A DNA stretch of 64,000 nucleotides from Kordiimonas pumila. Its GTDB lineage: Bacteria; Pseudomonadota; Alphaproteobacteria; Sphingomonadales; Kordiimonadaceae. Both the position numbers and the translations under genes were made by a program. Below are positions 1 through 64,000 of this stretch, one piece after another. The notes under the pieces are model-generated. The model worked only from the letters and a program-made list of their open reading frames with translations, did no database searches and had not been told where the DNA came from. The stretch is taken from NCBI RefSeq assembly GCF_015240255.1, contig NZ_CP061205.1, positions 3,458,501-3,522,500 on the forward strand. Direction: 5' to 3'. Position 1 is the first letter of the stretch. Every line of letters starts with the position of its first letter.

Positions 1-133
1 AAGGGATGAATTTATAAGATTCCATTTGTTCTTTGGCTTTGGGCCGATAAGCCCAGCCTGCTATCAGCAGGAAAACCGTGAAGAAAAATAAAAGGCCTGC
101 CATGCCAGCATGCTGTGAAAGCCAGTCTATCAT
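1..133 (-). CDS. ccoQ: cbb3-type cytochrome oxidase subunit CcoQ (partial at left edge)
   Basis: This is the 5' part of a gene that runs off the left edge; 44 codons are visible. The reading starts [10 protein letters not shown], followed by one hydrophobic helix and then the motif [10 protein letters not shown], the usual layout of CcoQ/FixQ: one membrane helix with a WAYRP-type cytoplasmic tail. CcoQ stabilises the cbb3 oxidase in the inner membrane. Its ATG overlaps the ccoO stop codon in an ATGA junction, so it is translated with ccoO. The identification rests on position and on this motif; the 3' end and any ccoP are outside the window. Confidence 0.85.
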
Positions 134-864
134 TTGTCCTCTCCCTGCACTGAAGGCGCTTCATAGTCTTGAAGCTCTGCCATGGTGCCCAGCACTTGCA
201 GATAAGCAATAAGTGCATCAAGCTCTGTCGTATGGTTTTGGCCGTCAAAGTTACGCATGGTTACCTTGCCGTAACGCTCAGCCAAGCCATCGTGATAATC
301 GCTTTCGTCTGCTGCCTGAGCATACGCATCGCGGCTCGCGAACTCGATCATCTCGTCTGTGTAGGGCACACCCACCATACGCAGGGCTTTCATATCCTGC
401 CCTATGTCATCAAGGTTAGCGCCGCGTTCCGCCAAATGGGGGTATGGTGGCATAATGCTTTCTGGCACCAGATCTTGCGGCCTATGCATATGCTGCACAT
501 GCCAGTCATCAGAATATTTGCCGCCAACACGGGCAAGGTCTGGCCCTGTGCGCTTTGACCCCCACTGGAACGGGTGGTCATACATGCTTTCTGCTGCAAG
601 CGAATAATGACCGTAACGCTCTACTTCATCCCTGAGCGGGCGAATTTGCTGGCTATGGCAGTTATAACAGCCCTCGCGGACATATACATTCTGCCCAGCA
701 AGCTCAAGCGGTGTATAAGGCCGCACGCCTTTTACTGGCTCAATCGTTGTTTCCACCCTAAAAAGTGGTACGATTTCGATTAAGCCACCAACAGAGATAG
801 CTAGCACAATGAAAATAAGCAGCAGGATGGAGTTTTTCTCCAGTTTTTCATGATGTTTAAGCAT
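130..864 (-). CDS. ccoO: cbb3-type cytochrome c oxidase subunit II (mono-heme CcoO)
   Basis: CcoO is the membrane-anchored mono-heme cytochrome c subunit that passes electrons to CcoN. The 244-residue product has an N-terminal membrane helix (about residues 12-32), then a periplasmic domain with the heme-binding motif CYNCH at residues 66-70 and a likely axial methionine in PESIMPPYP near residue 138. Length and motif spacing are normal for CcoO/FixO. The gene overlaps the 3' end of ccoN by 8 bases and is followed by ccoQ with a 4-base overlap, so the three are one operon. The conserved sequence around the heme motif (SQQIRP) is characteristic of this subunit. Confidence 0.97.
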
Positions 865-2293
865 GGGCTTTCTCCCCTACTTTTGTCTTCATAGGCACAG
901 CGTCACCCTTAACCGTTTTAATCAGGTTATAAGCCATGATCAGCCCGCCTGTGAGGAACAGAATGCCCCCAAGCGCCCTAATGAGATAGAAGGGATGCAT
1001 GGCCATAACAGTTTCAACAAAGCTATATTGCAGGAAGCCAAGTTCATCATAAGAACGCCACATCAGACCCTGCATAATACCGGACACCCACATGGCGGCA
1101 ATATAAAGAACAATACCAATCGTTGCGATCCACAGATGCATATTTACAAGGCGCATGGAATAGAGGCGCTGTTTTTTCCACAGCACTGGCACCATATGGT
1201 ACACAGCCCCAAAGGTAATGAACGCCACCCAGCCAAGCGCACCAGAATGTACGTGACCAATGGTCCAGTCAGTATAATGAGAAAGCGCATTCACTGTCTT
1301 GATAGACATTAAGGGGCCTTCAAACGTGCTCATACCGTAGAATGCGAGGGATATAATCATGAACCTGAGAACCGGGTCTTCGCGCAGTTTATGCCACGCA
1401 CCAGACAGGGTCATCATACCGTTGATCATACCACCCCAAGACGGCATCCACAGCATGATAGAGAAGGTTGCCCCAAGGGTCTGCGCCCAATCAGGCAAGC
1501 TGGTATAATGCAAATGGTGTGGCCCCGCCCAAATATAGATGAAAATCAGGCCCCAAAAATGGAGGATAGACAGCCGGTAACTGTAAACAGGCCGCTCTGC
1601 CCGCTTTGGTACGAAATAATACATAATGCCCAAAAAGCCCGCTGTCAGGAAAAAGCCCACAGCGTTATGGCCGTACCACCACTGAATAAGGGCAGACTGA
1701 ACACCGCCCCACACAGGGTAGCTTTTAGCCCCTGTCAGGGACACCGGCACAGAAATATTATTCACGAGGTGTAGAACAGCAACCGTGACAATAAAGGCGA
1801 GGAAGAACCAGTTACCCACATAAATATGGGGTTCCCTGCGGTTCTTTAGCGTCATCAGAAAAACAATCAGATACGCCACCCACACAAAAGTGAGCCAAAG
1901 GTCTGCGTACCATTCAGGCTCGGCATACTCTTTTGCCTGCGTTACCCCTGTTACATAGCCTAGTGCCGCCAAAACGATGAAAAGCTGGTAACCCCAAAAA
2001 GTAAAGGTAGCCCAACTATCGCCCCAGAGGCGCGTACGGCATGTACGCTGCACTGAAAAATAGCTTGTTGCAAACAGGGCGTTGCCGCCAAAGGCAAAAA
2101 TCACAGCCGATGTATGCAATGGCCGTAGCCTGCCAAAGGTTAAATATTCACCAATATTTAAAGCGGGGAATGCCATCTGGAGGGCAATAAAAACCCCAAC
2201 AGCAAACCCGACAATACCCCAAAATACTGTTGCGATTGTGAACAGTTTCACAACCTCATCGTTATATTTGGGTGTTTCAGTGAGCGTATTCAT
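857..2293 (-). CDS. ccoN: cbb3-type cytochrome c oxidase catalytic subunit I (CcoN)
   Basis: CcoN is the catalytic heme-copper subunit of the high-affinity terminal oxidase in the inner membrane. The 478-residue product has about twelve hydrophobic segments and the expected metal-ligand histidines: H60 in RPLHTSA, H209 in [11 protein letters not shown]259/H260 in GPHHLHY, and H347/H349 in [10 protein letters not shown]. The length is typical. The ATG is preceded by GAGGAAAG at good spacing. It lies 10 bases downstream of a UreH-like membrane gene and overlaps ccoO, which suggests one transcript from the FNR/FixK-type box at 3099-3112. Expression is therefore probably oxygen-regulated (inference). 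Confidence 0.98.
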
Positions 2294-2303
2294 ATTTCTT
2301 TCC

Positions 2304-3035
2304 TCACATAACCACTGAGCCAGCCACGACCATCAGGCTGACACCGTTCACAGCCATCATGCCACTGGCAATCAGCTGTACCTCATTTGGCCAACGCGCA
2401 AGCGCAAGCCGTGTGCCTGTTCCAACCACAAAAAGGGCTGGAACCGTTCCCAATCCAAAAAACATCATTCCCGCAACAGCGACCAAAGGGTCGCCCGTTG
2501 CCGTCACCGCCATAAGGGCGGCTAGCACCAGCCCACAAGGCAGCAACCCCAGCATCATACCAAGGGCATAACGCCGCACAGGGCTGTGCGACTGCATGAA
2601 AGGTGCCGCGATCTTGCCAATGGCAGCGCCCATTTTACCCGCTATACCCCCCATGTCAGGCATAGGAAAAATGGCTTTAAGCGCAGGGATAGCATTTGCT
2701 AAAAACAGCACCCCGGAAAGCATCAGGAATGTAAAAATAACGCCGCGCTCAAACGGCGTTCCCATAAGCGAGCCAGAAAGTGTTGCCGCCAGCAACCCCA
2801 GCAAGCTGTATGTTGTGATGCGCCCGGCATGGTATGGCAAAAGAGCAGCGCCCCTAAGCCGCCTAAACATACCTTCGCCCGCTTTGCTTGTGCCAGACAC
2901 TTGCGCCATAACAAAAGGGCCACACATGCCAGTACAGTGTGACAGGCTGCCAAACAGCCCACCAAGAAACAAAGACAGCAAAATCCCGCCTTTATTTTCA
3001 ATAATTACCTGACAATGTTGCAGAAAATATTCCAC
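2304..3035 (-). CDS. UreH/SafE-like multi-pass membrane protein, probable oxidase biogenesis factor
   Basis: The 243-residue protein has about six hydrophobic segments and begins its first helix with the motif [14 protein letters not shown], typical of the UreH-like/DsbD-like transmembrane family (Pfam UreH_2, often labelled sulfite exporter TauE/SafE). Family members often sit beside cbb3 oxidase or copper genes and are thought to serve metal or heme maturation; the two cysteines in CTGMC could bind metal or undergo redox (inference). It is the first gene of the operon, 10 bases before ccoN. The predicted start is GTG with no strong ribosome site, so the start is less certain. An FNR-type box lies 64 bases upstream. 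Confidence 0.8.
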
Positions 3036-3098
3036 TATTGGCCCCAGTAGTGTGACTAAACATACTCGGTAACATATCTTTATTTACAAGGGAGGGTT

Positions 3099-3112
3099 TT
3101 GACTTTTGTCAA
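3099..3112. promoter_or_regulatory. FNR/FixK-type binding site upstream of the cco operon
   Basis: The 14 bases read TTGAC-TTTT-GTCAA, a perfect inverted repeat matching the FNR/FixK family consensus TTGAY-N4-RTCAA. The centre lies about 70 bases before the GTG of the UreH-like gene. If it sits at -41.5 as a class II activator site, transcription would start near 3064, giving a short leader. It lies between the 3' end of the LuxR-type regulator and the oxidase operon, so it most likely controls the latter under low oxygen. Confidence 0.8.
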
Positions 3113-3208
3113 AACAAGGCTGCCTGCGTCAGCTTGTCCCACACAAGATACACAAAACACTTAACATACTGAAAAATAATAATAAAATAGACCAAAAGTC
3201 GCGCTTAT

Positions 3209-3916
3209 TTATAGCAGGCCCATATTTACAGCGGCAAGCGTTGCCTCAGCGCGGGAACAAATCTCTAGTTTGCGGTAAATAGTTTTTACATACCCTGCAA
3301 CCGTGTGTTCACTAATCCCCAAAATGCGGGAAACATCACTGTTTCTAAGCCCCTTGGCTAAAAGTCGCAACACCTCTATCTCACGGGCTGTTAAGCTTTC
3401 AGCCTGAAGATCGCCGGTAATGGTTTGCTGGTTTTTCTTCTGAAAATAGGCCATCATGCGCTGGGCAATTGAAGGCGAAAGCGGCGGCTCACCCTGCTGA
3501 ATTCTCAGCAAATATTTGATCAAAATTTCTGGCTGCTGATCTTTCAACAGATACCCTTTTGCACCGGCCGCAATGGCATCAAACAAATGAGCATCATCGT
3601 CATAAATTGTTATAACAACGGGCATAACATTGGGGTAGTTTTCGGCCAGATCGCGCACCAGCGCTATCCCCGAACCATCCGGCAAACCCAGATCAATGAG
3701 CGCAATTCTAGGGGGACCTGCTCTATCCGTTTTTTCTAGTGCCCAATGTTCTGAAAGCCACTTTCTGGCTATTGTCAGATTTTCCGCGCGGGCTATAGAA
3801 ATGCCCTCAAAGGCATCTTCCAGAACACCCGCCAGCCACGCGCAGGTTTGCGGAATATCCTCAACAACCAGCCCTTCCATCAGCGGCGGTGTTTTTTCCA
3901 TTGCCTGCTCTAGCAT
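3209..3916 (-). CDS. LuxR/NarL-family DNA-binding response regulator
   Basis: The 235-residue product has an N-terminal receiver domain (residues about 15-135) with acidic residues VVED, the phosphoacceptor D75 in IALIDLGLPDG and the conserved lysine in GYLLKD near residue 125. A C-terminal LuxR-type helix-turn-helix follows (residues 174-235; LTAREIEVLRLLAKG and SEHTVAGYVKTIYRKL). It is a transcription factor activated by phosphorylation. It starts 3 bases after the stop of the histidine kinase upstream, so the two are a co-transcribed two-component pair. The regulon is unknown; the cbb3 operon and the FecR/Slam-like genes are the closest candidates, by proximity only. Confidence 0.93.
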   Translation of the reverse strand: MLEQAMEKTPPLMEGLVVEDIPQTCAWLAGVLEDAFEGISIARAENLTIARKWLSEHWALEKTDRAGPPRIALIDLGLPDGSGIALVRDLAENYPNVMPVVITIYDDDAHLFDAIAAGAKGYLLKDQQPEILIKYLLRIQQGEPPLSPSIAQRMMAYFQKKNQQTITGDLQAESLTAREIEVLRLLAKGLRNSDVSRILGISEHTVAGYVKTIYRKLEICSRAEATLAAVNMGLL

Positions 3917-3919
3917 GCT

Positions 3920-6100
3920 TTATACTGCCATCTGCGCGAGCGAAAATTCAATTTGCACGGCATAGCCTTTCTCTGTGACCGGGAACTCTAGCCGACCACC
4001 AATTTCTTCTGCCCTGCGGCGCATATTCGGGATACCATTCCCCCCTGAAGAACTTGCCTTGCCCACCGCTGTTTCCAGCATAAGGCCTGCGCCGTCATCA
4101 CTAATGCAAATACGAATAATATTCCCAACAGCCTCAACCGTGACATCCACCGCCTTAGCACCAGAATGGACAATAATATTGCTAATAATTTCACGGTGAA
4201 TAGAAATATAATTTTTATACACCTGATAATCAAGAAGGTCTTCCCGCTCCTCAGAGGCTGAAAGTGGCCAATTAAGCTCGATCCCTGCAGCTTCAAGCCT
4301 GATATGGCTTTCATGGCGCAGCGCCGCAATAAGCTGATAAAGCGGTATGGTACCGCCAATCAGCCCGCTTACCACAGTGCGCATATCAGAAAGTGTTTTC
4401 CTGATTGTAGATTTAATGTCTTGCATATTTTCTGTATGCAAGCTGGTTAAAAGCCCGGCACCAATATCATCGTGCAGGTCCTGAGCAATGCGCTTGCGTT
4501 CTTCTGTTTTGCCGCGCTCATAAGCATCACGGCTTTTTTCTGCATGACGCATTAATGTTATAATTTGCTGCGCCAAATTCAAATCTGCCGGGCTAAAAAG
4601 CGCTCTGCCCCGGTGCGAATAACACATAGCAAGCGGTGCAATACCGGCAAGCGCTGGTAACTGCAGTTCAATACCGTCGCGCTTTACAACAACCTGCCCT
4701 GCATCATGGCTTAGTTCGCGTATTTCAAGGGGATCAAAAATCGCATATAATAATGTTTTCCAGCGTTTTACCCTTTCCTGCTGGGTACTGGTAAAGGCAA
4801 TTTCAATCACCTGATGAAACAGGGCATGATTTTCCACATTTCTGTGCCCTAGCATCTTACGCCACAATATATCACGTAGCGGTAAATACAGAATACCGAT
4901 AAGCAATACAGAAAGCCCGGTTGAAAAGCTGGCACCAAAATCAAGCGCGTAAATGATGAGCGCATCAAGAACGACAAACAAGATAAGCGCGGCCATATAG
5001 AAAATGATTCTGAAAGCCCATGTATCAAGCTCAAAGAGCCGGTAGCGCCGCAGTCCAAGCGCCAGCCCAATGTAAATCAGCAGGAAAAAGACAAACATCC
5101 AGCCCTGAGAAACCTGCGGGCTTTCCTGTATGACAAGCGGCAGCATAGCAAGCGATATAAAGGCGCCCGCACAAACTACAACAGATAAACCAAGCCACCG
5201 CAAAACGGCTCTGTTATGCGGGTCTTTTCTGGTTGCAAACCATTGCACCACCACAAGAGCCACAATCAGGAACATTTCTGCCGCGCCCACAATCGGCGGC
5301 AAATAAAGGCCGGAAAATAACGGCCAACCCAACCCGTATCTTTGCAGAATATCCAGTATCACAACTGGCGCAAAAAGCACTGGCACAAAAAGCAGATAGC
5401 GCACCTTCACAAGCTGCTTTGGGTAAACGAGAAACATGGCTGGTATTGCAATACCAAAGGCAACTGCACCGCTATAGTTTAATGTTGACAATAGCTTGAA
5501 CAGTGCACCATCAAACGCAAGTTCCCTTGTGCTATATATTGCCGCTGCACAGGCAAACGTCAGGGTGCTAAGCCCAGAAAGCGCAAAACAGCGGGCCCCC
5601 CAGTCGCTTTGCCTTAAGGACCAAACCCATGTACTAATCAAAAAGCTTGCAGCCCCAACAAGTATCTGCACCCAAAACACCGCAGGCAAGGATGCCGCAG
5701 GCCTGCTTGTGGGTACAATGGCAACCGTTCTTTCCTGTTCATCGCCGTACCCAAGCGTTAAAATAACTGTTTTACTTTGCAGATGGGACCATAAGGCTGT
5801 TTGCCGCTCAAGAAAGGCACGAACAGTCTTATTATCGTTCAGCAAATCCGGCTCTTCCACAATATCTGTCGCAGTTAGAGGAAAACCGTTCACAGCCTTC
5901 AGTATTGCGGGAACATCGATATCTTCTGCTGGCGAATTTGAAACAGTATCAATGATCACAACTTGGCCTATCACAGCATCAGGCGTTAATGTAAGACCCA
6001 TCCACTGCACACTGGTTGCAAGCCAATAACATATGCCGACCGTTGCCAGTGACAATAACACCGCAGCCTGCACAACCCTAGTAGGCGAATAAAACCTCAT
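3920..6100 (-). CDS. Membrane sensor histidine kinase (HisKA_3 type) with PDZ-like N-terminal segment
   Basis: The 726-residue protein begins with a membrane helix, then a periplasmic stretch (about residues 40-135) whose pattern, VIGQVV..NSPAED..LKAVNGFPL, resembles a PDZ fold. Six or more hydrophobic segments (about 140-410) follow, then a cytoplasmic kinase region. The H-box RKRIAQDLHDDIGAGLL contains the phosphorylated histidine (about residue 543), and the ATPase domain has an N-box (EIISNIIVHSGA) and glycine motifs DDGAGL and GGNGIPNMRRR, the HisKA_3/NarX-type arrangement that pairs with LuxR-type regulators. I chose the ATG at 6100, which has GGAG 8 bases upstream; an in-frame ATG at 6121 would add seven residues. 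The signal sensed is unknown. Confidence 0.88.
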   Translation of the reverse strand: MRFYSPTRVVQAAVLLSLATVGICYWLATSVQWMGLTLTPDAVIGQVVIIDTVSNSPAEDIDVPAILKAVNGFPLTATDIVEEPDLLNDNKTVRAFLERQTALWSHLQSKTVILTLGYGDEQERTVAIVPTSRPAASLPAVFWVQILVGAASFLISTWVWSLRQSDWGARCFALSGLSTLTFACAAAIYSTRELAFDGALFKLLSTLNYSGAVAFGIAIPAMFLVYPKQLVKVRYLLFVPVLFAPVVILDILQRYGLGWPLFSGLYLPPIVGAAEMFLIVALVVVQWFATRKDPHNRAVLRWLGLSVVVCAGAFISLAMLPLVIQESPQVSQGWMFVFFLLIYIGLALGLRRYRLFELDTWAFRIIFYMAALILFVVLDALIIYALDFGASFSTGLSVLLIGILYLPLRDILWRKMLGHRNVENHALFHQVIEIAFTSTQQERVKRWKTLLYAIFDPLEIRELSHDAGQVVVKRDGIELQLPALAGIAPLAMCYSHRGRALFSPADLNLAQQIITLMRHAEKSRDAYERGKTEERKRIAQDLHDDIGAGLLTSLHTENMQDIKSTIRKTLSDMRTVVSGLIGGTIPLYQLIAALRHESHIRLEAAGIELNWPLSASEEREDLLDYQVYKNYISIHREIISNIIVHSGAKAVDVTVEAVGNIIRICISDDGAGLMLETAVGKASSSGGNGIPNMRRRAEEIGGRLEFPVTEKGYAVQIEFSLAQMAV

Positions 6101-6226
6101 GCCTGTCTCCACCCCTGGCATTTCCCCCAGAAAGACAGAGGCTTACCCCTCTCTTTCGCCGTATTATTATATTCGTATAACACTGGATACATTTACACAA
6201 AACCACATACTAGGTACAAATACTTT

Positions 6227-6259
6227 AAGGCAGAGGGCTTTTATGTCACCCTCTGCCTT
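6227..6259 (-). terminator. 11-bp perfect hairpin after the FecR-domain gene
   Basis: The arms AAGGCAGAGGG and CCCTCTGCCTT are perfectly complementary around an 11-base loop. The hairpin lies 22 bases after the stop of the FecR-domain gene. Read on the minus strand it is followed by AAAGTATTTG, so there is no proper U-tract; it may stabilise the 3' end of the mRNA or be a weak terminator. Confidence 0.5.
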
Positions 6260-6280
6260 ATGCCATAGTATCGCTCTAGC

Positions 6281-7849
6281 TTACTTGCCAAACATGGCAG
6301 CACCTTCAATGGTGCCCGGTGCGCCGCCGCCGCCGCCGGACCAGATCATATAACTGATACCCGCATAGTCAGCGTTTGGACCCGCCAAAAAGCCATTAAT
6401 AATTGCTTCACAGCTTCCACCGGCTGATGAACAGGCTGCACCGCCGCCGCTAATAGCCACATTACCGTAAAATGAAGCCGCACCCGACCGGAAAGTCATC
6501 CCTGATTGAGATGGATCAGCAAGGCCCCCAGTTGATACAATATCATATACTGCATCACCCGGCATATCGACAGATAGGTCAACCCCAACTGCTGGTGTAC
6601 TGCCAAAAGCAACCGCGATATCGCCCGTTAACGTACCTGGCGCTCCTGATGAAGATGCGCCCCACGCAGGCGAGGTGGCTGCAATCAGGCCATAAGTTGC
6701 CGTGCCACTTTGCGGTAAAGTTTCTGTTTCAAGGCCAATCGCATAATGAAAGCCTTCATCAGCATCAAACGTAAACGTATTATTGAAGTAAGAGCCTGCT
6801 GTATCGCCGTCAGACCAACGTCCAATTGCGATATATTCATTACCCGCCACTTCTGACGCCGTGGTTGTACCAATTTCGGGCGATTCAGATGTATTTGTAG
6901 TCCAGATATAGGATGTCAATTCACCTGAGGTGCCGAATGTAGCATCTACGGGACCGCGTGAATCTATGCCAATTTGCGACCCAGCATACACGAGGAAATA
7001 TGGCCCGGCATTGAGCGGTGCTGATACACCTGTTGTTGGTGTATCCGGCGTATCCGGCGTGTCTGGTGTATCCGGTGTATCCGGTGTATCCGGCGTGTCT
7101 GGAGTGTCTGGAGTGTCTGGAGTGTCTGGAGTGTCTGGTGTATCCGGTGTGTCTATTTCACCATTCAAAATACTTGCAAGAACAAAAGGTATACCACCTT
7201 CCCCGCGCACGTCTCCAACAGCAAATACTGTCTCAAGAGTATCGAACCATGCTTGGTAATCGCCGGGCTGTGCCGCCAGTAATTGTAAACGGTCCCGAAT
7301 AAGTTCTGGCAGACTGTTAATGTTTGTAACCTGCGCGCTTTCGCCGCCCTCAACAACAAAAGTACCCGCATTATTTGTAACAGTAACGGTACCACGGCCA
7401 ACGCTAACCGTCATGCCATCGTCAACACTCACCAAAAACTCAAGGCTATCAACTTTAACATCACCGTAAGGCGTGCTTATTTCATAAGAAATTGTGCCGG
7501 AAACCGACCCCGTGCCACCAATGGCACGCATGCCACCATGTTCCATTGTCATTTCAAACGTGCCTGTTGCCGCATTGAATGCGTCCACCGTCAGGGCCGA
7601 GTTTGGCTGAAGTGAAACAAAGCTTTGGTTGTTCAGGCGAATTTGCAAACGGCCTGATGATGTATTGATTGTATCGCCCACAGAAATGGACTGGCCTTTG
7701 CTGGGAAGTGTCGTTGACCCTATAGAAAAAGCGACTTCGCCGATTGACTGTGCATGCACACTTACCGGCGCAACAGGTAAGAGCATCAGAGCGGAAACAG
7801 CCAGCCCTAATATTTTACCACTGGTTTTGAAATGTATAGTATTAAACAT
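6281..7849 (-). CDS. Secreted FecR-domain protein with Asp-Thr-Pro repeat and TbpB-like C-terminal domain; candidate Slam cargo
   Basis: The 522-residue protein has a Sec signal peptide (about residues 1-33, ending VSVHAQ) without a lipobox. Residues about 40-190 form a FecR-like domain (GDTINTSSGRLQIRL, followed by FVSLQPNSAL and YGDVKVDSLEF). A 39-residue tract of 13 Asp-Thr-Pro units (about 232-270) links to a C-terminal domain of about 250 residues ending GFLAGPNADYAG...IEGAAMFGK. That ending resembles the C-terminal barrels of transferrin-binding-protein-B-like proteins exported by Slam. The start at 7849 has GGGAGA 8 bases upstream; an upstream in-frame start would overlap the preceding gene. 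It lies 16 bases after the TPR/barrel gene. The cargo role is inference; the FecR domain is better supported. Confidence 0.75.
   Translation of the reverse strand: MFNTIHFKTSGKILGLAVSALMLLPVAPVSVHAQSIGEVAFSIGSTTLPSKGQSISVGDTINTSSGRLQIRLNNQSFVSLQPNSALTVDAFNAATGTFEMTMEHGGMRAIGGTGSVSGTISYEISTPYGDVKVDSLEFLVSVDDGMTVSVGRGTVTVTNNAGTFVVEGGESAQVTNINSLPELIRDRLQLLAAQPGDYQAWFDTLETVFAVGDVRGEGGIPFVLASILNGEIDTPDTPDTPDTPDTPDTPDTPDTPDTPDTPDTPDTPDTPTTGVSAPLNAGPYFLVYAGSQIGIDSRGPVDATFGTSGELTSYIWTTNTSESPEIGTTTASEVAGNEYIAIGRWSDGDTAGSYFNNTFTFDADEGFHYAIGLETETLPQSGTATYGLIAATSPAWGASSSGAPGTLTGDIAVAFGSTPAVGVDLSVDMPGDAVYDIVSTGGLADPSQSGMTFRSGAASFYGNVAISGGGAACSSAGGSCEAIINGFLAGPNADYAGISYMIWSGGGGGAPGTIEGAAMFGK
7038..7154. 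repeat. 13 tandem copies of a 9-bp unit encoding Asp-Thr-Pro
   Basis: Thirteen consecutive 9-base units of the form GGN-GTN-TCY (plus strand) encode (Asp-Thr-Pro)13 in the FecR-domain protein on the minus strand. Units 8 to 11 are identical (ggagtgtct) while the others differ at third positions. That points to recent slippage expansion inside an older repeat. Because each unit is 9 bases, gain or loss of copies changes linker length without a frameshift. Confidence 0.95.
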
Positions 7850-7865
7850 TTTTCTGTCTCCCGGA

Positions 7866-9200
7866 TCAGAAGCTAAGACGCAGGCCGACCTGCGCCGTAA
7901 AGCGATCATAATCATTAATGACAATGTTAGATTTATTTCTGGAGTAACTGAGTTCAGGTACAAGGCTGATGCTATCAGTTAGTTGGTAGTTTACTGCACC
8001 AGACAAGCTCCAGTTATCGTCAGATCTGCCAGTCAAAAACAAAGGATCGGTACCGCCGTAGTTACGGTTTTCATAGGCAGCTGTTGCACGCACAGACGTT
8101 TCAGCGTTTAAAGAATAGGCCACAGTCGCAGACCCACCCCAGAAGTTATGCCCCAAATCAGGCCTTGCGCTTGCTTTTTCGTCTTCAGTACCAACATTTG
8201 CACGCAGCAGAACACGCCCGGGAGCAGATTTGGCAGCGCTGCCAAACTTAAAGACAGCACTCGCGCCGCCTGAATACCGCACAGCATCACGAATAGGCTG
8301 GTCAGGATAATCCAGATCAAGAACCTGCGCAAAAGCACCGACCATGAAAGTGTCGGATAGAGCATGATCCCACTGACCAGAAAGGCCGTAAGCACGTCTA
8401 AACTGATCGTAGCCAACCGTGAATATCTGCCCCTGCACTGCAACGCTGAATTTGTCAGCCCCAGACGCATGAACATATCCAAGAGAACCAGAATAAACAC
8501 CAATATCCAGATCATCAGCAGAGAAATGAACTTTTTGGGACAGGTTTACACCAGCAACGATTGCAGCGCTTTCATTAAGCTGGTGACGGTAGCCAAAGCC
8601 TGCACTAAACTGCATATATTCGTCGCCCTGCTCGCGGGCAGCGGCAGACAAATTTGCCATCCCGAGGGCTGCAAAAGCTGGTATGAAAATCTGCGTTTCT
8701 TCAGTCGCGCTATTGATATTGTCGTCATATCCAACAGCAACCCCAACATACCCGCTAAACCCGCTTTGTGACGCCTTAGGCGCCTCAAGAGCTGCAAGAT
8801 ACCGCTCAACACCTGTTAGAACTTCTGGTGGAAGCTGTTTTTGACGCGCTGTCTGGAATTCTTGCTTTGCTGACAAGCGTTCGCCCAGCACATAATAGTT
8901 ACGAGCGATCGCAACACGGGCATTTGCATCATCTGGGCGTGTTGCCACGGCACGCTCAAGTGCAAAAATAGAAACTTGAGGCATGCCAGCATCCAGTGCG
9001 GAGACCCCTAGTAAAAAATCATACTCAAAATTACCGGCATATTGTCGTTCTTTACTTGAAAGCATTTGATATGCTTCCGTAAATTTTCCAGCCTTGACCA
9101 AACTTTCGGCCTGTTCAAGAAAAGTATCTGCGGCCTGTGTTCCCGTGGCACACAAAAAACTCATCAGATAGCCTGCGGCTATCCAGTTTCTGCATTTCAT
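7866..9200 (-). CDS. Outer-membrane TPR/beta-barrel protein resembling a surface lipoprotein assembly modulator (Slam)
   Basis: The 444-residue protein has a signal peptide (residues about 1-23, ending TGTQA), a periplasmic TPR-like region (about 25-140, with LEQAESLVKAGKFTEAY, DFLLGVSALDAG and ALERAVATRPDDANARVAIARNYY), and a C-terminal domain of alternating amphipathic strands (about 150-444) ending in phenylalanine, as outer-membrane barrels do. TPR plus a barrel opening VGVAVGYDDNINSA matches the layout of Slam/SlipAM proteins, the translocators of type 11 secretion. The start has GGAGACGC upstream. It is the first gene of a two-gene operon with the FecR-domain protein, which would be its cargo (inference). 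It could instead be an unrelated TPR porin. Confidence 0.68.
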   Translation of the reverse strand: MKCRNWIAAGYLMSFLCATGTQAADTFLEQAESLVKAGKFTEAYQMLSSKERQYAGNFEYDFLLGVSALDAGMPQVSIFALERAVATRPDDANARVAIARNYYVLGERLSAKQEFQTARQKQLPPEVLTGVERYLAALEAPKASQSGFSGYVGVAVGYDDNINSATEETQIFIPAFAALGMANLSAAAREQGDEYMQFSAGFGYRHQLNESAAIVAGVNLSQKVHFSADDLDIGVYSGSLGYVHASGADKFSVAVQGQIFTVGYDQFRRAYGLSGQWDHALSDTFMVGAFAQVLDLDYPDQPIRDAVRYSGGASAVFKFGSAAKSAPGRVLLRANVGTEDEKASARPDLGHNFWGGSATVAYSLNAETSVRATAAYENRNYGGTDPLFLTGRSDDNWSLSGAVNYQLTDSISLVPELSYSRNKSNIVINDYDRFTAQVGLRLSF

Positions 9201-9505
9201 TTGCGTCTCCAGATCCTATGTAAGTTATCATTGTTAAGGCTGTGGTTTCCCCCGAAGCTCGCCTTAAACGTGATATACCCGAGCACCGCCCCGGCACGTA
9301 TCCCCTAAACAGGGTATGTGTATGCTTTTTCTTGGGTATTTCCCTTTGACACCTTGGCGCATGCCTATACTGGCAGCACAATAGCTCGATTTTTAAAGTC
9401 AAATTCACCCCTATTCCGGGGATATGCCCTTTCTGCCCGCCCTTTATAGTTACGCCTTTGCCGGTTGCGGCATTCAAAGGCATCAATCAAGGAAAAGGGG
9501 CCAAT
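9201..9505. promoter_or_regulatory. Divergent intergenic region with GGGTAT repeats
   Basis: This 305-base gap separates the Slam-like operon (minus) from the secreted protein gene (plus). It holds ATACCC at 9275-9280 and two GGGTAT elements at 9312-9317 and 9334-9339, whose starts are 22 bases apart (about two helical turns). A TTGACA at 9346-9351 is followed by TATACT at 9366-9371, a short 14-base spacer that would need an activator. No gene or RNA was recognised in it. Confidence 0.4.
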
Positions 9506-10486
9506 ATGCGTATCAACAAGTCTATTGCACTGGGGCTAACTGCCATAACTGCTGTGCACCTAATTTCAGCACCCGCATCTGCAAAATCATTCAAAGCGAA
9601 ATACTATAAAGAATGTTACGCCGAAGTTGACGCGGTCGCAGATCTTGTAAAGCCCACCACAAGTCTGAGTGATACCGCAGGAAAAGCGACTGGTCTTTTA
9701 GGCTCGGTTGGCAGTTTTGCCGGCATTGGCGGTTTTGGCGGTAGCCTGTCAAAAGCGGCAACCACTATGCAAAAGATAAACAAATATAGCGGCCTGATTG
9801 ACGATGTTGGCGGCTTTAGTGCCCAAATGGCAACAGACCATCCAGACCCAAATGATCGTTTTGCTGCATACGGCACCCACATGAGCAATGATGCAACAGA
9901 CCTTGAGAAGGTACAGTCTGCAGTTACACAGTCACAAGAATGCTATAACACAGCGTTCGATACACTTTCCGCACAGGTTGCCGCTGGCGAACTGAAAAAA
10001 AGCAAAGCAAAAAAACAGCTTGGTGAAATTCAAAAAGGCTCAAAGGCAACTGGTGATGTTCTCATAAACGCAATGGATCATATTAATAAAAACATTACCT
10101 CCTACGATCAGGTTTTAAATACAGAAACCCAAGCCTTTCAGCCCAATATACAATCCCTATTTGCCGCACAGCAAAATAGTGTAAATGCGGGAATTACCCA
10201 AAGCGCTTATAATCAGGTTGCCACTATTGGCGGTGTTGCTGGTGCGGGTACCGTATCAAGCATCGCAAATTTGCGCGGGGCAACTGCCGGGGGCATGTTC
10301 AATGCAGGTACTCTTTCAGGTCTTGCTGGCATGCTCTCTAACGAAGCAAATGCAGACGATACCTCACAGCAAGGCCTTCAGGCTGTAGCCGCCTCAAGCC
10401 AGCAGTATCTGGGTATCTACGAAAGCCTGCAAGGTACAATTGAAAAACAGCGCTTGCTTGAAGTGAAAGTTAATAAAGGCCTTTAG
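9506..10486 (+). CDS. Secreted protein of unknown function
   Basis: I do not recognise this 326-residue protein. It has a clear signal peptide (MRINKSIALGLTAITAVHL, cleavage after APASA near residue 28), so it is periplasmic or secreted. Two cysteines (in YYKECYAE and SQECYN) may form a disulfide. The rest is rich in Ala, Gly, Ser, Gln and Asn, with a glycine-rich stretch near residues 60-85, predicted helical segments, and a second glycine/alanine-rich stretch around residues 245-290. I chose the ATG at 9506 because AAGGAAAAGGGG precedes it and the signal peptide begins there; an upstream in-frame start at 9458 would spoil the signal. It is divergent from the Slam-like operon and followed by a good terminator. 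Confidence 0.7.
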   Translation: MRINKSIALGLTAITAVHLISAPASAKSFKAKYYKECYAEVDAVADLVKPTTSLSDTAGKATGLLGSVGSFAGIGGFGGSLSKAATTMQKINKYSGLIDDVGGFSAQMATDHPDPNDRFAAYGTHMSNDATDLEKVQSAVTQSQECYNTAFDTLSAQVAAGELKKSKAKKQLGEIQKGSKATGDVLINAMDHINKNITSYDQVLNTETQAFQPNIQSLFAAQQNSVNAGITQSAYNQVATIGGVAGAGTVSSIANLRGATAGGMFNAGTLSGLAGMLSNEANADDTSQQGLQAVAASSQQYLGIYESLQGTIEKQRLLEVKVNKGL

Positions 10487-10525
10487 GCTATAGCCTGATT
10501 TTACATACCATACTCTATATTTCTT

Positions 10526-10555
10526 CAGGCCGCAGCTTTGCGGCCTGTTTGTTTT
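10526..10555 (+). terminator. Rho-independent terminator after the secreted-protein gene
   Basis: The 9-base arms CAGGCCGCA and TGCGGCCTG pair perfectly around the loop GCTT and are followed by TTTGTTTT on the plus strand, 39 bases after the stop codon. Confidence 0.88.
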
Positions 10556-10659
10556 GGCTCTTACCTGTATTAAAAATCATGAAATAAACTGGACTAGTCG
10601 CTACTCAAACCTATTATCACGTCAAACCTAAATTGCTTATAAGCTCATGAGGATATTTT

Positions 10660-11619
10660 ATGGCGTTACCAAAGGTACTTTCCAATCTGCGAATTCCGGT
10701 CATTGGATCACCGCTTTTCATTATCTCCAATCCAGATTTGGTTATTGCTCAGTGCAAAGCGGGTATTGTGGGTTCGTTTCCTGCACTGAATGCAAGACCG
10801 GGACCAGTGCTGGAAGAATGGCTGAAGCGGATTAACGAAGAACTTGACGCCCATAACCAAGCCAACCCCGACAAACCAGCCGCACCGTTCGCTGTAAACC
10901 AGATTGTGCACCGCTCGAATGACCGGCTAGAGCATGATGTGGAGATGTGTGTTAAATATAAAGTACCTGTTGTTATTACATCTCTTGGTGCCCGCACAGA
11001 AGTGAATGACGCCATTCATTCATACGGCGGCATTGTCCTGCACGATATCATCAACAACACCTTTGCTAAAAAAGCAGTGGAAAAAGGCGCTGACGGCCTT
11101 ATTGCAGTGGCATCCGGCGCTGGCGGGCATGCTGGCACCCTATCCCCTTTTGCCCTTATTCAGGAAATACGCGAATGGTTTGATGGCCCTCTTGCCCTTT
11201 CAGGCTCGATTGCAACGGGCGGTGCAGTGCTTGCGGCGCAAGCAATGGGTGCTGACCTTGGTTATATTGGCTCTGCTTTTATTGCCACAAAAGAAGCAAA
11301 TGCCGACGAACGTTACAAACAGTGCATTGTGGACCATAACGCAGGGGATATTGTCTATACAAACCTCTTCACGGGTATTCACGGCAATTACCTGAAACCC
11401 TCCATCGAAGCTGCGGGCATGGACCCCGATAATTTACCCGAAAGTGACCCATCAAAAATGAACTTTGGTTCTGGTGGCGGTGAAAAATCAAAAGCATGGC
11501 GTGACATTTGGGGCTGCGGTCAAGGCATCGGGGCTGTAAAAGCTATTTTGCCTACTTCGGGGCTTGTTGACCGACTGGAAGAGGAATATAAAGCTGCTCA
11601 GAAGCGCATATGCGCTTAA
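10660..11619 (+). CDS. Nitronate monooxygenase (2-nitropropane dioxygenase family)
   Basis: The 319-residue protein is a FMN-dependent TIM-barrel enzyme of the nitronate monooxygenase family, which oxidises alkyl nitronates to carbonyl compounds and nitrite. The start RIPVIGSPLFIISNPDLV matches the family N-terminus, and the flavin-binding and catalytic region reads ASGAGGHAGTLSPFALI, with the conserved histidine, followed by ALSGSIATGGAVLAAQAMGAD and the phosphate loop GSAFIATKEA. GAGGA lies upstream of the ATG. Some relatives work on other flavin substrates, so the exact substrate is not certain. A LysE-type exporter follows after 31 bases and may be co-transcribed. Confidence 0.88.
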   Translation: MALPKVLSNLRIPVIGSPLFIISNPDLVIAQCKAGIVGSFPALNARPGPVLEEWLKRINEELDAHNQANPDKPAAPFAVNQIVHRSNDRLEHDVEMCVKYKVPVVITSLGARTEVNDAIHSYGGIVLHDIINNTFAKKAVEKGADGLIAVASGAGGHAGTLSPFALIQEIREWFDGPLALSGSIATGGAVLAAQAMGADLGYIGSAFIATKEANADERYKQCIVDHNAGDIVYTNLFTGIHGNYLKPSIEAAGMDPDNLPESDPSKMNFGSGGGEKSKAWRDIWGCGQGIGAVKAILPTSGLVDRLEEEYKAAQKRICA

Positions 11620-11650
11620 CAACTAGAATAAAGCCACTGGAGACACCCAA

Positions 11651-12286
11651 ATGCTGCCCGGCAGTGAAAACCTGATTGCCTTTATTGTTGCTTCCATAGC
11701 GCTGGCCGTAATACCCGGCCCAGACATGACATATGTGGTGACAGAGACAGTCAGGCGAGGGATAAAAAGTGGCTTCTATGCGCTTGCCGGCATAAATATT
11801 GGGTGCTTTGTCCATATTACACTTGCTTCCATTGGCCTTACTGCATTGATTGCAGCAATGCCGGGGGCCTTTACTGCGCTTAAGTTTGTAGGTGCCGCAT
11901 ACCTGCTTTACACCGCCTATCAAGTGTTGACCGCAAAAGACGATAAAGCCGATATGCCCGCGACAAACACCTCCGCACAGGGCCTGCGCCTTATTAAACG
12001 CGGTATAATGATCAACCTGCTAAACCCTAAAGTAGCCTTATTTTTTCTGGCTTTTTTACCGCAGTTTATAGACCCAGCAAAAGGCGCAACCGGTTTGCAA
12101 AGCCTGAGTCTCGGTTTAGTTTTTAGCCTTATTGCTAACCTCATTGTCATTCCCATTCTTCTATTCTCTGGCTATTCATCCTCAAAAATAAAAGCGACCC
12201 CCCTTACAGGCAAAATACTACGCTGGTTTTCGGCCTCTATTCTGGGCGGTTTTGCAATTCGTTTAGGGCTAAGCCAAACCAACTGA
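11651..12286 (+). CDS. LysE/RhtB-family amino-acid exporter
   Basis: The 211-residue inner-membrane protein has about six hydrophobic segments. The family motif is present near the N-terminus: AVIPGPDMTYVVTETVRRG, followed by AGINIGCFVHI. The middle part INLLNPKVALFFLAFLPQF is also diagnostic of the LysE/RhtB group, which exports amino acids such as threonine or homoserine lactones. The ATG is preceded by CTGGAGACACCC. It lies 31 bases after the nitronate monooxygenase gene. The substrate cannot be read from sequence. Confidence 0.9.
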   Translation: MLPGSENLIAFIVASIALAVIPGPDMTYVVTETVRRGIKSGFYALAGINIGCFVHITLASIGLTALIAAMPGAFTALKFVGAAYLLYTAYQVLTAKDDKADMPATNTSAQGLRLIKRGIMINLLNPKVALFFLAFLPQFIDPAKGATGLQSLSLGLVFSLIANLIVIPILLFSGYSSSKIKATPLTGKILRWFSASILGGFAIRLGLSQTN

Positions 12287-12328
12287 TCCTTGCCTACATA
12301 AAATACAGCAGAAACCCTGTATTAAAGA

Positions 12329-12356
12329 TTGACATAAGCCGCTACATCCGTATATT
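12329..12356 (+). promoter_or_regulatory. Promoter of rplU-rpmA
   Basis: A -35 TTGACA at 12329-12334 and a -10 TATATT at 12351-12356 are separated by 16 bases. Transcription would start near 12363, leaving a leader of about 137 bases before the rplU ATG. Confidence 0.75.
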
Positions 12357-12432
12357 CCCGGCGTTCAGGCAGAAGGAAGTTATTCCTCCTGCTCGTTAGC
12401 TTTGAAAAAAGCCTGCGGAAACCGCCCAAAGT

Positions 12433-12461
12433 GTGGGGTTTTACTAAAGGGTTAAACCCAC
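12433..12461 (+). promoter_or_regulatory. Structured leader of rplU
   Basis: Inside the long rplU leader, GTGGGGTTT (12433-12441) can pair with AAACCCAC (12454-12461), with one bulged G. An upstream AAACCG can alternatively pair with the CGGTTT that follows the hairpin. Such mutually exclusive pairing in a ribosomal-protein leader suggests autoregulation, but no known motif was confirmed. Confidence 0.4.
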
Positions 12462-12499
12462 CCGGTTTACTGCGGCGTGAATGAAGAGAAGGAACTAAC

Positions 12500-12958
12500 A
12501 TGTTCGCAGTCGTAAAGACCGGCGGTAAACAGTACCGTGTTACCGAAGGTGATGTCATTAAAGTTGAGAAACTTGATGGCGAAACAGGAAAAAGCATCGT
12601 TCTTGGTGATGTTCTCATGCTTGGGGACGACAAGGGCGTAAAAGTTGGCGAGCCACTTTTAAAAGACGTTTCTGTAACTGCTGAAGTACTTGAGCAGAAA
12701 AAAGACAAGAAAATCGTCGTTTTCAAAAAGAAGCGCCGCCAGAACTATCGCCGCAAAAGAGGTCACCGTCAGGAGATTACTGTTTTGCGCGTAACAGGCA
12801 TCGGTAAAGCCGCTGCTAAAAAGACTGAAGCAAAGGCAGAGGAAAAAGCGGCTGCGCCAGCAAAGGCTGCAAAAGCTCCGGCTAAAAAAGCAGAAGCGAA
12901 AGAAGCTCCCGCGAAAAAAGCCCCTGCTAAAAAAGCAACAAAGAAAACGGCTGAATAA
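12500..12958 (+). CDS. rplU: 50S ribosomal protein bL21
   Basis: The first 100 residues are a standard bL21: MFAVVKTGGKQYRV at the start and FKKKRRQNYRRKRGHRQ near residues 74-90, which contacts 23S rRNA. After about residue 104 there is an unusual tail of about 50 residues made almost only of Ala, Lys, Glu, Pro and Thr, with repeated KAPAKKA-type units; similar tails are known on alphaproteobacterial L21. The tail is probably disordered and RNA-binding (inference). The gene is followed after 29 bases by rpmA, the conserved rplU-rpmA-obgE order. Confidence 0.98.
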   Translation: MFAVVKTGGKQYRVTEGDVIKVEKLDGETGKSIVLGDVLMLGDDKGVKVGEPLLKDVSVTAEVLEQKKDKKIVVFKKKRRQNYRRKRGHRQEITVLRVTGIGKAAAKKTEAKAEEKAAAPAKAAKAPAKKAEAKEAPAKKAPAKKATKKTAE

Positions 12959-12987
12959 GCGGCCCATAGAGATTAGGAGATACACAG

Positions 12988-13239
12988 ATGGCTCACAAAA
13001 AAGCTGGTGGTAGTTCCCGCAACGGCCGCGACAGTATTGGTCGTCGCCTAGGCGTTAAGAAATTTGGCGGTGAAAACGTTATCCCTGGCAACATTCTTGT
13101 TCGTCAGCGCGGCACCAAATGGTACCCGGGTAATAACGTTGGCATGGGCAAAGACCACACGCTCTTCGCCCTGGTTGAAGGTCAGGTCAAGTTTACAAAA
13201 GGCAAAGACAACAGAGCTTTTGTTTCTATTGTAAACTAA
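12988..13239 (+). CDS. rpmA: 50S ribosomal protein bL27
   Basis: The 83-residue product starts [16 protein letters not shown], the flexible N-terminus that reaches the peptidyl-transferase centre, and keeps the conserved LGVKKFGGE and [14 protein letters not shown]. The length is normal. The N-terminus begins directly with MAHKK, so no N-terminal processing extension as in Firmicutes is present. AGGAG precedes the ATG. It is co-transcribed with rplU and ends at a strong terminator. Confidence 0.98.
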
Positions 13240-13267
13240 AAAACCAAGCTTCACCGAACCATTCCAA

Positions 13268-13293
13268 AAGGCGGGCCTTAGGCTCGCCTTTTT
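13268..13293 (+). terminator. Rho-independent terminator after rpmA
   Basis: AAGGCGGGCC pairs with GGCTCGCCTT (one G-U) around the loop TTA and runs into TTTTT on the plus strand, 28 bases after the rpmA stop. Confidence 0.88.
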
Positions 13294-13383
13294 CTGTCAA
13301 TGATATAGACGGTACCGTAGCTGTATGCACAGAGATTTATGCATCTACTTCCCCATCTATACGCTATCTGTTAGAAACGACTC

Positions 13384-14454
13384 ATGAGATTTGTAGATCA
13401 GGCAAGAATATTCGTCAAAAGCGGGCCCGGTGGTAACGGGATCATCTCCTTTCGCCGTGAAAAATTCATTGAGTTTGGTGGCCCAAATGGCGGTGATGGC
13501 GGCAAAGGTGGTGATGTCATCGTTAAAGCGGTTAAAGGCTTAAATACCCTTGTAGATTACCGCTATAAACGGCATTTCAAAGCTGACAAAGGCCGCCACG
13601 GCATGGGCAGCAACATGACCGGTGCATCAGGCACAGACTTGCTTCTCGAAGTACCCGTTGGCACACAAATATATGATGAAGATCAGGAATTTCTAATTGC
13701 TGACCTTGTAAGGGACGGTGACACAATTGTTCTTGCAAAAGGTGGACACGGCGGCCTTGGCAACACACACTTTAAATCCTCAACCAACCGGGCACCACGG
13801 CGATGTACACCGGGCGGTGAAGGCGAAGAAACTTGGATTATTCTGCGCTTGAAACTCCTTGCAGATGCGGGCCTTCTTGGGCTTCCAAATGCTGGAAAAT
13901 CAACATTTTTGGCCGCAGTATCCCGTGCCAAACCCAAAATTGCAGACTATCCGTTCACAACAATTTACCCGCAACTCGGTGTTGTTGGTTATAAAACCCA
14001 TGAATTTGTTCTTGCTGACATTCCCGGCTTGATCGAAGGCGCCAGCGAAGGCGTAGGACTAGGCCATCGTTTCTTGGGCCATGTCGAGCGCTGCGGTGTA
14101 TTACTGCATCTGGTTGATGGCTCTCAGGATGATGTTGTAGCAGCCTACAAAACCATTATGGCTGAAGTGAATGAATACGGCGGCGAGCTAATTGGCAAGC
14201 CTATGATTCTAGGCCTTAACAAATGTGATACTCTGGATGAAAAAACCATCACCAAGAAAAAGGCATTGCTGAAAAAAGTTTCTGGCATGCCGGTTATGGC
14301 TCTGTCTGGTGTCACAGGGGCTGGAGTCGAGGATGTGCTTGGCGCCCTCTGGGAAATTGTAGTAAAAGACCGCAAAGAACGCGAAGCCGAAATCGCCGAG
14401 CAGGAAGAACCAGAAGCGGAGGAAACCACGCCTGGTGGATGGTCTCCAGTTTAG
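13384..14454 (+). CDS. obgE: GTPase Obg (CgtA), ribosome assembly
   Basis: Obg is an essential GTPase that binds the 50S subunit late in assembly. The 356-residue product has the glycine-rich Obg fold in residues 1-158 ([31 protein letters not shown]), then the G domain with G1 [10 protein letters not shown], switch [19 protein letters not shown] and G4 LNKCD. The C-terminal tail is short and acidic ([12 protein letters not shown]), as in many alphaproteobacteria. It follows rpmA across a terminator, so it probably has its own promoter, and it is 9 bases before proB. Confidence 0.97.
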
Positions 14455-14463
14455 AGCAATGCC

Positions 14464-15594
14464 ATGACCGTTATGACACAGAAATCTGTTATCGAAGATG
14501 CTGACCGGATCGTTATCAAGGTTGGGTCTGCCCTTCTTGTTGGGCCTGACGGCAAGCTACGCAAAGAATGGCTTGCACGCCTTGCGGAAGACATTGTTGC
14601 ACTGCGCAGTAGCGGCACACAGGTAATTCTAGTATCATCTGGCGCAGTAGCGCTTGGGCGCAAGCCACTTGGCTTTGAAAAACGCCCAGAGCGGCTGGAA
14701 GAAGCACAAGCTGCCGCTGCTGTTGGCCAGATCAGGCTCGCACAGGCATACCAATCACTTTTCGATAGCCACGACATTGTTATTGCTCAAATTCTCGTAA
14801 CCATTGACGATCTGGAGGACAGGCCGCGTTTTCTGAATGCCCGTAACACAATTGAGGCGCTTTTAGACCGCGGTGCCATTCCCGTTATCAATGAAAATGA
14901 TACCGTTGCCACAACAGAAATCAGGTTTGGTGATAATGACAGGCTGGCTGCAAGGGTAGCGCAGGTTGCAGGCGCTGACACCCTCATTCTGTTAAGCGAT
15001 ATTGACGGCCTGTATGATAGTGACCCTCGTACAAACCCTAATGCGTCCCTCATCCGTATTGTTGAAAAAATAACGCCCGCCATTGAAGAGATGGCGGGGC
15101 CTCCTGCTCGTGTAAGTGTTGGCTCTGGTGGTATGGTAACCAAAATTGCAGCCGCTAAAATTGCTCTATCCGCAGGATGCTCCATGATTATTATGAGTGG
15201 CCTTGCAGAAAATCCAATAAAACGGCTTTTATCTGGCGAAACCTGCACCATATTTCAAGCTTCATCAACACCGCTGGATGTCAGAAAGCAGTGGATACAG
15301 GGCATGATGGCACCGCAAGGCTTTTTGCATATTGATCAAGGAGCAGTTGATGCCCTTATGAAAGGTGCAAGCCTTCTACCTGCCGGTGTAGTGGAATGTG
15401 ACGGCAACTTTGAGCGCGGCGACTTAGTGGCTTTTATTAGTCCTGATAACCATATTATCGGTCAGGGGCTGGTTTCCTACAGCTCGAGCGATACAAGCCG
15501 CATTCAAGGTAAAAAAATGAGCGAGGCAACAGACATTTTAGGCTATGTAGGGCGCTCGGCGCTTGTACATAGAGATGATCTGGTTTTGCTGTAA
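14464..15594 (+). CDS. proB: Glutamate 5-kinase
   Basis: ProB phosphorylates glutamate in the first step of proline synthesis. The 376-residue product has the amino-acid kinase domain (residues about 15-265; VIKVGSALLV, SSGAVALG, INENDTVAT, LLSDIDGLYDSDP, GSGGMVTKI) and a C-terminal PUA domain (about 285-370) present in long-form ProB. The ATG at 14464 has a poor ribosome site; an in-frame ATG at 14473 is an alternative. It lies 9 bases after obgE and 9 before proA, so the three are probably one operon. Confidence 0.96.
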   Translation: MTVMTQKSVIEDADRIVIKVGSALLVGPDGKLRKEWLARLAEDIVALRSSGTQVILVSSGAVALGRKPLGFEKRPERLEEAQAAAAVGQIRLAQAYQSLFDSHDIVIAQILVTIDDLEDRPRFLNARNTIEALLDRGAIPVINENDTVATTEIRFGDNDRLAARVAQVAGADTLILLSDIDGLYDSDPRTNPNASLIRIVEKITPAIEEMAGPPARVSVGSGGMVTKIAAAKIALSAGCSMIIMSGLAENPIKRLLSGETCTIFQASSTPLDVRKQWIQGMMAPQGFLHIDQGAVDALMKGASLLPAGVVECDGNFERGDLVAFISPDNHIIGQGLVSYSSSDTSRIQGKKMSEATDILGYVGRSALVHRDDLVLL

Positions 15595-15603
15595 GGACAG
15601 ATT

Positions 15604-16869
15604 ATGGACGACATACAACATATACCTGACTTAATGCAGGCTATCGGTGCGCAAGCAAAAACGGCTGCTAAAAAGCTGGCAACCGCCACAACTGTACAAA
15701 AAAACAAAGCCCTTATGGAGGCCGCGACAGCGCTGCGTGCCTCAATACCTGCTATTATGGAAGCGAATACCAAAGATATTGAATACGGCAAAGCCAAAAA
15801 CCTGTCTGCCGCCATGATAGACCGTCTTCTCTTGAACGAAGACCGCATTGAAGCGATTGCTATGGGCCTTGAGGCAATTGCTAATCTCCCTGACCCTGTT
15901 GGCGACATTATGGCAAGCTGGGATCGGCCAAACGGCCTGCATATAAGCCGCGTGCGTGTGCCGCTTGGTGTTATTGGCGTTATTTATGAGAGCCGCCCCA
16001 ATGTAACGGCTGATGCAGGTGCCCTTTGCTTGAAAGCAGGGAATGCTGTTATTTTACGCGGCGGCAGTGAAAGCTTCCATTCCAGCACCCGCATTCATGG
16101 TTGCTTGGTTGAAGGCCTTCAGAAAGCGGGCCTGCCCGCAGACGCAATTCAGTTAGTGCCAACACGGGACCGTGCCGCAGTGGGCGAGATGCTGACCATG
16201 ACCGGGGTGATTGATATTATTGTGCCTCGTGGTGGTCGCTCCCTCGTTGAACGTGTCCAAACGGAAAGCCGTGTGCCAGTTTTTGCGCACCTGGAAGGCA
16301 TTTGCCATGTCTATGTTGACGAGGCCGCCGACATTGAAAAAGCTGTGGCTATTAATTTGAATGCCAAAATGCGCCGTACTGGAATTTGCGGTTCTTCAGA
16401 GACCCTTCTTGTTGATGTTAAAGCAGCAGCAATGCTGCCTGCAATCTTAGAGCCTTTATTCAGCGCCGGCTGCGAAATTCGCGGCGACATACAAGTTCAG
16501 GCTGCGGATAACAGAGTTAAATCTGCAACCGATACAGACTGGGATACCGAGTATCTGGATGCGATTTTATCTGTCAAAATGGTGGACGGGGTTGATGATG
16601 CCATAACACATATCGCGGCCCATTCTTCCGGGCATACAGAATCGATCATCACAGAAAATACAGAAACTGCTGAAAAGTTCCTGAATCTCGTTGATAGCGC
16701 TATTGTCATGCATAATGCATCAACCCAGTTTGCAGACGGCGGAGAATTTGGCATGGGCGCAGAAATCGGTATTGCGACAGGCCGTATTCATGCGCGCGGC
16801 CCCGTGGGACTAGAGCAACTCACAAGCTTTAAATATCAGGTTCGAGGCAATGGCCAGACACGGCCATAA
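15604..16869 (+). CDS. proA: Gamma-glutamyl phosphate reductase
   Basis: ProA reduces glutamyl-5-phosphate with NADPH to glutamate semialdehyde, the second proline step. The 421-residue product matches the family length, with the N-terminal nucleotide-binding part ([29 protein letters not shown]), and the catalytic cysteine in [15 protein letters not shown]. The C-terminal motif [19 protein letters not shown] and [14 protein letters not shown] is diagnostic. AAGGACAG precedes the ATG. It follows proB directly. Confidence 0.97.
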
Positions 16870-16878
16870 CAGCAGATA

Positions 16879-17526
16879 ATGAAACCAACAGGGAAAAGCA
16901 TTATGCGGCGTGAAGCAAAGCGCACTGAAGGCCGGGTAATCGGCCTTTACGGTGGTAGCTTCAACCCGGCGCACGAAGGGCACCTGCATGTCGCAAAAGA
17001 AGCTTTGAAACGCTTAAAACTCGACGAAATATGGTTTGTTGTTAGCCCAGGGAACCCTCTTAAAGGCGCTGTGGGCATGGCACCCTTTAGCGAAAGAATG
17101 TCAAGCATATCAAAGCTTATCGGTTGCCGTCCTAACATGACAGCCACAGATATAGAACAAAAGCTGGATACCGTTTACACAGCAACAATGGTTAGCGAAT
17201 TGAAAAAAGCATTACCTAAAACAAAGTTTATATGGGTGATGGGAGCAGATAATTTTGTTGGTTTTCAACACTGGAAACACTGGCAAAATATTGTAAGAAT
17301 GCTTCCCATTGCGATTTTCGACCGCGCAGGCTATGCTATAGACGGACTAAAAAGTGATTTGGCGCGTTATTACCATAAATTTCATGTAGCGCCCAAACAG
17401 CTTAAATCGGCCCAAACACCGGCATGGACCTTTGTGACAATACCGCGTCACCCCGGTTCAGCTACAGAAGTTCGGAACCAAAGGGAAACCGAATGGTTTA
17501 TGAACCAACAAGGAAAGGAAACCTAG
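16879..17526 (+). CDS. nadD: Nicotinate-nucleotide adenylyltransferase
   Basis: NadD adenylates nicotinate mononucleotide in NAD synthesis. The 215-residue product carries the nucleotidyltransferase signature GLYGGSFNPAHEGHL (HxGH) near residues 22-36, the segment WFVVSPGNPLK and the IWVMGADNFVGFQHWKHW region; the C-terminal SSTEIR motif appears here as GSATEVRNQ. The first 15-20 residues are an extension, and an internal ATG at codon 9 is an alternative start. It is 9 bases after proA and directly abuts rsfS. Confidence 0.95.
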   Translation: MKPTGKSIMRREAKRTEGRVIGLYGGSFNPAHEGHLHVAKEALKRLKLDEIWFVVSPGNPLKGAVGMAPFSERMSSISKLIGCRPNMTATDIEQKLDTVYTATMVSELKKALPKTKFIWVMGADNFVGFQHWKHWQNIVRMLPIAIFDRAGYAIDGLKSDLARYYHKFHVAPKQLKSAQTPAWTFVTIPRHPGSATEVRNQRETEWFMNQQGKET

Positions 17527-17922
17527 TTGCAAGCATCATCGGAGACGCATAGCGTCACTGACACTCTATCGGCACCAAGTGTCGATGTACTCCTCAAAAC
17601 AGTTATGGAAAGCCTTGATTCTAACAAGGCTGAAGATATTGTCTCAATCGATCTAGCTGGAAAATCAGGCATAGCCGATCATATCGTGATTGCAAACGGT
17701 CGCTCACCGCGGCAAGTTGCAGCACTGGCCGACTATGTTATAAAAGACCTGAAAAATGTTGGGCACAAAAACCTCATCATTCAAGGGCTTGAGCAATCAG
17801 ACTGGGTTCTGATAGATGCCGCCGACATCGTTATTCACATTTTCCGCCCAGAAGTTAGAAGCTTCTATAATCTGGACAAAATGTGGGGTGCGGAACTGGA
17901 AGACGGAGATGTGGTAAACTAA
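17527..17922 (+). CDS. rsfS: Ribosome silencing factor RsfS
   Basis: RsfS binds bL14 on the 50S subunit and blocks subunit joining when nutrients are low. The 131-residue product has the family core from about residue 20: LDSNKAEDIVSIDL, IADHIVIANGRSPRQVAALAD and DWVLIDAADIVIHIFRPEVRSFYNLDKMWG. The start is TTG immediately after the nadD stop, chosen because AAGGAAAGGAAA lies just upstream; the first 18 residues are poorly conserved. The nadD-rsfS-rlmH order is widely conserved. Confidence 0.95.
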   Translation: MQASSETHSVTDTLSAPSVDVLLKTVMESLDSNKAEDIVSIDLAGKSGIADHIVIANGRSPRQVAALADYVIKDLKNVGHKNLIIQGLEQSDWVLIDAADIVIHIFRPEVRSFYNLDKMWGAELEDGDVVN

Positions 17923-17980
17923 ACCACACTTTTCAACTTTGACTTAAGGAACGAAGCCTGCTGGTTTCGAAGAGGGTTTT

Positions 17981-18442
17981 GTGCAAGTTTCCATCATAGC
18001 CATCGGGCGCATGCAGCGCGGACCCGAGCAAGATTTAATTGACGAATACCTGCGGCGATTACCATGGAAATCCTCTGTCATAGAAATTGACATGAAAAAA
18101 CAGCCCCCAACAGCTGATGAACGCAAAGAACGCGAAGCAGATAAACTGCTGGCCGCCCTTCCTGACGGTGCCGCTGTTGTTGTTCTCGATGAAAGAGGCA
18201 AAGCGCTTTCATCTCGCGCTTTTGCAAAAAAAATTGACGACTGGATGGTTGCAGGGTTTAACAGCTTGGCTTTTATTATAGGCGGCGCTGATGGACTTTC
18301 CCCTCGTGTTAGAGAAAAAGCCGATCTACAGCTTGCTTTTGGCACCCTAACATGGCCCCATATGTTAGTGCGTGTTATGGTGGCAGAACAGGTTTACCGG
18401 GCATGGTCCATTAGGTCAGGCCACCCGTATCACAGGGATTGA
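17981..18442 (+). CDS. rlmH: 23S rRNA (pseudouridine1915-N3)-methyltransferase RlmH
   Basis: RlmH is a SPOUT methyltransferase that modifies helix 69 of 23S rRNA. The 153-residue product has the typical length, the SAM-binding knot FIIGGADGLSPRVREKA and the C-terminal WPHMLVRVMVAEQVYRAWSIRSGHPYHRD. The start is GTG with an AAGAGGG ribosome site. It follows rsfS after 58 bases. Confidence 0.97.
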   Translation: MQVSIIAIGRMQRGPEQDLIDEYLRRLPWKSSVIEIDMKKQPPTADERKEREADKLLAALPDGAAVVVLDERGKALSSRAFAKKIDDWMVAGFNSLAFIIGGADGLSPRVREKADLQLAFGTLTWPHMLVRVMVAEQVYRAWSIRSGHPYHRD

Positions 18443-18497
18443 TTATTACGCCCTAAACCCTGATATAAGCTGTTTGTATACTTTTAAGGAACTACCC

Positions 18498-20045
18498 ATG
18501 ACTGATGTGTTGCATACAATAAAAAAACCGGTTGTACTTTGTATTCTCGATGGCTGGGGTTACCGCGATCAGGAAGAAAATAACGCGATCAAACTTGCAA
18601 ACACACCCACCTATGACAGATTATGGAACAGTGTGCCGCGTGCATGGCTAAAAACCAGTGGTCTCGCCGTTGGCCTGCCAGAAGGGCAAATGGGTAATTC
18701 AGAAGTAGGGCACATGAATTTGGGCAGTGGCCGTGTTGTGCTGCAAGACCTGCCCAAAATTGATTTGGCCTGCAAAAATGGGGGCCTTGCAAAAAACCCT
18801 GAATTAATAGCCTTTATTGACGCCATCAAAAAATCAGGCGGCACAGCGCATGTTACAGGCCTTCTATCCCCTGGCGGAGTACACAGCCACCAAGACCACA
18901 TAGCTACCCTAGTGCAGATCCTTAGCAGCGCTGGCGTACCTGTAAAAGTGCATGCGTTCCTTGATGGCCGCGATACACCGCCGCGCTCTGCCCTTACGTT
19001 CCTTGAGAAATTTGAAGCAGATATTGCGGGCGCTAAAAACGCTGCGATTGCGTCAATCGTTGGTCGCTATTGGGCAATGGACCGCGATAAACGCTGGGAC
19101 CGGGTTGCAAAAGCGTATAATGCCATGGTCAAGGGCAAAGGCGAGCACACTGCCTCTTCTGCTACAGAAGCGGTTAATGCTGCTTACGGCCGCGATGAAA
19201 ACGACGAGTTTGCAGCTCCAACCATTATTGGTGATTATACCGGCATGAAAAGCGGTGATGGCTTGCTGATGGCAAACTTTCGTGCTGACCGCGCCCGGGA
19301 AATTCTGGAAGCTCTTGTTGACCCTGGTTTCAGTGGTTTCAGCCGCCCAGATCCTGTGAAATTTGCAGCCGAGCTTGGCATGGTAGAATATTCCAGCCAC
19401 CTGAATGCATACCTTAAAACAGTTTTCCCGTCAGAAGACATTAAAAACAGCCTTGGTGAAATTCTGGCAGACGCTGGCATTAACCAGCTACGAATTGCCG
19501 AAACCGAAAAATACGCCCATGTTACCTTCTTCTTCAATGGGGGGCTTGAAGTACCCTTTGATAGAGAAGACCGTATTCTTGTGCCCTCCCCAGACGTTGC
19601 AACGTATGACCTAAAACCTGAAATGTCGGCACCAGAAGTGACAGACAAGCTTGTCGCGGCCATTACCAGCGGCAAGTATGGGGCCATAATTGTGAACTTT
19701 GCCAATCCTGATATGGTGGGCCATACCGGTATTCTTTCAGCCGCTATTAAAGCTGTTGAAACGATTGATGACTGCATCACAAAACTTGAAGCTGCCGTTA
19801 AAAAGGCGGGTGGTGCCATGATTGTTACAGCAGATCACGGCAATGTGGAAATGATGACCGATGACACAACCGGTCAGCCCCACACTGCCCATACAAACTT
19901 TGACGTGCCGGCGCTTCTTATAAACCATCAAGGTTCATTCCATGACGGCGCCCTTTCCGATATTGCCCCAACGCTTTTACATATTATGGGCATCCCGCAA
20001 CCAGCAGAAATGACAGGTAAAAATCTTGTGGATGATGCAGCCTGA
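18498..20045 (+). CDS. gpmI: 2,3-bisphosphoglycerate-independent phosphoglycerate mutase
   Basis: GpmI interconverts 3- and 2-phosphoglycerate using two manganese ions. The 515-residue product has the alkaline-phosphatase-like metal motifs LCILDGWGYR at residues 15-24 and TADHGNVEMM and HTAHTNFDVP near the C-terminus, with the phosphorylated serine in MGNSEVGHMNLGSG near residue 65. I started at the ATG at 18498, which has AAGGA upstream and gives the usual N-terminus; a longer reading would run into rlmH. It overlaps the start of the EnvC-like gene. Confidence 0.97.
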   Translation: MTDVLHTIKKPVVLCILDGWGYRDQEENNAIKLANTPTYDRLWNSVPRAWLKTSGLAVGLPEGQMGNSEVGHMNLGSGRVVLQDLPKIDLACKNGGLAKNPELIAFIDAIKKSGGTAHVTGLLSPGGVHSHQDHIATLVQILSSAGVPVKVHAFLDGRDTPPRSALTFLEKFEADIAGAKNAAIASIVGRYWAMDRDKRWDRVAKAYNAMVKGKGEHTASSATEAVNAAYGRDENDEFAAPTIIGDYTGMKSGDGLLMANFRADRAREILEALVDPGFSGFSRPDPVKFAAELGMVEYSSHLNAYLKTVFPSEDIKNSLGEILADAGINQLRIAETEKYAHVTFFFNGGLEVPFDREDRILVPSPDVATYDLKPEMSAPEVTDKLVAAITSGKYGAIIVNFANPDMVGHTGILSAAIKAVETIDDCITKLEAAVKKAGGAMIVTADHGNVEMMTDDTTGQPHTAHTNFDVPALLINHQGSFHDGALSDIAPTLLHIMGIPQPAEMTGKNLVDDAA

Positions 20046-21246
20046 AATTTCAGGCACTTATAAGCCGGTGTTTGGGGCGCTATGCAGCATTCTTGCGGCT
20101 GTCGCTTTACTTTGTGCGGCCTTCGCCGTTCCTGCACATGCAGATGAAGACCCGTCAAAGCGCCTGAAAGAGCTTGAACAAATACTTGAGGCCAAGCGCA
20201 AGGAAAAAGCAACACTTGAAGAGGCTTATAATAATGCTGCCACTGAAGCAGAACGCCTGTCACGCGAGCTTGTTATCGCAGGGCATGACATTCAGCAAAC
20301 AGAAGAAAATGCAAGTAGGCTGGAGCAGCGTATAACAACGCTGGAAACAGAAGTAAAAAATAAGCAGGAATCACTTTCGAAACGACAAGATGAACTGCTA
20401 ATTCTGATTTCATCGCTTGAAAGACTTTCTCGCAGACCCGCCGCTTTGGCCCTGCTACAGCCAAGTGAAGCCCTGACAACAGCAAGAAGCGCCTCCGTAA
20501 TGGGCACCATTGTGCCCCAGATTACCGTCAAGGCTGATGGACTACGAGCTGATCTCAAAAGTTTGGCTGTTATTCAGGAGAAACTCTCTAAAGAACGCTT
20601 TACTCTGAAAAATACTTTGGTGAGATTAACCGAACATCAACTAAAACTTGCTTCACTGCTACAGAAAAGGCAGGACGATGCTTCTTCTGCATCATCTGCC
20701 GCCCTAAAAACAGGAAGCGACATTAACAAACTGGCAAAAGAAGCCAAAAGCCTGCGCGAGCTACTTGAGAACCTCGCAAGACGAAAAGCTGCAGAAGAAC
20801 TGGCCGCTAAACGAAGGCCCGTCCAAAAACAGCTTGAAAACGGCTTTAAACCTAATAGCCAGCCTATGTCGAAAATGAAAGGTTTGTTATCATTGCCCGT
20901 GGTAGGCACCATAATAGAACATTACGGTGACAAACTGGCAGTTGGCACTGCGCACGGTATAAAAATAAAATCACGGGAAAATGCACAAGTCGTTTCCCCT
21001 TATGATGGACAAATCGTTTTTGCTGGCCCCTTTAGGGATTATGGCAACTTAATTATCATTGAACATAAAGGGGGGTACCATAGTTTACTGGCAGGAATTG
21101 GCGAACTATATAATACTGTAGGGCAATGGGTACTGTCAGGTGAACCAGTGGGGGTCATGAACAGGGCAACCTCATCGCAGGACCTCTATCTTGAAATCAG
21201 AGAACGTGGGCAAGCCATTAACCCTGAGACATGGCTCAAAAAATGA
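20032..21246 (+). CDS. EnvC-like murein hydrolase activator (degenerate M23/LytM domain)
   Basis: The protein (about 404 residues) has a signal peptide ending VPAHA near residue 35, long periplasmic coiled coils (about 40-280) and a C-terminal LytM/M23-like domain (about 290-404; VVSPYDGQIVFAGPFRDYGN). Zinc ligands of active M23 enzymes are not conserved: the first site reads AHGIKI and the usual HxH appears as DLYLEIR. It should therefore activate amidases at the septum rather than cut peptidoglycan, as EnvC does (family knowledge). The start overlaps gpmI; ATG codons at 20032 or 20035, or TTG at 20026, are all possible. The next gene ctpA overlaps its end. Confidence 0.88.
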   Translation: MMQPEISGTYKPVFGALCSILAAVALLCAAFAVPAHADEDPSKRLKELEQILEAKRKEKATLEEAYNNAATEAERLSRELVIAGHDIQQTEENASRLEQRITTLETEVKNKQESLSKRQDELLILISSLERLSRRPAALALLQPSEALTTARSASVMGTIVPQITVKADGLRADLKSLAVIQEKLSKERFTLKNTLVRLTEHQLKLASLLQKRQDDASSASSAALKTGSDINKLAKEAKSLRELLENLARRKAAEELAAKRRPVQKQLENGFKPNSQPMSKMKGLLSLPVVGTIIEHYGDKLAVGTAHGIKIKSRENAQVVSPYDGQIVFAGPFRDYGNLIIIEHKGGYHSLLAGIGELYNTVGQWVLSGEPVGVMNRATSSQDLYLEIRERGQAINPETWLKK

Positions 21247-22649
21247 CATTAGACAAACAGGCTGTAATAAAACACAATAGCAGCAAGATGGACGGTAAAA
21301 TGCAAGCAGGTTTCAGTATGCGTAAAATTCTAGCAAGTATCACAATAGCCCTTATGATTGCTGTGCCAGTTCAGGCTGAGACACAATCTTCACAAGATGA
21401 GTTTTATGAGCAGCTTGATCTCCTCATGCGCATTTTTGATCGCGTCCGTACAGACTATGTAGATGAGGTTGATGACAAAGAGATTATTGAAGCTGCCATA
21501 CAAGGTATGCTGCGTTCTCTTGACCCGCACTCCACCTATATGAACCCTGATGTATACCAACAGGTTCGTGTACAAATGGAGGGCGAATACGGCGGCCTTG
21601 GCATTGAAGTGCAAATGGAAAAGGGTGTTGTAAAAGTTGTCTCGCCAATTGATGATACCCCTGCCGACAAAGCTGGCGTGATGGGCGGCGATTATATTAC
21701 ACACATCGACGGCGAAGCGATTTCAGGTAAAACGCTAACCGAAGCGGTTAAGCAAATGCGCGGCCCAATTGGTGCACCAATTATTGTTACCATTGTGCGC
21801 GGCGAAGAAAAGCCCTTTGATCTTGAAATTATCAGGGAAAAAATTCTGGTGCACTCTGTGCGGCACAGAATTGAAGAAGACACAATTGGATATGTACGCG
21901 TAACAACTTTTAATATGCAAGCAGGTAAAGGTGTTGAAGAAGCCATCAAAGATATTCTAAAAACCTCTGGTGGACACCTTGATGGATTGATCCTTGACCT
22001 GAGAAATAACCCAGGCGGTCTACTGGATGAGGCCATCCGCATCTCTGACACGTTCCTTGACCGCGGAGAAATTGTGTCCACCCGAGGCCGCAAACGCCAA
22101 AATAATAACAGGTGGCATGCCACTCCCGGTGATTTGTTGGATGGGCTTCCTATGATTGTTCTAACCAATGCCTATTCTGCCTCTGCTTCTGAAATTGTTG
22201 CGGGCGCGCTGAAAGACCACCGCAGGGCCATTATTCTAGGTGATAAAACCTTTGGTAAGGGCACGGTACAAAGCGAAATACAGCTTGGCCGCAAGGGTAA
22301 TCAAGCCATTCGTCTAACAACAGCCCGCTATTATACGCCGAGCGGCCAGTCAATTCAGGAACGCGGGGTTGAGCCTGATATTGAACTTTTAAACCCTCGC
22401 CCAGAAGGCTTTAGAGTTCGCCGTGAAGCGGACCTGAATGGCCACATTGAAAATACCCAAAAGAATATTGATCGCTCTGGTGAAGATCAGGACACTCCAG
22501 AAACCGCTGACGCCGAAACACCAGAAGATGCAGTGCAAGAAAACAAAGAGCAACCAGTTGACATACAACTACAGTATGCGATTAAGTTGCTCAAAAATAT
22601 GTCGACTCTTCCAACAGAACAGATGGCAGCACTCAGCCCTCAGCAGTGA
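21231..22649 (+). CDS. ctpA: C-terminal processing protease CtpA (S41 family)
   Basis: CtpA-type proteases cleave periplasmic proteins near their C-termini. The 472-residue product has a hydrophobic export signal (ILASITIALMIAVPVQAE, about residues 32-49), a helical region, a PDZ domain (about 110-190; YGGLGIEVQMEKG, VMGGDYITHIDGE) and the S41 protease domain with the catalytic serine in NAYSASASEIVAGAL and the lysine in GDKTFGKGTVQ. The tail is acidic and low-complexity. The start at 21231 overlaps the EnvC-like gene by 16 bases; internal ATGs at 21300 and 21318 would place the signal nearer the N-terminus and are plausible. Confidence 0.95.
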   Translation: MAQKMTLDKQAVIKHNSSKMDGKMQAGFSMRKILASITIALMIAVPVQAETQSSQDEFYEQLDLLMRIFDRVRTDYVDEVDDKEIIEAAIQGMLRSLDPHSTYMNPDVYQQVRVQMEGEYGGLGIEVQMEKGVVKVVSPIDDTPADKAGVMGGDYITHIDGEAISGKTLTEAVKQMRGPIGAPIIVTIVRGEEKPFDLEIIREKILVHSVRHRIEEDTIGYVRVTTFNMQAGKGVEEAIKDILKTSGGHLDGLILDLRNNPGGLLDEAIRISDTFLDRGEIVSTRGRKRQNNNRWHATPGDLLDGLPMIVLTNAYSASASEIVAGALKDHRRAIILGDKTFGKGTVQSEIQLGRKGNQAIRLTTARYYTPSGQSIQERGVEPDIELLNPRPEGFRVRREADLNGHIENTQKNIDRSGEDQDTPETADAETPEDAVQENKEQPVDIQLQYAIKLLKNMSTLPTEQMAALSPQQ

Positions 22650-22688
22650 TTTAGTGGTTAAGAGACGAATAAAAGGAATAGTGTTATC

Positions 22689-23825
22689 ATGCCATCAACT
22701 GTAAATGCCCTATTAAGTGCTTGGGCCACTAGTTTGATTTTGGTGGTAGGGGGCATTTTGTTGATGGAAGCGGTTTATACACCGCCAGAACATGCGCCTG
22801 TAGCTCATGATAGTGCACAACAACCACAGGGCAACAATACGAGCCATGATACGCCTGCTGCTACTGCGCACGAGAATGATGCTCACGAGCAACCACCGCG
22901 CCATGAAGAGCCCGACACCCAGATGCCGGATGCTGGCAATACATATTCAGACCTCCCTGCCCCCGGTCAACCCGCAAATAATAGCAGCATGGTAGACTTC
23001 TCAGAGTTTGACCATGTTATCCCAGCCACAGCTTTACCTGAGCTTTTGGAAGATAATACTATTGGCCTTCTTCCAAAAATTTCAGATGATGGACGCAAAC
23101 CCTTTGATGTATACGCAGCTGCGCGCCCACGCGATGACACTAGCCCCAGAATTGCACTAATGGTTACGGGGTTGGGTATGAAGTCCAACATTACAAAACA
23201 CGCTCTTGCCAACTTACCAAAAGCAGTGTCACTTGCCTTCTCACCCTATGCCAGCAACCTTAATATGTGGGGGGAGCAGGCTCGAAGAAGTGGGCATGAA
23301 GTATTCCTGACCATTCCTATGGAACCCGTGAATTACCCACAAAATGACCCTGGTTCTCTATCCCTGCTGACATCCATGAGCTCACGTGAAAATGTGAATA
23401 TGCTACGCTCATCACTAATTCGTCTCACAGGTTATGTTGGTATCGTCAACGATATGGGTTCACGCTTTACTGCGGCAAGTGAAAGCATGAGCCCTGTTCT
23501 TGACGAGCTAAAATTACGCGGACTGATGTTTGTCGATAGTAAAACAACGCCGTATACACGCGGTGCAACCATGGCAAAAGCTATTGGCGTACCAACGGCT
23601 ATCAACAATGAGTACCTGGACGAAGACCTCGCTCAAGAACAAATTATGGAAGCGCTGGATAAACTGGAGAAGCGCGCACAGGCCCAAGGTGCCGCTATGG
23701 GTATTGGGCGACCATACCCTGTTACCATTGAAGCCATCCAGACCTGGTCTGAAGGCCTGAAAGCAAAAGGGTTTATTTTAGTGCCTGTAACAGCGGTCGC
23801 TAATATGCAAGCACTACCACGCTAA
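22689..23825 (+). CDS. Divergent polysaccharide deacetylase family protein (YibQ-like)
   Basis: The 378-residue protein has one N-terminal membrane helix (residues about 10-28), a His/Pro/Asn-rich linker (about 32-105) and a periplasmic domain of the divergent polysaccharide deacetylase family (DUF610/YibQ), recognised by PRIALMVTGLGM, AVSLAFSPYASNL, GHEVFLTIPMEP and GYVGIVNDMGSRF. The family usually follows envC and ctpA, as here, and is linked to cell-envelope maintenance; an enzyme activity is not established. It lies 39 bases after ctpA and 15 before rppH. Confidence 0.92.
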   Translation: MPSTVNALLSAWATSLILVVGGILLMEAVYTPPEHAPVAHDSAQQPQGNNTSHDTPAATAHENDAHEQPPRHEEPDTQMPDAGNTYSDLPAPGQPANNSSMVDFSEFDHVIPATALPELLEDNTIGLLPKISDDGRKPFDVYAAARPRDDTSPRIALMVTGLGMKSNITKHALANLPKAVSLAFSPYASNLNMWGEQARRSGHEVFLTIPMEPVNYPQNDPGSLSLLTSMSSRENVNMLRSSLIRLTGYVGIVNDMGSRFTAASESMSPVLDELKLRGLMFVDSKTTPYTRGATMAKAIGVPTAINNEYLDEDLAQEQIMEALDKLEKRAQAQGAAMGIGRPYPVTIEAIQTWSEGLKAKGFILVPVTAVANMQALPR

Positions 23826-23840
23826 TTTAGGAATAGCTTT

Positions 23841-24335
23841 ATGGCACCCTCTAGCCTTCCTTATCGCCCCTGCGTAGGGATTATGCTTATCAACGCCCAC
23901 GGCCTTATCTTTACAGCAGAACGGCTTGATATGCCCGGTGCATGGCAAATGCCACAAGGCGGCATTGATAAAGGCGAAGACCCAAAAACTGCTGCTCTGC
24001 GCGAACTGGAAGAAGAAATCAGCGTGCCTGAACATGCCGTTATGGTTCTGAAAGAAGCACCAGACTGGGTTAGTTATGACCTACCAGACCACCTTATTGG
24101 TAAGGTTTGGGGTGGAAAATTCCGCGGTCAAAAACAAAAATGGTTTCTCATGCAGCTAACCGGAAGTGAAAGCCATATTAAGATTGAAACCGAGCACCCT
24201 GAGTTTAGCCGTTGGAAATGGTCGACACACCAAGAACTTGTAACTGAGATTGTACCCTTCAAACGTACCGTCTATGAAAAGGTGCTTAAAGGCCTGCTTC
24301 CTGAGATACCTACAGAGCAATCAGAAAGCTGTTAA
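23841..24335 (+). CDS. rppH: RNA pyrophosphohydrolase (Nudix)
   Basis: RppH removes pyrophosphate from 5'-triphosphorylated RNA and starts mRNA decay. The 164-residue product begins [11 protein letters not shown] and contains [14 protein letters not shown] followed by the Nudix box [11 protein letters not shown]. The C-terminal KWFLMQLTG and [13 protein letters not shown] are typical of the RppH subgroup. It closes the envC-ctpA-yibQ-rppH run, and its stop overlaps the next start in a TAATG junction. Confidence 0.95.
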
Positions 24336-25759
24336 TGCTTGCGAGCTTCATACATAAAGCAAAACCATATCTGGACCAGATCGACAATAACGGCTCAATA
24401 CCAGGGAGAATAGCCAGCTATCTTTATCTGTATGAAACCCTTCAGAAAGATGATTATATCCCCGTTGAGCCACATGTTTTTTTTAACAAAGCGCTCCCTA
24501 AAATAGAAAAATTATCGATCAGAGGTGCCAAGCCGAATCCCGAAAGTTCATTATATCCAGAAACCTTGTTGCTCCGATTCTTCCTTTTTAAAGAGCTCCC
24601 CACACTTGACACTTTCAAGTATGTGTTCTTAACCCAAGCAACTTTGGCCTCGTACCCATTACTGATCAGCAGCTTTGTATTTCATGGTAAATCAATACCC
24701 ATCATACAGGCATATTTAGGGTTTATTATGCAGAGCAAGGCCCTGGTCCAATCACCTCAGGTATTAGACTTTCAGGTTTTGTGCGCTTTCTACCTCGCAC
24801 GTGACAGCCACAGTGACACTAGGGATAGTATCGCCGACGATTTCACAAAAACGTACGCACACTGCCTTTCATGCTGTGAATTTACAGTTTCTTCCGCACG
24901 GGAAACAGCCTATTCAGCTATCTATGCTTCCATAAAAAATGAACAGGAACAAGCAATACGACTGTGTGCAGAAGCTCGGGCTGGTAATGAAACTTATTGT
25001 ACCCCAATGGCCGCCGTTAACCTTTTTTATGACCACATAACAGCGATCAGACCATCCAATGCCGTAGCACCAAAAATTGATTTTCACATGCATCACACTG
25101 GGCGGAAGTGTATAGTGGTTGCGTGTGATAAAAATTATTACGATCTTTATTTTAACTCCTTTTGCAAACTGTCTGCATTAGAAGACCTGATCCTACATGT
25201 GCACTGTATTAATTTTCAGCCGGACGTTAACGCCCTAGAAGAAAAATATGGCATACGTATAAACCTGTCCGTAGAAGACTTCTCTGTTAGTAGGGCCGGA
25301 GATAGCTTTGTAACATGGTGTGCAGCATCCCGCTTTCGGGTTTTACCGCATATATTAAAATTCTTTGATATATGCGTTGTAAGTGACATTGACGGCTATA
25401 TTAAACCAACCCTGCACCCTTTATTACAGTGTAACGCACCTGCAGTGTACGCTAATGTCGCTGACACACAGAGCGTTGACGACATAAGGCTACCTTGGAA
25501 TAGTTATTATGCCGGTAATTTAATTATTCATAAAAGCGAGGCCGTAATGGGTTATGCAAAGACTGTCGCAGAGCTTTGCGAACATACCCTACTGAATAAA
25601 ATTATTAGGCAGGATGAAAAAGTATATTATTTTGATCAATGCGCGCTTGCATCCGCCACCCTCATATCCCCCTGCCCAGTCATACCCATTCCAATGTTTT
25701 TTCATCAGAATGAACCCGATAGTTCCCAGTTTCAGAAGGTACGTAAAACGATTATTTAG
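24335..25759 (+). CDS. Putative glycosyltransferase-like protein of unknown specificity
   Basis: This 474-residue protein is not a family I can name. The N-terminal 240 residues are helical with no clear motif. From about residue 255 the sequence has a GT-A-like pattern: alternating strands (GRKCIVVACDKNYYDLY, LILHVHCIN), then RFRVLPHILKFFDICVVSDIDGYI, where S-D-I-D at about residues 349-352 could be the metal-binding DxD, then a later YYAGNLIIHKS and YYFDQCALA, as in bifunctional capsular or LPS transferases. No signal or membrane helix is evident. The start overlaps the rppH stop (TAATG), so it is translationally coupled to rppH. Codon use looks more AT-rich than upstream genes. Confidence 0.5.
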   Translation: MLASFIHKAKPYLDQIDNNGSIPGRIASYLYLYETLQKDDYIPVEPHVFFNKALPKIEKLSIRGAKPNPESSLYPETLLLRFFLFKELPTLDTFKYVFLTQATLASYPLLISSFVFHGKSIPIIQAYLGFIMQSKALVQSPQVLDFQVLCAFYLARDSHSDTRDSIADDFTKTYAHCLSCCEFTVSSARETAYSAIYASIKNEQEQAIRLCAEARAGNETYCTPMAAVNLFYDHITAIRPSNAVAPKIDFHMHHTGRKCIVVACDKNYYDLYFNSFCKLSALEDLILHVHCINFQPDVNALEEKYGIRINLSVEDFSVSRAGDSFVTWCAASRFRVLPHILKFFDICVVSDIDGYIKPTLHPLLQCNAPAVYANVADTQSVDDIRLPWNSYYAGNLIIHKSEAVMGYAKTVAELCEHTLLNKIIRQDEKVYYFDQCALASATLISPCPVIPIPMFFHQNEPDSSQFQKVRKTII

Positions 25760-25795
25760 AAAATTTCAGGACTACATAATTGATATGGTAGCCAT

Positions 25796-25825
25796 AAAAA
25801 AACGGCACCCTATAGGCACCGTTTC
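25796..25825 (-). terminator. Terminator of the ATP synthase operon
   Basis: On the minus strand AAACGGTGCC pairs with GGTGCCGTTT (two G-U pairs) around the loop TATAG and is followed by a run of seven T. The wobble pairs form only on this strand, so it serves atpC rather than the convergent gene. Confidence 0.82.
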
Positions 25826-25856
25826 TTTAAATCATACTATGAAATGCTGAATCTGT

Positions 25857-26264
25857 TTAAGCTGCTGCAACTTCAGACAGCGCCAGCATCCATTTTAGCT
25901 CTTTTTCAAGTAAACCACGCTCTACATCGTCTTTAGCATCTTCAATGTCTTCACGTGTATTCGCAATTTTTGTTGCCAAATCAGCCGTGTCAATATCGTC
26001 AAGCGCCAAAGTTTCTTCCGCAAGAATAGTCAGCCCCTTAGGGTTAATCTGCGCCAAACCACCTTTTATAAAAAGGCGCTCCGGTTCAGAGCTTTCAGAA
26101 ACATATATTTCAACAACACCGGGTTTCAGCGTTGACATCATGGGGGCGTGGCTAGGCAAAGCAGTAAACTGCCCTTCTGCACCCGGCACCACCACCATGG
26201 CAACGTCTTCATCCTTTAGGAGACGCTCAGGCGATACGATTTCAAAATGGAGTGTATCGGTCAC
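25857..26264 (-). CDS. atpC: ATP synthase F1 epsilon subunit
   Basis: The epsilon subunit sits on the central stalk and regulates ATP hydrolysis. The 135-residue product has the N-terminal beta-sandwich (LHFEIVSPERLL, VVVPGAEGQFTALPSHAPMMSTLKPG) and the C-terminal helical hairpin (about residues 90-130). The start is GTG with GGGGTAGGG upstream, 12 bases after atpD. It is the last gene of the operon before the terminator. Confidence 0.96.
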   Translation of the reverse strand: MTDTLHFEIVSPERLLKDEDVAMVVVPGAEGQFTALPSHAPMMSTLKPGVVEIYVSESSEPERLFIKGGLAQINPKGLTILAEETLALDDIDTADLATKIANTREDIEDAKDDVERGLLEKELKWMLALSEVAAA

Positions 26265-26276
26265 AGGCCCTACCCC

Positions 26277-27698
<1,422 letters not shown>

Positions 27699-27720
27699 TT
27701 ACACTCCTTCGTGTAACTAC

Positions 27721-28611
27721 TTATAGCGCTTCAGCGCCTGAAATAATTTCAATCAATTCTTTGGTGATATTAGCCTGACGGGTACGGTTGTATGTAATCG
27801 AAAGCCTATCAATCATGTCACCAGCGTTACGGGTTGCATTATCCATTGCTGTCATGCGAGAACCTTGCTCGGAAGCGGCATTTTCAAGAAGCCCACGATA
27901 GATCTGAACCGCGACATTCCTTGGCAGCAAGTCATCAAGAATAGCCGCTTCATCAGGCTCATACTCATAAACTGCACCAGCGAGGTCATCTGCCTCATCA
28001 TCATTCGCAATTTCTGGCAGTGGGACCGGTATAAGCTGCTGCTTAGTGTTAATTTGAACCAATGCAGACTGAAACTTGGCATAAAAGAGTGTCGCCACGT
28101 CAAATTCACCACGCTCAAACATCACCAGAATTTCTTGTGCAATAGGTTGAGCGTGAGAAAATCCAAGGCGTTTCGCAGCTGACATATCCTTAACGTCAAT
28201 GATCAGATGGCGAAAATCACGGCGCAGTTGTGCTGCACCTTTTTTGCCAATGCACAGAATTTTCACAGTCTTACCGTCTTGCAACAACTGCTTAATGTGC
28301 GCGCGCGCGGGCTTAACAATATTAGTGTTAAAACCACCACAAAGGCCACGTTCAGACGTTGCAACAACAACAAGCTCAACTTCGTGTTTGCCGGAACCAA
28401 CAAGAAGCGGCGAAGCACCGGGTTGGTCCTTAACCGCCGAACCAAGGCCTGCTAGCACTTTAGCCATACGCTCTGCATATGGCCGCGCACTTTCCGCAGC
28501 TTCTTGAGCACGCCGCAGTTTCGACGCAGCAACCATTTTCATGGCTTTTGTAATCTTCTGCGTCGACTTAACGGAGTTAATCCGGACTTTTAGGTCTTTA
28601 AGGCTTGGCAT
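27721..28611 (-). CDS. atpG: ATP synthase F1 gamma subunit
   Basis: The gamma subunit forms the rotating central shaft. The 296-residue product has the conserved N-terminus [33 protein letters not shown] and the C-terminus [20 protein letters not shown]...[23 protein letters not shown]. There is the usual alphaproteobacterial insertion around residues 195-220 (acidic, NDDEADD). It lies 25 bases from both atpA and atpD in the operon. Confidence 0.98.
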
Positions 28612-28636
28612 TGCAGAGCCTCTCCCATCCAGTTAC

Positions 28637-30169
28637 TTAGCTAAAAGACTTTGTGAAAGCATCAAGGATAGATTTCAGCTTAGAAATCGTACCGTCTGAC
28701 AGTTTCTGCTCAGTCCGAATTGTTGCAAGTATATCAGCATGCTTGGAACGAATTTCAGCCAAGAATTGCTCTTCAAAGCGTGTTACCGCTGAAGTGGCAA
28801 CCTTGTCCAGATATCCATTCACACCAGCAAAGATAGACACAACCTGTTCTTCAACCGGCAGTGGGCTATATTGACCCTGCTTTAGAAGCTCAGTTAGACG
28901 TGCACCACGGTTAAGCAGTTTCTGTGTTGCAGCATCAAGGTCTGAACCAAACTGGGCAAAGGCTTCCATCTCACGGTACTGAGCAAGCTCAAGTTTAATA
29001 GAACCAGCAACCTGTTTCATAGCTTTAATCTGTGCCGCAGAACCCACACGAGAAACCGACAGACCTACGTTAATCGCAGGACGTACACCTTTATAGAAAA
29101 GCTCAGTTTCAAGGAAGATCTGGCCATCAGTGATCGAAATCACGTTTGTTGGAATATAGGCAGACACGTCACCAGCTTGTGTTTCAATTACAGGCAATGC
29201 TGTAAGCGAACCACCACCCTGCGCGTCAGACATTTTCGCAGCACGCTCAAGAAGGCGGCTATGAAGATAGAATACGTCACCAGGATAGGCTTCACGTCCA
29301 GGAGGACGACGAAGAAGCAAAGACATCTGACGATATGCAACAGCTTGTTTTGTAAGGTCATCATGCACGATAACAGCATGCATGCCATTATCACGGAAGA
29401 ACTCACCCATTGCTGTACCAGTATAAGGTGCAAGGAACTGCATTGGCGCTGGCTCAGAAGCAGTCGCCGCAATAATGATCGAATACTCAAGCGCACCCTG
29501 CTCTTCAAGAGACTTAACAATCTGGGCTACAGTTGAACGCTTTTGGCCAACAGCAACATAGATACAGAAAAGCTTGCCACTGTCATCTTTCGCAGCGTCG
29601 TTAGTCGCCTTCTGGTTAATGAAGGTGTCAATAGCAACGGCTGTTTTACCAGTTTGGCGGTCACCAATGATCAATTCCCGCTGACCACGTCCAACAGGCA
29701 CAAGCGCATCAATCGCTTTAAGGCCTGACTGCATTGGCTCAGAAACTGACTGGCGCGGGATAATGCCCGGCGCTTTCACTTCCACACGTGTTCTTTTCAC
29801 GTCTTTCAGTGGGCCTTTACCGTCGATTGGGTTACCTAGGGCGTCAACAACGCGGCCTAGCAAACCCATACCAACAGGCGTATCCACAATAGCGCCAGTA
29901 CGCTTAACTGTATCGCCTTCTTTAATACCACGGTCGTTACCAAAAATAACGATACCAACGTTGTCTGTCTCCAGGTTTAGGGCCATGCCCTTAACACCGC
30001 CTGGGAATTCGACCATTTCACCAGCTTGAACCTGGTCAAGGCCGTAAACACGGGCAATACCGTCACCTACAGAAAGAACTGTACCTACTTCAGAAACTTC
30101 AGCTTCGTTGCCAAAGTTTACGATTTGGTCTTTCAGGACCTTGGAAATTTCCGCCGCACGGATATCCAT
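28637..30169 (-). CDS. atpA: ATP synthase F1 alpha subunit
   Basis: The 510-residue nucleotide-binding alpha subunit has the P-loop [15 protein letters not shown] near residue 170, the arginine-finger region [15 protein letters not shown] near residue 365 and the usual N-terminal helix ([12 protein letters not shown]). Its ATG overlaps the atpH stop in a TAATG junction. No F0 genes are adjacent, as is usual in alphaproteobacteria, where atpI-B-E-F lie elsewhere. Confidence 0.99.
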
Positions 30170-30729
30170 TACTGAACCCCTTTCATAGCGATTGCGAGGT
30201 TGTCGAGTTTAGTTTTAAGTGAGCTATCGATCATACGAGAACCAACTTTAACCTTAAGGCCGCCAAGCAATCCTTCATCAACCGATGCGTCGATGATAAC
30301 ATCTTGCCCGACTGCCGCTTTCAAATTTTTCTTCAATTCGGTAAGTTGCGTTTTTGTTAGAGCATGCGCACTAACAACTTCCGCTTTAATCTCTCCATTG
30401 TGGTGGGCAACCAGTTGGTCGAATGCCACAATGATGGATTTTAGCGTATCCAGCCTGCGATTCGCAGCTAACACACCCAAAAATTTGGATGTCAGGTCAG
30501 AAAGTTTTGCAAGTTTAGCAATACTCTCCACACCCTTAGACTGCTCAGTCCGGCTGAAAAGTGGTGATACTACCAACGCTTTCAGGTCACTGCTCTCAGT
30601 AAGCAGATCCTTTAACGTGGCAAGGTCGGATTCAACCGCTTTCAGCGCTTTGTTCTCTAATGCGAGCTCAAAAAGCGCTATGGCATAGCGGCCTGATATC
30701 CCTGAAACTATCGCTTTGTGCGAGGTCAC
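30169..30729 (-). CDS. atpH: ATP synthase F1 delta subunit
   Basis: The delta subunit (OSCP homologue) joins F1 to the peripheral stalk. The 186-residue product has the N-terminal helical domain [17 protein letters not shown] and the C-terminal motif [35 protein letters not shown]. It is the first gene of the atpHAGDC operon, with the operon promoter in the 286-base gap up to priA. Confidence 0.97.
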
Positions 30730-30865
30730 CTCAGACGTTCCCCTGGGTTAGGCCTGAACCTTTGGACACACATACAAGACAGCTTCACGCTGCTTGCGCT
30801 CATTTGGTCGCTTTTAACAAAGGTAAAACCCGTGCCACGGCGCTGACCAGCCAAATGCGTGCCCC

Positions 30866-30893
30866 CTCTAGCATAGAGATTTCACCCTTGCAA
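30866..30893 (-). promoter_or_regulatory. Candidate promoter of the atp operon
   Basis: On the minus strand CTTGCA and CTAGAG are separated by 17 bases, matching the alphaproteobacterial CTTG-N17-CTA pattern weakly. It lies about 140 bases upstream of atpH. I saw no open reading frame of note in the rest of the 286-base gap between atpH and priA. Confidence 0.35.
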
Positions 30894-31015
30894 GCCGCCA
30901 TCTACCGCATTTTTTGATTCTTTTAGTATTCGTACACTCAAACACCGCTTTTACGTCTACCTATTTCAGCAAAAAACAGAAATAATATAGGTGATTTAAA
31001 GTAACTTATAAAAGC

Positions 31016-33250
31016 CTACATGAAGCTATACGGATCAATATCAACTCGTAACCTAACACCTTTTATTTTTTTAGAACGCCGCACCCACTCACTCACTATA
31101 CCTTGAACTTTATCTCTGGACCGGCTGTGAAGTAACATACGAAAGCGGTATTGACCCCGAACACGGGTTAAAGGTGCCGGTGCTGGCCCCACAACAGCAA
31201 TGCCGTCCTCGGCAGGGGCAGTTGCAGCAAGCGCTCTGCCCTGCTCAATAACAGCCCCAATATCAGGCCCGCTTAATATGATAGCAACTAATCGCCCATA
31301 AGGCGGCATGGCATGGCTTTGCCTGATAGACTGCTCAAGCTCTAAAAAGCTTTCACTGTCTCCTGACAGCAAAGCCGCCACAACAGGATGCTCAGGCTCA
31401 TAGGTTTGCAAATACACCCGGCCTTTTTTCTCCGCCCGGCCCGCACGACCAGAAACCTGAACAAGCTGCTGGAATGTGCGCTCGCCCGCTCTGAGGTCGC
31501 CGCCCCTAAGGCCCAAGTCTGCATCAACCACACCTACAAGTGTTAAGCCGGGGAAGTGATAGCCCTTGGTTACAATCTGTGTACCAATAATGATATCAAC
31601 ACCGCCTTCTGCTATTTGTGCAATCATCTGGCCCGTTGATGTTGGGCTGGTCATGGTGTCGCTTGTTACAACGGAAACTTTTGCTGTTGGGAATCGGGCT
31701 ATAACTTCTTCAAAAAGCCTTTCAACCCCAGGGCCACACGCAACAAGTGTTTCCTCTTTTTTACAGGTAGGACAAGCCTTCGGAATTTCTTCGGTGTGAC
31801 CGCAGTGATGGCACTGTAATTCACGCTTAAACCTATGCTCTACAAGCCAGGCTGAACAGCTTGGACATTCAATCCTATGACCACATGTGCGACAAAGCGT
31901 CAGGGGAGCGTAGCCTCTGCGGTTCAAAAACAGCATTACCTGCTCGCGCGCGGCAAGTGTAGCCTCTATTTCTTTCACCAGAATAGGAGAGAGCCACATA
32001 CCCGCTTCTGGTGGCTCTGCGCGCATATCAATAAACTTCATTTCAGGAAGCACTGCAGACCCATGCCGCTCGCGCATTATAAGCGCTTCATAGCGCCCCT
32101 CTTTCGCATTAACCAGCGTTTCGATCGACGGCGTGGCACTGGCCAGCACCAGCGGACAAGCAGCAAGCTTTGCCCTTACCACCGCCATATCACGCGCATG
32201 GTAAAGTACCCCTTCTTCCTGCTTGAAAGACGGATCATGCTCTTCATCCACCACAATAAAACCAAGCTGCCTAAAAGGCAGAAACAGTGCAGATCGTGCC
32301 CCCACGACAACCCGGGCATCGCCAGATGACACAGCGCGCCAGACCCTGCGCCGCTCAGCTGTGCCAATATCTGAATGCCAGATGGCAGGCGCAACACCAA
32401 AGCGATCTTCAAATCTTTCTAACCACTGGGATGTAAGAGCAATTTCTGGAACCAAAACCAAAACCTGCGCCCCGGGTACTTGCAGGGCCTCTGCCAAGCC
32501 CTCGAAATATACTTCGGTTTTACCAGAGCCGGTAACACCATCGAGAAGAAACGGCTTGAACCCCTGCACCCAAACTGCAGCACGTATCGCCAGAGCCGCC
32601 ACTTCTTGCTCTGATGATAATACCGGTCCCGTTAAAGTTATATCTGGTTGCCTAAAGGGCGAATCGACCGGCAAATCAACTACACTTAACATAGCTTTTG
32701 TTGCCATTGCTCTGACAACAGATTCCCCCACGGCTGCCTTAGCAGCAATATCGGCAGCAGTGCGCGGTATGCCGTCCGCAACTATATTTAAAACCTTTTC
32801 ACGGCCAGACGTAATTCGCTGCGCAGGATCATCAATATTACCGGCAATATAATGATGCTTAACCGGTACCGGCTCTAATGCTTGCGGGCAGGAAAGACAC
32901 ATTTTAAGTACAGCACCCTGAGGTGCCAGAGTGTAAGCGGAAACCCAATCAACAAACTCGATAAGGTCCTCAGGGAATGGCAACAGGTCAATTGTTTCCA
33001 GCACATATTTAAGCTTGTTGTCTGGCAAAGTTTTCTGCTCAGGCTGATTTTTAAAAGGCCATACAACACCAACAACTATTCTGCCCGACAGCGGCACTTT
33101 TACTAAGCTTCCCGCATGCAGTTCACCAATCGTCGCTGGTAATAAATAATCAAGCGGCCCAGAAAACGGTACAGGCAATAGCACTTTAACTCTGCAAGGG
33201 TTTGATGCAGTCGCTTTTTCTTGCCTGTCAAATAGATGTGATTGCGCCAA
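31016..33250 (-). CDS. priA: Primosomal protein N' (replication restart helicase)
   Basis: PriA recognises stalled forks and reloads the replisome. The 744-residue product has the N-terminal DNA-binding domain (RVKVLLPVPFSGPLDYLLP), helicase motif I DGVTGSGKTEVY, motif II VVDEEHDPSFKQ, the zinc-binding insertion with CRTCGHRIECPSC and CHHCGH...CPTCKK (eight cysteines in pairs), and motifs V-VI GTQIVTKGYHFPGLTLVGVVDAD and QVSGRAGRAEKKG. The length is normal. PriA beside the atp operon is a common alphaproteobacterial arrangement. Confidence 0.97.
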   Translation of the reverse strand: MAQSHLFDRQEKATASNPCRVKVLLPVPFSGPLDYLLPATIGELHAGSLVKVPLSGRIVVGVVWPFKNQPEQKTLPDNKLKYVLETIDLLPFPEDLIEFVDWVSAYTLAPQGAVLKMCLSCPQALEPVPVKHHYIAGNIDDPAQRITSGREKVLNIVADGIPRTAADIAAKAAVGESVVRAMATKAMLSVVDLPVDSPFRQPDITLTGPVLSSEQEVAALAIRAAVWVQGFKPFLLDGVTGSGKTEVYFEGLAEALQVPGAQVLVLVPEIALTSQWLERFEDRFGVAPAIWHSDIGTAERRRVWRAVSSGDARVVVGARSALFLPFRQLGFIVVDEEHDPSFKQEEGVLYHARDMAVVRAKLAACPLVLASATPSIETLVNAKEGRYEALIMRERHGSAVLPEMKFIDMRAEPPEAGMWLSPILVKEIEATLAAREQVMLFLNRRGYAPLTLCRTCGHRIECPSCSAWLVEHRFKRELQCHHCGHTEEIPKACPTCKKEETLVACGPGVERLFEEVIARFPTAKVSVVTSDTMTSPTSTGQMIAQIAEGGVDIIIGTQIVTKGYHFPGLTLVGVVDADLGLRGGDLRAGERTFQQLVQVSGRAGRAEKKGRVYLQTYEPEHPVVAALLSGDSESFLELEQSIRQSHAMPPYGRLVAIILSGPDIGAVIEQGRALAATAPAEDGIAVVGPAPAPLTRVRGQYRFRMLLHSRSRDKVQGIVSEWVRRSKKIKGVRLRVDIDPYSFM

Positions 33251-33339
33251 GCTCTGCCTGCCTATTGAAGATGAACCATACGGATAGAACCACCACCATA
33301 GGGAACATCGAAGCAGCCTGCAATTTGAGAAGATAGAAA

Positions 33340-33368
33340 AATAGTAAGCTTAGCTTATAATAACTATT
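33340..33368 (+). promoter_or_regulatory. Putative MarR-family operator over the emr operon promoter
   Basis: AATAGT at 33340-33345 and ACTATT at 33363-33368 form a perfect inverted repeat with a 17-base spacer, and a TATAAT -10 hexamer at 33356-33361 lies inside it. No good -35 is visible. The arrangement fits autorepression by the MarR-type regulator encoded just downstream. Confidence 0.45.
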
Positions 33369-33402
33369 GCTTATTAATTTAAGAGGGCATAAACAGCAGC
33401 TG

Positions 33403-33852
33403 ATGAAACATGACATTTCAAAAGATATATTTGTTTTCCAGATCAGCGACCTGCTGCGCATGATGAAACAACATTTCGTAACTGAAGAAGGCACCGAAGT
33501 TACACGGTCACAAATCAAGTTGCTAATCACAGTATGGCGTAACCCAGGCATTACACAGCAAGGCTTGGCCAAACAACTTGAGATTGCCAATATGTCGGTT
33601 TGTCGTCAGGTAGATACTCTTGAAGAACGTGGCATGCTTGAAAGAAAGACTGACCCGAAAGACCGTCGAGCCCGCCGCTTGTTTACAACTGAAAAAACGG
33701 TACCTGTCATAAAAGAAGCCATTGAACACCTTAAAGAAGTGTCGGAACTATTCCTTACTCCCCTCGATAAAGATGAACGTGACATGCTAATAAGATTTCT
33801 AAATCGTATGATTGAATATAGAACCACCCACAAAGCAGGGGGGAAATCATGA
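33403..33852 (+). CDS. MarR-family transcriptional regulator (EmrR-like)
   Basis: The 149-residue protein has a winged helix-turn-helix (about residues 40-105): TRSQIKLLITVWRNPGITQQGLAKQL, then IANMSVCRQVDTLEERGMLERK and the wing DPKDRRARRLF. It should repress the downstream efflux genes and release DNA on binding a drug-like ligand (family knowledge). I chose the ATG at 33403; the ribosome site is weak. Its stop overlaps the membrane-fusion gene in an ATGA junction, so regulator and pump are one operon. Confidence 0.9.
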   Translation: MKHDISKDIFVFQISDLLRMMKQHFVTEEGTEVTRSQIKLLITVWRNPGITQQGLAKQLEIANMSVCRQVDTLEERGMLERKTDPKDRRARRLFTTEKTVPVIKEAIEHLKEVSELFLTPLDKDERDMLIRFLNRMIEYRTTHKAGGKS

Positions 33853-34877
33853 AACGCCTCCTGCTTTATATAAGTGTGCCTGCTGCCATAATTTTTATTG
33901 TAGCCTTTGTCTATATTTCTGGTGGCCGCATTATTGTCTCTGACAATGCTTATATTCGCATGGGTATTATTTCTGGTGCATCAAAAGTTTCAGGCGAAAT
34001 TACTGCTGTCCATGTCAAGCGCAACCAGCACGTTACAGCAGGTGACCTGATTGCAGAGCTTGATGATGTTGATGCCCAAGCCAAATTACTTGAAGCAAAA
34101 GCTAAACTGCTGTCACAGCGCAGCTTGGTTGAAGCGATTCGTCTCCATTATTTCAAAACTAAAGCTGCTCTTGAGAAAGAACAAGAAACCCTCGCCTTTG
34201 AAACCCGCGAATTTAAACGCGCGGAAAAATTGGCTAAGGATCAAGCTGTTTCCGAAGCTAACCTTGATGATCACCGCCATAAGGTGGAAGAATCAAAACG
34301 AGAAATCGCTGTATTGGAACAGGATGTCAAAATGGCCTTGTCCCAAATTGGTAATAACCCTGATTTTAATGGCGACCAGCACCCTATGGTTCTGCAAGCG
34401 CTTGCCGCCGTTCGGCTTGCGGAGCTTGCACTTGAGCATCTGGAAGTAAGGGTGCATACCGACGGGATCATTACACAGCTTGATCTGCACCCCGGTGAAT
34501 TTGTTACTGCTGGTTATCCTATATTTGGCCTAACTGTTGAAGACGACATGCGTATTGAGGCAAACCTTAAGGAAACTGAATTGACCCATGTTAAAATAGG
34601 TCAAGTCGCAGATGTCGAAGTAGACGCACTACCCGGCATAATATTCAAAGGCAAAATCGTCTCTATCAACCCAGCAACCGGCTCTGAGTTTGCTGTTCTT
34701 CCGGCACAAAACGCCACCGGCAATTGGGTGAAGGTAACGCAGCGTATTCCAGTGCAAATCGAGCTTGATAAACAGCAGGACCTTTCAAACCTTCGAGCCG
34801 GTTACAGTGTCGAAGTGTCCATCGATACCGGATATGAACGATCAATGGATGATCTACTTCATATTATTGGCTTGTAG
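33849..34877 (+). CDS. HlyD/EmrA-family membrane fusion protein
   Basis: The 342-residue periplasmic adaptor has one N-terminal membrane helix (residues about 4-24), a biotinyl-lipoyl half (GEITAVHVKRNQHVTAGDLIAEL), a long coiled-coil hairpin (about 75-190), the second lipoyl half (HTDGIITQLDLHPGEFVTAG) and a beta-barrel domain, ending LRAGYSVEVSIDT as in EmrA. It links the inner-membrane transporter downstream to an outer-membrane channel. No TolC gene is present in this window, so the channel would come from elsewhere. Confidence 0.92.
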   Translation: MKRLLLYISVPAAIIFIVAFVYISGGRIIVSDNAYIRMGIISGASKVSGEITAVHVKRNQHVTAGDLIAELDDVDAQAKLLEAKAKLLSQRSLVEAIRLHYFKTKAALEKEQETLAFETREFKRAEKLAKDQAVSEANLDDHRHKVEESKREIAVLEQDVKMALSQIGNNPDFNGDQHPMVLQALAAVRLAELALEHLEVRVHTDGIITQLDLHPGEFVTAGYPIFGLTVEDDMRIEANLKETELTHVKIGQVADVEVDALPGIIFKGKIVSINPATGSEFAVLPAQNATGNWVKVTQRIPVQIELDKQQDLSNLRAGYSVEVSIDTGYERSMDDLLHIIGL

Positions 34878-34885
34878 GCCCCCTT

Positions 34886-36463
34886 ATGTCAGCAAATACC
34901 AGTCAGTCCTTGAAACCGTCCGAACCAGAAAAGGCTGGTGCGTCAATCGCTCATCACCGGATAGGGTTGGTGTGCTGCCTTATGACATGCGTTTCATTGC
35001 ACACCATTGACGCAACGATTGTCAATGTGGCCCTGCCCATGATGCAAGGGTCGCTGCAAGCTACTTTTGAGCAAATTTCATGGGTTGTTACCACATATAT
35101 TTTGGCATCTGTCGTGCTCACCCCTCTCGTTGGCTGGGCCTCTAGCCGATTTGGTGTCAAACGCCTGCTTATAATATCAGTATCTATTTTTACCTTGTCG
35201 TCTGTTCTTTGCGGTCTGGCCATAACCCTTGAGGCAATGCTTGCCGCCCGAACCCTGCAAGGTGCGTCAGGTGCGCCCCTCATACCGCTTGCCATCGCAA
35301 CATTAAACCGCCTGTCTGATACAAAAGAAGACCGTGCAAAATTTATGGCCCTGTTTGGGCTTGGCACTATGGTTGGCCCTGTTCTTGGGCCGTCCCTTGG
35401 TGGGTATATTACAGATATATCATCATGGCGCTGGGTATTTTTTATTAACCTGCCTGTCGGCATTTTGGCCGTGATTGGGCTTGGCGCCACCATGAAAGCC
35501 GGGATGCGCATTCCCGGGCATAAATTAAATATTATTGGCTTTCTAACCCTTGCTGTTGTGATCGGTACTTTTCAGTTAGCCCTTGACCGAGGCGAATCAG
35601 AGGACTGGTTCGAAAGCTATGAAATAATTGCTTACTTTTTAATAGCCGCCTCAGCACTGTGGATGTTTATTATTAATAGCAAACTTAGTCCTCAGCCTTT
35701 TTTGCCTCCAGAATTGTTTCGAAACCGAAACTTTATGCTAGGCATGTTCCTTATTCTTGTAACCGCAGGCAATATGACTGTTGCTGTAGTCTTGCAGCCA
35801 CCCATGATGCAAAATCTTATGGGATACGGGGTACTAGACACTGGCGTTCTACTTATGTGGCGCGGCGTGGGTATGATGCTTGGCATGCTCTTGGCGCCAA
35901 GACTAAGTAAACTTATTAATCTTCGCATCCTTATTGGTATAGGCGGCATTTTCATGGTTGGGGGAATATACCCTTTTATTTTCCTTACGGCTGAAACACC
36001 AGCCCCCTTATTATCCATACCTCCCATATTTCATGGTTTTGGCCTTGGCATGATGTTTGTTATGGCCTCTACCACAGCTTACGCCACCATTCCCCACCAC
36101 TTACAGGTCGATGCTTCGTCAGTATTCTCTCTATTCAGGGGGATTGGCCAATCTATATCCATATCCGTGGTTATCAGCATGGTGAGCCGTTACACCCAGA
36201 TCAATCACGCTGAGCTCGTTGAACGCCTAATCCCGTATAGAAGCATCGCGGCAAGCGCCATCGCGCTACCAGGCGAAGCAGGCGCACAAAAAAGCCTTGC
36301 TCTCAGCAACCTCATTGTCCAGAGGGAGGCAGCCATGATCGCTTATAACAATGCCTATATCCTTTTATTCATTGCTGCCCTATCGGTTATTGTGATTGCC
36401 TTTTTCATCAAACAGCCAAAAGAAAACATGGAACCGTCCGAAGCACATCCGGTTGAAGCATAA
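34886..36463 (+). CDS. DHA2-family MFS multidrug transporter (EmrB-like)
   Basis: The 525-residue inner-membrane transporter has about 14 hydrophobic segments and the DHA2 signatures TIDATIVNVALPMMQGSL near residues 42-58, SSRFGVKRLLI in the A-motif loop, and GPVLGPSLGGYI in the C-motif. The order MarR-HlyD-DHA2 matches emrRAB, a proton-driven pump for hydrophobic drugs. It starts 8 bases after the adaptor gene. Substrates are unknown. Confidence 0.94.
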   Translation: MSANTSQSLKPSEPEKAGASIAHHRIGLVCCLMTCVSLHTIDATIVNVALPMMQGSLQATFEQISWVVTTYILASVVLTPLVGWASSRFGVKRLLIISVSIFTLSSVLCGLAITLEAMLAARTLQGASGAPLIPLAIATLNRLSDTKEDRAKFMALFGLGTMVGPVLGPSLGGYITDISSWRWVFFINLPVGILAVIGLGATMKAGMRIPGHKLNIIGFLTLAVVIGTFQLALDRGESEDWFESYEIIAYFLIAASALWMFIINSKLSPQPFLPPELFRNRNFMLGMFLILVTAGNMTVAVVLQPPMMQNLMGYGVLDTGVLLMWRGVGMMLGMLLAPRLSKLINLRILIGIGGIFMVGGIYPFIFLTAETPAPLLSIPPIFHGFGLGMMFVMASTTAYATIPHHLQVDASSVFSLFRGIGQSISISVVISMVSRYTQINHAELVERLIPYRSIAASAIALPGEAGAQKSLALSNLIVQREAAMIAYNNAYILLFIAALSVIVIAFFIKQPKENMEPSEAHPVEA

Positions 36464-36604
36464 TTTCCTGCCATTTGGCTTGCATTCCCCTGTGATCTTT
36501 ATTAGGCAGACGAAGAAATTTGCTTTAGTGTGCGGCCTAACCGCCAATGATACAAACGCCTGCCACACGCAGGTATGTGCCCAAAAGGCATGAAGGAGTT
36601 AGAA

Positions 36605-37258
36605 ATGAAATTTTTCCTCGACACAGCTAACATTGATGAAATTCGGGAGGCAAATGCAACCGGCCTCCTTGACGGCGTTACCACTAACCCGTCACTGATT
36701 AAAAAAGCCGGTCGTGAATTTTTCGAGGTTATTAGCGAAATTGCCAAAGAAGTTGACGGCCCGGTTTCTGCTGAAACTGTAGCGCACGACCATGAAACCA
36801 TGATGAAAGAAGGCCTGAAGTGCGCCAAAATAGCTGATAACATTGCAGTAAAAGTGCCGCTTACCATTGAGGGCCTGAAAACATGCAAGGCCCTTCGCGC
36901 AGAAGGCATTATGGTGAATGTAACACTTTGCTTTTCCGCAAATCAGGCTCTGCTTGCAGCAAAAGCTGGCGCTACGTTCATTTCGCCCTTTGTTGGCAGG
37001 CACGATGATGTTGGCTTTAACGGCATGGAACTGATCGAAGATATTCGTAACATCTACGATAACTATGCATTTGATACACAAATCCTTGTTGCGAGCGTTC
37101 GACACCCCACACACATTCTCGAATCAGCGCGCATTGGTGCCGATGTAGCAACCTTCCCAATCGATGTTCTTCGGAAGCTCTTTAACCATCCGCTTACATC
37201 AAGTGGGCTTGCAGCGTTCGATAAAGACTGGGCTGCAACAGGCTTTTCCATTCTGTAA
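36605..37258 (+). CDS. Transaldolase / fructose-6-phosphate aldolase family (TalC-like)
   Basis: The 217-residue TIM-barrel aldolase begins [16 protein letters not shown] and has [11 protein letters not shown], the Schiff-base lysine in [10 protein letters not shown] (about residue 86), and [13 protein letters not shown]. Short transaldolases of this group transfer dihydroxyacetone units in the pentose-phosphate pathway or cleave fructose-6-phosphate; sequence alone does not decide between these. I chose the ATG at 36605 with GAAGGAGTTAG upstream. A strong terminator follows. Confidence 0.93.
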
Positions 37259-37280
37259 CTGATCATCAGTTTCAAGGGAG

Positions 37281-37308
37281 GGGCGCGGCTTTCACTGCGC
37301 CCTTTTTT
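37281..37308 (+). terminator. Rho-independent terminator after the transaldolase gene
   Basis: GGGCGC and GCGCCC pair around a 10-base loop and are followed by six T on the plus strand. The tract ends two bases before the ATG of the next gene. Confidence 0.88.
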
Positions 37309-37310
37309 AC

Positions 37311-37979
37311 ATGACCCATTCAGCTTTTAAAGCTCTGCAAACAGAAAACCCATGGCCTGATATAACAGGTCTTACCGCGTGGGATTATACGCTTGGCGGC
37401 GGCGGCCGCGAGCTTGTGGATGCTCTTATCAAATCAGACAAACCTAAATTTATGCTGGAAATAGGCTGTTTCTTGTGTGCGTCCGCCAAGCGCTGGCTAA
37501 ACCTTGATCCAGACCTGAAGCTTGTCGGGGTAGACCCTTGGGATGAAGAGGGCCTCACTGAGCAGGTGAAACGCTATGTAGGCCGCCCAAACTTAACCCG
37601 CAAATACCCAGACCGCGAAACACAGCTACAATTTGTGCATGATGTCGAAACCCAGACACCCTTTTGCACCGCACTGGCAAATTTGCGTGGGCTTGAAGAT
37701 CGCTTTATACCCTACAGGGGCCTTTCCCCCAATGCTCTCTATGAACTGAAGGAAAAAGGTTTTGAACCTGACCTTGTCTATATTGATGCTGGTAAAAACA
37801 TGACTGACCTTGAGGTTAGCCATACCCTATGGCCCAGTGCCCGCATTACTGGAGATGATTGGCACTGGAACCGCGCCCACGGCTATCCTATGCGCAAAAT
37901 CGTGTATGGATTTGCTGAGAAACATGGCTATAGCGTAGAAGCTGAATGGGCTACATGGGTCTTACAGCCCCTTAAGTGA
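37311..37979 (+). CDS. Class I SAM-dependent methyltransferase-like protein
   Basis: The 222-residue protein looks like a Rossmann-fold methyltransferase: the SAM-binding motif I is FMLEIGCFLCASAKRWL near residue 50, motif II LVGVDPWDEE near 75, and the post-core strand DLVYIDAGKNMTDLEV with an acidic metal-like cluster, then ARITGDDWHW. This pattern resembles the Methyltransf_24/CmcI-type group. The substrate is unknown. Its ATG lies only 2 bases after the preceding terminator, with no ribosome site of its own, and its 3' end overlaps the convergent DUF1294 gene by 8 bases. Confidence 0.72.
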   Translation: MTHSAFKALQTENPWPDITGLTAWDYTLGGGGRELVDALIKSDKPKFMLEIGCFLCASAKRWLNLDPDLKLVGVDPWDEEGLTEQVKRYVGRPNLTRKYPDRETQLQFVHDVETQTPFCTALANLRGLEDRFIPYRGLSPNALYELKEKGFEPDLVYIDAGKNMTDLEVSHTLWPSARITGDDWHWNRAHGYPMRKIVYGFAEKHGYSVEAEWATWVLQPLK

Positions 37980-38304
37980 AGCCTGTCAGCCTTTGAATGT
38001 AAGTTTGTGCATGCGGGGTAAAGCTATATATAACACCTGCCACATTTAACCATACCGTTACCCAGAAAACCGCCCTAAAAGACACTTTTTTAGTTTTATG
38101 GCAAAAAGCTTTCTGCGCATAAAGCGCCCCTGGCCAACCGCCTAACAATGCAAGAATATGAAATGTATCTTCAGAGATACGCCGATTTTTTGTCACTGCA
38201 GCTTTTTTATCATGCCCATAGAGCGCAATTGAAAGTGCACTCGAGACAGAAAAAAGCATAATGCAAAAGAGTATCTGATCAATAACGGGCAAAGGCTGGC
38301 TCAC
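37972..38304 (-). CDS. DUF1294 family membrane protein
   Basis: The 110-residue protein has three hydrophobic segments and the DUF1294 signature HILALLGGWPGALYAQKAFCHKTKKVSFR near its middle (given here in part: LGGWPGALYAQ, HKTKKVSFR). The family is of unknown function. It is 7 bases after purK and so may be the last gene of the purE-purK operon. It converges on and overlaps the methyltransferase gene. Confidence 0.88.
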   Translation of the reverse strand: MSQPLPVIDQILFCIMLFSVSSALSIALYGHDKKAAVTKNRRISEDTFHILALLGGWPGALYAQKAFCHKTKKVSFRAVFWVTVWLNVAGVIYSFTPHAQTYIQRLTGFT

Positions 38305-38311
38305 ACCCTAT

Positions 38312-39388
38312 CTAACCTTCTGGGTTTATCCAAGTTACATGACCCATTTTACGGCCGGGCCGAGGGTCCTGTTTACCGTAATGATGAAAGTGGGCTTTTG
38401 GGTCTTCCAAATATTTCTGATAATCCAGAATATCGGCGCCAAGAAGATTTTTCATCACCACATTGCCGTGTGCAGTTGTTGGACCAAGTGGCAAGCCACA
38501 AATCGCTCTTACATGCTGCTCGAACTGGCTTGTAACAGCGCCTTCAATTGTCCAGTGACCACTATTATGCACGCGCGGTGCAATCTCGTTAACGATAATC
38601 TGTTTTGATTCGTCGCTGACAAACATTTCAACCGCCATAACGCCGACATATTCAAGCGCATTCGCAACCTTGGTGGCCATCACTTTTGCTTTTGCCTCAA
38701 CAACATCCTTAATGTTGGCTGGCACTATTGTAGTATCAAGAATATGGTTAGTATGAACATTTTCTGAAACGGGAAATGCCGCCACTTCACCAAGGGCATT
38801 GCGCGCAACTACTACACTGATTTCACGGTCAAACTGAACAAAGCCCTCTAGAATAGCAGGGGTACCATTTGTGACCTTCATCACTTCATCAAAATTACTT
38901 TTAGACCTAACGAGCGTTTGGCCTTTGCCGTCATACCCAAATCTGCGGGTTTTTGCGACAGCCGGACGGCCTATCTTTTTATAGGCCACGTCGAGCTCTT
39001 CCCGTGTCTGGAAGGCCATATATGGCGCTGTATCAACACCTGATGCGTTTAAAAAGTCTTTTTCAAGTAATCTGTCCTGTGTCGTTTCAAGTGCACGGAC
39101 ACCGGGGTGCAGTGGCTTCAGTTCTGCAACAGCACGCGCCGTTTCAGAGGGGATATTTTCGAATTCATAGGTCACCACATCAACACAACGGCAAAAGGCG
39201 GCTATCGCCTCCATGTCAGTATAGTCAGCTATGGTCGTTTCATGTGCCACCTGAAAGGCAGGGCTTCTTTCATCTGGGCAGAATATATGACAGCGATATC
39301 CCAGATTTGCTGCAGCAAGTGCAATCATGCGGCCCAGTTGGCCGCCGCCAAGTATTCCAATAACACCACCTGGTTTAATGACTGTCAT
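38312..39388 (-). CDS. purK: N5-carboxyaminoimidazole ribonucleotide synthase
   Basis: PurK carboxylates AIR with bicarbonate and ATP in purine synthesis. The 358-residue ATP-grasp product begins VIGILGGGQLGRMIALAAANLGY and has KTRRFGYDGKGQ and IVNEIAPRVHNSGHWT, all typical. I started at the ATG at 39388, 7 bases after the purE stop; a longer reading would overlap purE. PurE and PurK act in sequence and are commonly paired. Confidence 0.96.
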   Translation of the reverse strand: MTVIKPGGVIGILGGGQLGRMIALAAANLGYRCHIFCPDERSPAFQVAHETTIADYTDMEAIAAFCRCVDVVTYEFENIPSETARAVAELKPLHPGVRALETTQDRLLEKDFLNASGVDTAPYMAFQTREELDVAYKKIGRPAVAKTRRFGYDGKGQTLVRSKSNFDEVMKVTNGTPAILEGFVQFDREISVVVARNALGEVAAFPVSENVHTNHILDTTIVPANIKDVVEAKAKVMATKVANALEYVGVMAVEMFVSDESKQIIVNEIAPRVHNSGHWTIEGAVTSQFEQHVRAICGLPLGPTTAHGNVVMKNLLGADILDYQKYLEDPKAHFHHYGKQDPRPGRKMGHVTWINPEG

Positions 39389-39395
39389 AATAGTA

Positions 39396-39893
39396 TTACT
39401 CAGTTTCAACGGGTGTTTCAGCAACACTTTCCGTTTGGGCCACTCGCCATGCGTCCAGCCTTGCGGCTAACGCCTCATCCATCAGGGCCAAAACACTGGT
39501 TGCAAGCAAGCCAGCATTTTTAGCGCCAGCTTTACCAATTGCAAGCGTACCAACAGGTACACCGCCTGGCATCTGCACAATAGAGAGCAAACTATCTTTA
39601 CCAGAAAGCGTGCTTGACTGCACCGGCACACCAAACACAGGTAATGGTGTCATGGCAGCTGTCATCCCCGGCAGGTGAGCTGCCCCACCAGCGCCTGCAA
39701 TGATGCACTTTAAGCCCCGGCCTTTAGCCGACTTTGCATACTCATAAAGCCGGTCTGGGGTACGGTGAGCAGAGACAATTCTACTTTCAAAAGGCACGCC
39801 AAGTTCAGCCATAATATCAGCTGCATGTTTCATTGTAGGCCAGTCTGACTGGCTTCCCATTATAATCCCGACAAGGGGTTTTATACTCGTCAT
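39396..39893 (-). CDS. purE: N5-carboxyaminoimidazole ribonucleotide mutase
   Basis: PurE moves the carboxyl group of N5-CAIR to CAIR. The 165-residue product has [15 protein letters not shown], the catalytic region [14 protein letters not shown], and the [12 protein letters not shown] and [22 protein letters not shown] motifs. I preferred the second in-frame ATG (39893) because AGGATGGG sits at usable distance before it; the first (39905) would have AGG directly adjacent. A short inverted repeat covers this ribosome site. Confidence 0.96.
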
Positions 39894-39959
39894 AGATATG
39901 CCCATCCTTTTAAAGGATTATAATACAAAAAAGCTATTATGCTCAGATGCGGAGCGCGC

Positions 39960-39987
39960 ATTATAGGAAGGAAACTTTGTATTGCAA
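39960..39987 (-). promoter_or_regulatory. Promoter of purE-purK
   Basis: On the minus strand TTGCAA (39982-39987) and a perfect TATAAT (39960-39965) are 16 bases apart. Transcription would start near 39953, about 60 bases before purE. Confidence 0.7.
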
Positions 39988-40092
39988 GGGCTGCTTCTGA
40001 GGCTAGCGCATTGTATTACTTGCAAGTCTGCTATAGTTGACGCCATACTATATATACTTTGTGGCTGTTAACGGCGAGTAGTGACCCTATAG

Positions 40093-40833
40093 ATGAAGAT
40101 AACCAATACATCCGGCCTATCTAGAACAGCGCCGCTTAAGTCTGCAAAACGCACGGAAAGAGCTGATTCTGTTAGCACAAGCAGTGCGCCGCGTCGCATT
40201 GAAGACACTGTTAACATCCTTGGCATTCCGCCAGAAGAAATGACCGAACGTGTCCACCGCGCGATCCTTGGTTTAATGGAAGAAGTAGATAACCTGCGCC
40301 GAGAACTAGATAACACCAATAGGCGCCTCAGGGAAATGGAAGACGTAGCAGACACAGATGCCCTTCTCCCAATCCCGAATCGCCGGGCTTTTGTCCGCGA
40401 ATTAAACCGCATGATTTCGTTTGCGGAACGCTACGGCGCACCCTCTACCCTGATGTTTATTGATTTAAACGATATGAAAAAAATCAATGATACATATGGC
40501 CACGAGGCTGGCGACAAAGCCTTGTATCATGTTGCCAGCCTTCTTGTAGAAAACATCCGGGGCACGGATGTGGTTGCCCGCTTGGGCGGCGATGAGTTTG
40601 GCGTTATTCTGGCACAAGCCGACGAAACCGTTGGCCTCCAGAAAGCACAGGAACTAGCGAACATTATTGCTAGAAATCCTGTTACTCTCAATGAGGAAAA
40701 AGTAACCATGAGCCTTGCTTTTGGTACCTACACCTTCAAGTCTGGTGATAAGCCAGATGATGCGCTCGACAAGGCAGACAAAGCCATGTACGAGAACAAG
40801 CGCGAAATAAAAGGCGAAGATAACATACGGTAA
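40093..40833 (+). CDS. GGDEF-domain diguanylate cyclase
   Basis: The 246-residue soluble protein has a helical N-terminal region (residues about 45-90) and a GGDEF domain (about 90-240): DALLPIPNRRAF, LMFIDLNDMKKINDTYGHEAGD, and the active site RLGGDEFGV. The inhibitory I-site RGTD is present five residues before GGDEF, so the enzyme is probably a feedback-inhibited c-di-GMP synthase. No receiver, PAS or membrane segment is visible; the N-terminus may mediate dimerisation. It is divergent from purE. Confidence 0.93.
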   Translation: MKITNTSGLSRTAPLKSAKRTERADSVSTSSAPRRIEDTVNILGIPPEEMTERVHRAILGLMEEVDNLRRELDNTNRRLREMEDVADTDALLPIPNRRAFVRELNRMISFAERYGAPSTLMFIDLNDMKKINDTYGHEAGDKALYHVASLLVENIRGTDVVARLGGDEFGVILAQADETVGLQKAQELANIIARNPVTLNEEKVTMSLAFGTYTFKSGDKPDDALDKADKAMYENKREIKGEDNIR

Positions 40834-40835
40834 AA

Positions 40836-40862
40836 GATATAATAGCTTTAAGCTATAATATC
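40836..40862. terminator. 27-base near-perfect palindrome between convergent genes
   Basis: The arms GATATAATAGCTT and AAGCTATAATATC match with one mismatch and one central base. It covers the stop of the DUF465 gene and ends 3 bases after the GGDEF stop. On the minus strand it is followed by TTTTAC, so it could end both transcripts. Confidence 0.5.
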
Positions 40863-41051
40863 TGGGACCAACATATTTTGTAACTTCCCAATCTCATCTT
40901 TGAGCGAAAGCTTACGCTTTTTCATACGCTGAATAAGCAAGAGATCAACTGACCCGGCAAGCATTAAGGCCGCTATGGCATCATCCAGATCCCGGTGCTC
41001 CTCTGCAATAACTGCGAGGCGTTCCCGAATGACATCCTCATCCAGATTCAT
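40848..41051 (-). CDS. DUF465 (YdcH-like) small protein
   Basis: The 67-residue protein is an antiparallel helical hairpin type: VIRERLAVIAEEHRDLDDAIAALM followed by DLLLIQRMKKRKLSLKDEIGKLQNML, with the LKKRKLxLKDEI signature of DUF465. Function is unknown. It lies next to ubiX, and a second DUF465 gene is encoded divergently on the other side of ubiX. Confidence 0.88.
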   Translation of the reverse strand: MNLDEDVIRERLAVIAEEHRDLDDAIAALMLAGSVDLLLIQRMKKRKLSLKDEIGKLQNMLVPDIIA

Positions 41052-41121
41052 AAATGTGTCCCGTGTGATGGTGTTATAAAGGTGTTATAGCATGAATAAT
41101 ATGGCTAGAGAAGTTTTGTAC

Positions 41122-41694
41122 CTACCCTTGCCAACGATTAAGGTCAGGTGTGTCAATTTCAAAAAGATCCAGCACACGCCCTACTGTATGAGTTACCATT
41201 TCTTCAAGGTTTTCAGGCTTTGCATAAAATGCCGGAACCGGCGGCGCTATAATAGCACCCATCTCAGAAAGCTTGGTCATTGTGCGCAAGTGTCCAGTAT
41301 GAAAAGGGGTTTCCCGCACCATTAACACCAACCTTCTGCGCTCTTTCAAAATAACATCGGCAGCCCTGCTTACTAGCGACGACGTAATCCCGGTTGCGAT
41401 TTCTCCCATGGTTTTAACAGAGCACGGAGCCACCAGCATGCCGTGTGTTATAAATGAACCGCTAGCAATTGCTGCACCAATATCCTGCGCTGGGTAAACC
41501 ACCGTTGCAAGGGCTTTAATATCCTTGCTGGTCATGCCTGTTTCTTCCTGAATAGTACGATCGCCAGCCTTTGAAATAACCAGATGTGTTTCAACACCGG
41601 CTCTCGACAATAGTTCCAGTGCACGAACACCGTAACAGGCACCACTAGCACCCGTTATGGCCACAATTATCTTCCTGCTGCGAGTCTCTGCCAT
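41122..41694 (-). CDS. ubiX: Flavin prenyltransferase UbiX
   Basis: UbiX makes prenylated FMN, the cofactor of UbiD-type decarboxylases in ubiquinone synthesis. The 190-residue product has the flavin-binding VAITGASGACYGVRAL, APCSVKTMGEIATG and the substrate region VRETPFHTGHLRTMTKLSEMGAIIAPPVPAFY. An ATG at 41712 would add six residues; the one at 41694 is closer to the family start, so the start is not certain. No ubiD is visible in the window. Confidence 0.95.
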   Translation of the reverse strand: MAETRSRKIIVAITGASGACYGVRALELLSRAGVETHLVISKAGDRTIQEETGMTSKDIKALATVVYPAQDIGAAIASGSFITHGMLVAPCSVKTMGEIATGITSSLVSRAADVILKERRRLVLMVRETPFHTGHLRTMTKLSEMGAIIAPPVPAFYAKPENLEEMVTHTVGRVLDLFEIDTPDLNRWQG

Positions 41695-41849
41695 TTTAAG
41701 AAAAACTTCCATTTTTGTACGGTGAAACCACCCATGCTAAGTACCCGAAGATACAGTGTAACTTGACGAGAGCAAATCTTTTCCGTGACAAATGCTTCAA
41801 GGAATGTTGCAATAAACTTGTCACAAAGTCAGAACAAAGGAGTGTAGGA

Positions 41850-42020
41850 ATGAGCCTCAATACGCATGTCGAATCACTCAACCAAAAACATGCTGAAATT
41901 GAAACATCCATAGAAAAGGAAGAAGTAAGGCCCTACCCTGACGCAATGCGTCTTATGCAGCTGAAGCGGGAAAAACTCCGACTAAAAGAACAGCTCAGAC
42001 GAATATCAAGACATCACTAA
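41850..42020 (+). CDS. Second DUF465 (YdcH-like) small protein
   Basis: The 56-residue protein has the DUF465 helical hairpin: LNTHVESLNQKHAEIETSIEKEE then DAMRLMQLKREKLRLKEQLRRIS, with the KREKLRLKEQL signature. The ATG at 41850 has GGAGTGTAGG upstream; longer readings lack a ribosome site. It is shorter than the copy at 40848 and only distantly similar, so it is not a recent duplicate. A strong terminator follows. Confidence 0.85.
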   Translation: MSLNTHVESLNQKHAEIETSIEKEEVRPYPDAMRLMQLKREKLRLKEQLRRISRHH

Positions 42021-42030
42021 TAACAATAAA

Positions 42031-42056
42031 GCGCGAGGAGTTCCCCGCGCTTTTTT
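42031..42056 (+). terminator. Rho-independent terminator after the second DUF465 gene
   Basis: GCGCGAGG pairs with CCCCGCGC (one mismatch) around AGTT and is followed by six T on the plus strand. TrcR lies convergent just beyond. Confidence 0.85.
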
Positions 42057-42078
42057 ATTTGCCGCAGAAAGCGGTATT

Positions 42079-42684
42079 TTAACCGTTATCTTCTTCTGTA
42101 GCAGTTTTCGTTGCATCAACACTGTCGGCATCCACAGGCGCACCGGCCTTCGCAACCATTTTTTCACGTCGGGCAGCAGCAAGCTGGACAGCTTCATCAA
42201 GCTCAACCTGTTTGCAAAGCCCAAGTCCAACAGGGTCTTTGGCGTGAATATTCTGTATATTCCAGTGCGAGCGCTCGCGAATAGCCTGAATCGTCGGTTT
42301 TGTAGTGCCCACTAAGCGGCTTAGCTGTAAATCACTCAGTTCAGGGTGGTGCCGCACAAGCCACGCAATTGCATCAGGCTTATCCTGCCTCTTTGAAACA
42401 GGTGTATAACGAGGCCCCTTAGTGCGAGGCAATGCTTTCACCGCATCTATAACCAGTTTTAATCGCGCATCTGGATCAGCCTGACACCTGTTGATCTCAT
42501 CCCATGTAAGCTGGCCGCTTGCCGTTGGGTCCTGACCAACAATATTGATACCTACAGTACCATCAGCGATGCCCTGTATTTCCAGTTCGTGCAGGTCACA
42601 CAAAGCACCAATCTGCTCAAATGTAAGGGCCGTGTTATCAACAAGCCAAACTGCTGTTGCCATCGGCATTAAAGGTTGTGTCAT
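42079..42684 (-). CDS. trcR: Cell-cycle transcriptional regulator TrcR (DUF1013)
   Basis: The 201-residue product matches DUF1013, a family restricted mainly to alphaproteobacteria and named TrcR for its role in cell-cycle control. It starts MTQPLMPMATAVWLVDNTALTFEQIGALC (in part) and has a helix-turn-helix-like HELEIQGIAD and KPDAIAWLVRHHPELSDLQLSRLVGTTKPTI. The C-terminus is variable and acidic. Little is known beyond the family assignment. Confidence 0.9.
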   Translation of the reverse strand: MTQPLMPMATAVWLVDNTALTFEQIGALCDLHELEIQGIADGTVGINIVGQDPTASGQLTWDEINRCQADPDARLKLVIDAVKALPRTKGPRYTPVSKRQDKPDAIAWLVRHHPELSDLQLSRLVGTTKPTIQAIRERSHWNIQNIHAKDPVGLGLCKQVELDEAVQLAAARREKMVAKAGAPVDADSVDATKTATEEDNG

Positions 42685-42862
42685 CCCAATGATCCTAACA
42701 TATTATTATAAATACTCTCTTCGCTCAGGCCAGCCCCCGCTGACCTGACCCCTTTAGTAAAATTTACGGTGAAGGGGTGAGAATATTTTCTCAAAATTGT
42801 GTTTAGCAGGTCATCAATGCCGTGTCACCGCGAATCATCAAGTTTATGCCTGATTTTTTACT

Positions 42863-43849
42863 TTATTTCCCAACAGTAAGGACAATTTTACCTTTATGGG
42901 CACTGGTTTCCATTAATTTGTGAGCGTCAGCAGCTTGTTCAAAAGGGAAAATCGAATCAATAACAGGCTTAACCTTGCCATCTTTCAATAGAGGCCACAC
43001 CTTCTTATAGAGGCTGGTTGCAATAGCGCCTTTAAAAGTCTTGTCACGTGCCCTTAACGTACTGCCAGTAATCACTAGCCGCTTTATCATAACCGGCAAC
43101 ATATTAACCTCTGTTTTCGCACCACTGAGAAATGCAATCGATACATGCCTGCCTTCAACTGCTAACACAGATAAATTCCGGTTTATATAGTCCCCGCCAA
43201 CCATGTCCAGAACCACATCAACACCTGCACCACCAGTATGCTGATTTATAATCTCTACATAGTCCTGCTTGTTGTATTCAATAACAACATCAGCCCCCAA
43301 AGTTTTACAGAATGCTGCTTTATCAACGCCTCCAACAGTCGTAAACACTTCAGCGCCAAATGCTTTAGCAAGCTGAATTGCCGTGCTGCCGATACCTGAA
43401 GAACCACCGTGCACCAGAAACCTCTCCCCTGCTTTTAGGCCCGCACGGTCAAACACGTTAGACCACACGGTATAGAAAGTTTCGGGTAAAGCAGCGGCCT
43501 CAACAAAAGAAAGTCCTTCAGGAATAGGTAAAACCGTTTCTATTGGAGCCGTAACATATTCGCTGTAACCACCACCCTGCACCAGAGCACAAACAGCATC
43601 TCCCACTTTTAAGCCCTGAACACCAGATCCTGTAGCAACAACAGTACCCGCAACTTCCAGCCCTGGTATGTCAGATGCACCTTTCGGGGCAGGATAGTTA
43701 CCCAGCCGCTGTATAACATCAGGTCTATTCACGCCGGCGGCTTTTACAGCAATCAATACTTCACCGGCTTTAGCTGTAGGTTTAGGGCGCAAGGCAGGCT
43801 TCAAAACATCTGGGCCACCAAACTCTGTAATCTCAATTACTTGCATCAT
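42863..43849 (-). CDS. NAD(P)H quinone oxidoreductase, PIG3-type medium-chain dehydrogenase
   Basis: The 328-residue zinc-independent medium-chain reductase has GVNRPDVIQRLGNYPAPKGASDIPGLEVAG near residues 45-75 (given here in part) and the nucleotide-binding VHGGSSGIGSTAIQLAKAFG. This matches the TP53I3/PIG3-type quinone reductases. I chose the ATG at 43849 because GGGAGCAGACA precedes it; the ORF could extend five residues upstream. It is divergent from the DUF1192 gene, with 58 bases between the starts. Confidence 0.9.
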   Translation of the reverse strand: MMQVIEITEFGGPDVLKPALRPKPTAKAGEVLIAVKAAGVNRPDVIQRLGNYPAPKGASDIPGLEVAGTVVATGSGVQGLKVGDAVCALVQGGGYSEYVTAPIETVLPIPEGLSFVEAAALPETFYTVWSNVFDRAGLKAGERFLVHGGSSGIGSTAIQLAKAFGAEVFTTVGGVDKAAFCKTLGADVVIEYNKQDYVEIINQHTGGAGVDVVLDMVGGDYINRNLSVLAVEGRHVSIAFLSGAKTEVNMLPVMIKRLVITGSTLRARDKTFKGAIATSLYKKVWPLLKDGKVKPVIDSIFPFEQAADAHKLMETSAHKGKIVLTVGK

Positions 43850-43907
43850 TGTCTGCTCCCACATACTTTTAAGCCATACCGTAACAGGAGTTTCAACGGA
43901 GGCTCAA

Positions 43908-44102
43908 ATGAACTTTGATGATTTACCAATAAAAAAAGATACCCCAATCAACATGGTTGAAAAAGAAGATCTGTCTACATATAGCGAAAACGAACTGTCC
44001 GAACGCACTGCCCGCCTAAAGGCAGAAATACTGCGTACCGAACAGGAAATAAAAGCCAAGCAATCAAGTAAAAGCGCAGCTGAGGCTTTCTTTAAATCCT
44101 AA
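43908..44102 (+). CDS. DUF1192 family small protein
   Basis: The 64-residue product begins MNFDDLPIKKDTPINMVEKEDLSTYS (in part) and continues with a helical ELSERTARLKAEILRTEQEI, the DUF1192 layout, a family common in alphaproteobacteria with unknown function. ACGGAGGC precedes the ATG. It is a single-gene unit between the quinone reductase and hsp20. Confidence 0.88.
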   Translation: MNFDDLPIKKDTPINMVEKEDLSTYSENELSERTARLKAEILRTEQEIKAKQSSKSAAEAFFKS

Positions 44103-44109
44103 ACCGCAC

Positions 44110-44145
44110 AAAAAGAGGGGACAGAACTACTTGGGTTCGGTCCCC
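44110..44145 (-). terminator. Terminator of the hsp20 gene
   Basis: GGGGACAGAAC and GTTCGGTCCCC pair with one mismatch around a 7-base loop. On the minus strand the hairpin is followed by TCTTTTTG, so it serves hsp20; the plus side has no T-run. Confidence 0.7.
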
Positions 44146-44200
44146 TTCAGTATTCACGACAGCAAGTGCGTGAGGATTGGGAGGGAGGGATAATGCCTAT

Positions 44201-44662
44201 TTAAGCGGCACTAGCCTCTATGGTCTTAACACCGGGTTTGTCATTCGCTCGAATTTCAATAACCCTTGGTTTTTTATGGTCAGGGATCACCCGCTTCAGG
44301 TCAATTTGCAGCAAACCGTTGGTAAAAGCTGCCGATCCGACCTGAATCGTATCTGCTAGTTCAAATCGTCGATCAAAGGCGCGCTTTGCAATACCACGAT
44401 GCAAAAACTTTCTGCCTTCATCTTCTTCGGATCCTCGACCTGATATTACAAGTACGCCTTCCTGAACTGTTACGGTTAGTTCTTCTGGCGCAAAACCGGC
44501 GACAGCCATTGTTATCTGGTAGTCATCGTCGCTCAGTTTTTCAATATTATACGGGGGATAAGCGGTTGTTGTGTCGCTATTAAGCGCCGAATCAACAAGA
44601 CGGCTCAAGTGGTCGAAGCCTACACTGCTCCGCATTAAAGGTGTTAGATCAAAGTTTCTCAT
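44201..44662 (-). CDS. Hsp20-family small heat-shock protein
   Basis: The 153-residue product has the alpha-crystallin domain (residues about 40-135): DDYQITMAVAGFAPEELTVTVQEG, LVISGR, RKFLHRGIAKRAFDRRFELAD and the conserved FTNGLLQIDLKR. It holds unfolded proteins during heat stress. The leader has the features of a ROSE RNA thermometer and an RpoH-type promoter upstream, so it is probably controlled at both transcription and translation by temperature. Confidence 0.95.
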   Translation of the reverse strand: MRNFDLTPLMRSSVGFDHLSRLVDSALNSDTTTAYPPYNIEKLSDDDYQITMAVAGFAPEELTVTVQEGVLVISGRGSEEDEGRKFLHRGIAKRAFDRRFELADTIQVGSAAFTNGLLQIDLKRVIPDHKKPRVIEIRANDKPGVKTIEASAA

Positions 44663-44668
44663 TTCAAG

Positions 44669-44721
44669 TCCTCCTTCAGAAGCGACAAGTTAAGTCCGAG
44701 CCTACCACCATGGTCAGGCTC
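44669..44721 (-). promoter_or_regulatory. Candidate ROSE-type RNA thermometer in the hsp20 leader
   Basis: Just before the ATG, the sequence UCGCUUCUGAAGGAGGA can fold so that UCGCU (the UYGCU motif of ROSE elements; plus 44681-44685) pairs with the Shine-Dalgarno AAGGAGG (44670-44676). A second hairpin upstream (44698-44721) has GAGCCT/AGGCTC arms with inner ACCA/TGGT. Two hairpins with the last masking the ribosome site is the ROSE layout. Confidence 0.72.
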
Positions 44722-44763
44722 TTAAATACTAGCCCCGCCTTATTGCAGCGGCCAGTACACTTA

Positions 44764-44792
44764 ATTTAGGAAGGCAGGAAACAGGCTTCAAG
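44764..44792 (-). promoter_or_regulatory. Candidate RpoH (heat-shock) promoter of hsp20
   Basis: On the minus strand CTTG (44789-44792) is followed after 18 bases by CCTAAATTAAG, close to the alphaproteobacterial RpoH pattern CTTG-N17/18-CYTATNT. Transcription would start near 44756 and give a leader of about 95 bases that contains the ROSE-like hairpins. Confidence 0.55.
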
Positions 44793-44804
44793 TGGTAGAC
44801 AAAC

Positions 44805-44832
44805 AAAAAAGGCACCCAAAAGGCACCTTTTT
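44805..44832 (-). terminator. Terminator of rpmE
   Basis: On the minus strand AAAAAGGTGCC pairs with GGTGCCTTTTT (two G-U pairs) around the loop TTTTG, followed by T. It lies 24 bases after the rpmE stop. The core GGTGCC-N5-GGTGCC is the same as in the atp operon terminator. Confidence 0.85.
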
Positions 44833-44856
44833 CTAGATTTACTATCTATAAACCGT

Positions 44857-45084
44857 TTATTTTTTGAGGCTAAGGCCGCCACCAAAACGCTTCTTAAAGC
44901 GGGCAACCTGACCACCTTCAAGAACGTTACGTGCACCACCAGTCCAAGCTGGATGGGACTTAGGATCAATTTCAAGGTTCATAGTATCGCCTTCCGAACC
45001 CCATGTTGAACGGGTTTCGAAAGTGGTCCCGTCAGTCATAACCACCTTGATTGTGTGGTAATCGGGATGAATTTCTTGTTTCAT
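44857..45084 (-). CDS. rpmE: 50S ribosomal protein bL31
   Basis: The 75-residue product has the conserved start [20 protein letters not shown] and the C-terminal [13 protein letters not shown]. It lacks the four cysteines of the zinc-binding C+ form, so it is the zinc-independent C- type usual in alphaproteobacteria. It has its own promoter and terminator and stands divergent from an ABC exporter gene. Confidence 0.97.
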
Positions 45085-45110
45085 GGCTCAAATCTCCAAA
45101 ACGAGGCGTC

Positions 45111-45139
45111 CGTATAGGGTATAGTTTACAGCTTGGCAA
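45111..45139 (-). promoter_or_regulatory. Promoter of rpmE
   Basis: On the minus strand TTGCCA (45134-45139) and TATACG (45111-45116) are separated by 17 bases. Transcription would start near 45104, giving a leader of about 20 bases. Confidence 0.65.
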
Positions 45140-45221
45140 GACTGATTCTGGTATTTCTTGCTATTATTCTCAAGAAAGTATGCTTTTCTCACAGTTCTTT
45201 GCATCCGTTGCACGTCAGCCA

Positions 45222-45250
45222 TTGGCAAGCGTACAAAGACTTCCTATATC
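45222..45250 (+). promoter_or_regulatory. Promoter of the ABC exporter gene
   Basis: TTGGCA (45222-45227) and TATATC (45245-45250) are separated by 17 bases. Transcription would start near 45257, giving a leader of about 22 bases with AAGGA before the ATG. Confidence 0.6.
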
Positions 45251-45278
45251 TTCTGCAAGATAAAACAAGGACTAATCA

Positions 45279-47060
45279 ATGTCAGACAGCGTTATTCGCC
45301 GCGAGGATGAAGCCCCAAAGGGTAAACTGGTAAATCTCAGTACTTTATGGTCTTTCGTTAAGCCCTATAAACTGCAGCTTTTTTGGGCGTCGTTCTTTCT
45401 TCTAGTCGCAGCCATCACCGTTATGATTGTGCCAACAGCACTTGGAGATATTGTTGATAAAGGCTTCTCGGCAGACAATGCCGGGAAAGTAAAAGACTAT
45501 TTTCTTGTTTTTGTTGGCATTGTTGTTGTTATGGCCGTTGCAACAGCGGCCCGATTCTATTTTGTAACATGGCTTGGCGAGCGAGTTGTAGCAGACATTA
45601 GAAAAGCTGTTTACGAACGCCTTCTCACCTTGTCACCAGAGTTTTTTGAAGAAAACAGGCCTGGTGAAATTGTATCACGTCTAACCGCGGACACCACTCT
45701 TGTACAAACGATTGTGGGATCAAGCGCATCGGTATGGGCCCGGAATTTTCTAATCGCTATTGTTGGCACCATTTGGCTGTTTGTCATGTCGCCAAAGCTT
45801 ATGGCCTATATTGCAATCGGTATTCCGCTATTGCTGGTTATTATTATTGTTGTTGGCAGAAAAGTGCGCAACTTATCTCGTACCAGCCAAGATAAAGTGG
45901 CTGATGTTGGAGCCAGAGCAAACGAATCACTCTCCGCACTCAATATAGTACAGGCTTTCACGCAGGAAAAAGCCGAAGCAACCCGTTTTGGCGACCATGT
46001 GGATGACGCCTTTCTTGCAGCCAAAAGACGCATTCAGGTTCGCGCGGGCCTAACTTTCACTATGATTTTCATGATTTTCAGTGCCATCGCCTTCATTCTC
46101 TATGAAGGCGCACAGGATGTTATCGCCGGCACAATGTCAGGCGGCGAAATGCTTGATTTCATCATGCGGGCCGTTTTTGTAGCAGGTGCTTTTGGTGCTC
46201 TTTCAGAAGTATACAGCGAACTCCAGCGAGCTGCTGGTGCTGCGGGCCGCTTAGCTGAGCTTCTAAATTCTGATACCAATATAAAAGCCCCTGCCAACTG
46301 CATAGCCATGCCCCAAAAGGTTGCTGGCAACATTCATTTTGACAAAATAACATTTCATTACCCCAGCAAAAAAGATACCGCTGCCCTTCAAAACTTTGAA
46401 CTTAACATTAGATCTGGGGAAACTGTCGCGCTTGTTGGGCCTTCTGGGGCTGGTAAATCAACCGTTTTGCAGCTGTTACTGCGCTTTTATGACCCTCAAT
46501 CAGGCTGCGTAACAATTGATAGCATTAACATCCGTGAAACAGACCCAACCGACTTTCGCAAACACATTGCCTTTGTACCGCAAGATACAATTATTTTTGC
46601 TGATACAATTGCTGAAAACATTCGCTACGGCAGGCTGAATGCTACAGATGCAGAAGTAAAAGCAGCAGCCGATGCAGCAGCCGCAACCGAGTTTATCCTC
46701 GAAGCTCCAGAGGGGTTCGATACCTACCTAGGCGAGCGTGGTACACGGCTTTCAGGTGGCCAGCGCCAGCGGCTTGCCATCGCCCGGGCCATTCTTAGAG
46801 ATGCCCCTATTCTATTACTAGACGAGGCTACAAGTGCTCTGGACGCTGAAAGCGAGCTAAAGGTACAAGGTGCCCTTGAAAACTTAATGACGGGCCGTAC
46901 AACGCTCGTTATTGCCCACAGGCTAGCCACCGTTAAAAAAGCAGACCGTATAATTGTCATGGACGGCGGCCGCATTATAGCTGAAGGCACCCATGACACC
47001 TTAATGCAGCAAGGGGGCCTATATAAACGCCTTGCTGACCTCCAGTTTACTACAGGATAG
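45279..47060 (+). CDS. ABC-type exporter with fused membrane and ATPase domains (MsbA-like)
   Basis: The 593-residue half-transporter has a six-helix membrane domain (residues about 25-310) and an ATPase domain (about 345-590) with Walker A VGPSGAGKSTVLQLL, signature LSGGQRQRLAIARAIL and Walker B ILLLDEATSALD, then the switch histidine in IAHRLATV. Fused half-transporters of this type export lipids, lipid A cores or drugs as dimers. The substrate is not readable. It is convergent with the OmpA-like gene, with only 4 bases between their stops. Confidence 0.93.
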   Translation: MSDSVIRREDEAPKGKLVNLSTLWSFVKPYKLQLFWASFFLLVAAITVMIVPTALGDIVDKGFSADNAGKVKDYFLVFVGIVVVMAVATAARFYFVTWLGERVVADIRKAVYERLLTLSPEFFEENRPGEIVSRLTADTTLVQTIVGSSASVWARNFLIAIVGTIWLFVMSPKLMAYIAIGIPLLLVIIIVVGRKVRNLSRTSQDKVADVGARANESLSALNIVQAFTQEKAEATRFGDHVDDAFLAAKRRIQVRAGLTFTMIFMIFSAIAFILYEGAQDVIAGTMSGGEMLDFIMRAVFVAGAFGALSEVYSELQRAAGAAGRLAELLNSDTNIKAPANCIAMPQKVAGNIHFDKITFHYPSKKDTAALQNFELNIRSGETVALVGPSGAGKSTVLQLLLRFYDPQSGCVTIDSINIRETDPTDFRKHIAFVPQDTIIFADTIAENIRYGRLNATDAEVKAAADAAAATEFILEAPEGFDTYLGERGTRLSGGQRQRLAIARAILRDAPILLLDEATSALDAESELKVQGALENLMTGRTTLVIAHRLATVKKADRIIVMDGGRIIAEGTHDTLMQQGGLYKRLADLQFTTG

Positions 47061-47064
47061 ATTG

Positions 47065-48156
47065 TTACCGTTGCGTTAAGCGCATTTCAATGCGGCGATT
47101 GCGGCTATAAGCAAACACATTCTCTGCTGGGTCAATTGGTTGAAACTCACCAAAGCCTGTTGCACCCAAACGGTTTGGCGGCACCCCTGCGCCAATTAAA
47201 AACTCAACCACGCTTATAGCCCGCGCACTTGAAAGCTCCCAATTATTATGAAACTGGGCGGTTGAAATAGGACGTTTGTCAGTATGCCCGTCTACACGTA
47301 AAATCCAGTTCAACTCTGATGGAATTTCGCGCGAGATAGAGACCAGCGTTTCTGCAAATTTACGCATTTCTGCACGCCCTTCAGGCCCAAGCTCCGCGCT
47401 GCCACTGGCAAAAAGCAACTCCGAATCAAAGACAAACCTATCACCCTCAATGCGAATTTCAGGCCGTGAAGACAAAACCTCCTTCAGCCTGCCAAAAAAC
47501 TCTGAACGGTATCCAGCCAGCTCTTCAACTTTACTTGCCAAAGCTCGGTTAAGCCTGCGCCCCATATCAACGATAACCGCCTGATTACGCTTATCACGTT
47601 CTTCACTGGCATTTAGGGCTGCTTCAAGACGTGAAAGCTGCTCACGCAGAGCCGTAATACTACGCTGTAACTGCGCTACTTGCTCTTGTGCGCGGCGGGA
47701 AATCACCTGTTCTTCGGTAAGAGCTGAACTCGCAATTTTATATTTGGCTGCCAGATCTGTGGCTTCCTCTTCAAATCGCTTACGGGCAGCATCTATTTCA
47801 CTTAATCGCCCCTCTGAAACTTCTAACGCACTACGAACCTGATCCAGCTCCGCAGTCAAGGTATCCCTATCAGCATTGGCGGCAGTCAATGAGGTAGACA
47901 AATCTGCCATACTGTCTCTCAGGGAGGTATTCGCCTGCTGTTCGAGCTTTAACAAATTGCCAAGCTCTGCCACCTGCCCCCTAAGTTCGGCCAGAGCCTT
48001 GTCACGACCGGATAAAGCCTGACCTAAAAAGAATTGTGAAAGCACAAACATTGACAGAAGAAAAATAATAACAAGTAAAAGCGATGACAGGGCATCAACA
48101 AAACCCGGCCAGCTGCTATCAGGGGCAGACCCTATGCGCCTGCGAGAACCAATCAT
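47065..48156 (-). CDS. OmpA/MotB-like protein with N-terminal membrane helix
   Basis: The 363-residue protein has one membrane helix near its N-terminus (about residues 18-45) starting WPGFVDALSSLLLVIIF; the aspartate at its head is where MotB and related stators carry the ion-conducting acid. A long coiled coil follows (about 50-205), then a C-terminal OmpA-like peptidoglycan-binding domain (about 225-360; FASGSAELGPEGRAEM, VDGHTDKRPI, LSSARAISVVEFLI, GFGEFQPID). With the MotA/ExbB-like partner it probably forms an ion-driven membrane motor attached to the cell wall. It overlaps the partner gene by 4 bases. Its job is unknown. Confidence 0.85.
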   Translation of the reverse strand: MIGSRRRIGSAPDSSWPGFVDALSSLLLVIIFLLSMFVLSQFFLGQALSGRDKALAELRGQVAELGNLLKLEQQANTSLRDSMADLSTSLTAANADRDTLTAELDQVRSALEVSEGRLSEIDAARKRFEEEATDLAAKYKIASSALTEEQVISRRAQEQVAQLQRSITALREQLSRLEAALNASEERDKRNQAVIVDMGRRLNRALASKVEELAGYRSEFFGRLKEVLSSRPEIRIEGDRFVFDSELLFASGSAELGPEGRAEMRKFAETLVSISREIPSELNWILRVDGHTDKRPISTAQFHNNWELSSARAISVVEFLIGAGVPPNRLGATGFGEFQPIDPAENVFAYSRNRRIEMRLTQR

Positions 48157-49331
48157 TCGCTTGCCTGCCCATCCCTATTATTCTGGTCCAGCCCAGCAGC
48201 AATAGTACGCGCAACCAGCTTTAATTCAGTACGCAAATCGTCAACCATAGCTTCGGATGAACGGCTTTGCTCCTCTATCAGGCGCTTCATGCCGACATCT
48301 AGGTTGCGAAGGTGCTGTTTGCTCGCCTCGTCAAGTGTTTGCGTCGCGGCAACCGGCTCATGATGCCGCGCAGAGCTTTCTGCAAGCTTAGTAATAGCAT
48401 CGGCTAGCGCCCGACTGGTTTGCTCGCCTCGCGCCAAATGTTCTGACTGTGCATCCATTTTATCGGCAAGACCTGCCAATGATTCTGCAATTGCTGTCAT
48501 TGCAGCCTGCCCTTGTGAACGACTTTCTTCCGACTGTTTCAAAATGCGCTGCAAGCGCTCAATACCATCTGCTGTTTGTTCCATGAGGGCTGTTGTATAA
48601 GCATTAGGGCTGGAACCACTGCCCTCAGACACCTCACCGCGCGACAAGCGGGTAGCAGAGGCCAACCAATCTTCCACCCCGTTGTAAAAGCGGGTTTGAG
48701 CTTGGCTAGCCTGCAGATCAAGAAAACCAAGTGTTAAGCTGCCAGCAAGGCCAAAAAGCGAACTGGAAAAAGCTGTACCCATGCCTGTCAGGGGTGACTG
48801 TAAACCTGCCTTCAGCTCATCAAACATAAGAGCCATATCACCGCCATCAACGGTTAGGCCATTTATTGTGCCGCCAATCGCACCAATGGTGCCAAGCAAG
48901 CCCCAGAACGTACCAAGCAAGCCTAAAAAGATGAGAAGCTGGGTAAAGTAGCGGCTTACTTCACGGCTTTCCTCAAGTCGCGAAGCGATACCATCTAGTA
49001 CAGATCGCATTGAAATAGTTGAAAGGCGCATACCGCCTTCAGCCTGCTCAGACAAAAGCGCTGCAGCGGGGGCCATAAGCCTCGGCGTAATAGACGATGT
49101 CGCACTTTCGTGGCGCTTGAAAGCTTTTATCCATTCCACTTCTGGTTTCAGGTCAAAAACCCTGCGGTAAGCAAAGATAACCCCTATCAGGAGGGTTGCT
49201 GCAATAACACCGTTCAGGGCCGGATTAGCCATAAAGGCTAATAAGAGAGGCTCCCATAACAGCACCGCCAAAATAACAACGGCGAGCAGAAACAAAGTCA
49301 TACGACTGATAAATTTTTGCGGTTTTTGCAT
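48153..49331 (-). CDS. MotA/ExbB-like proton-channel protein
   Basis: The 392-residue protein has four hydrophobic segments: two near the N-terminus (about residues 10-55), then FTQLLIFLGLLGTFWGLLGTIGA and GMGTAFSSSLFGLAGSLTLGFLDL, the TolQ/ExbB/MotA-type core. The C-terminal 150 residues are a soluble helical coiled-coil region. It lies directly upstream of the OmpA/MotB-like gene, overlapping it by 4 bases. No flagellar genes, tolQR or exbD are nearby. The pair is conserved in many alphaproteobacteria with unknown function, as far as I know. Confidence 0.82.
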   Translation of the reverse strand: MQKPQKFISRMTLFLLAVVILAVLLWEPLLLAFMANPALNGVIAATLLIGVIFAYRRVFDLKPEVEWIKAFKRHESATSSITPRLMAPAAALLSEQAEGGMRLSTISMRSVLDGIASRLEESREVSRYFTQLLIFLGLLGTFWGLLGTIGAIGGTINGLTVDGGDMALMFDELKAGLQSPLTGMGTAFSSSLFGLAGSLTLGFLDLQASQAQTRFYNGVEDWLASATRLSRGEVSEGSGSSPNAYTTALMEQTADGIERLQRILKQSEESRSQGQAAMTAIAESLAGLADKMDAQSEHLARGEQTSRALADAITKLAESSARHHEPVAATQTLDEASKQHLRNLDVGMKRLIEEQSRSSEAMVDDLRTELKLVARTIAAGLDQNNRDGQASE

Positions 49332-49443
49332 ATTCCGCCATCCCCCTGATGTGGTTCATACTATGAGAAACATAGTATTTAAACTCAATCCTAGTTTAAG
49401 GGCGAAATTATGACTTGCAAAGGAAAGCTTTGCAATCGGTCTA

Positions 49444-50151
49444 TTATTTATCGGGGCTAATGTATGCCTGAATAAGTTCTTCCAGCTCTGCGCGCCTACA
49501 CTTCAGAGCCTTTGTGCCAAACTCTGTTACACTAGCATAATGTGGGTTTGCCGATATGCGTTTCAGATAGGCTGTTGTTTTAGGCCACAAAGCTGCATCT
49601 GGTAACCAGCCTGCAAACCCCGCATTCACAAAGAAACTAGCAACTGCAAAGTCAGCCATGAAAGGCTTCTCGCCAAGAAGATAGTCGGCATTTTGAAGCT
49701 GCAATTCAAGATAGCTCATAATATCAGGCAATTTTTCCGTCAGTGTCGTGTTCACTGTATCCATATTTGTTTCCTGCTTTAGAAGGGCAGGCTTAATAAT
49801 CTTTTCAAAAAACAGCCCAAAAACTGCATTTCGTGCAATATGGTCGTCGGCATATTCTTCGAACCAGCGGGCTTTTGCTCGCAAAGTTACATCACCCGGA
49901 TAACACTTTTCACCAGAATAAGCTTCATCGATATATTCACATATTGCTGTTGAATCAGGCAGAATAAAATCACCAATCTGCAGAACAGGGATACGTTTTA
50001 ACGGGCTAATTTTTTTAAAACCGTCGTCAGCAATGAATGGGCTAACCGGAATAATAACATCCGGCTTCATCCCTTTAAAGGCAAAGGCAATCAGCACTTT
50101 TCGAACGTACGGGGAAACAGGGTGGCCATAGAGCGTTATTGAGTCTGTCAT
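49444..50151 (-). CDS. Glutathione S-transferase family protein
   Basis: The 235-residue protein has an N-terminal thioredoxin-like domain: ITLYGHPVSPYVRKVLIAFAFKGM (in part), RIPVLQIGDFILPDSTAICEYID, the glutathione-binding cis-proline and SNAIL-type segment, then an all-helical domain (about residues 95-225) with YLLGEKPFMADFAVASFFVNAGFAG. The start at 50151 has AAGGAGAAGG upstream; a longer reading would run into the suhB terminator. Substrate unknown. Confidence 0.9.
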   Translation of the reverse strand: MTDSITLYGHPVSPYVRKVLIAFAFKGMKPDVIIPVSPFIADDGFKKISPLKRIPVLQIGDFILPDSTAICEYIDEAYSGEKCYPGDVTLRAKARWFEEYADDHIARNAVFGLFFEKIIKPALLKQETNMDTVNTTLTEKLPDIMSYLELQLQNADYLLGEKPFMADFAVASFFVNAGFAGWLPDAALWPKTTAYLKRISANPHYASVTEFGTKALKCRRAELEELIQAYISPDK

Positions 50152-50202
50152 ATACCTTCTCCTTTGCAGAGGAAATTGCCGAAGGGCTGCCCAAAGCACA
50201 AG

Positions 50203-50233
50203 AAAAAACACCCTTTCATTTCTGAAAGAGTGT
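50203..50233 (-). terminator. Terminator of the suhB gene
   Basis: On the minus strand ACACTCTTTCA pairs with TGAAAGGGTGT (one G-U) around GAAA and is followed by TTTTTTCTTG. Confidence 0.88.
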
Positions 50234-50274
50234 TATTCATTTTTGGTAAGTTTTAACGTTCTACTTACAAAGAC

Positions 50275-51084
50275 TTAAGCCTTTAATCCTCGGTGCACAC
50301 GCTTGATGGCACGTTCAAGCGGTGCATGAAGCTGATCATTCGCTGCAATAATACCGCCCGTTTTGAGCATATTAGAGCCACCAGCCATATCAGATACATA
50401 ACCACCAGCTTCGCGTACAATCAAAATACCTGCGGCCATATCCCAAGGGCTAAGGCCTGCTTCCCAAAAGCCATCAAACCGACCAGCGGCAACATAAGCA
50501 AGATCAAGTGTCGCCGCACCAAAGCGGCGGATACCTGCAACCTTTGGCATAAATTCCTGCATTTCCGCGATGAATGTATCATGGCCCTCACGCCCTAAAA
50601 ATGGAATTCCTGTAGCAAGAAGCGCTGATTCCATTTTTTTACGGCCAGAAACTCGAAGGCGAGAATCATTAACGTATGCGCCCTGACCTTTTTCAGCCCA
50701 GAATAACTCATCTGTGAGCGGCGCATAAATGACCCCTGCAGTAATTTCACCCCGTTCTTCAACAGCAATTGTCATGGCAAAATGCGGTACACCGTGTAAA
50801 AAATTTGTGGTGCCATCCAGTGGGTCAACAATGAAGCGGATATCTTCGCGTTTACCCTTTATTTCGCCGCCCTCTTCCATCAAAAAACCGAAGTCTGGGC
50901 GTGCATTTGAAAGTTCTTCGTAAATTGTTTTTTCTGCACGCTGGTCAGCAAGAGATACAAAATCCGCTGGGCCTTTCATAGAGACCTGCAAATGCTCGAC
51001 TTCTCCAAAGTCACGGCGAAGCCCCCTACTTGCCTTCATGAGGGCAGAAACCATTACATTGATAAGCGGGGATCGACGTGCCAT
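50275..51084 (-). CDS. suhB: Inositol monophosphatase family protein (SuhB-like)
   Basis: The 269-residue metal-dependent phosphatase has the family motifs MEEGGEIKG, FIVDPLDGTTNFLHGVPHFAMTIAV (in part) and SPWDMAAGILIVREAGGYVSDMAG. SuhB-type enzymes hydrolyse inositol-1-phosphate and in enterobacteria also bind RNA polymerase; only the first activity is suggested by the sequence. It lies downstream of efp, across an efp terminator. Confidence 0.92.
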   Translation of the reverse strand: MARRSPLINVMVSALMKASRGLRRDFGEVEHLQVSMKGPADFVSLADQRAEKTIYEELSNARPDFGFLMEEGGEIKGKREDIRFIVDPLDGTTNFLHGVPHFAMTIAVEERGEITAGVIYAPLTDELFWAEKGQGAYVNDSRLRVSGRKKMESALLATGIPFLGREGHDTFIAEMQEFMPKVAGIRRFGAATLDLAYVAAGRFDGFWEAGLSPWDMAAGILIVREAGGYVSDMAGGSNMLKTGGIIAANDQLHAPLERAIKRVHRGLKA

Positions 51085-51105
51085 TGGCTTTTATTCCTTA
51101 AGTCT

Positions 51106-51139
51106 AAAAAATGTTCCCGCACACTTACAGCGCAGGAAC
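51106..51139 (-). terminator. Terminator of efp
   Basis: On the minus strand GTTCCTGC pairs with GCGGGAAC (one G-U) around an 11-base loop and is followed by ATTTTTT. Confidence 0.82.
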
Positions 51140-51165
51140 CAGAAACAACATAGTAACGAATCAGT

Positions 51166-51729
51166 TTAGTCAGCGCGGCTCACATATTCCCGCTCTGCTG
51201 TAGTCACAATGATACGCTCGCCTTGCTTAATAAACGGTGGCACACCAATGCGTAAGCCGTTTTCAAGTGTTGCAGGCTTATAGGAACTGGAAACAGTCTG
51301 CCCTTTTAAAGCTGGCTCTGTCTCAACAACTTCAAGAATGACTTTCTCAGGCAAAGCAACACCAAGGGGCTTTTCCTGATACATTTCAATGGTTACTTTC
51401 ATACCACTTTGCAGGAATACAGCATCATCTCCCAAGTCTTCATCTGACATGGAAATTTGCTCGTATGTGTCTTCATCCATAAATGTATGCATAGGGCCAT
51501 CAGCATAAAGATACTGGTAGTCTTTTTGCTCTAGGATAGCGCGTTCAACTTTTTCACTCGACCGGAAACGCTCGTTCTGCTTGGTTCCGTCTTTAATGTT
51601 TTTCAGTTCAACCTGCAGGTAAGCGCCACCCTTGCCAGGCTGGGTATGGGCAATTTTAACTGCACGCCACAAACCACCTTTATGCTCAATAACATTACCC
51701 GGACGGATAGCATTGCCGTCAATTTTCAT
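51166..51729 (-). CDS. efp: Translation elongation factor P
   Basis: EF-P relieves ribosome stalling at proline runs. The 187-residue product has [20 protein letters not shown], the loop [16 protein letters not shown] with the lysine (about residue 34) that can be modified by EpmA-type enzymes, and the C-terminal OB domain [33 protein letters not shown] (in part). Whether an epmA is present cannot be seen here. Confidence 0.98.
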
Positions 51730-51777
51730 GGCGTACCTCTTAAAACATTTTTAATTGCAAAAGAACAAAGTTGGCGC

Positions 51778-51806
51778 CGTTTACCAGATTTGCACCGATT
51801 AGGCAA
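51778..51806 (-). promoter_or_regulatory. Candidate promoter of efp
   Basis: On the minus strand TTGCCT (51801-51806) and TAAACG (51778-51783) are separated by 17 bases, about 50 bases upstream of the efp ATG. Confidence 0.4.
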
Positions 51807-51886
51807 TGGAGCTTGAACACATGGAAAGCTATAAAACGCGGGAAAATGTTGCAATAATGGCCGCTCAGTACAGTGATGCATTAGTT

Positions 51887-52531
51887 TTATGCTAAAGCAG
51901 CCTCAAAAACCCTGACTGCCGCTACCGGGCCATCCTTATGATTCCACACAGCGCTGCTTACAGCTACGAAATGAGCACCGCTATCAGCAAGTTCGCGGCA
52001 GTTATCGGGGGTTATACCACCAATAGCAACACAGGCTATATCCGTTACTTCATCCCACGTAGACAGAATTTCTTTATCCGCAGGTGTAGCGTTCTTCTTG
52101 GTTACACTGGGGAAAAAGGATCCAAAAGCTACATAATTGGCACCCGCCTCCCCGGCTTCAAAAGCAAGGTGCAGGCTTGAATGGCATGTGACACCAATAT
52201 CTTTATTGTGGCCGAGTAGCGTACGCGCAGATGCAACATCGCCGTCTTCCTGACCAAGATGCACACCATCAGCATCAACCTCAGCAGCAATGTCAGCTCT
52301 ATCATTAAGCAACAAGGGCACTTCATGCTTGTGGCATATGGGAAGCAGCGCCTTTGCTGTTTCAATGATAACAGAATCATCCACACTTTTTAGGCGGAGC
52401 TGCAAGCAAGTAACAACACCTGTCGCTAAAACCAAATCAAGCGTATCAATAAATCTCACCAGATCATCAATTTTTTCTGGTGTGAGTAAATACAGACCAC
52501 ATGGTTCTTTTTGTGCGTTTTTGTCTGCCAT
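51887..52531 (-). CDS. thiE: Thiamine-phosphate synthase (ThiE family)
   Basis: ThiE joins the pyrimidine and thiazole parts of thiamine. The 214-residue TIM-barrel product has CLQLRLKSVDD, LLLNDRADIAAEVDADGVHLGQED, VTCHSSLHLAFEAGEAGANYVAFGSFFPSVTK (in part) and VAIGGITPDNCRELADSGA, all family signatures. No other thiamine gene is nearby; a ThiE-like gene between fba and efp is common in alphaproteobacteria. Confidence 0.92.
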   Translation of the reverse strand: MADKNAQKEPCGLYLLTPEKIDDLVRFIDTLDLVLATGVVTCLQLRLKSVDDSVIIETAKALLPICHKHEVPLLLNDRADIAAEVDADGVHLGQEDGDVASARTLLGHNKDIGVTCHSSLHLAFEAGEAGANYVAFGSFFPSVTKKNATPADKEILSTWDEVTDIACVAIGGITPDNCRELADSGAHFVAVSSAVWNHKDGPVAAVRVFEAALA

Positions 52532-52544
52532 TTTTAAGATCCTA

Positions 52545-52581
52545 AAACAAACCCTCCCCCCGGTATGCCACAGGGGAAGGG
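52545..52581 (-). terminator. Terminator of fba
   Basis: On the minus strand CCCTTCCCC pairs with GGGGGAGGG (one G-U) around a 12-base loop and is followed by TTTGTTTT. Confidence 0.8.
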
Positions 52582-52610
52582 CTCCTTAAAGCGAATTCAG
52601 AACAGAATGA

Positions 52611-53531
52611 TCAAGCTTTACCTTTATAGATATCAACAATCTGGGTCAGCATAGCAATAGCTTCTTCGCGTGGGCGCTGAAATGTATTACGGCCAATAAT
52701 CGAGCCATTACCGCCACCATCACGAATAGCGCGAGCATCGTCGTATATGCTATCAGCGCCTTTTTTGGCGCCGCCAGAGAATACAACAATTCGGCGCCCG
52801 TTAAAGCATGACCGAACCACTTCGCGAACACGTGCTGCCTGCGAAGAAAGGTCAATACCAGCATCAACAAAAGCTTTTTTAGCTTCTGGCTGCTCAAGGT
52901 GATCACTTGGAAGTTTTACCTTAATGATATGGGCGCCAAGTTCTGCTGCGAGATGAGCGGCATAAGCGCCAACATCCATTGCAGTTTCGCCTGCGCTTGA
53001 AAGGTTGCCGCCACGAGGATACGACCATAATACAACGGCAAGGCCTTTTGCTTTGGCTTCTTCTGCTACAGCACGGAATTCTTCAAACAGGTCAAGAGCA
53101 TGCTCAGAACCTGGGTAAATTGTAAAACCAACTGCTGCACAGCCTAAGCGAATGGCATCATCAACTGATGCGTTCAAGGACTGGTCTTTTGTCGTTGCCC
53201 AGCTATTAGAGCTGTTAATTTTCAAAATAGTAGGTATTTGGCCAGCAAACGTGTCTGCGCCAGCTTCCAGCATACCAAGAGTTGATGCATAAGCGTTCAA
53301 CCCAGCATCAATGGCTAGTTGGTAATGATAGTGAGGATCATAGGCATCGGGATTAGGTGCAAAAGACCGTGCTGGTCCATGCTCAAAACCTTGATCCACA
53401 GGAAGAATGATCATTTTACCCGTACCAGCCAGTTTACCTGTGCAAAGAATACGAGCAAGATTAGCCTTGGTTCCAGGGCAATCAGATTCATACTTAGATA
53501 GAATATTTTTAACGAGTTTAGTAACTTTCAT
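52611..53531 (-). CDS. Class I fructose-bisphosphate aldolase
   Basis: The 306-residue aldolase is of the class I, archaeal/DhnA type that uses a Schiff-base lysine: [64 protein letters not shown] (in part, with the lysine in IKVKLP) and [30 protein letters not shown] (in part). It cleaves fructose-1,6-bisphosphate. I started at the ATG at 53531; a longer reading gives 23 extra residues without family match. It follows pgk after 202 bases. Confidence 0.94.
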
Positions 53532-53733
53532 TGGGGCCCCCTGAAAAAGGAAGATGTCTTTATAATTTGGCTTTTGCCATGGAATGCCCCGTTGATACAC
53601 AAAACCGTTGGTCTGCGCAACGCATGATGACTCATTTTCTAGAAAGCAGCTACTTAAACGCTCTAACTAGTCGCCCATACCAAATAAAGTGCCTAAAATG
53701 TGAAGCTTATCACGTATTAAATACCTTATTTCG

Positions 53734-54903
53734 CTACTTAATGCTTAATGCAGCCACACCCGGCAATTCTTTGCCTTCCATCCATTCAAGGAAAGCACCG
53801 CCCGCAGTTGAAATATGTGTAAAGCTATCTTTCACTCCAGCATGAGCAAGTGCCGCGACTGTATCACCGCCTCCGGCAACGGTCAGCAAATCACCCTTTT
53901 CGGAAAGAGCCGCAGCAGCCTTTGCTAAACCAACAGTTGCTGCATCGAATGGTTCCATTTCAAACGCGCCCATTGGGCCATTCCATACTAAAGTTTTGCA
54001 GCCCGTAAGAACACCAGCCAAGACTTTCACTGTCTCAGGCCCTGCATCAAGGATCATTTCACCCTCTTCCACCTCAGTTGCAGGTTTCACTTCATTATCA
54101 GCATGTGCTTTAAATTCACGTGCCACCACAACATCAGTTGGCAAATGTACAGCACATCCAGCAGTTTTTGCTTTTTCAAGAATGATAAGGGCTGTATCTT
54201 TTAAGTCTTTTTCGCAGAGACTTGAGCCAATACCAATCCCTTGTGCATACAGGAAGGTGTTTGCCATACCGCCACCAATAATCAGGTGGTCAACCTTTTC
54301 TACAAGGTTTTCAAGTACCGCAAGTTTTGATGACACTTTCGCACCGCCAACAACCGCAACAACAGGACGCTTTGGTGCCCCCAATGCTTTTTCAAGCGCT
54401 TCAAGTTCAGCACCCATGGTTTCACCAGCCGCAGACGGCAGTATATGTGCAATTGCTTCAGTAGAGGCGTGAGCTCTGTGAGCCGCTGAAAAAGCATCAT
54501 TAATATAAACATCGCCGAGGGCGGCAAACTGTGCAGCGAGCGCAGGGTCATTTTTTTCTTCCCCCGGGGAAAAGCGGGTGTTTTCCAGCACAATCACCTC
54601 GTCATCTGGCAACGTATCACCCAGAACCGCAAAGCCCACTTTTCTACCAAGAACATCTGACAGTGCTGGAACAACAGGCTTTAATGACATTGAAGGCACA
54701 ACCTTGCCTTTAGGCCGGTCAAAGTGTGCAAGCAGAACAGAACGACCACCAACCGCAGCAACAGCATCAACCGAAGCTTTTACAGCCTGAAGGCGTGTCA
54801 GGTCTGTCACTCTGCCATCCTGCATCGGAACATTCAAATCAACCCTGATCAGGGCTATTTTTCCAGTCAAGTCGCCTAGGTCTGCAATTCTGTTAAATGC
54901 CAT
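53734..54903 (-). CDS. pgk: Phosphoglycerate kinase
   Basis: The 389-residue glycolytic kinase has the N-terminal [24 protein letters not shown] (in part), [29 protein letters not shown], and the C-terminal nucleotide-binding [16 protein letters not shown] and [16 protein letters not shown]. The usual HxGRP motif reads AHFDRPKG, as in several alphaproteobacteria. A terminator separates it from gap, so it may have its own promoter in that short gap or rely on read-through. Confidence 0.98.
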
Positions 54904-54931
54904 TTTAAATCCTGTATCCGTTCACTTAAAG

Positions 54932-54958
54932 AAAAGGCGGCCAAATATGACCGCCTTT
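54932..54958 (-). terminator. Terminator between gap and pgk
   Basis: AAAGGCGG and CCGCCTTT pair around a 10-base loop; on the minus strand the hairpin is followed by TCTTTAAG, a weak T-tract. It may attenuate rather than end transcription from gap into pgk. Confidence 0.7.
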
Positions 54959-54980
54959 ATTATAAAATTCAATTTTTACC

Positions 54981-55988
54981 TTAACCGAGTTTTGCCATGG
55001 CAACAGCCGTGTCTGACATACGGTTCGAGAAACCCCATTCGTTATCGTACCATGTAAGGATACGTACAAACCGGCCATCAATAACCTTTGTCTGGCTCAG
55101 GTCAAATGTAGAGCTGTTTGCGTTGTGGTTAAAGTCAATCGAAACGGCGGGCATATCTTCAAAGCCCAGCACACCTTTCAGCTTGCCATTCGCCGCTTCC
55201 TGAATTGCCGCATTGATCTCTTCAGCTGTAGTATCGCGGCCCGCATCAAATTTCAGATCAACCAAAGAAACATTCGGCGTTGGTACACGGATCGCAGAAC
55301 CATCCAGCTTGCCAGCAAGCTCTGGCAAAACAAGACCAACAGCTTTTGCTGCACCCGTCGATGTCGGGATCATAGACAAAGCTGCCGCACGTGCCCTACG
55401 TGGATCGCTGTGCAGCGTATCGAGAACAGGCTGATCACCCGTATAAGAGTGTACTGTTGTCATATAGCCGCGCTCAATACCAACAAGATTGTTTAAAACC
55501 TGAGCAACAGGAGCCAGACAATTTGTTGTGCAAGATGCGTTAGAGACAATGATGTCGTCTTTTGTAAGCTCGTTGCTGTTCACACCAAAAACAACAGTGC
55601 GATCAACATCAGTACCCGGTGCAGAAATCAGGACCTTTTTAGCGCCTGCTTCAAGGTGTAGAGCCGCTTTTTCACGCTTTGTGAAAATACCGGTGCACTC
55701 CATCGCAACATCAACTTTTTCTTCTGCCCAAGGCAAATCGGCTGGGTTACGTTCAGCAATTACACGTATACGGTCGCCGTTTACGACAATATAATTGCCG
55801 TCCACACTTACCTCACCAGGAAACGGGCCATGAACACTATCCCGCTTTAGAAGGTACGCGTTCATTTCCACATCACCAAGATCATTGATTGCAACAACCT
55901 TAATATCAGTGCGGCCGCTTTCATAGATTGCGCGCAGAACATTCCGGCCGATGCGGCCAAAACCGTTAATGGAAACACGTACAGTCAT
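54981..55988 (-). CDS. gap: Glyceraldehyde-3-phosphate dehydrogenase
   Basis: The 335-residue enzyme has the NAD-binding start [18 protein letters not shown], the catalytic cysteine in [14 protein letters not shown] (about residue 153) and the C-terminal [12 protein letters not shown]. It is 50 bases after tkt and precedes pgk, the usual alphaproteobacterial order. The residue after the GFGRIGR loop that sets NAD preference (aspartate in AINDLGD) indicates NAD use. Confidence 0.98.
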
Positions 55989-56038
55989 CGAGAAAGTCCT
56001 CCAATATGGTACAAAATAGTCGTTAAAATTGCCTCTGT

Positions 56039-58042
56039 TTATAGCTTCTCACGCACAGCTGCAAGTAGTGCGTCTGAAGTTATACCAAAATATTCGTAAA
56101 GTTCTTCCGCTGGTGCTGATGCACCAAAAGTTGTCATGCCTATATTAACACCGTCAAGGCCAGTATAGCGTTCCCAGCCATAAGTAGTGCCTGCTTCAAT
56201 AGAAGCTTTAACAGCAGTGGCAGGCAAAACAGCAGCTTTATATGCAGCGTCTTGCGCATCAAACAAATCTGTACACGGCATAGAAACAACGCGTGTTGGT
56301 ATGCCGTCAGCCTCTAGTGCCGTACGCGCAATCACCGCGAGCTCCACCTCAGAACCTGTACCAATCAACACAACTTTTGGTGTGCCACCCGTTGCTTCCT
56401 GAAGAATATAGCCACCTTTAGCACACAAGTTTTCTTCTGTATATTCAACACGCAGCTGCGGTACATTCTGCCGGGTTAATGAAATTACACTAGGTGTTTC
56501 CTTAGCTTCAAGCGCCAGCGCCCAACACTCAGCGGTTTCCACCACATCACACGGCCTGAAAACATTCAGATTTGGCATCGCGCGCAAACTTGCCACATGC
56601 TCTACCGGCTGGTGAGTTGGCCCATCTTCACCAAGGCCAATACTATCGTGGGTCATAACATAAATTGCACGTTGCTTCATCAGCGCAGCAAGGCGAATTG
56701 CTGGGCGGGCATAATCAGTAAACACCAAGAATGTGCCACCATATGGAATATGGTTGCTATATAGCGCAATACCGTTCATCGCAGCCGCCATACCAAATTC
56801 ACGGATACCATAATACATGTACCGACCCGTGAAGTTAGTCGCTGAAACACCTTCTGTTTGGCTTGTCTTGGTAAGGTTCGAGCCCGTGAGGTCTGCAGAA
56901 CCACCAATTGTTTCAGGTACTACACCATTAATAACCTCAAGCGCCATTTGGCTTGCTTTACGTGTCGCAACCTTAACAGGGTTTGCTGCTAGTTTGGCTT
57001 TATAATCGTTTATGGCAGCAGTGAAGCCTGCTGGCAGGTCTTTATTTTGGCGACGATTAAAATCTGCCTTAACGGCCGCATCAAGAGAGTCAAATTTAGA
57101 CTTCCATTTTGCAGATTTTTTTGCGCCAGCAGCACCAACCGCACGCCAGTCTGCCATAACATCATCAGGAATAACAAAAGGCGCATGCGCCCAGCCAATA
57201 GCCTCACGCGTAGCCGCAATTTCATCATCACCAAGCGGCGCACCGTGCACACCAGATGTGCCTTGCTTATTAGGAGCGCCAAAACCAATTGTAGTTTTAC
57301 AGGCAATCATAGATGGCTGGTCGCTTTCACGAGCAAGGCCAAGGGCGACTTCAATCGCTTCCGGGTCATGGCCGTCAACACTTTGCACATGCCAGCCAGC
57401 AGCCTCGAAACGAGCAGCTTGATCTTCGCTAGTTGAAAGATCAGTCGAGCCGTCAATCGAAATGCTGTTATCGTCCCACAGAACAATAAGCTTGGAAAGT
57501 TTCAGGTGGCCAGCAAGAGAGATAGCCTCTTGGCTAACACCTTCCATCAAACAGCCATCACCGCTAATGACATATGTATAATGATCAACAATGTTATTTC
57601 CGTATTCAGCATTTGAAAGGCGTTCCGCAATCGCCATACCAACAGATGTTGCAAGCCCCTGCCCTAAAGGGCCTGTTGTGGTCTCTACGCCGGGGCATTC
57701 ACCAAATTCAGGGTGACCCGCCGTTGGGCTATGCAACTGACGGAAGTTTTCTAGATCCTGCATTGTAGGACGCTCATACCCTGTAAGATGCAACAGTGAG
57801 TAAATCAGCATGGAGCCATGCCCCGCAGACAAAACAAAACGGTCGCGGTTTGGCCAAGTTGGCCAAGCTGGATCAAAGTTTAAAAATTTCGAAAACAATA
57901 CAGTTGCAACATCGGCCATACCCATCGGCATACCGGGGTGGCCTGAGTTAGCCTTTTGCACAGCATCCATAGAGAGTGCGCGGATGGCATTAGCCATATT
58001 GGCGTGTGTTTCATTTTCAATTTGCAGGGGCATTTGGTTCAT
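56039..58042 (-). CDS. tkt: Transketolase
   Basis: The 667-residue thiamine-diphosphate enzyme of the pentose-phosphate pathway has the conserved histidine region [40 protein letters not shown] (in part), the thiamine-binding [13 protein letters not shown] and the C-terminal [18 protein letters not shown]. The length is normal. The start has a weak ribosome site and an in-frame ATG at codon 4 is possible. It begins the tkt-gap-pgk-fba series. Confidence 0.98.
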
Positions 58043-58094
58043 ATCATTAAACTTGCTATTTTATCCCGAAGGGGCTGCGTTCAAAATTTGCGCC

Positions 58095-58123
58095 AAAATG
58101 GCGAGGAAGTTGGCCCTAGTCAA
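58095..58123 (-). promoter_or_regulatory. Candidate promoter of the tkt-gap block
   Basis: On the minus strand TTGACT (58118-58123) and CATTTT (58095-58100) are separated by 17 bases, giving a leader of about 45 bases before tkt. Confidence 0.5.
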
Positions 58124-58298
58124 CATAAGAAACCGCTTAAATTATTGCTTTCGCCATAAATCGTATAATAAACCACAGAGGGACGATTGACGGCAGTGTT
58201 GTAAAAACCCTATCTTCAATGGGCTTGACGATTGTGCGGACCATAAAGCGCCACAATATGCTTTTAGATAAAAAGTGTTCGTTTCAGGGAGACATGCG

Positions 58299-58811
58299 AT
58301 GCCAGATAAACAAACAAATAATACATTAGACACTGCACGGGCGCGACTCGAAGCCGCCCTTTCAAGCCTTGCACATGGTGTTGCTGCTAACCGAGATGCC
58401 TTAATGCGCGTAGAGCAAAAGGTTCAGGAAAACACTTTTCTAAAAGCCCATATTGCATCGCTTGAACAGGAAAACCTGAAACTACATGAGCAAGTCGCGA
58501 CACTTGCCCTAACTGATACGGATGCCCCTGATAGTCGTATACAAGAATTAGAGCATCAAAATGCGGCGCTTGAGCAAAACTACCAACTGCTCAAGAACCG
58601 CTATGCAGCACTTCGTGATGAATTTGATTCTCTTCAGGAAAAACTAAGTGCGCCCCCCACAAGCCAGAGCGATAATGCGGATCAAGAACTGCAAAGCGAA
58701 AACAACGCCTTAAAAGCAAAAATTGCCGATATGGAATATGAAAAAAATACAATCAAGGCTGAGCTGGATAAAACGATTCAAGACCTTGAAACGATGGTGG
58801 AGACCGCATAA
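58299..58811 (+). CDS. Coiled-coil division protein upstream of zapA (ZauP-like)
   Basis: The 170-residue protein is almost entirely coiled coil: residues about 15-60 (ARARLEAALSSLAHGVAANR, EQKVQENTFLKAHIASLEQE) and about 75-165 (IQELEHQNAALEQNYQLLKNRYAALRDEF in part). It stops one base into the zapA start (TAATG). In Caulobacter the gene upstream of zapA encodes ZauP, which bridges ZapA to the Z-ring; position and coiled-coil content suggest the same here, but sequence similarity to ZauP was not tested. The ATG at 58299 has GGGAGACATG upstream. Confidence 0.72.
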   Translation: MPDKQTNNTLDTARARLEAALSSLAHGVAANRDALMRVEQKVQENTFLKAHIASLEQENLKLHEQVATLALTDTDAPDSRIQELEHQNAALEQNYQLLKNRYAALRDEFDSLQEKLSAPPTSQSDNADQELQSENNALKAKIADMEYEKNTIKAELDKTIQDLETMVETA

Positions 58812-59128
58812 TGGCCCAAATTACTGTTTCTATAAACGGAAAGACCTACCCGCTTGCATGCGCTGACGGTGATGAAGAACGCCTTCACAAACTTGCCTCT
58901 TATGTAGATAGCAAAGCAAAAAGCCTATCATCCAAACTCGGCCACATTAACGAATCACGTCTAATGCTCATGTCAGCCGTTCTCATTGCAGATGAGCTCC
59001 ATGATGCGCTCGAAAACAAAGGAAGTCGTGGCATAATTGGCTCAGTTAGCGAAGATGAGCTAGCAAAAATCATAAATGAGGTGGCTTCTGAGGTAGAAGG
59101 CATTGCAGAAAAGCTTCCGACACCTTAA
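58811..59128 (+). CDS. zapA: Cell division protein ZapA
   Basis: ZapA binds FtsZ and bundles protofilaments at the division site. The 105-residue product has the beta-hairpin start AQITVSINGKTYPLACADGDEERLHKLASYVDSKAKSL (in part) followed by helical RLMLMSAVLIADELHDAL and a coiled-coil tail. It is coupled to the ZauP-like gene, and 6S RNA follows directly, as in many alpha- and gammaproteobacteria. Confidence 0.95.
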   Translation: MAQITVSINGKTYPLACADGDEERLHKLASYVDSKAKSLSSKLGHINESRLMLMSAVLIADELHDALENKGSRGIIGSVSEDELAKIINEVASEVEGIAEKLPTP

Positions 59129-59135
59129 GTAAGGT

Positions 59136-59304
59136 AAGCGGGCACTGCGCTGTGCGTAAGATACGCAGTAACTCCCGGGGCTATAAGCACCTCCGGGGAG
59201 CTGTCCCTGGTTCGGATCGTGGTCCTTACCACACGGCGCCCACCTGATTTATCAGGTTCCGGAGAGTACAAACGTCAAAACGGCAGATGCGGTCCCGCAC
59301 CCTT
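59136..59304 (+). ncRNA. ssrS: 6S RNA (ssrS)
   Basis: The 186-base gap between zapA and the 5-formyltetrahydrofolate cyclo-ligase gene is the conserved 6S RNA position. It can form a long rod: GCGGG at 59138-59142 pairs with CCCGC at 59294-59298, then CTGC with GCAG, and an inner CTCCCGGGGC/GCACCTCCGGGGAGC arm and GGTTCGGATCGTGGTCC form the rest. 6S RNA mimics an open promoter and binds sigma70 RNA polymerase. The ends are estimated to within about 10 bases. Confidence 0.78.
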
Positions 59305-59314
59305 CTAAGAGAAT

Positions 59315-59890
59315 ATGATACAAGAAACCGAAAAACAGCAGTTAAGACTTGAAGCAAAGCAAATACGGGCAGGTGCCTCTAAGATGCTAGGCTTTAAAGC
59401 TTCAGAGCAAGCCACCACACACGGGCTAACCTTATTATCTAGCTTCGAAAAAGGTGCCATTATTGCTGGTTACTGGCCTATTGGCGACGAACTAGACCCA
59501 CGATTTCTGTTGCACACTCTGGAACGGCGCAATTTCAAACTGGCTCTTCCTGTTATTACAGGCAAAGACAAACCCCTTGCCTTCCGGCTGTGGGGAAATG
59601 GTGATCCGTTAGAAAAAGGGCCTTTTGGTACCTTACAACCACCCGGAGATGCACCGCTTGTCACGCCCCATGTTTTACTGGCCCCGCTGCTAGCCTTTGA
59701 TGCTGATTGTTACCGCTTAGGGTGGGGTGGTGGTTTTTATGACCGCACACTTGCATTAAATACCTCTATAAAAGCTTTTGGCTTTGCCTATGCTGCCCAA
59801 TATGTGGAACATATACCCCGCAGCAGTTATGATTGGCCCATGCAGGGTATCATAACAGAGGCTGGTGTCGTGCTGCCAAAAGTACAATAG
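59315..59890 (+). CDS. 5-formyltetrahydrofolate cyclo-ligase
   Basis: The 191-residue enzyme converts 5-formyl-THF to methenyl-THF with ATP. The motifs IIAGYWPIGDELDPRFLLHTL (in part), the ATP loop region and the C-terminal signature DCYRLGWGGGFYDRTLA are characteristic. It lies immediately after 6S RNA, the classic ssrS-ygfA arrangement, and may be co-transcribed with it. Confidence 0.95.
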   Translation: MIQETEKQQLRLEAKQIRAGASKMLGFKASEQATTHGLTLLSSFEKGAIIAGYWPIGDELDPRFLLHTLERRNFKLALPVITGKDKPLAFRLWGNGDPLEKGPFGTLQPPGDAPLVTPHVLLAPLLAFDADCYRLGWGGGFYDRTLALNTSIKAFGFAYAAQYVEHIPRSSYDWPMQGIITEAGVVLPKVQ

Positions 59891-59908
59891 TCTGAAGAAA
59901 GCAGGTTT

Positions 59909-60724
59909 ATGCGGTTATTATTTTTAGGTGATTTGATGGGCCGTACCGGCAGAACGGCCGCAGCAGATGCCTTACCTGCGCTTCGAGAAAAGCTCAAACT
60001 AGACTTTGTGGTTGTGAATGCCGAAAATGCAGCCTCAGGATTTGGGACAACCAGTAAAATTGCTAGTCAGGTTATTCAAGCTGGCGCTGATGTCCTGACA
60101 GGCGGCAATCACACATTCGACCAAAAAGAATTTATGACCGCCGTTGATACGGACGACCGTATTCTGCGACCAATTAATTACCCAGAAGGCACACCCGGTA
60201 GAGGCTGGAATATATATAATGCCCCTAGAGGCAAAAAAATCATGATAATAAATGCCATGGGGCGTGTATTCATGAACCCCATGGAATGTCCTTTCCGGAC
60301 AATTGATGCTGTCCTAAAGAAATACCGACTAGGAGCAACTGTTGATGCCATTCTGGTTGACTTTCACGGCGAAGCAACAAGCGAAAAAATGGCAATGGGG
60401 CATTATCTGGATGGTCGCGTTAGCCTTGTGGTTGGCACCCACAGTCATGTACCAACGGCTGATTGCCAGATTTTGGATGGCGGCACCGCTTACCAAACAG
60501 ATGCAGGCATGTGCGGCGATTACAACAGCGTGATTGGCATGGATAAAACGGAGCCTATTAATCGTTTCCTCACTAAAATGAACAAAGAGCGCTATAGCCC
60601 TGCTGAAGGAGAAGCAACTGTCTGTGGTACTTTTGTAGAAACTGATGACCGCACAGGCCTTGCGAAGCGTGTAGAACCCGTGCGCATGGGTCCACGCCTA
60701 GCGGAACACATGCCAGAATTATAG
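59909..60724 (+). CDS. YmdB-family metallophosphoesterase
   Basis: The 271-residue protein belongs to the TIGR00282/YmdB family: MRLLFLGDLMGRTGR, VVNAENAASGFGTT, ADVLTGGNHTFDQKEF, VDFHGEATSEK and VVGTHSHVPTADCQIL are the metal-binding motifs. YmdB of Bacillus hydrolyses cyclic nucleotides and influences biofilm and RNA pools. It follows the cyclo-ligase after 18 bases. Confidence 0.94.
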   Translation: MRLLFLGDLMGRTGRTAAADALPALREKLKLDFVVVNAENAASGFGTTSKIASQVIQAGADVLTGGNHTFDQKEFMTAVDTDDRILRPINYPEGTPGRGWNIYNAPRGKKIMIINAMGRVFMNPMECPFRTIDAVLKKYRLGATVDAILVDFHGEATSEKMAMGHYLDGRVSLVVGTHSHVPTADCQILDGGTAYQTDAGMCGDYNSVIGMDKTEPINRFLTKMNKERYSPAEGEATVCGTFVETDDRTGLAKRVEPVRMGPRLAEHMPEL

Positions 60725-60748
60725 GCTTTTTTTAAGTATCGCTGACAA

Positions 60749-61789
60749 ATGACCAAAAAACTTATATTACATATTGGAATGCATAAAACCGGCACAAGTG
60801 CGCTGCAACAAAGCTTGCACAAGGCCCAAAAAATCCTATTGCAGCATGATATCCATTATCCCAATATCAGAGAAAATCATTCAGTACCCTTTTACCGAAT
60901 GTTTACAGAAACACCTGAAAACTATGTAATGAACACAATTCAGGGAGTTGAAGGACACCAAGACCTTAATCATGTAAAAAACACTGACCTCAAACAGTGG
61001 TCACGCTATCTTGGTTCAATTAAAGAAAGCCTTACCATCATTTCAGGGGAAGGCTTAACAAGGCTACCCCTGATAAATGTTAGCAACCTCAAAGCGTTTC
61101 TTTTACAGTTTTTTGATGACATCAAGGTCATAGCATACTGCCGTCCCCCCATAAGTTATATTCAAACCATGACCCAGCAACAAATACGCATGGGCAACCC
61201 TATGGTAAGGGCACTAGAAAATCCTCCCTTGCCTGAATACCGCGCTAAATTGCAGCCTTACATTGATATTTTTGGTGCAAAAAATGTACTATGTCGGCCT
61301 TTTGCCAAAGAGCTTCTGCACAACAATTGTATTGTGGCGGATATGCTATCCACCATAGAGAAGGATACTACGCCAGCCCTGATACAAAAAATCAGAGTAT
61401 ACAATAACAATCAGTCGCTGACTTGGCCCGGTATTGTCCTTATGGATATATTTAACAAGCTCTTCCCTCATCAAATTAAAGGGAAAGTAAATAAGAACCG
61501 CAGCCCTATTTTAGTGAGCTATGCCCTGCGATTAAAGGGACCTGAGTTTAGAATACATTCCAGTATACTTGAGCCATATTTGAAGGCCATGGAAGAAGAC
61601 ACTGACTGGGTTTCAAAGCAACTGGGAACTAACCTGAACATGCTTGATATTGAGCCTGACAGCAATATTCCTTGCCAGTATGACCGATATATCCAAGATA
61701 GCCAAAGTGAAACTGTACTAGCCTTAGCACGCCTTGCAAACGCAATTGAACCACCTATAAAAATTTCATCCGAGCGACCTCAAGATTAA
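60749..61789 (+). CDS. Sulfotransferase-like protein
   Basis: The 346-residue protein starts LILHIGMHKTGTSALQQSL, the 5'-phosphosulfate-binding loop of PAPS sulfotransferases, and has a 3'-phosphate-binding type segment KVIAYCRPPISYIQTM (about residue 130). No signal peptide is evident. It may sulfate a cell-surface sugar or small molecule; the acceptor is unknown. It follows ymdB after 24 bases and precedes a second gene of the same fold, with AT-richer codon use than upstream. Confidence 0.75.
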   Translation: MTKKLILHIGMHKTGTSALQQSLHKAQKILLQHDIHYPNIRENHSVPFYRMFTETPENYVMNTIQGVEGHQDLNHVKNTDLKQWSRYLGSIKESLTIISGEGLTRLPLINVSNLKAFLLQFFDDIKVIAYCRPPISYIQTMTQQQIRMGNPMVRALENPPLPEYRAKLQPYIDIFGAKNVLCRPFAKELLHNNCIVADMLSTIEKDTTPALIQKIRVYNNNQSLTWPGIVLMDIFNKLFPHQIKGKVNKNRSPILVSYALRLKGPEFRIHSSILEPYLKAMEEDTDWVSKQLGTNLNMLDIEPDSNIPCQYDRYIQDSQSETVLALARLANAIEPPIKISSERPQD

Positions 61790-61799
61790 AGGATATTAA

Positions 61800-62549
61800 A
61801 TGCCATCAACACCTCTGATCATTCTCGGTGTTCACAGAAGTGGTACCAGCATGTTAACACGCATGCTTGAGAAGCTAGGTGTTTTTGTAGGGCATGACCT
61901 TCAGGGTGATCACGAAAGCCGAAGTTTTATTCAAATAAATAATCGATATTTTGAAGAAACGAAATCCAGTTGGGACAAACCGGTTTATCCAAAGCCCTCA
62001 GACCTTCAGAATAACATTATAAAACGCGTTTTTGAAAAAAACCAAGCAGCCCTTCATGAACATTTTGGCCCGATGGAAGGCCTTTGGGCCTTCAAAGATC
62101 CTCGCACTGTTACCACGTTACCCCTATGGCTAGACCTATTTAGCGATGCAAAAACTATTATTATACGGCGCAGCCCACTGGCATCAGCCAAGTCGCTTAC
62201 ATCGCGCCATCTGGAGCTGATTGATAAGGGCATTTTTCCTGCACACAGAGATTTCAAGAAAGGGCGTATTCAGTTCACGCAGCGCTGTGCAACACTTAAC
62301 GGCAGTATGGAGTTTGTTCTCGAACAACTGCACTTTATTCACAGCATGAAAAAGCAAGGCATCCTCAACAATTATATTGAAATGAGTTATGAAGAACTTA
62401 CATCTGACCCTGTGCTGCATATAAGAGAAATTTCACGGTATCTCGATTTGCAGTTTAGTAAAAACCAGCTTTTTAATGCTGCAAGCCTTCCTCGCAATGT
62501 TGACCTATCTAATTTTGAAACAGCCTTAAAGCACTACTTCGTAAAGTAA
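61800..62549 (+). CDS. Second sulfotransferase-like protein
   Basis: The 249-residue protein has the loop LIILGVHRSGTSMLTRML near residues 6-23 and a second phosphate-binding segment AKTIIIRRSPLASAKSL near residue 120, the sulfotransferase pattern. It shares only the fold motifs with the preceding gene, so it is a separate family member rather than a tandem copy. It ends 2 bases before the stop of the convergent LytTR regulator. Substrate unknown. Confidence 0.72.
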   Translation: MPSTPLIILGVHRSGTSMLTRMLEKLGVFVGHDLQGDHESRSFIQINNRYFEETKSSWDKPVYPKPSDLQNNIIKRVFEKNQAALHEHFGPMEGLWAFKDPRTVTTLPLWLDLFSDAKTIIIRRSPLASAKSLTSRHLELIDKGIFPAHRDFKKGRIQFTQRCATLNGSMEFVLEQLHFIHSMKKQGILNNYIEMSYEELTSDPVLHIREISRYLDLQFSKNQLFNAASLPRNVDLSNFETALKHYFVK

Positions 62550-62551
62550 GT

Positions 62552-63364
62552 CTACAAAAACCGGCCAATAACATCTTTATATGACCGGCTTACTTTAAGT
62601 TCCGTTCCTCCCTCCAGTTTTAAAAAGCATTCACCATTAGCGTGAGGACGCACCTCCTTTACCTTATCAAGATTGATAATGGTTGACCTGTGAACTCGTT
62701 GAAACACTTTTGGGTCAAGGCGTTTTTCCATGGTTTTCATGGTTTCTCGCAAAATATGCGTTTTATCGCCCACATGAATGCACATATAATCCCCTGCGGC
62801 ATCAATATAGCTAACATCCGCCACATCAATAATGGTGATACGCCCTCTATCCTTAATCCTCAGGTGTGGATCAAAACGAGCGCTTGGCATTTCTACAGGC
62901 TTTTCAAGAATAGCGGTTAAGGCTTCAGAGGGTGGGTTATCCATCTTCTCAAGCAACTCCAGCAGCCGCGCATTCTGTTCTACGGCAGCGCGCTGTGAAA
63001 GCGCATCCCGTACCCGTTCAATGGCTTCCGCGAGCCGGTCTTCTTCCACCGGTTTTAAAAGATAATCAAGGGCATGAGCTTCAAAAGCATCAACGGCATA
63101 TTGATCATAAGCTGTTACAAAAATCACCAGTGGAATTTCTATTTCACCCACCAGCGAGCGCACAACAGAGAAACCATCAAACCCTGGCATTTGAATATCC
63201 AGAAAAACCAGGTCAGGCTTTTGTTCTTTAATAGCCTTTACCGCTTCGCGACCATTCGCACAGGTGCCTATAATAGTAATATCTTCGTGTACCTGAAGCC
63301 GAATTGAAAGCCCCCTTAGAGCAAGAGGTTCATCATCTATGAGTAATGTTTTGATAGCAGCCAT
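62552..63364 (-). CDS. LytTR-family response regulator
   Basis: The 270-residue regulator has an N-terminal receiver domain (IKTLLIDDEPLALRGL, phosphoacceptor aspartate in LVFLDIQMPGFDG, LKPVEEDRLAEA) and a C-terminal LytTR DNA-binding domain (about 165-270; ISYIDAAGDYMCIHVGD, FQRVHRSTIINLDKVKEV). I chose the ATG at 63364 because GGGAAAGATAT precedes it. The kinase gene lies 26 bases upstream on the same strand, so they form a LytS/LytR-type pair. Confidence 0.93.
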   Translation of the reverse strand: MAAIKTLLIDDEPLALRGLSIRLQVHEDITIIGTCANGREAVKAIKEQKPDLVFLDIQMPGFDGFSVVRSLVGEIEIPLVIFVTAYDQYAVDAFEAHALDYLLKPVEEDRLAEAIERVRDALSQRAAVEQNARLLELLEKMDNPPSEALTAILEKPVEMPSARFDPHLRIKDRGRITIIDVADVSYIDAAGDYMCIHVGDKTHILRETMKTMEKRLDPKVFQRVHRSTIINLDKVKEVRPHANGECFLKLEGGTELKVSRSYKDVIGRFL

Positions 63365-63390
63365 ATATCTTTCCCAAATCTGGTTAAATT

Positions 63391-64000
63391 TTAAGGCTGT
63401 TTTTTGCGTTCGCAAGGAATTTCAATAAAGATTCCAAGTCCGGTTGGCTCCAGATTGCGAATTTGAAGCTGATGATCGTCAGTATAAATCTGTTTTAGGC
63501 GTTCCTTGGTATTCACAATACCAACGCCAGACCCTGATTTGCTAACAATATGATCAGGATCTTCCATGCCTGGGCCACTATCAATTATTGAAATCAATAA
63601 TCGGTTATTTGCAATGGTGGCCTTCAGCCTGATCTGCCCACCATCAATAGACGGAGCAACGGCATACTTAATGGCATTCTCAATAAGAGGCTGTAAAATT
63701 AGGCTAGGGATAAGGGCATCTCGCGCCCGCTCATCAATATCAAAGTCCAGTATTAACCTGTCCTGAAAGCGCACCTTTTCTATGTCAAGATACAAGCCTA
63801 AAGCGTGGAGTTCCTGATCAAGTGTCACTCGCTGTGTCGGCTGGTTTACAAGTGTATAGCGCAAAAAACTTGAAAGCTTCGTGAGCATTCTATTGGCATC
63901 AACTTCTGACTTTTCTAGCACCAAGGTTGAAATCGCATTCAGTGTATTAAAAAGAAAATGCGGATTAAGTTGATATCGCAGCATTTTCAACTGTGCCTGA
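63391..64000 (-). CDS. LytS-type sensor histidine kinase (partial, N-terminus beyond right edge)
   Basis: The visible 203 residues are the C-terminal kinase part: QLKMLRYQLNPHFLFNTLNAIS (in part) contains the phosphorylated histidine, followed by the dimerisation helix, LQPLIENAIKYAV (N-box) and the glycine motif DSGPGM and GVGIVNTKERL. Reading continues in frame to the last base, so the sensor part lies outside the window. It partners the LytTR regulator downstream. Confidence 0.93.
   Translation of the reverse strand, partial: QAQLKMLRYQLNPHFLFNTLNAISTLVLEKSEVDANRMLTKLSSFLRYTLVNQPTQRVTLDQELHALGLYLDIEKVRFQDRLILDFDIDERARDALIPSLILQPLIENAIKYAVAPSIDGGQIRLKATIANNRLLISIIDSGPGMEDPDHIVSKSGSGVGIVNTKERLKQIYTDDHQLQIRNLEPTGLGIFIEIPCERKKQP

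Follow-up and report, generated by a model that had tools for sequence, protein, structure and literature searches.

Slam proteins, which consist of TPR repeats and a DUF560 barrel, carry TbpB-like surface proteins across the outer membrane, and FecR domains are normally found in periplasmic sensors and signalling proteins. In a 64,000-nucleotide stretch of the Kordiimonas pumila genome (hereafter the window), a Slam-like gene lies next to a gene for a secreted protein with both a FecR domain and a TbpB-like C-terminus, raising the question of whether the two form a type 11 secretion (T11SS) unit that brings a FecR domain to the outside. The features of this locus are collected in Table 1.

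Table 1. Features of the SlipAM-cargo locus, numbered from the first nucleotide of the window
Feature	Position	Strand	Evidence
LuxR-type response regulator of the adjacent kinase (possible accessory, weak evidence)	3209..3916	-	Pfam
Histidine kinase directly downstream of the cargo gene (possible accessory, weak evidence)	3920..6121	-	Pfam
Putative cargo, 522 aa, ATG start at 7849	6281..7849	-	ORF, Pfam, model
TbpB/haemophilin-like C-terminal module of the cargo, about residues 286-522	6284..6994	-	PDB profile, model, Foldseek
13 x Asp-Thr-Pro linker of the cargo, residues 233-271	7037..7153	-	count, Tandem Repeats Finder (7037-7154), low pLDDT
FecR domain of the cargo, residues 59-155	7385..7675	-	Pfam PF04773, Foldseek
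Sec-type signal peptide of the cargo, residues 1-33, no lipobox Cys	7751..7849	-	by eye
SlipAM/DUF560 (Slam-type) outer-membrane protein, 444 aa	7866..9200	-	Pfam PF04575, model
Barrel of the SlipAM protein, residues 147-443, 14 long strands	7872..8762	-	model, SlipAM profile
TPR-like helices of the SlipAM protein, residues 26-139	8784..9125	-	model, Pfam

The assignment of the putative exporter to the SlipAM/DUF560 family is supported. Pfam PF04575 matched residues 150-440 with 44.2 bits (cut-off 22, E 2.3e-11), so the Slam-like identity that the original prediction had given this protein withstood the DUF560 profile check. The predicted structure (422 aa, 45 sequences, pLDDT 94.9) contains 14 long strands, preceded by a TPR region of eight helices, and the last residue of the protein is Phe, which bears out the TPR-like helices and the Phe-terminated barrel expected from the sequence. 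Known T11SS outer-membrane proteins (Slam/SlipAM) have an N-terminal TPR region and a barrel of 14 strands; the protein thus combines membership by the curated profile with this architecture. For its TPR region, Pfam returned ANAPC3 slightly over the cut-off (27.7 vs 27.2 bits) and TPR_19 below it (22.6 bits, cut-off 25). No second SlipAM gene was found in the 4.04-Mb source genome.

Whether the barrel might instead be an unrelated porin, as the original prediction allowed, received a divided answer, since SlipAM is the best full-barrel profile for the exporter whereas Foldseek placed BcsC and ordinary porins at the top of its ranking. Because no Slam entry was among the 50 Foldseek matches listed, this ranking speaks neither for nor against SlipAM membership. 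It nevertheless fits a reading in which the SlipAM-like proteins of the clade do not export at all and act as TPR-porins with a different task, for instance the passage of polysaccharide as in BcsC, and the neighbouring gene encodes a periplasmic protein; BBP2_2, which exceeded the Pfam cut-off on the last 86 residues (28.7 vs 23.7), and a weak EpsL match (34.6 bits, cut-off 275) point the same way. We consider such a role improbable in view of the full-barrel profile, the little that the fold ranking says, and the T11SS-type module of the neighbouring protein described below.

The cargo gene follows downstream on the same strand after a gap of 16 bp (7850-7865). Its product was inspected by eye for the signal peptide and agrees with the secreted, non-lipidated protein proposed originally, as do the length of the gap, the count of exactly 13 Asp-Thr-Pro units, the C-terminus GPNADYAG...GAAMFGK, and the FecR domain, which scored 38.6 bits against PF04773 (cut-off 24, E 1.5e-9) and was the sole family detected in the Pfam scan of this protein. 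In Foldseek, the domain matched PupR and anti-sigma structures, and the linker was modelled with low pLDDT. The GIRGT motif, present in the FecR domains of relatives, is absent from the window copy. FecR is degenerate in the Sphingomonadales cargo proteins, whose N-termini emerged as distant FecR relatives in a profile comparison (probability 94.4, E 9.4e-8). The source genome has eight FecR genes; the seven besides the cargo gene lie in open frames 356-402 aa long.

We then compared a profile built from 51 C-terminal modules with the PDB, and the best five of its eight matches were TbpB, LbpB, haemophilin, TbpB and TbpB, with modest E-values (0.0015 to 0.31). When the mature cargo was modelled (489 aa, 68 sequences, mean pLDDT 79.7), most of the C-terminal module exceeded a pLDDT of 90, and mature residues 334-488 held eight strands of at least 8 residues and two short ones, a number that, as a strand count only, fits an eight-stranded barrel. 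At E <= 0.001, Foldseek returned 19 matches, namely 15 TbpB/haemophilin chains and four FecR-type anti-sigma structures; the TM-scores by target reached 0.52 at most, partly because the query has several domains. The TbpB-like C-terminus of the original prediction is therefore upheld by the PDB profile and Foldseek but not by the Pfam TbpB-type models, which gave no match to the window cargo even at E <= 1 and none to 10 related cargo proteins at E <= 0.1. Taken together, the profile and the model support a predicted homology of the module to TbpB and haemophilin at modest E-values. A Cys pair and an Arg-Trp are near-invariant among the modules, of which the cargo proteins have one to four where detected.

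Next, we asked whether the pairing recurs. A SlipAM search yielded 249 stretches and 89 relatives, from which 80 loci were kept; two of the three query rows had been found via cargo similarity, although it was SlipAM that led to the 80 loci. The records are titled Alpha-, Beta- and Gammaproteobacteria, with single ones titled Campylobacterales and Pedobacter. In 78 of the 80 loci, fewer than 600 nt separated the SlipAM stop from the start of an ORF with FecR, the TbpB-like module or both (FecR was seen in 58 loci, the module in 65 and a single ORF with the two in 44), as counted in the same ORFs on which the FecR and module HMMs had been iterated and with less than 3.5 kb of sequence after SlipAM at 10 loci. 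The two loci outside the 78 are L050, where the module ORF starts further downstream, and L088. When ten related cargo proteins were scanned with Pfam, FecR was over the cut-off in eight, below it in L045 (18.7 vs 24) and without a match in L008. A LysM start suspected by eye in the L173 cargo gave no Pfam match at E <= 0.01. Two of the records with the SlipAM-cargo unit are titled Klebsiella pneumoniae (L029) and Pedobacter (L071, metagenome-assembled), possibly through binning or naming errors. A further gene that recurs downstream (L023:6311-8209 and 13 other loci) has a weak AMP-binding match (25.3 bits, cut-off 29.9).

An independent view came from 299 Pseudomonadota genomes, of which 55 had a SlipAM match, 50 of them over the Pfam cut-off. 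Leaving aside the place in the window itself and six sub-cut-off matches, and counting fragments of one gene as a single place, we found a FecR/module cargo directly adjoining SlipAM on one strand at 20 of 62 places (14 downstream and 6 upstream), among which L143 is counted twice and L140 is a classical one; L008 and L009 were known beforehand from the cargo search. Beside the 20 top-scoring SlipAM places (L120-L139), two of them with little downstream sequence, the HMMs found no such cargo, the module model being insensitive to classical TbpB barrels; in L140, it detected a haemophilin-like protein directly upstream of the classical Slam (E 2.8e-4). One could suppose that a SlipAM gene merely came to lie beside an unrelated FecR protein, given that FecR is common and that seven other FecR genes exist in the source genome. 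However, the adjacency at 78 of 80 loci and, separately, on one strand at 20 of 62 SlipAM places makes the probability of this negligible, and we regard a chance neighbourhood as refuted because the pairing recurs.

We also built a SlipAM tree with 103 rows, for which the search was short and in which some branches are long. It comprised the window, 41 of the 80 loci (the even-numbered ones and L045) and every sampled place except L136, whose ORF is broken (61 of 62). One branch with an SH-aLRT of 100 held 54 rows, namely the window, all 41 of these loci and 12 sampled places, and cargo was present in all of them except L088. The 12 sampled members, which enter this clade independently of the 80 loci, all have cargo downstream, and the branch lies apart from the high-scoring classical Slams of the sample. 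A separate four-member branch (L146, L148, L150, L154) has the order FecR cargo, SlipAM, CHASE2, so FecR and SlipAM may have become associated, or stayed so, on more than one occasion. The window unit is one member of a wide SlipAM clade for which, as such, we found no earlier description. The combination of FecR and T11SS, taken as unusual in the original prediction, is accordingly the rule within this clade and not an oddity. Since the clade spans three proteobacterial classes and offers an adjacent candidate cargo, with a barrel unseen by Pfam, its substrate is directly testable.

The CHASE2 genes raised a different possibility. Such a gene was found near 11 of the 20 cargo-adjacent SlipAM places versus 0 of the 42 others (Fisher p 3.3e-7, a value that ignores kinship, with four of the 11 from one genus and two from another, and that includes L153, where the gene is about 6.9 kb off on the other strand). 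Among the 80 loci, CHASE2 was in reach in seven. Beside SlipAM-FecR units, CHASE2 genes were seen directly after the cargo (L057, L062, L065), directly after SlipAM (L146, L148, L150, L154), directly after the FecR protein (L161, L164, L167), and at L163, L169 and L175, making a SlipAM-FecR-CHASE2 triad possible in the CHASE2-bearing loci. All five CHASE2 proteins scanned with Pfam were confirmed, with a cyclase or a hybrid kinase as output. In the source genome, no CHASE2 gene was found, and hence no FecR-CHASE2 pairing for the window. In addition, FecR proteins without a recognisable barrel, as judged by HMM and by eye, adjoin SlipAM-type genes at eight loci (L069, L077, L143, L161, L164, L167, L169, L171), although the SlipAM-like protein of L077 had no PF04575 match at E <= 0.01; each of the other cargo proteins without an HMM match is either truncated at a contig end or, by eye, beta-rich at its C-terminus. 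Either the barrel is not always needed, or these eight genes do something else. The barrel-less proteins and the CHASE2 association together make envelope signalling a serious rival to simple surface display.

In one form of such signalling, only the module would be exported; FecR would stay periplasmic, acting as a stopper or a sensor, while the proline-rich linker runs through the SlipAM barrel. FecR would then signal the state of the surface or of export to a receptor in the inner membrane, namely CHASE2 cyclases or kinases in several lineages and perhaps the adjacent histidine kinase in the window. The best PDB match of the FecR profile, 5ix9 ('antifreeze protein'), is a weak one (E 0.01, first 53 positions), and its structure, which we take to be the periplasm-anchoring end of an adhesin, would fit such retention. 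The four genes SlipAM, cargo, kinase and regulator of the window recur in G066 (L008), and a Burkholderiales operon of a LysM-FecR protein and a CHASE2 kinase has been described (PMC5192318, in the part available), both of which are consistent with retention, as are the CHASE2 and barrel-less loci above. On the other hand, CHASE2 is missing from the source genome and in reach in so few of the 80 loci; the kinase and regulator were rejected as a general part of the unit, being beside SlipAM in one (G066) of eight full-length kinase relatives outside the source genome; and known T11SS cargo is thought to cross entirely. We therefore hold retention to be unlikely, though worth keeping in mind.

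A bolder formulation, to which we assign a still lower likelihood, is that the clade serves as the outer-membrane arm of trans-envelope signalling. Here the FecR domain would lie inside or close to the T11SS barrel, attached to a TbpB-like module exposed at the surface, and would relay the state of that module to CHASE2 cyclases, CHASE2 kinases or other kinases of the inner membrane. If true, a type 11 exporter would also sense, in the manner of FecA-FecR.

The surroundings of the unit were examined as well. The divergent neighbour at 9458-10486 (+) has a weak NCBIfam match to TagQ, a type VI lipoprotein (52 bits, cut-off 300), and no relative of it except itself was found among the ORFs of the scanned loci. 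The block 3209-10486 is flanked by conserved cytochrome-oxidase-like genes and a dioxygenase-like gene. In two genomes of the same genus, these flanks are kept and the block is missing, its position being taken by other DNA of about 11.3 and 13.3 kb, so neither offers a clean empty site; a search of 18 same-genus genomes gave no cargo match.

At 19 of the 80 loci, a BLAST cluster of GT41-type (OGT-like, TPR) glycosyltransferase genes lies downstream on the same strand (L010, L012, L013, L014, L017, L020, part of L022-L027, L029, L032, L036, L038, L043, L046, L071), with the representative L022:10351-12735 confirmed by Pfam. The cargo of these loci may be glycosylated, a possibility that composition did not support: among cargo proteins with both domains detected, the linkers had alike Pro/Thr/Ser contents (0.321 in 22 with GT41 vs 0.309 in 25 without) and alike densities of N-glycosylation sequons (1.02 vs 0.92 per 100 aa). 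GT41 was over the cut-off in 94 of the 299 sampled genomes regardless, and no GT41 gene was found in the source genome.

Overall, the two genes probably constitute a type 11 secretion unit that belongs to a separate SlipAM clade and has a FecR-bearing, TbpB-like cargo. In this secretion unit, as its signal peptide suggests, the cargo would be carried into the periplasm by Sec. By analogy with known T11SS, the TPR-plus-barrel SlipAM protein would recognise the TbpB/haemophilin-like module and export it, and FecR, on a flexible Asp-Thr-Pro stalk, would replace the variable N-terminal effector domain of known cargo. This reading is grounded in what was observed of the families to which both proteins belong, of their predicted folds and of the recurrence of the pair, while the least certain step is the last one, in which FecR might be displayed or released outside. 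Simple export is weakened by the CHASE2 genes near many related loci, which fit periplasmic sensing better, by the barrel-less FecR proteins beside SlipAM-type genes, by the lack of a Pfam TbpB-type match, and by the degenerate FecR of Sphingomonadales cargo and the missing GIRGT motif of the window copy. With export, a domain familiar from periplasmic signalling would have been drawn into a secretion route, and the co-occurrence with CHASE2 raises the question of whether exporters of this type double as sensors.

How does this unit compare with known systems? No paper treating T11SS and FecR together was found in a search of mainly open-access main texts, without supplements. By Pfam and fold, the FecR domain of the window cargo resembles that of FecR-type anti-sigma regulators (PupR, FecR), but the cargo differs from these in its signal peptide and its fused export-type module, and no sigma factor, as the anti-sigma architecture would have it, was found by Pfam among the scanned window neighbours. 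A part of the related loci pairs a predicted extracytoplasmic FecR protein with a CHASE2 receptor like the LysM-FecR operon of PMC5192318, as far as its available text goes, unlike the source genome with its lack of CHASE2; 'outer membrane', 'porin', 'TPR' and 'DUF560' have no occurrences in that text. According to the accessible portions of the respective papers, the outer-membrane barrel protein NsrA of S. meliloti signals via CHASE2 cyclases (PMC7529298, PMC13001267), and the targets of S. meliloti Clr include a FecR-domain protein (PMC5498481).

Among T11SS studies, a 2025 cargo survey covered two of the ten DUF560 clusters, 1 and 3, and, in the sections available, reported the known barrel to be rare beside cluster 3 exporters (PMC12282271). 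Its 'Sphingomonas surface proteins' and 'Psychrobacter surface proteins' share with the window cargo repeats of the proline-threonine or PTD type and one or more handle-barrel modules; they are set apart by their description, which in the same sections defines them by N-terminal repeats, unlike the FecR-bearing window cargo. The word 'fecr' has no occurrence in the main text (the supplementary lists lie outside this count), and the cargo of the window clade and the proteins listed there may overlap. By eye, PT-rich lipoproteins fitting that description adjoin other SlipAMs (L149, L152, L159, L160). From classical Slams, the window unit differs in the separate branch of its exporter and in a cargo without a Pfam TbpB match. 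Its closest likeness in layout is to TXISS-1B, HrpB with HrpC (PMC8406197, whose main text has no occurrence of 'fec'), where, in the part of the paper at hand, a DUF560 exporter likewise stands beside a non-lipidated cargo with a C-terminal TbpB-type barrel; to this plan of a soluble, haemophilin-type cargo, the window cargo adds a FecR domain and a repeat linker.
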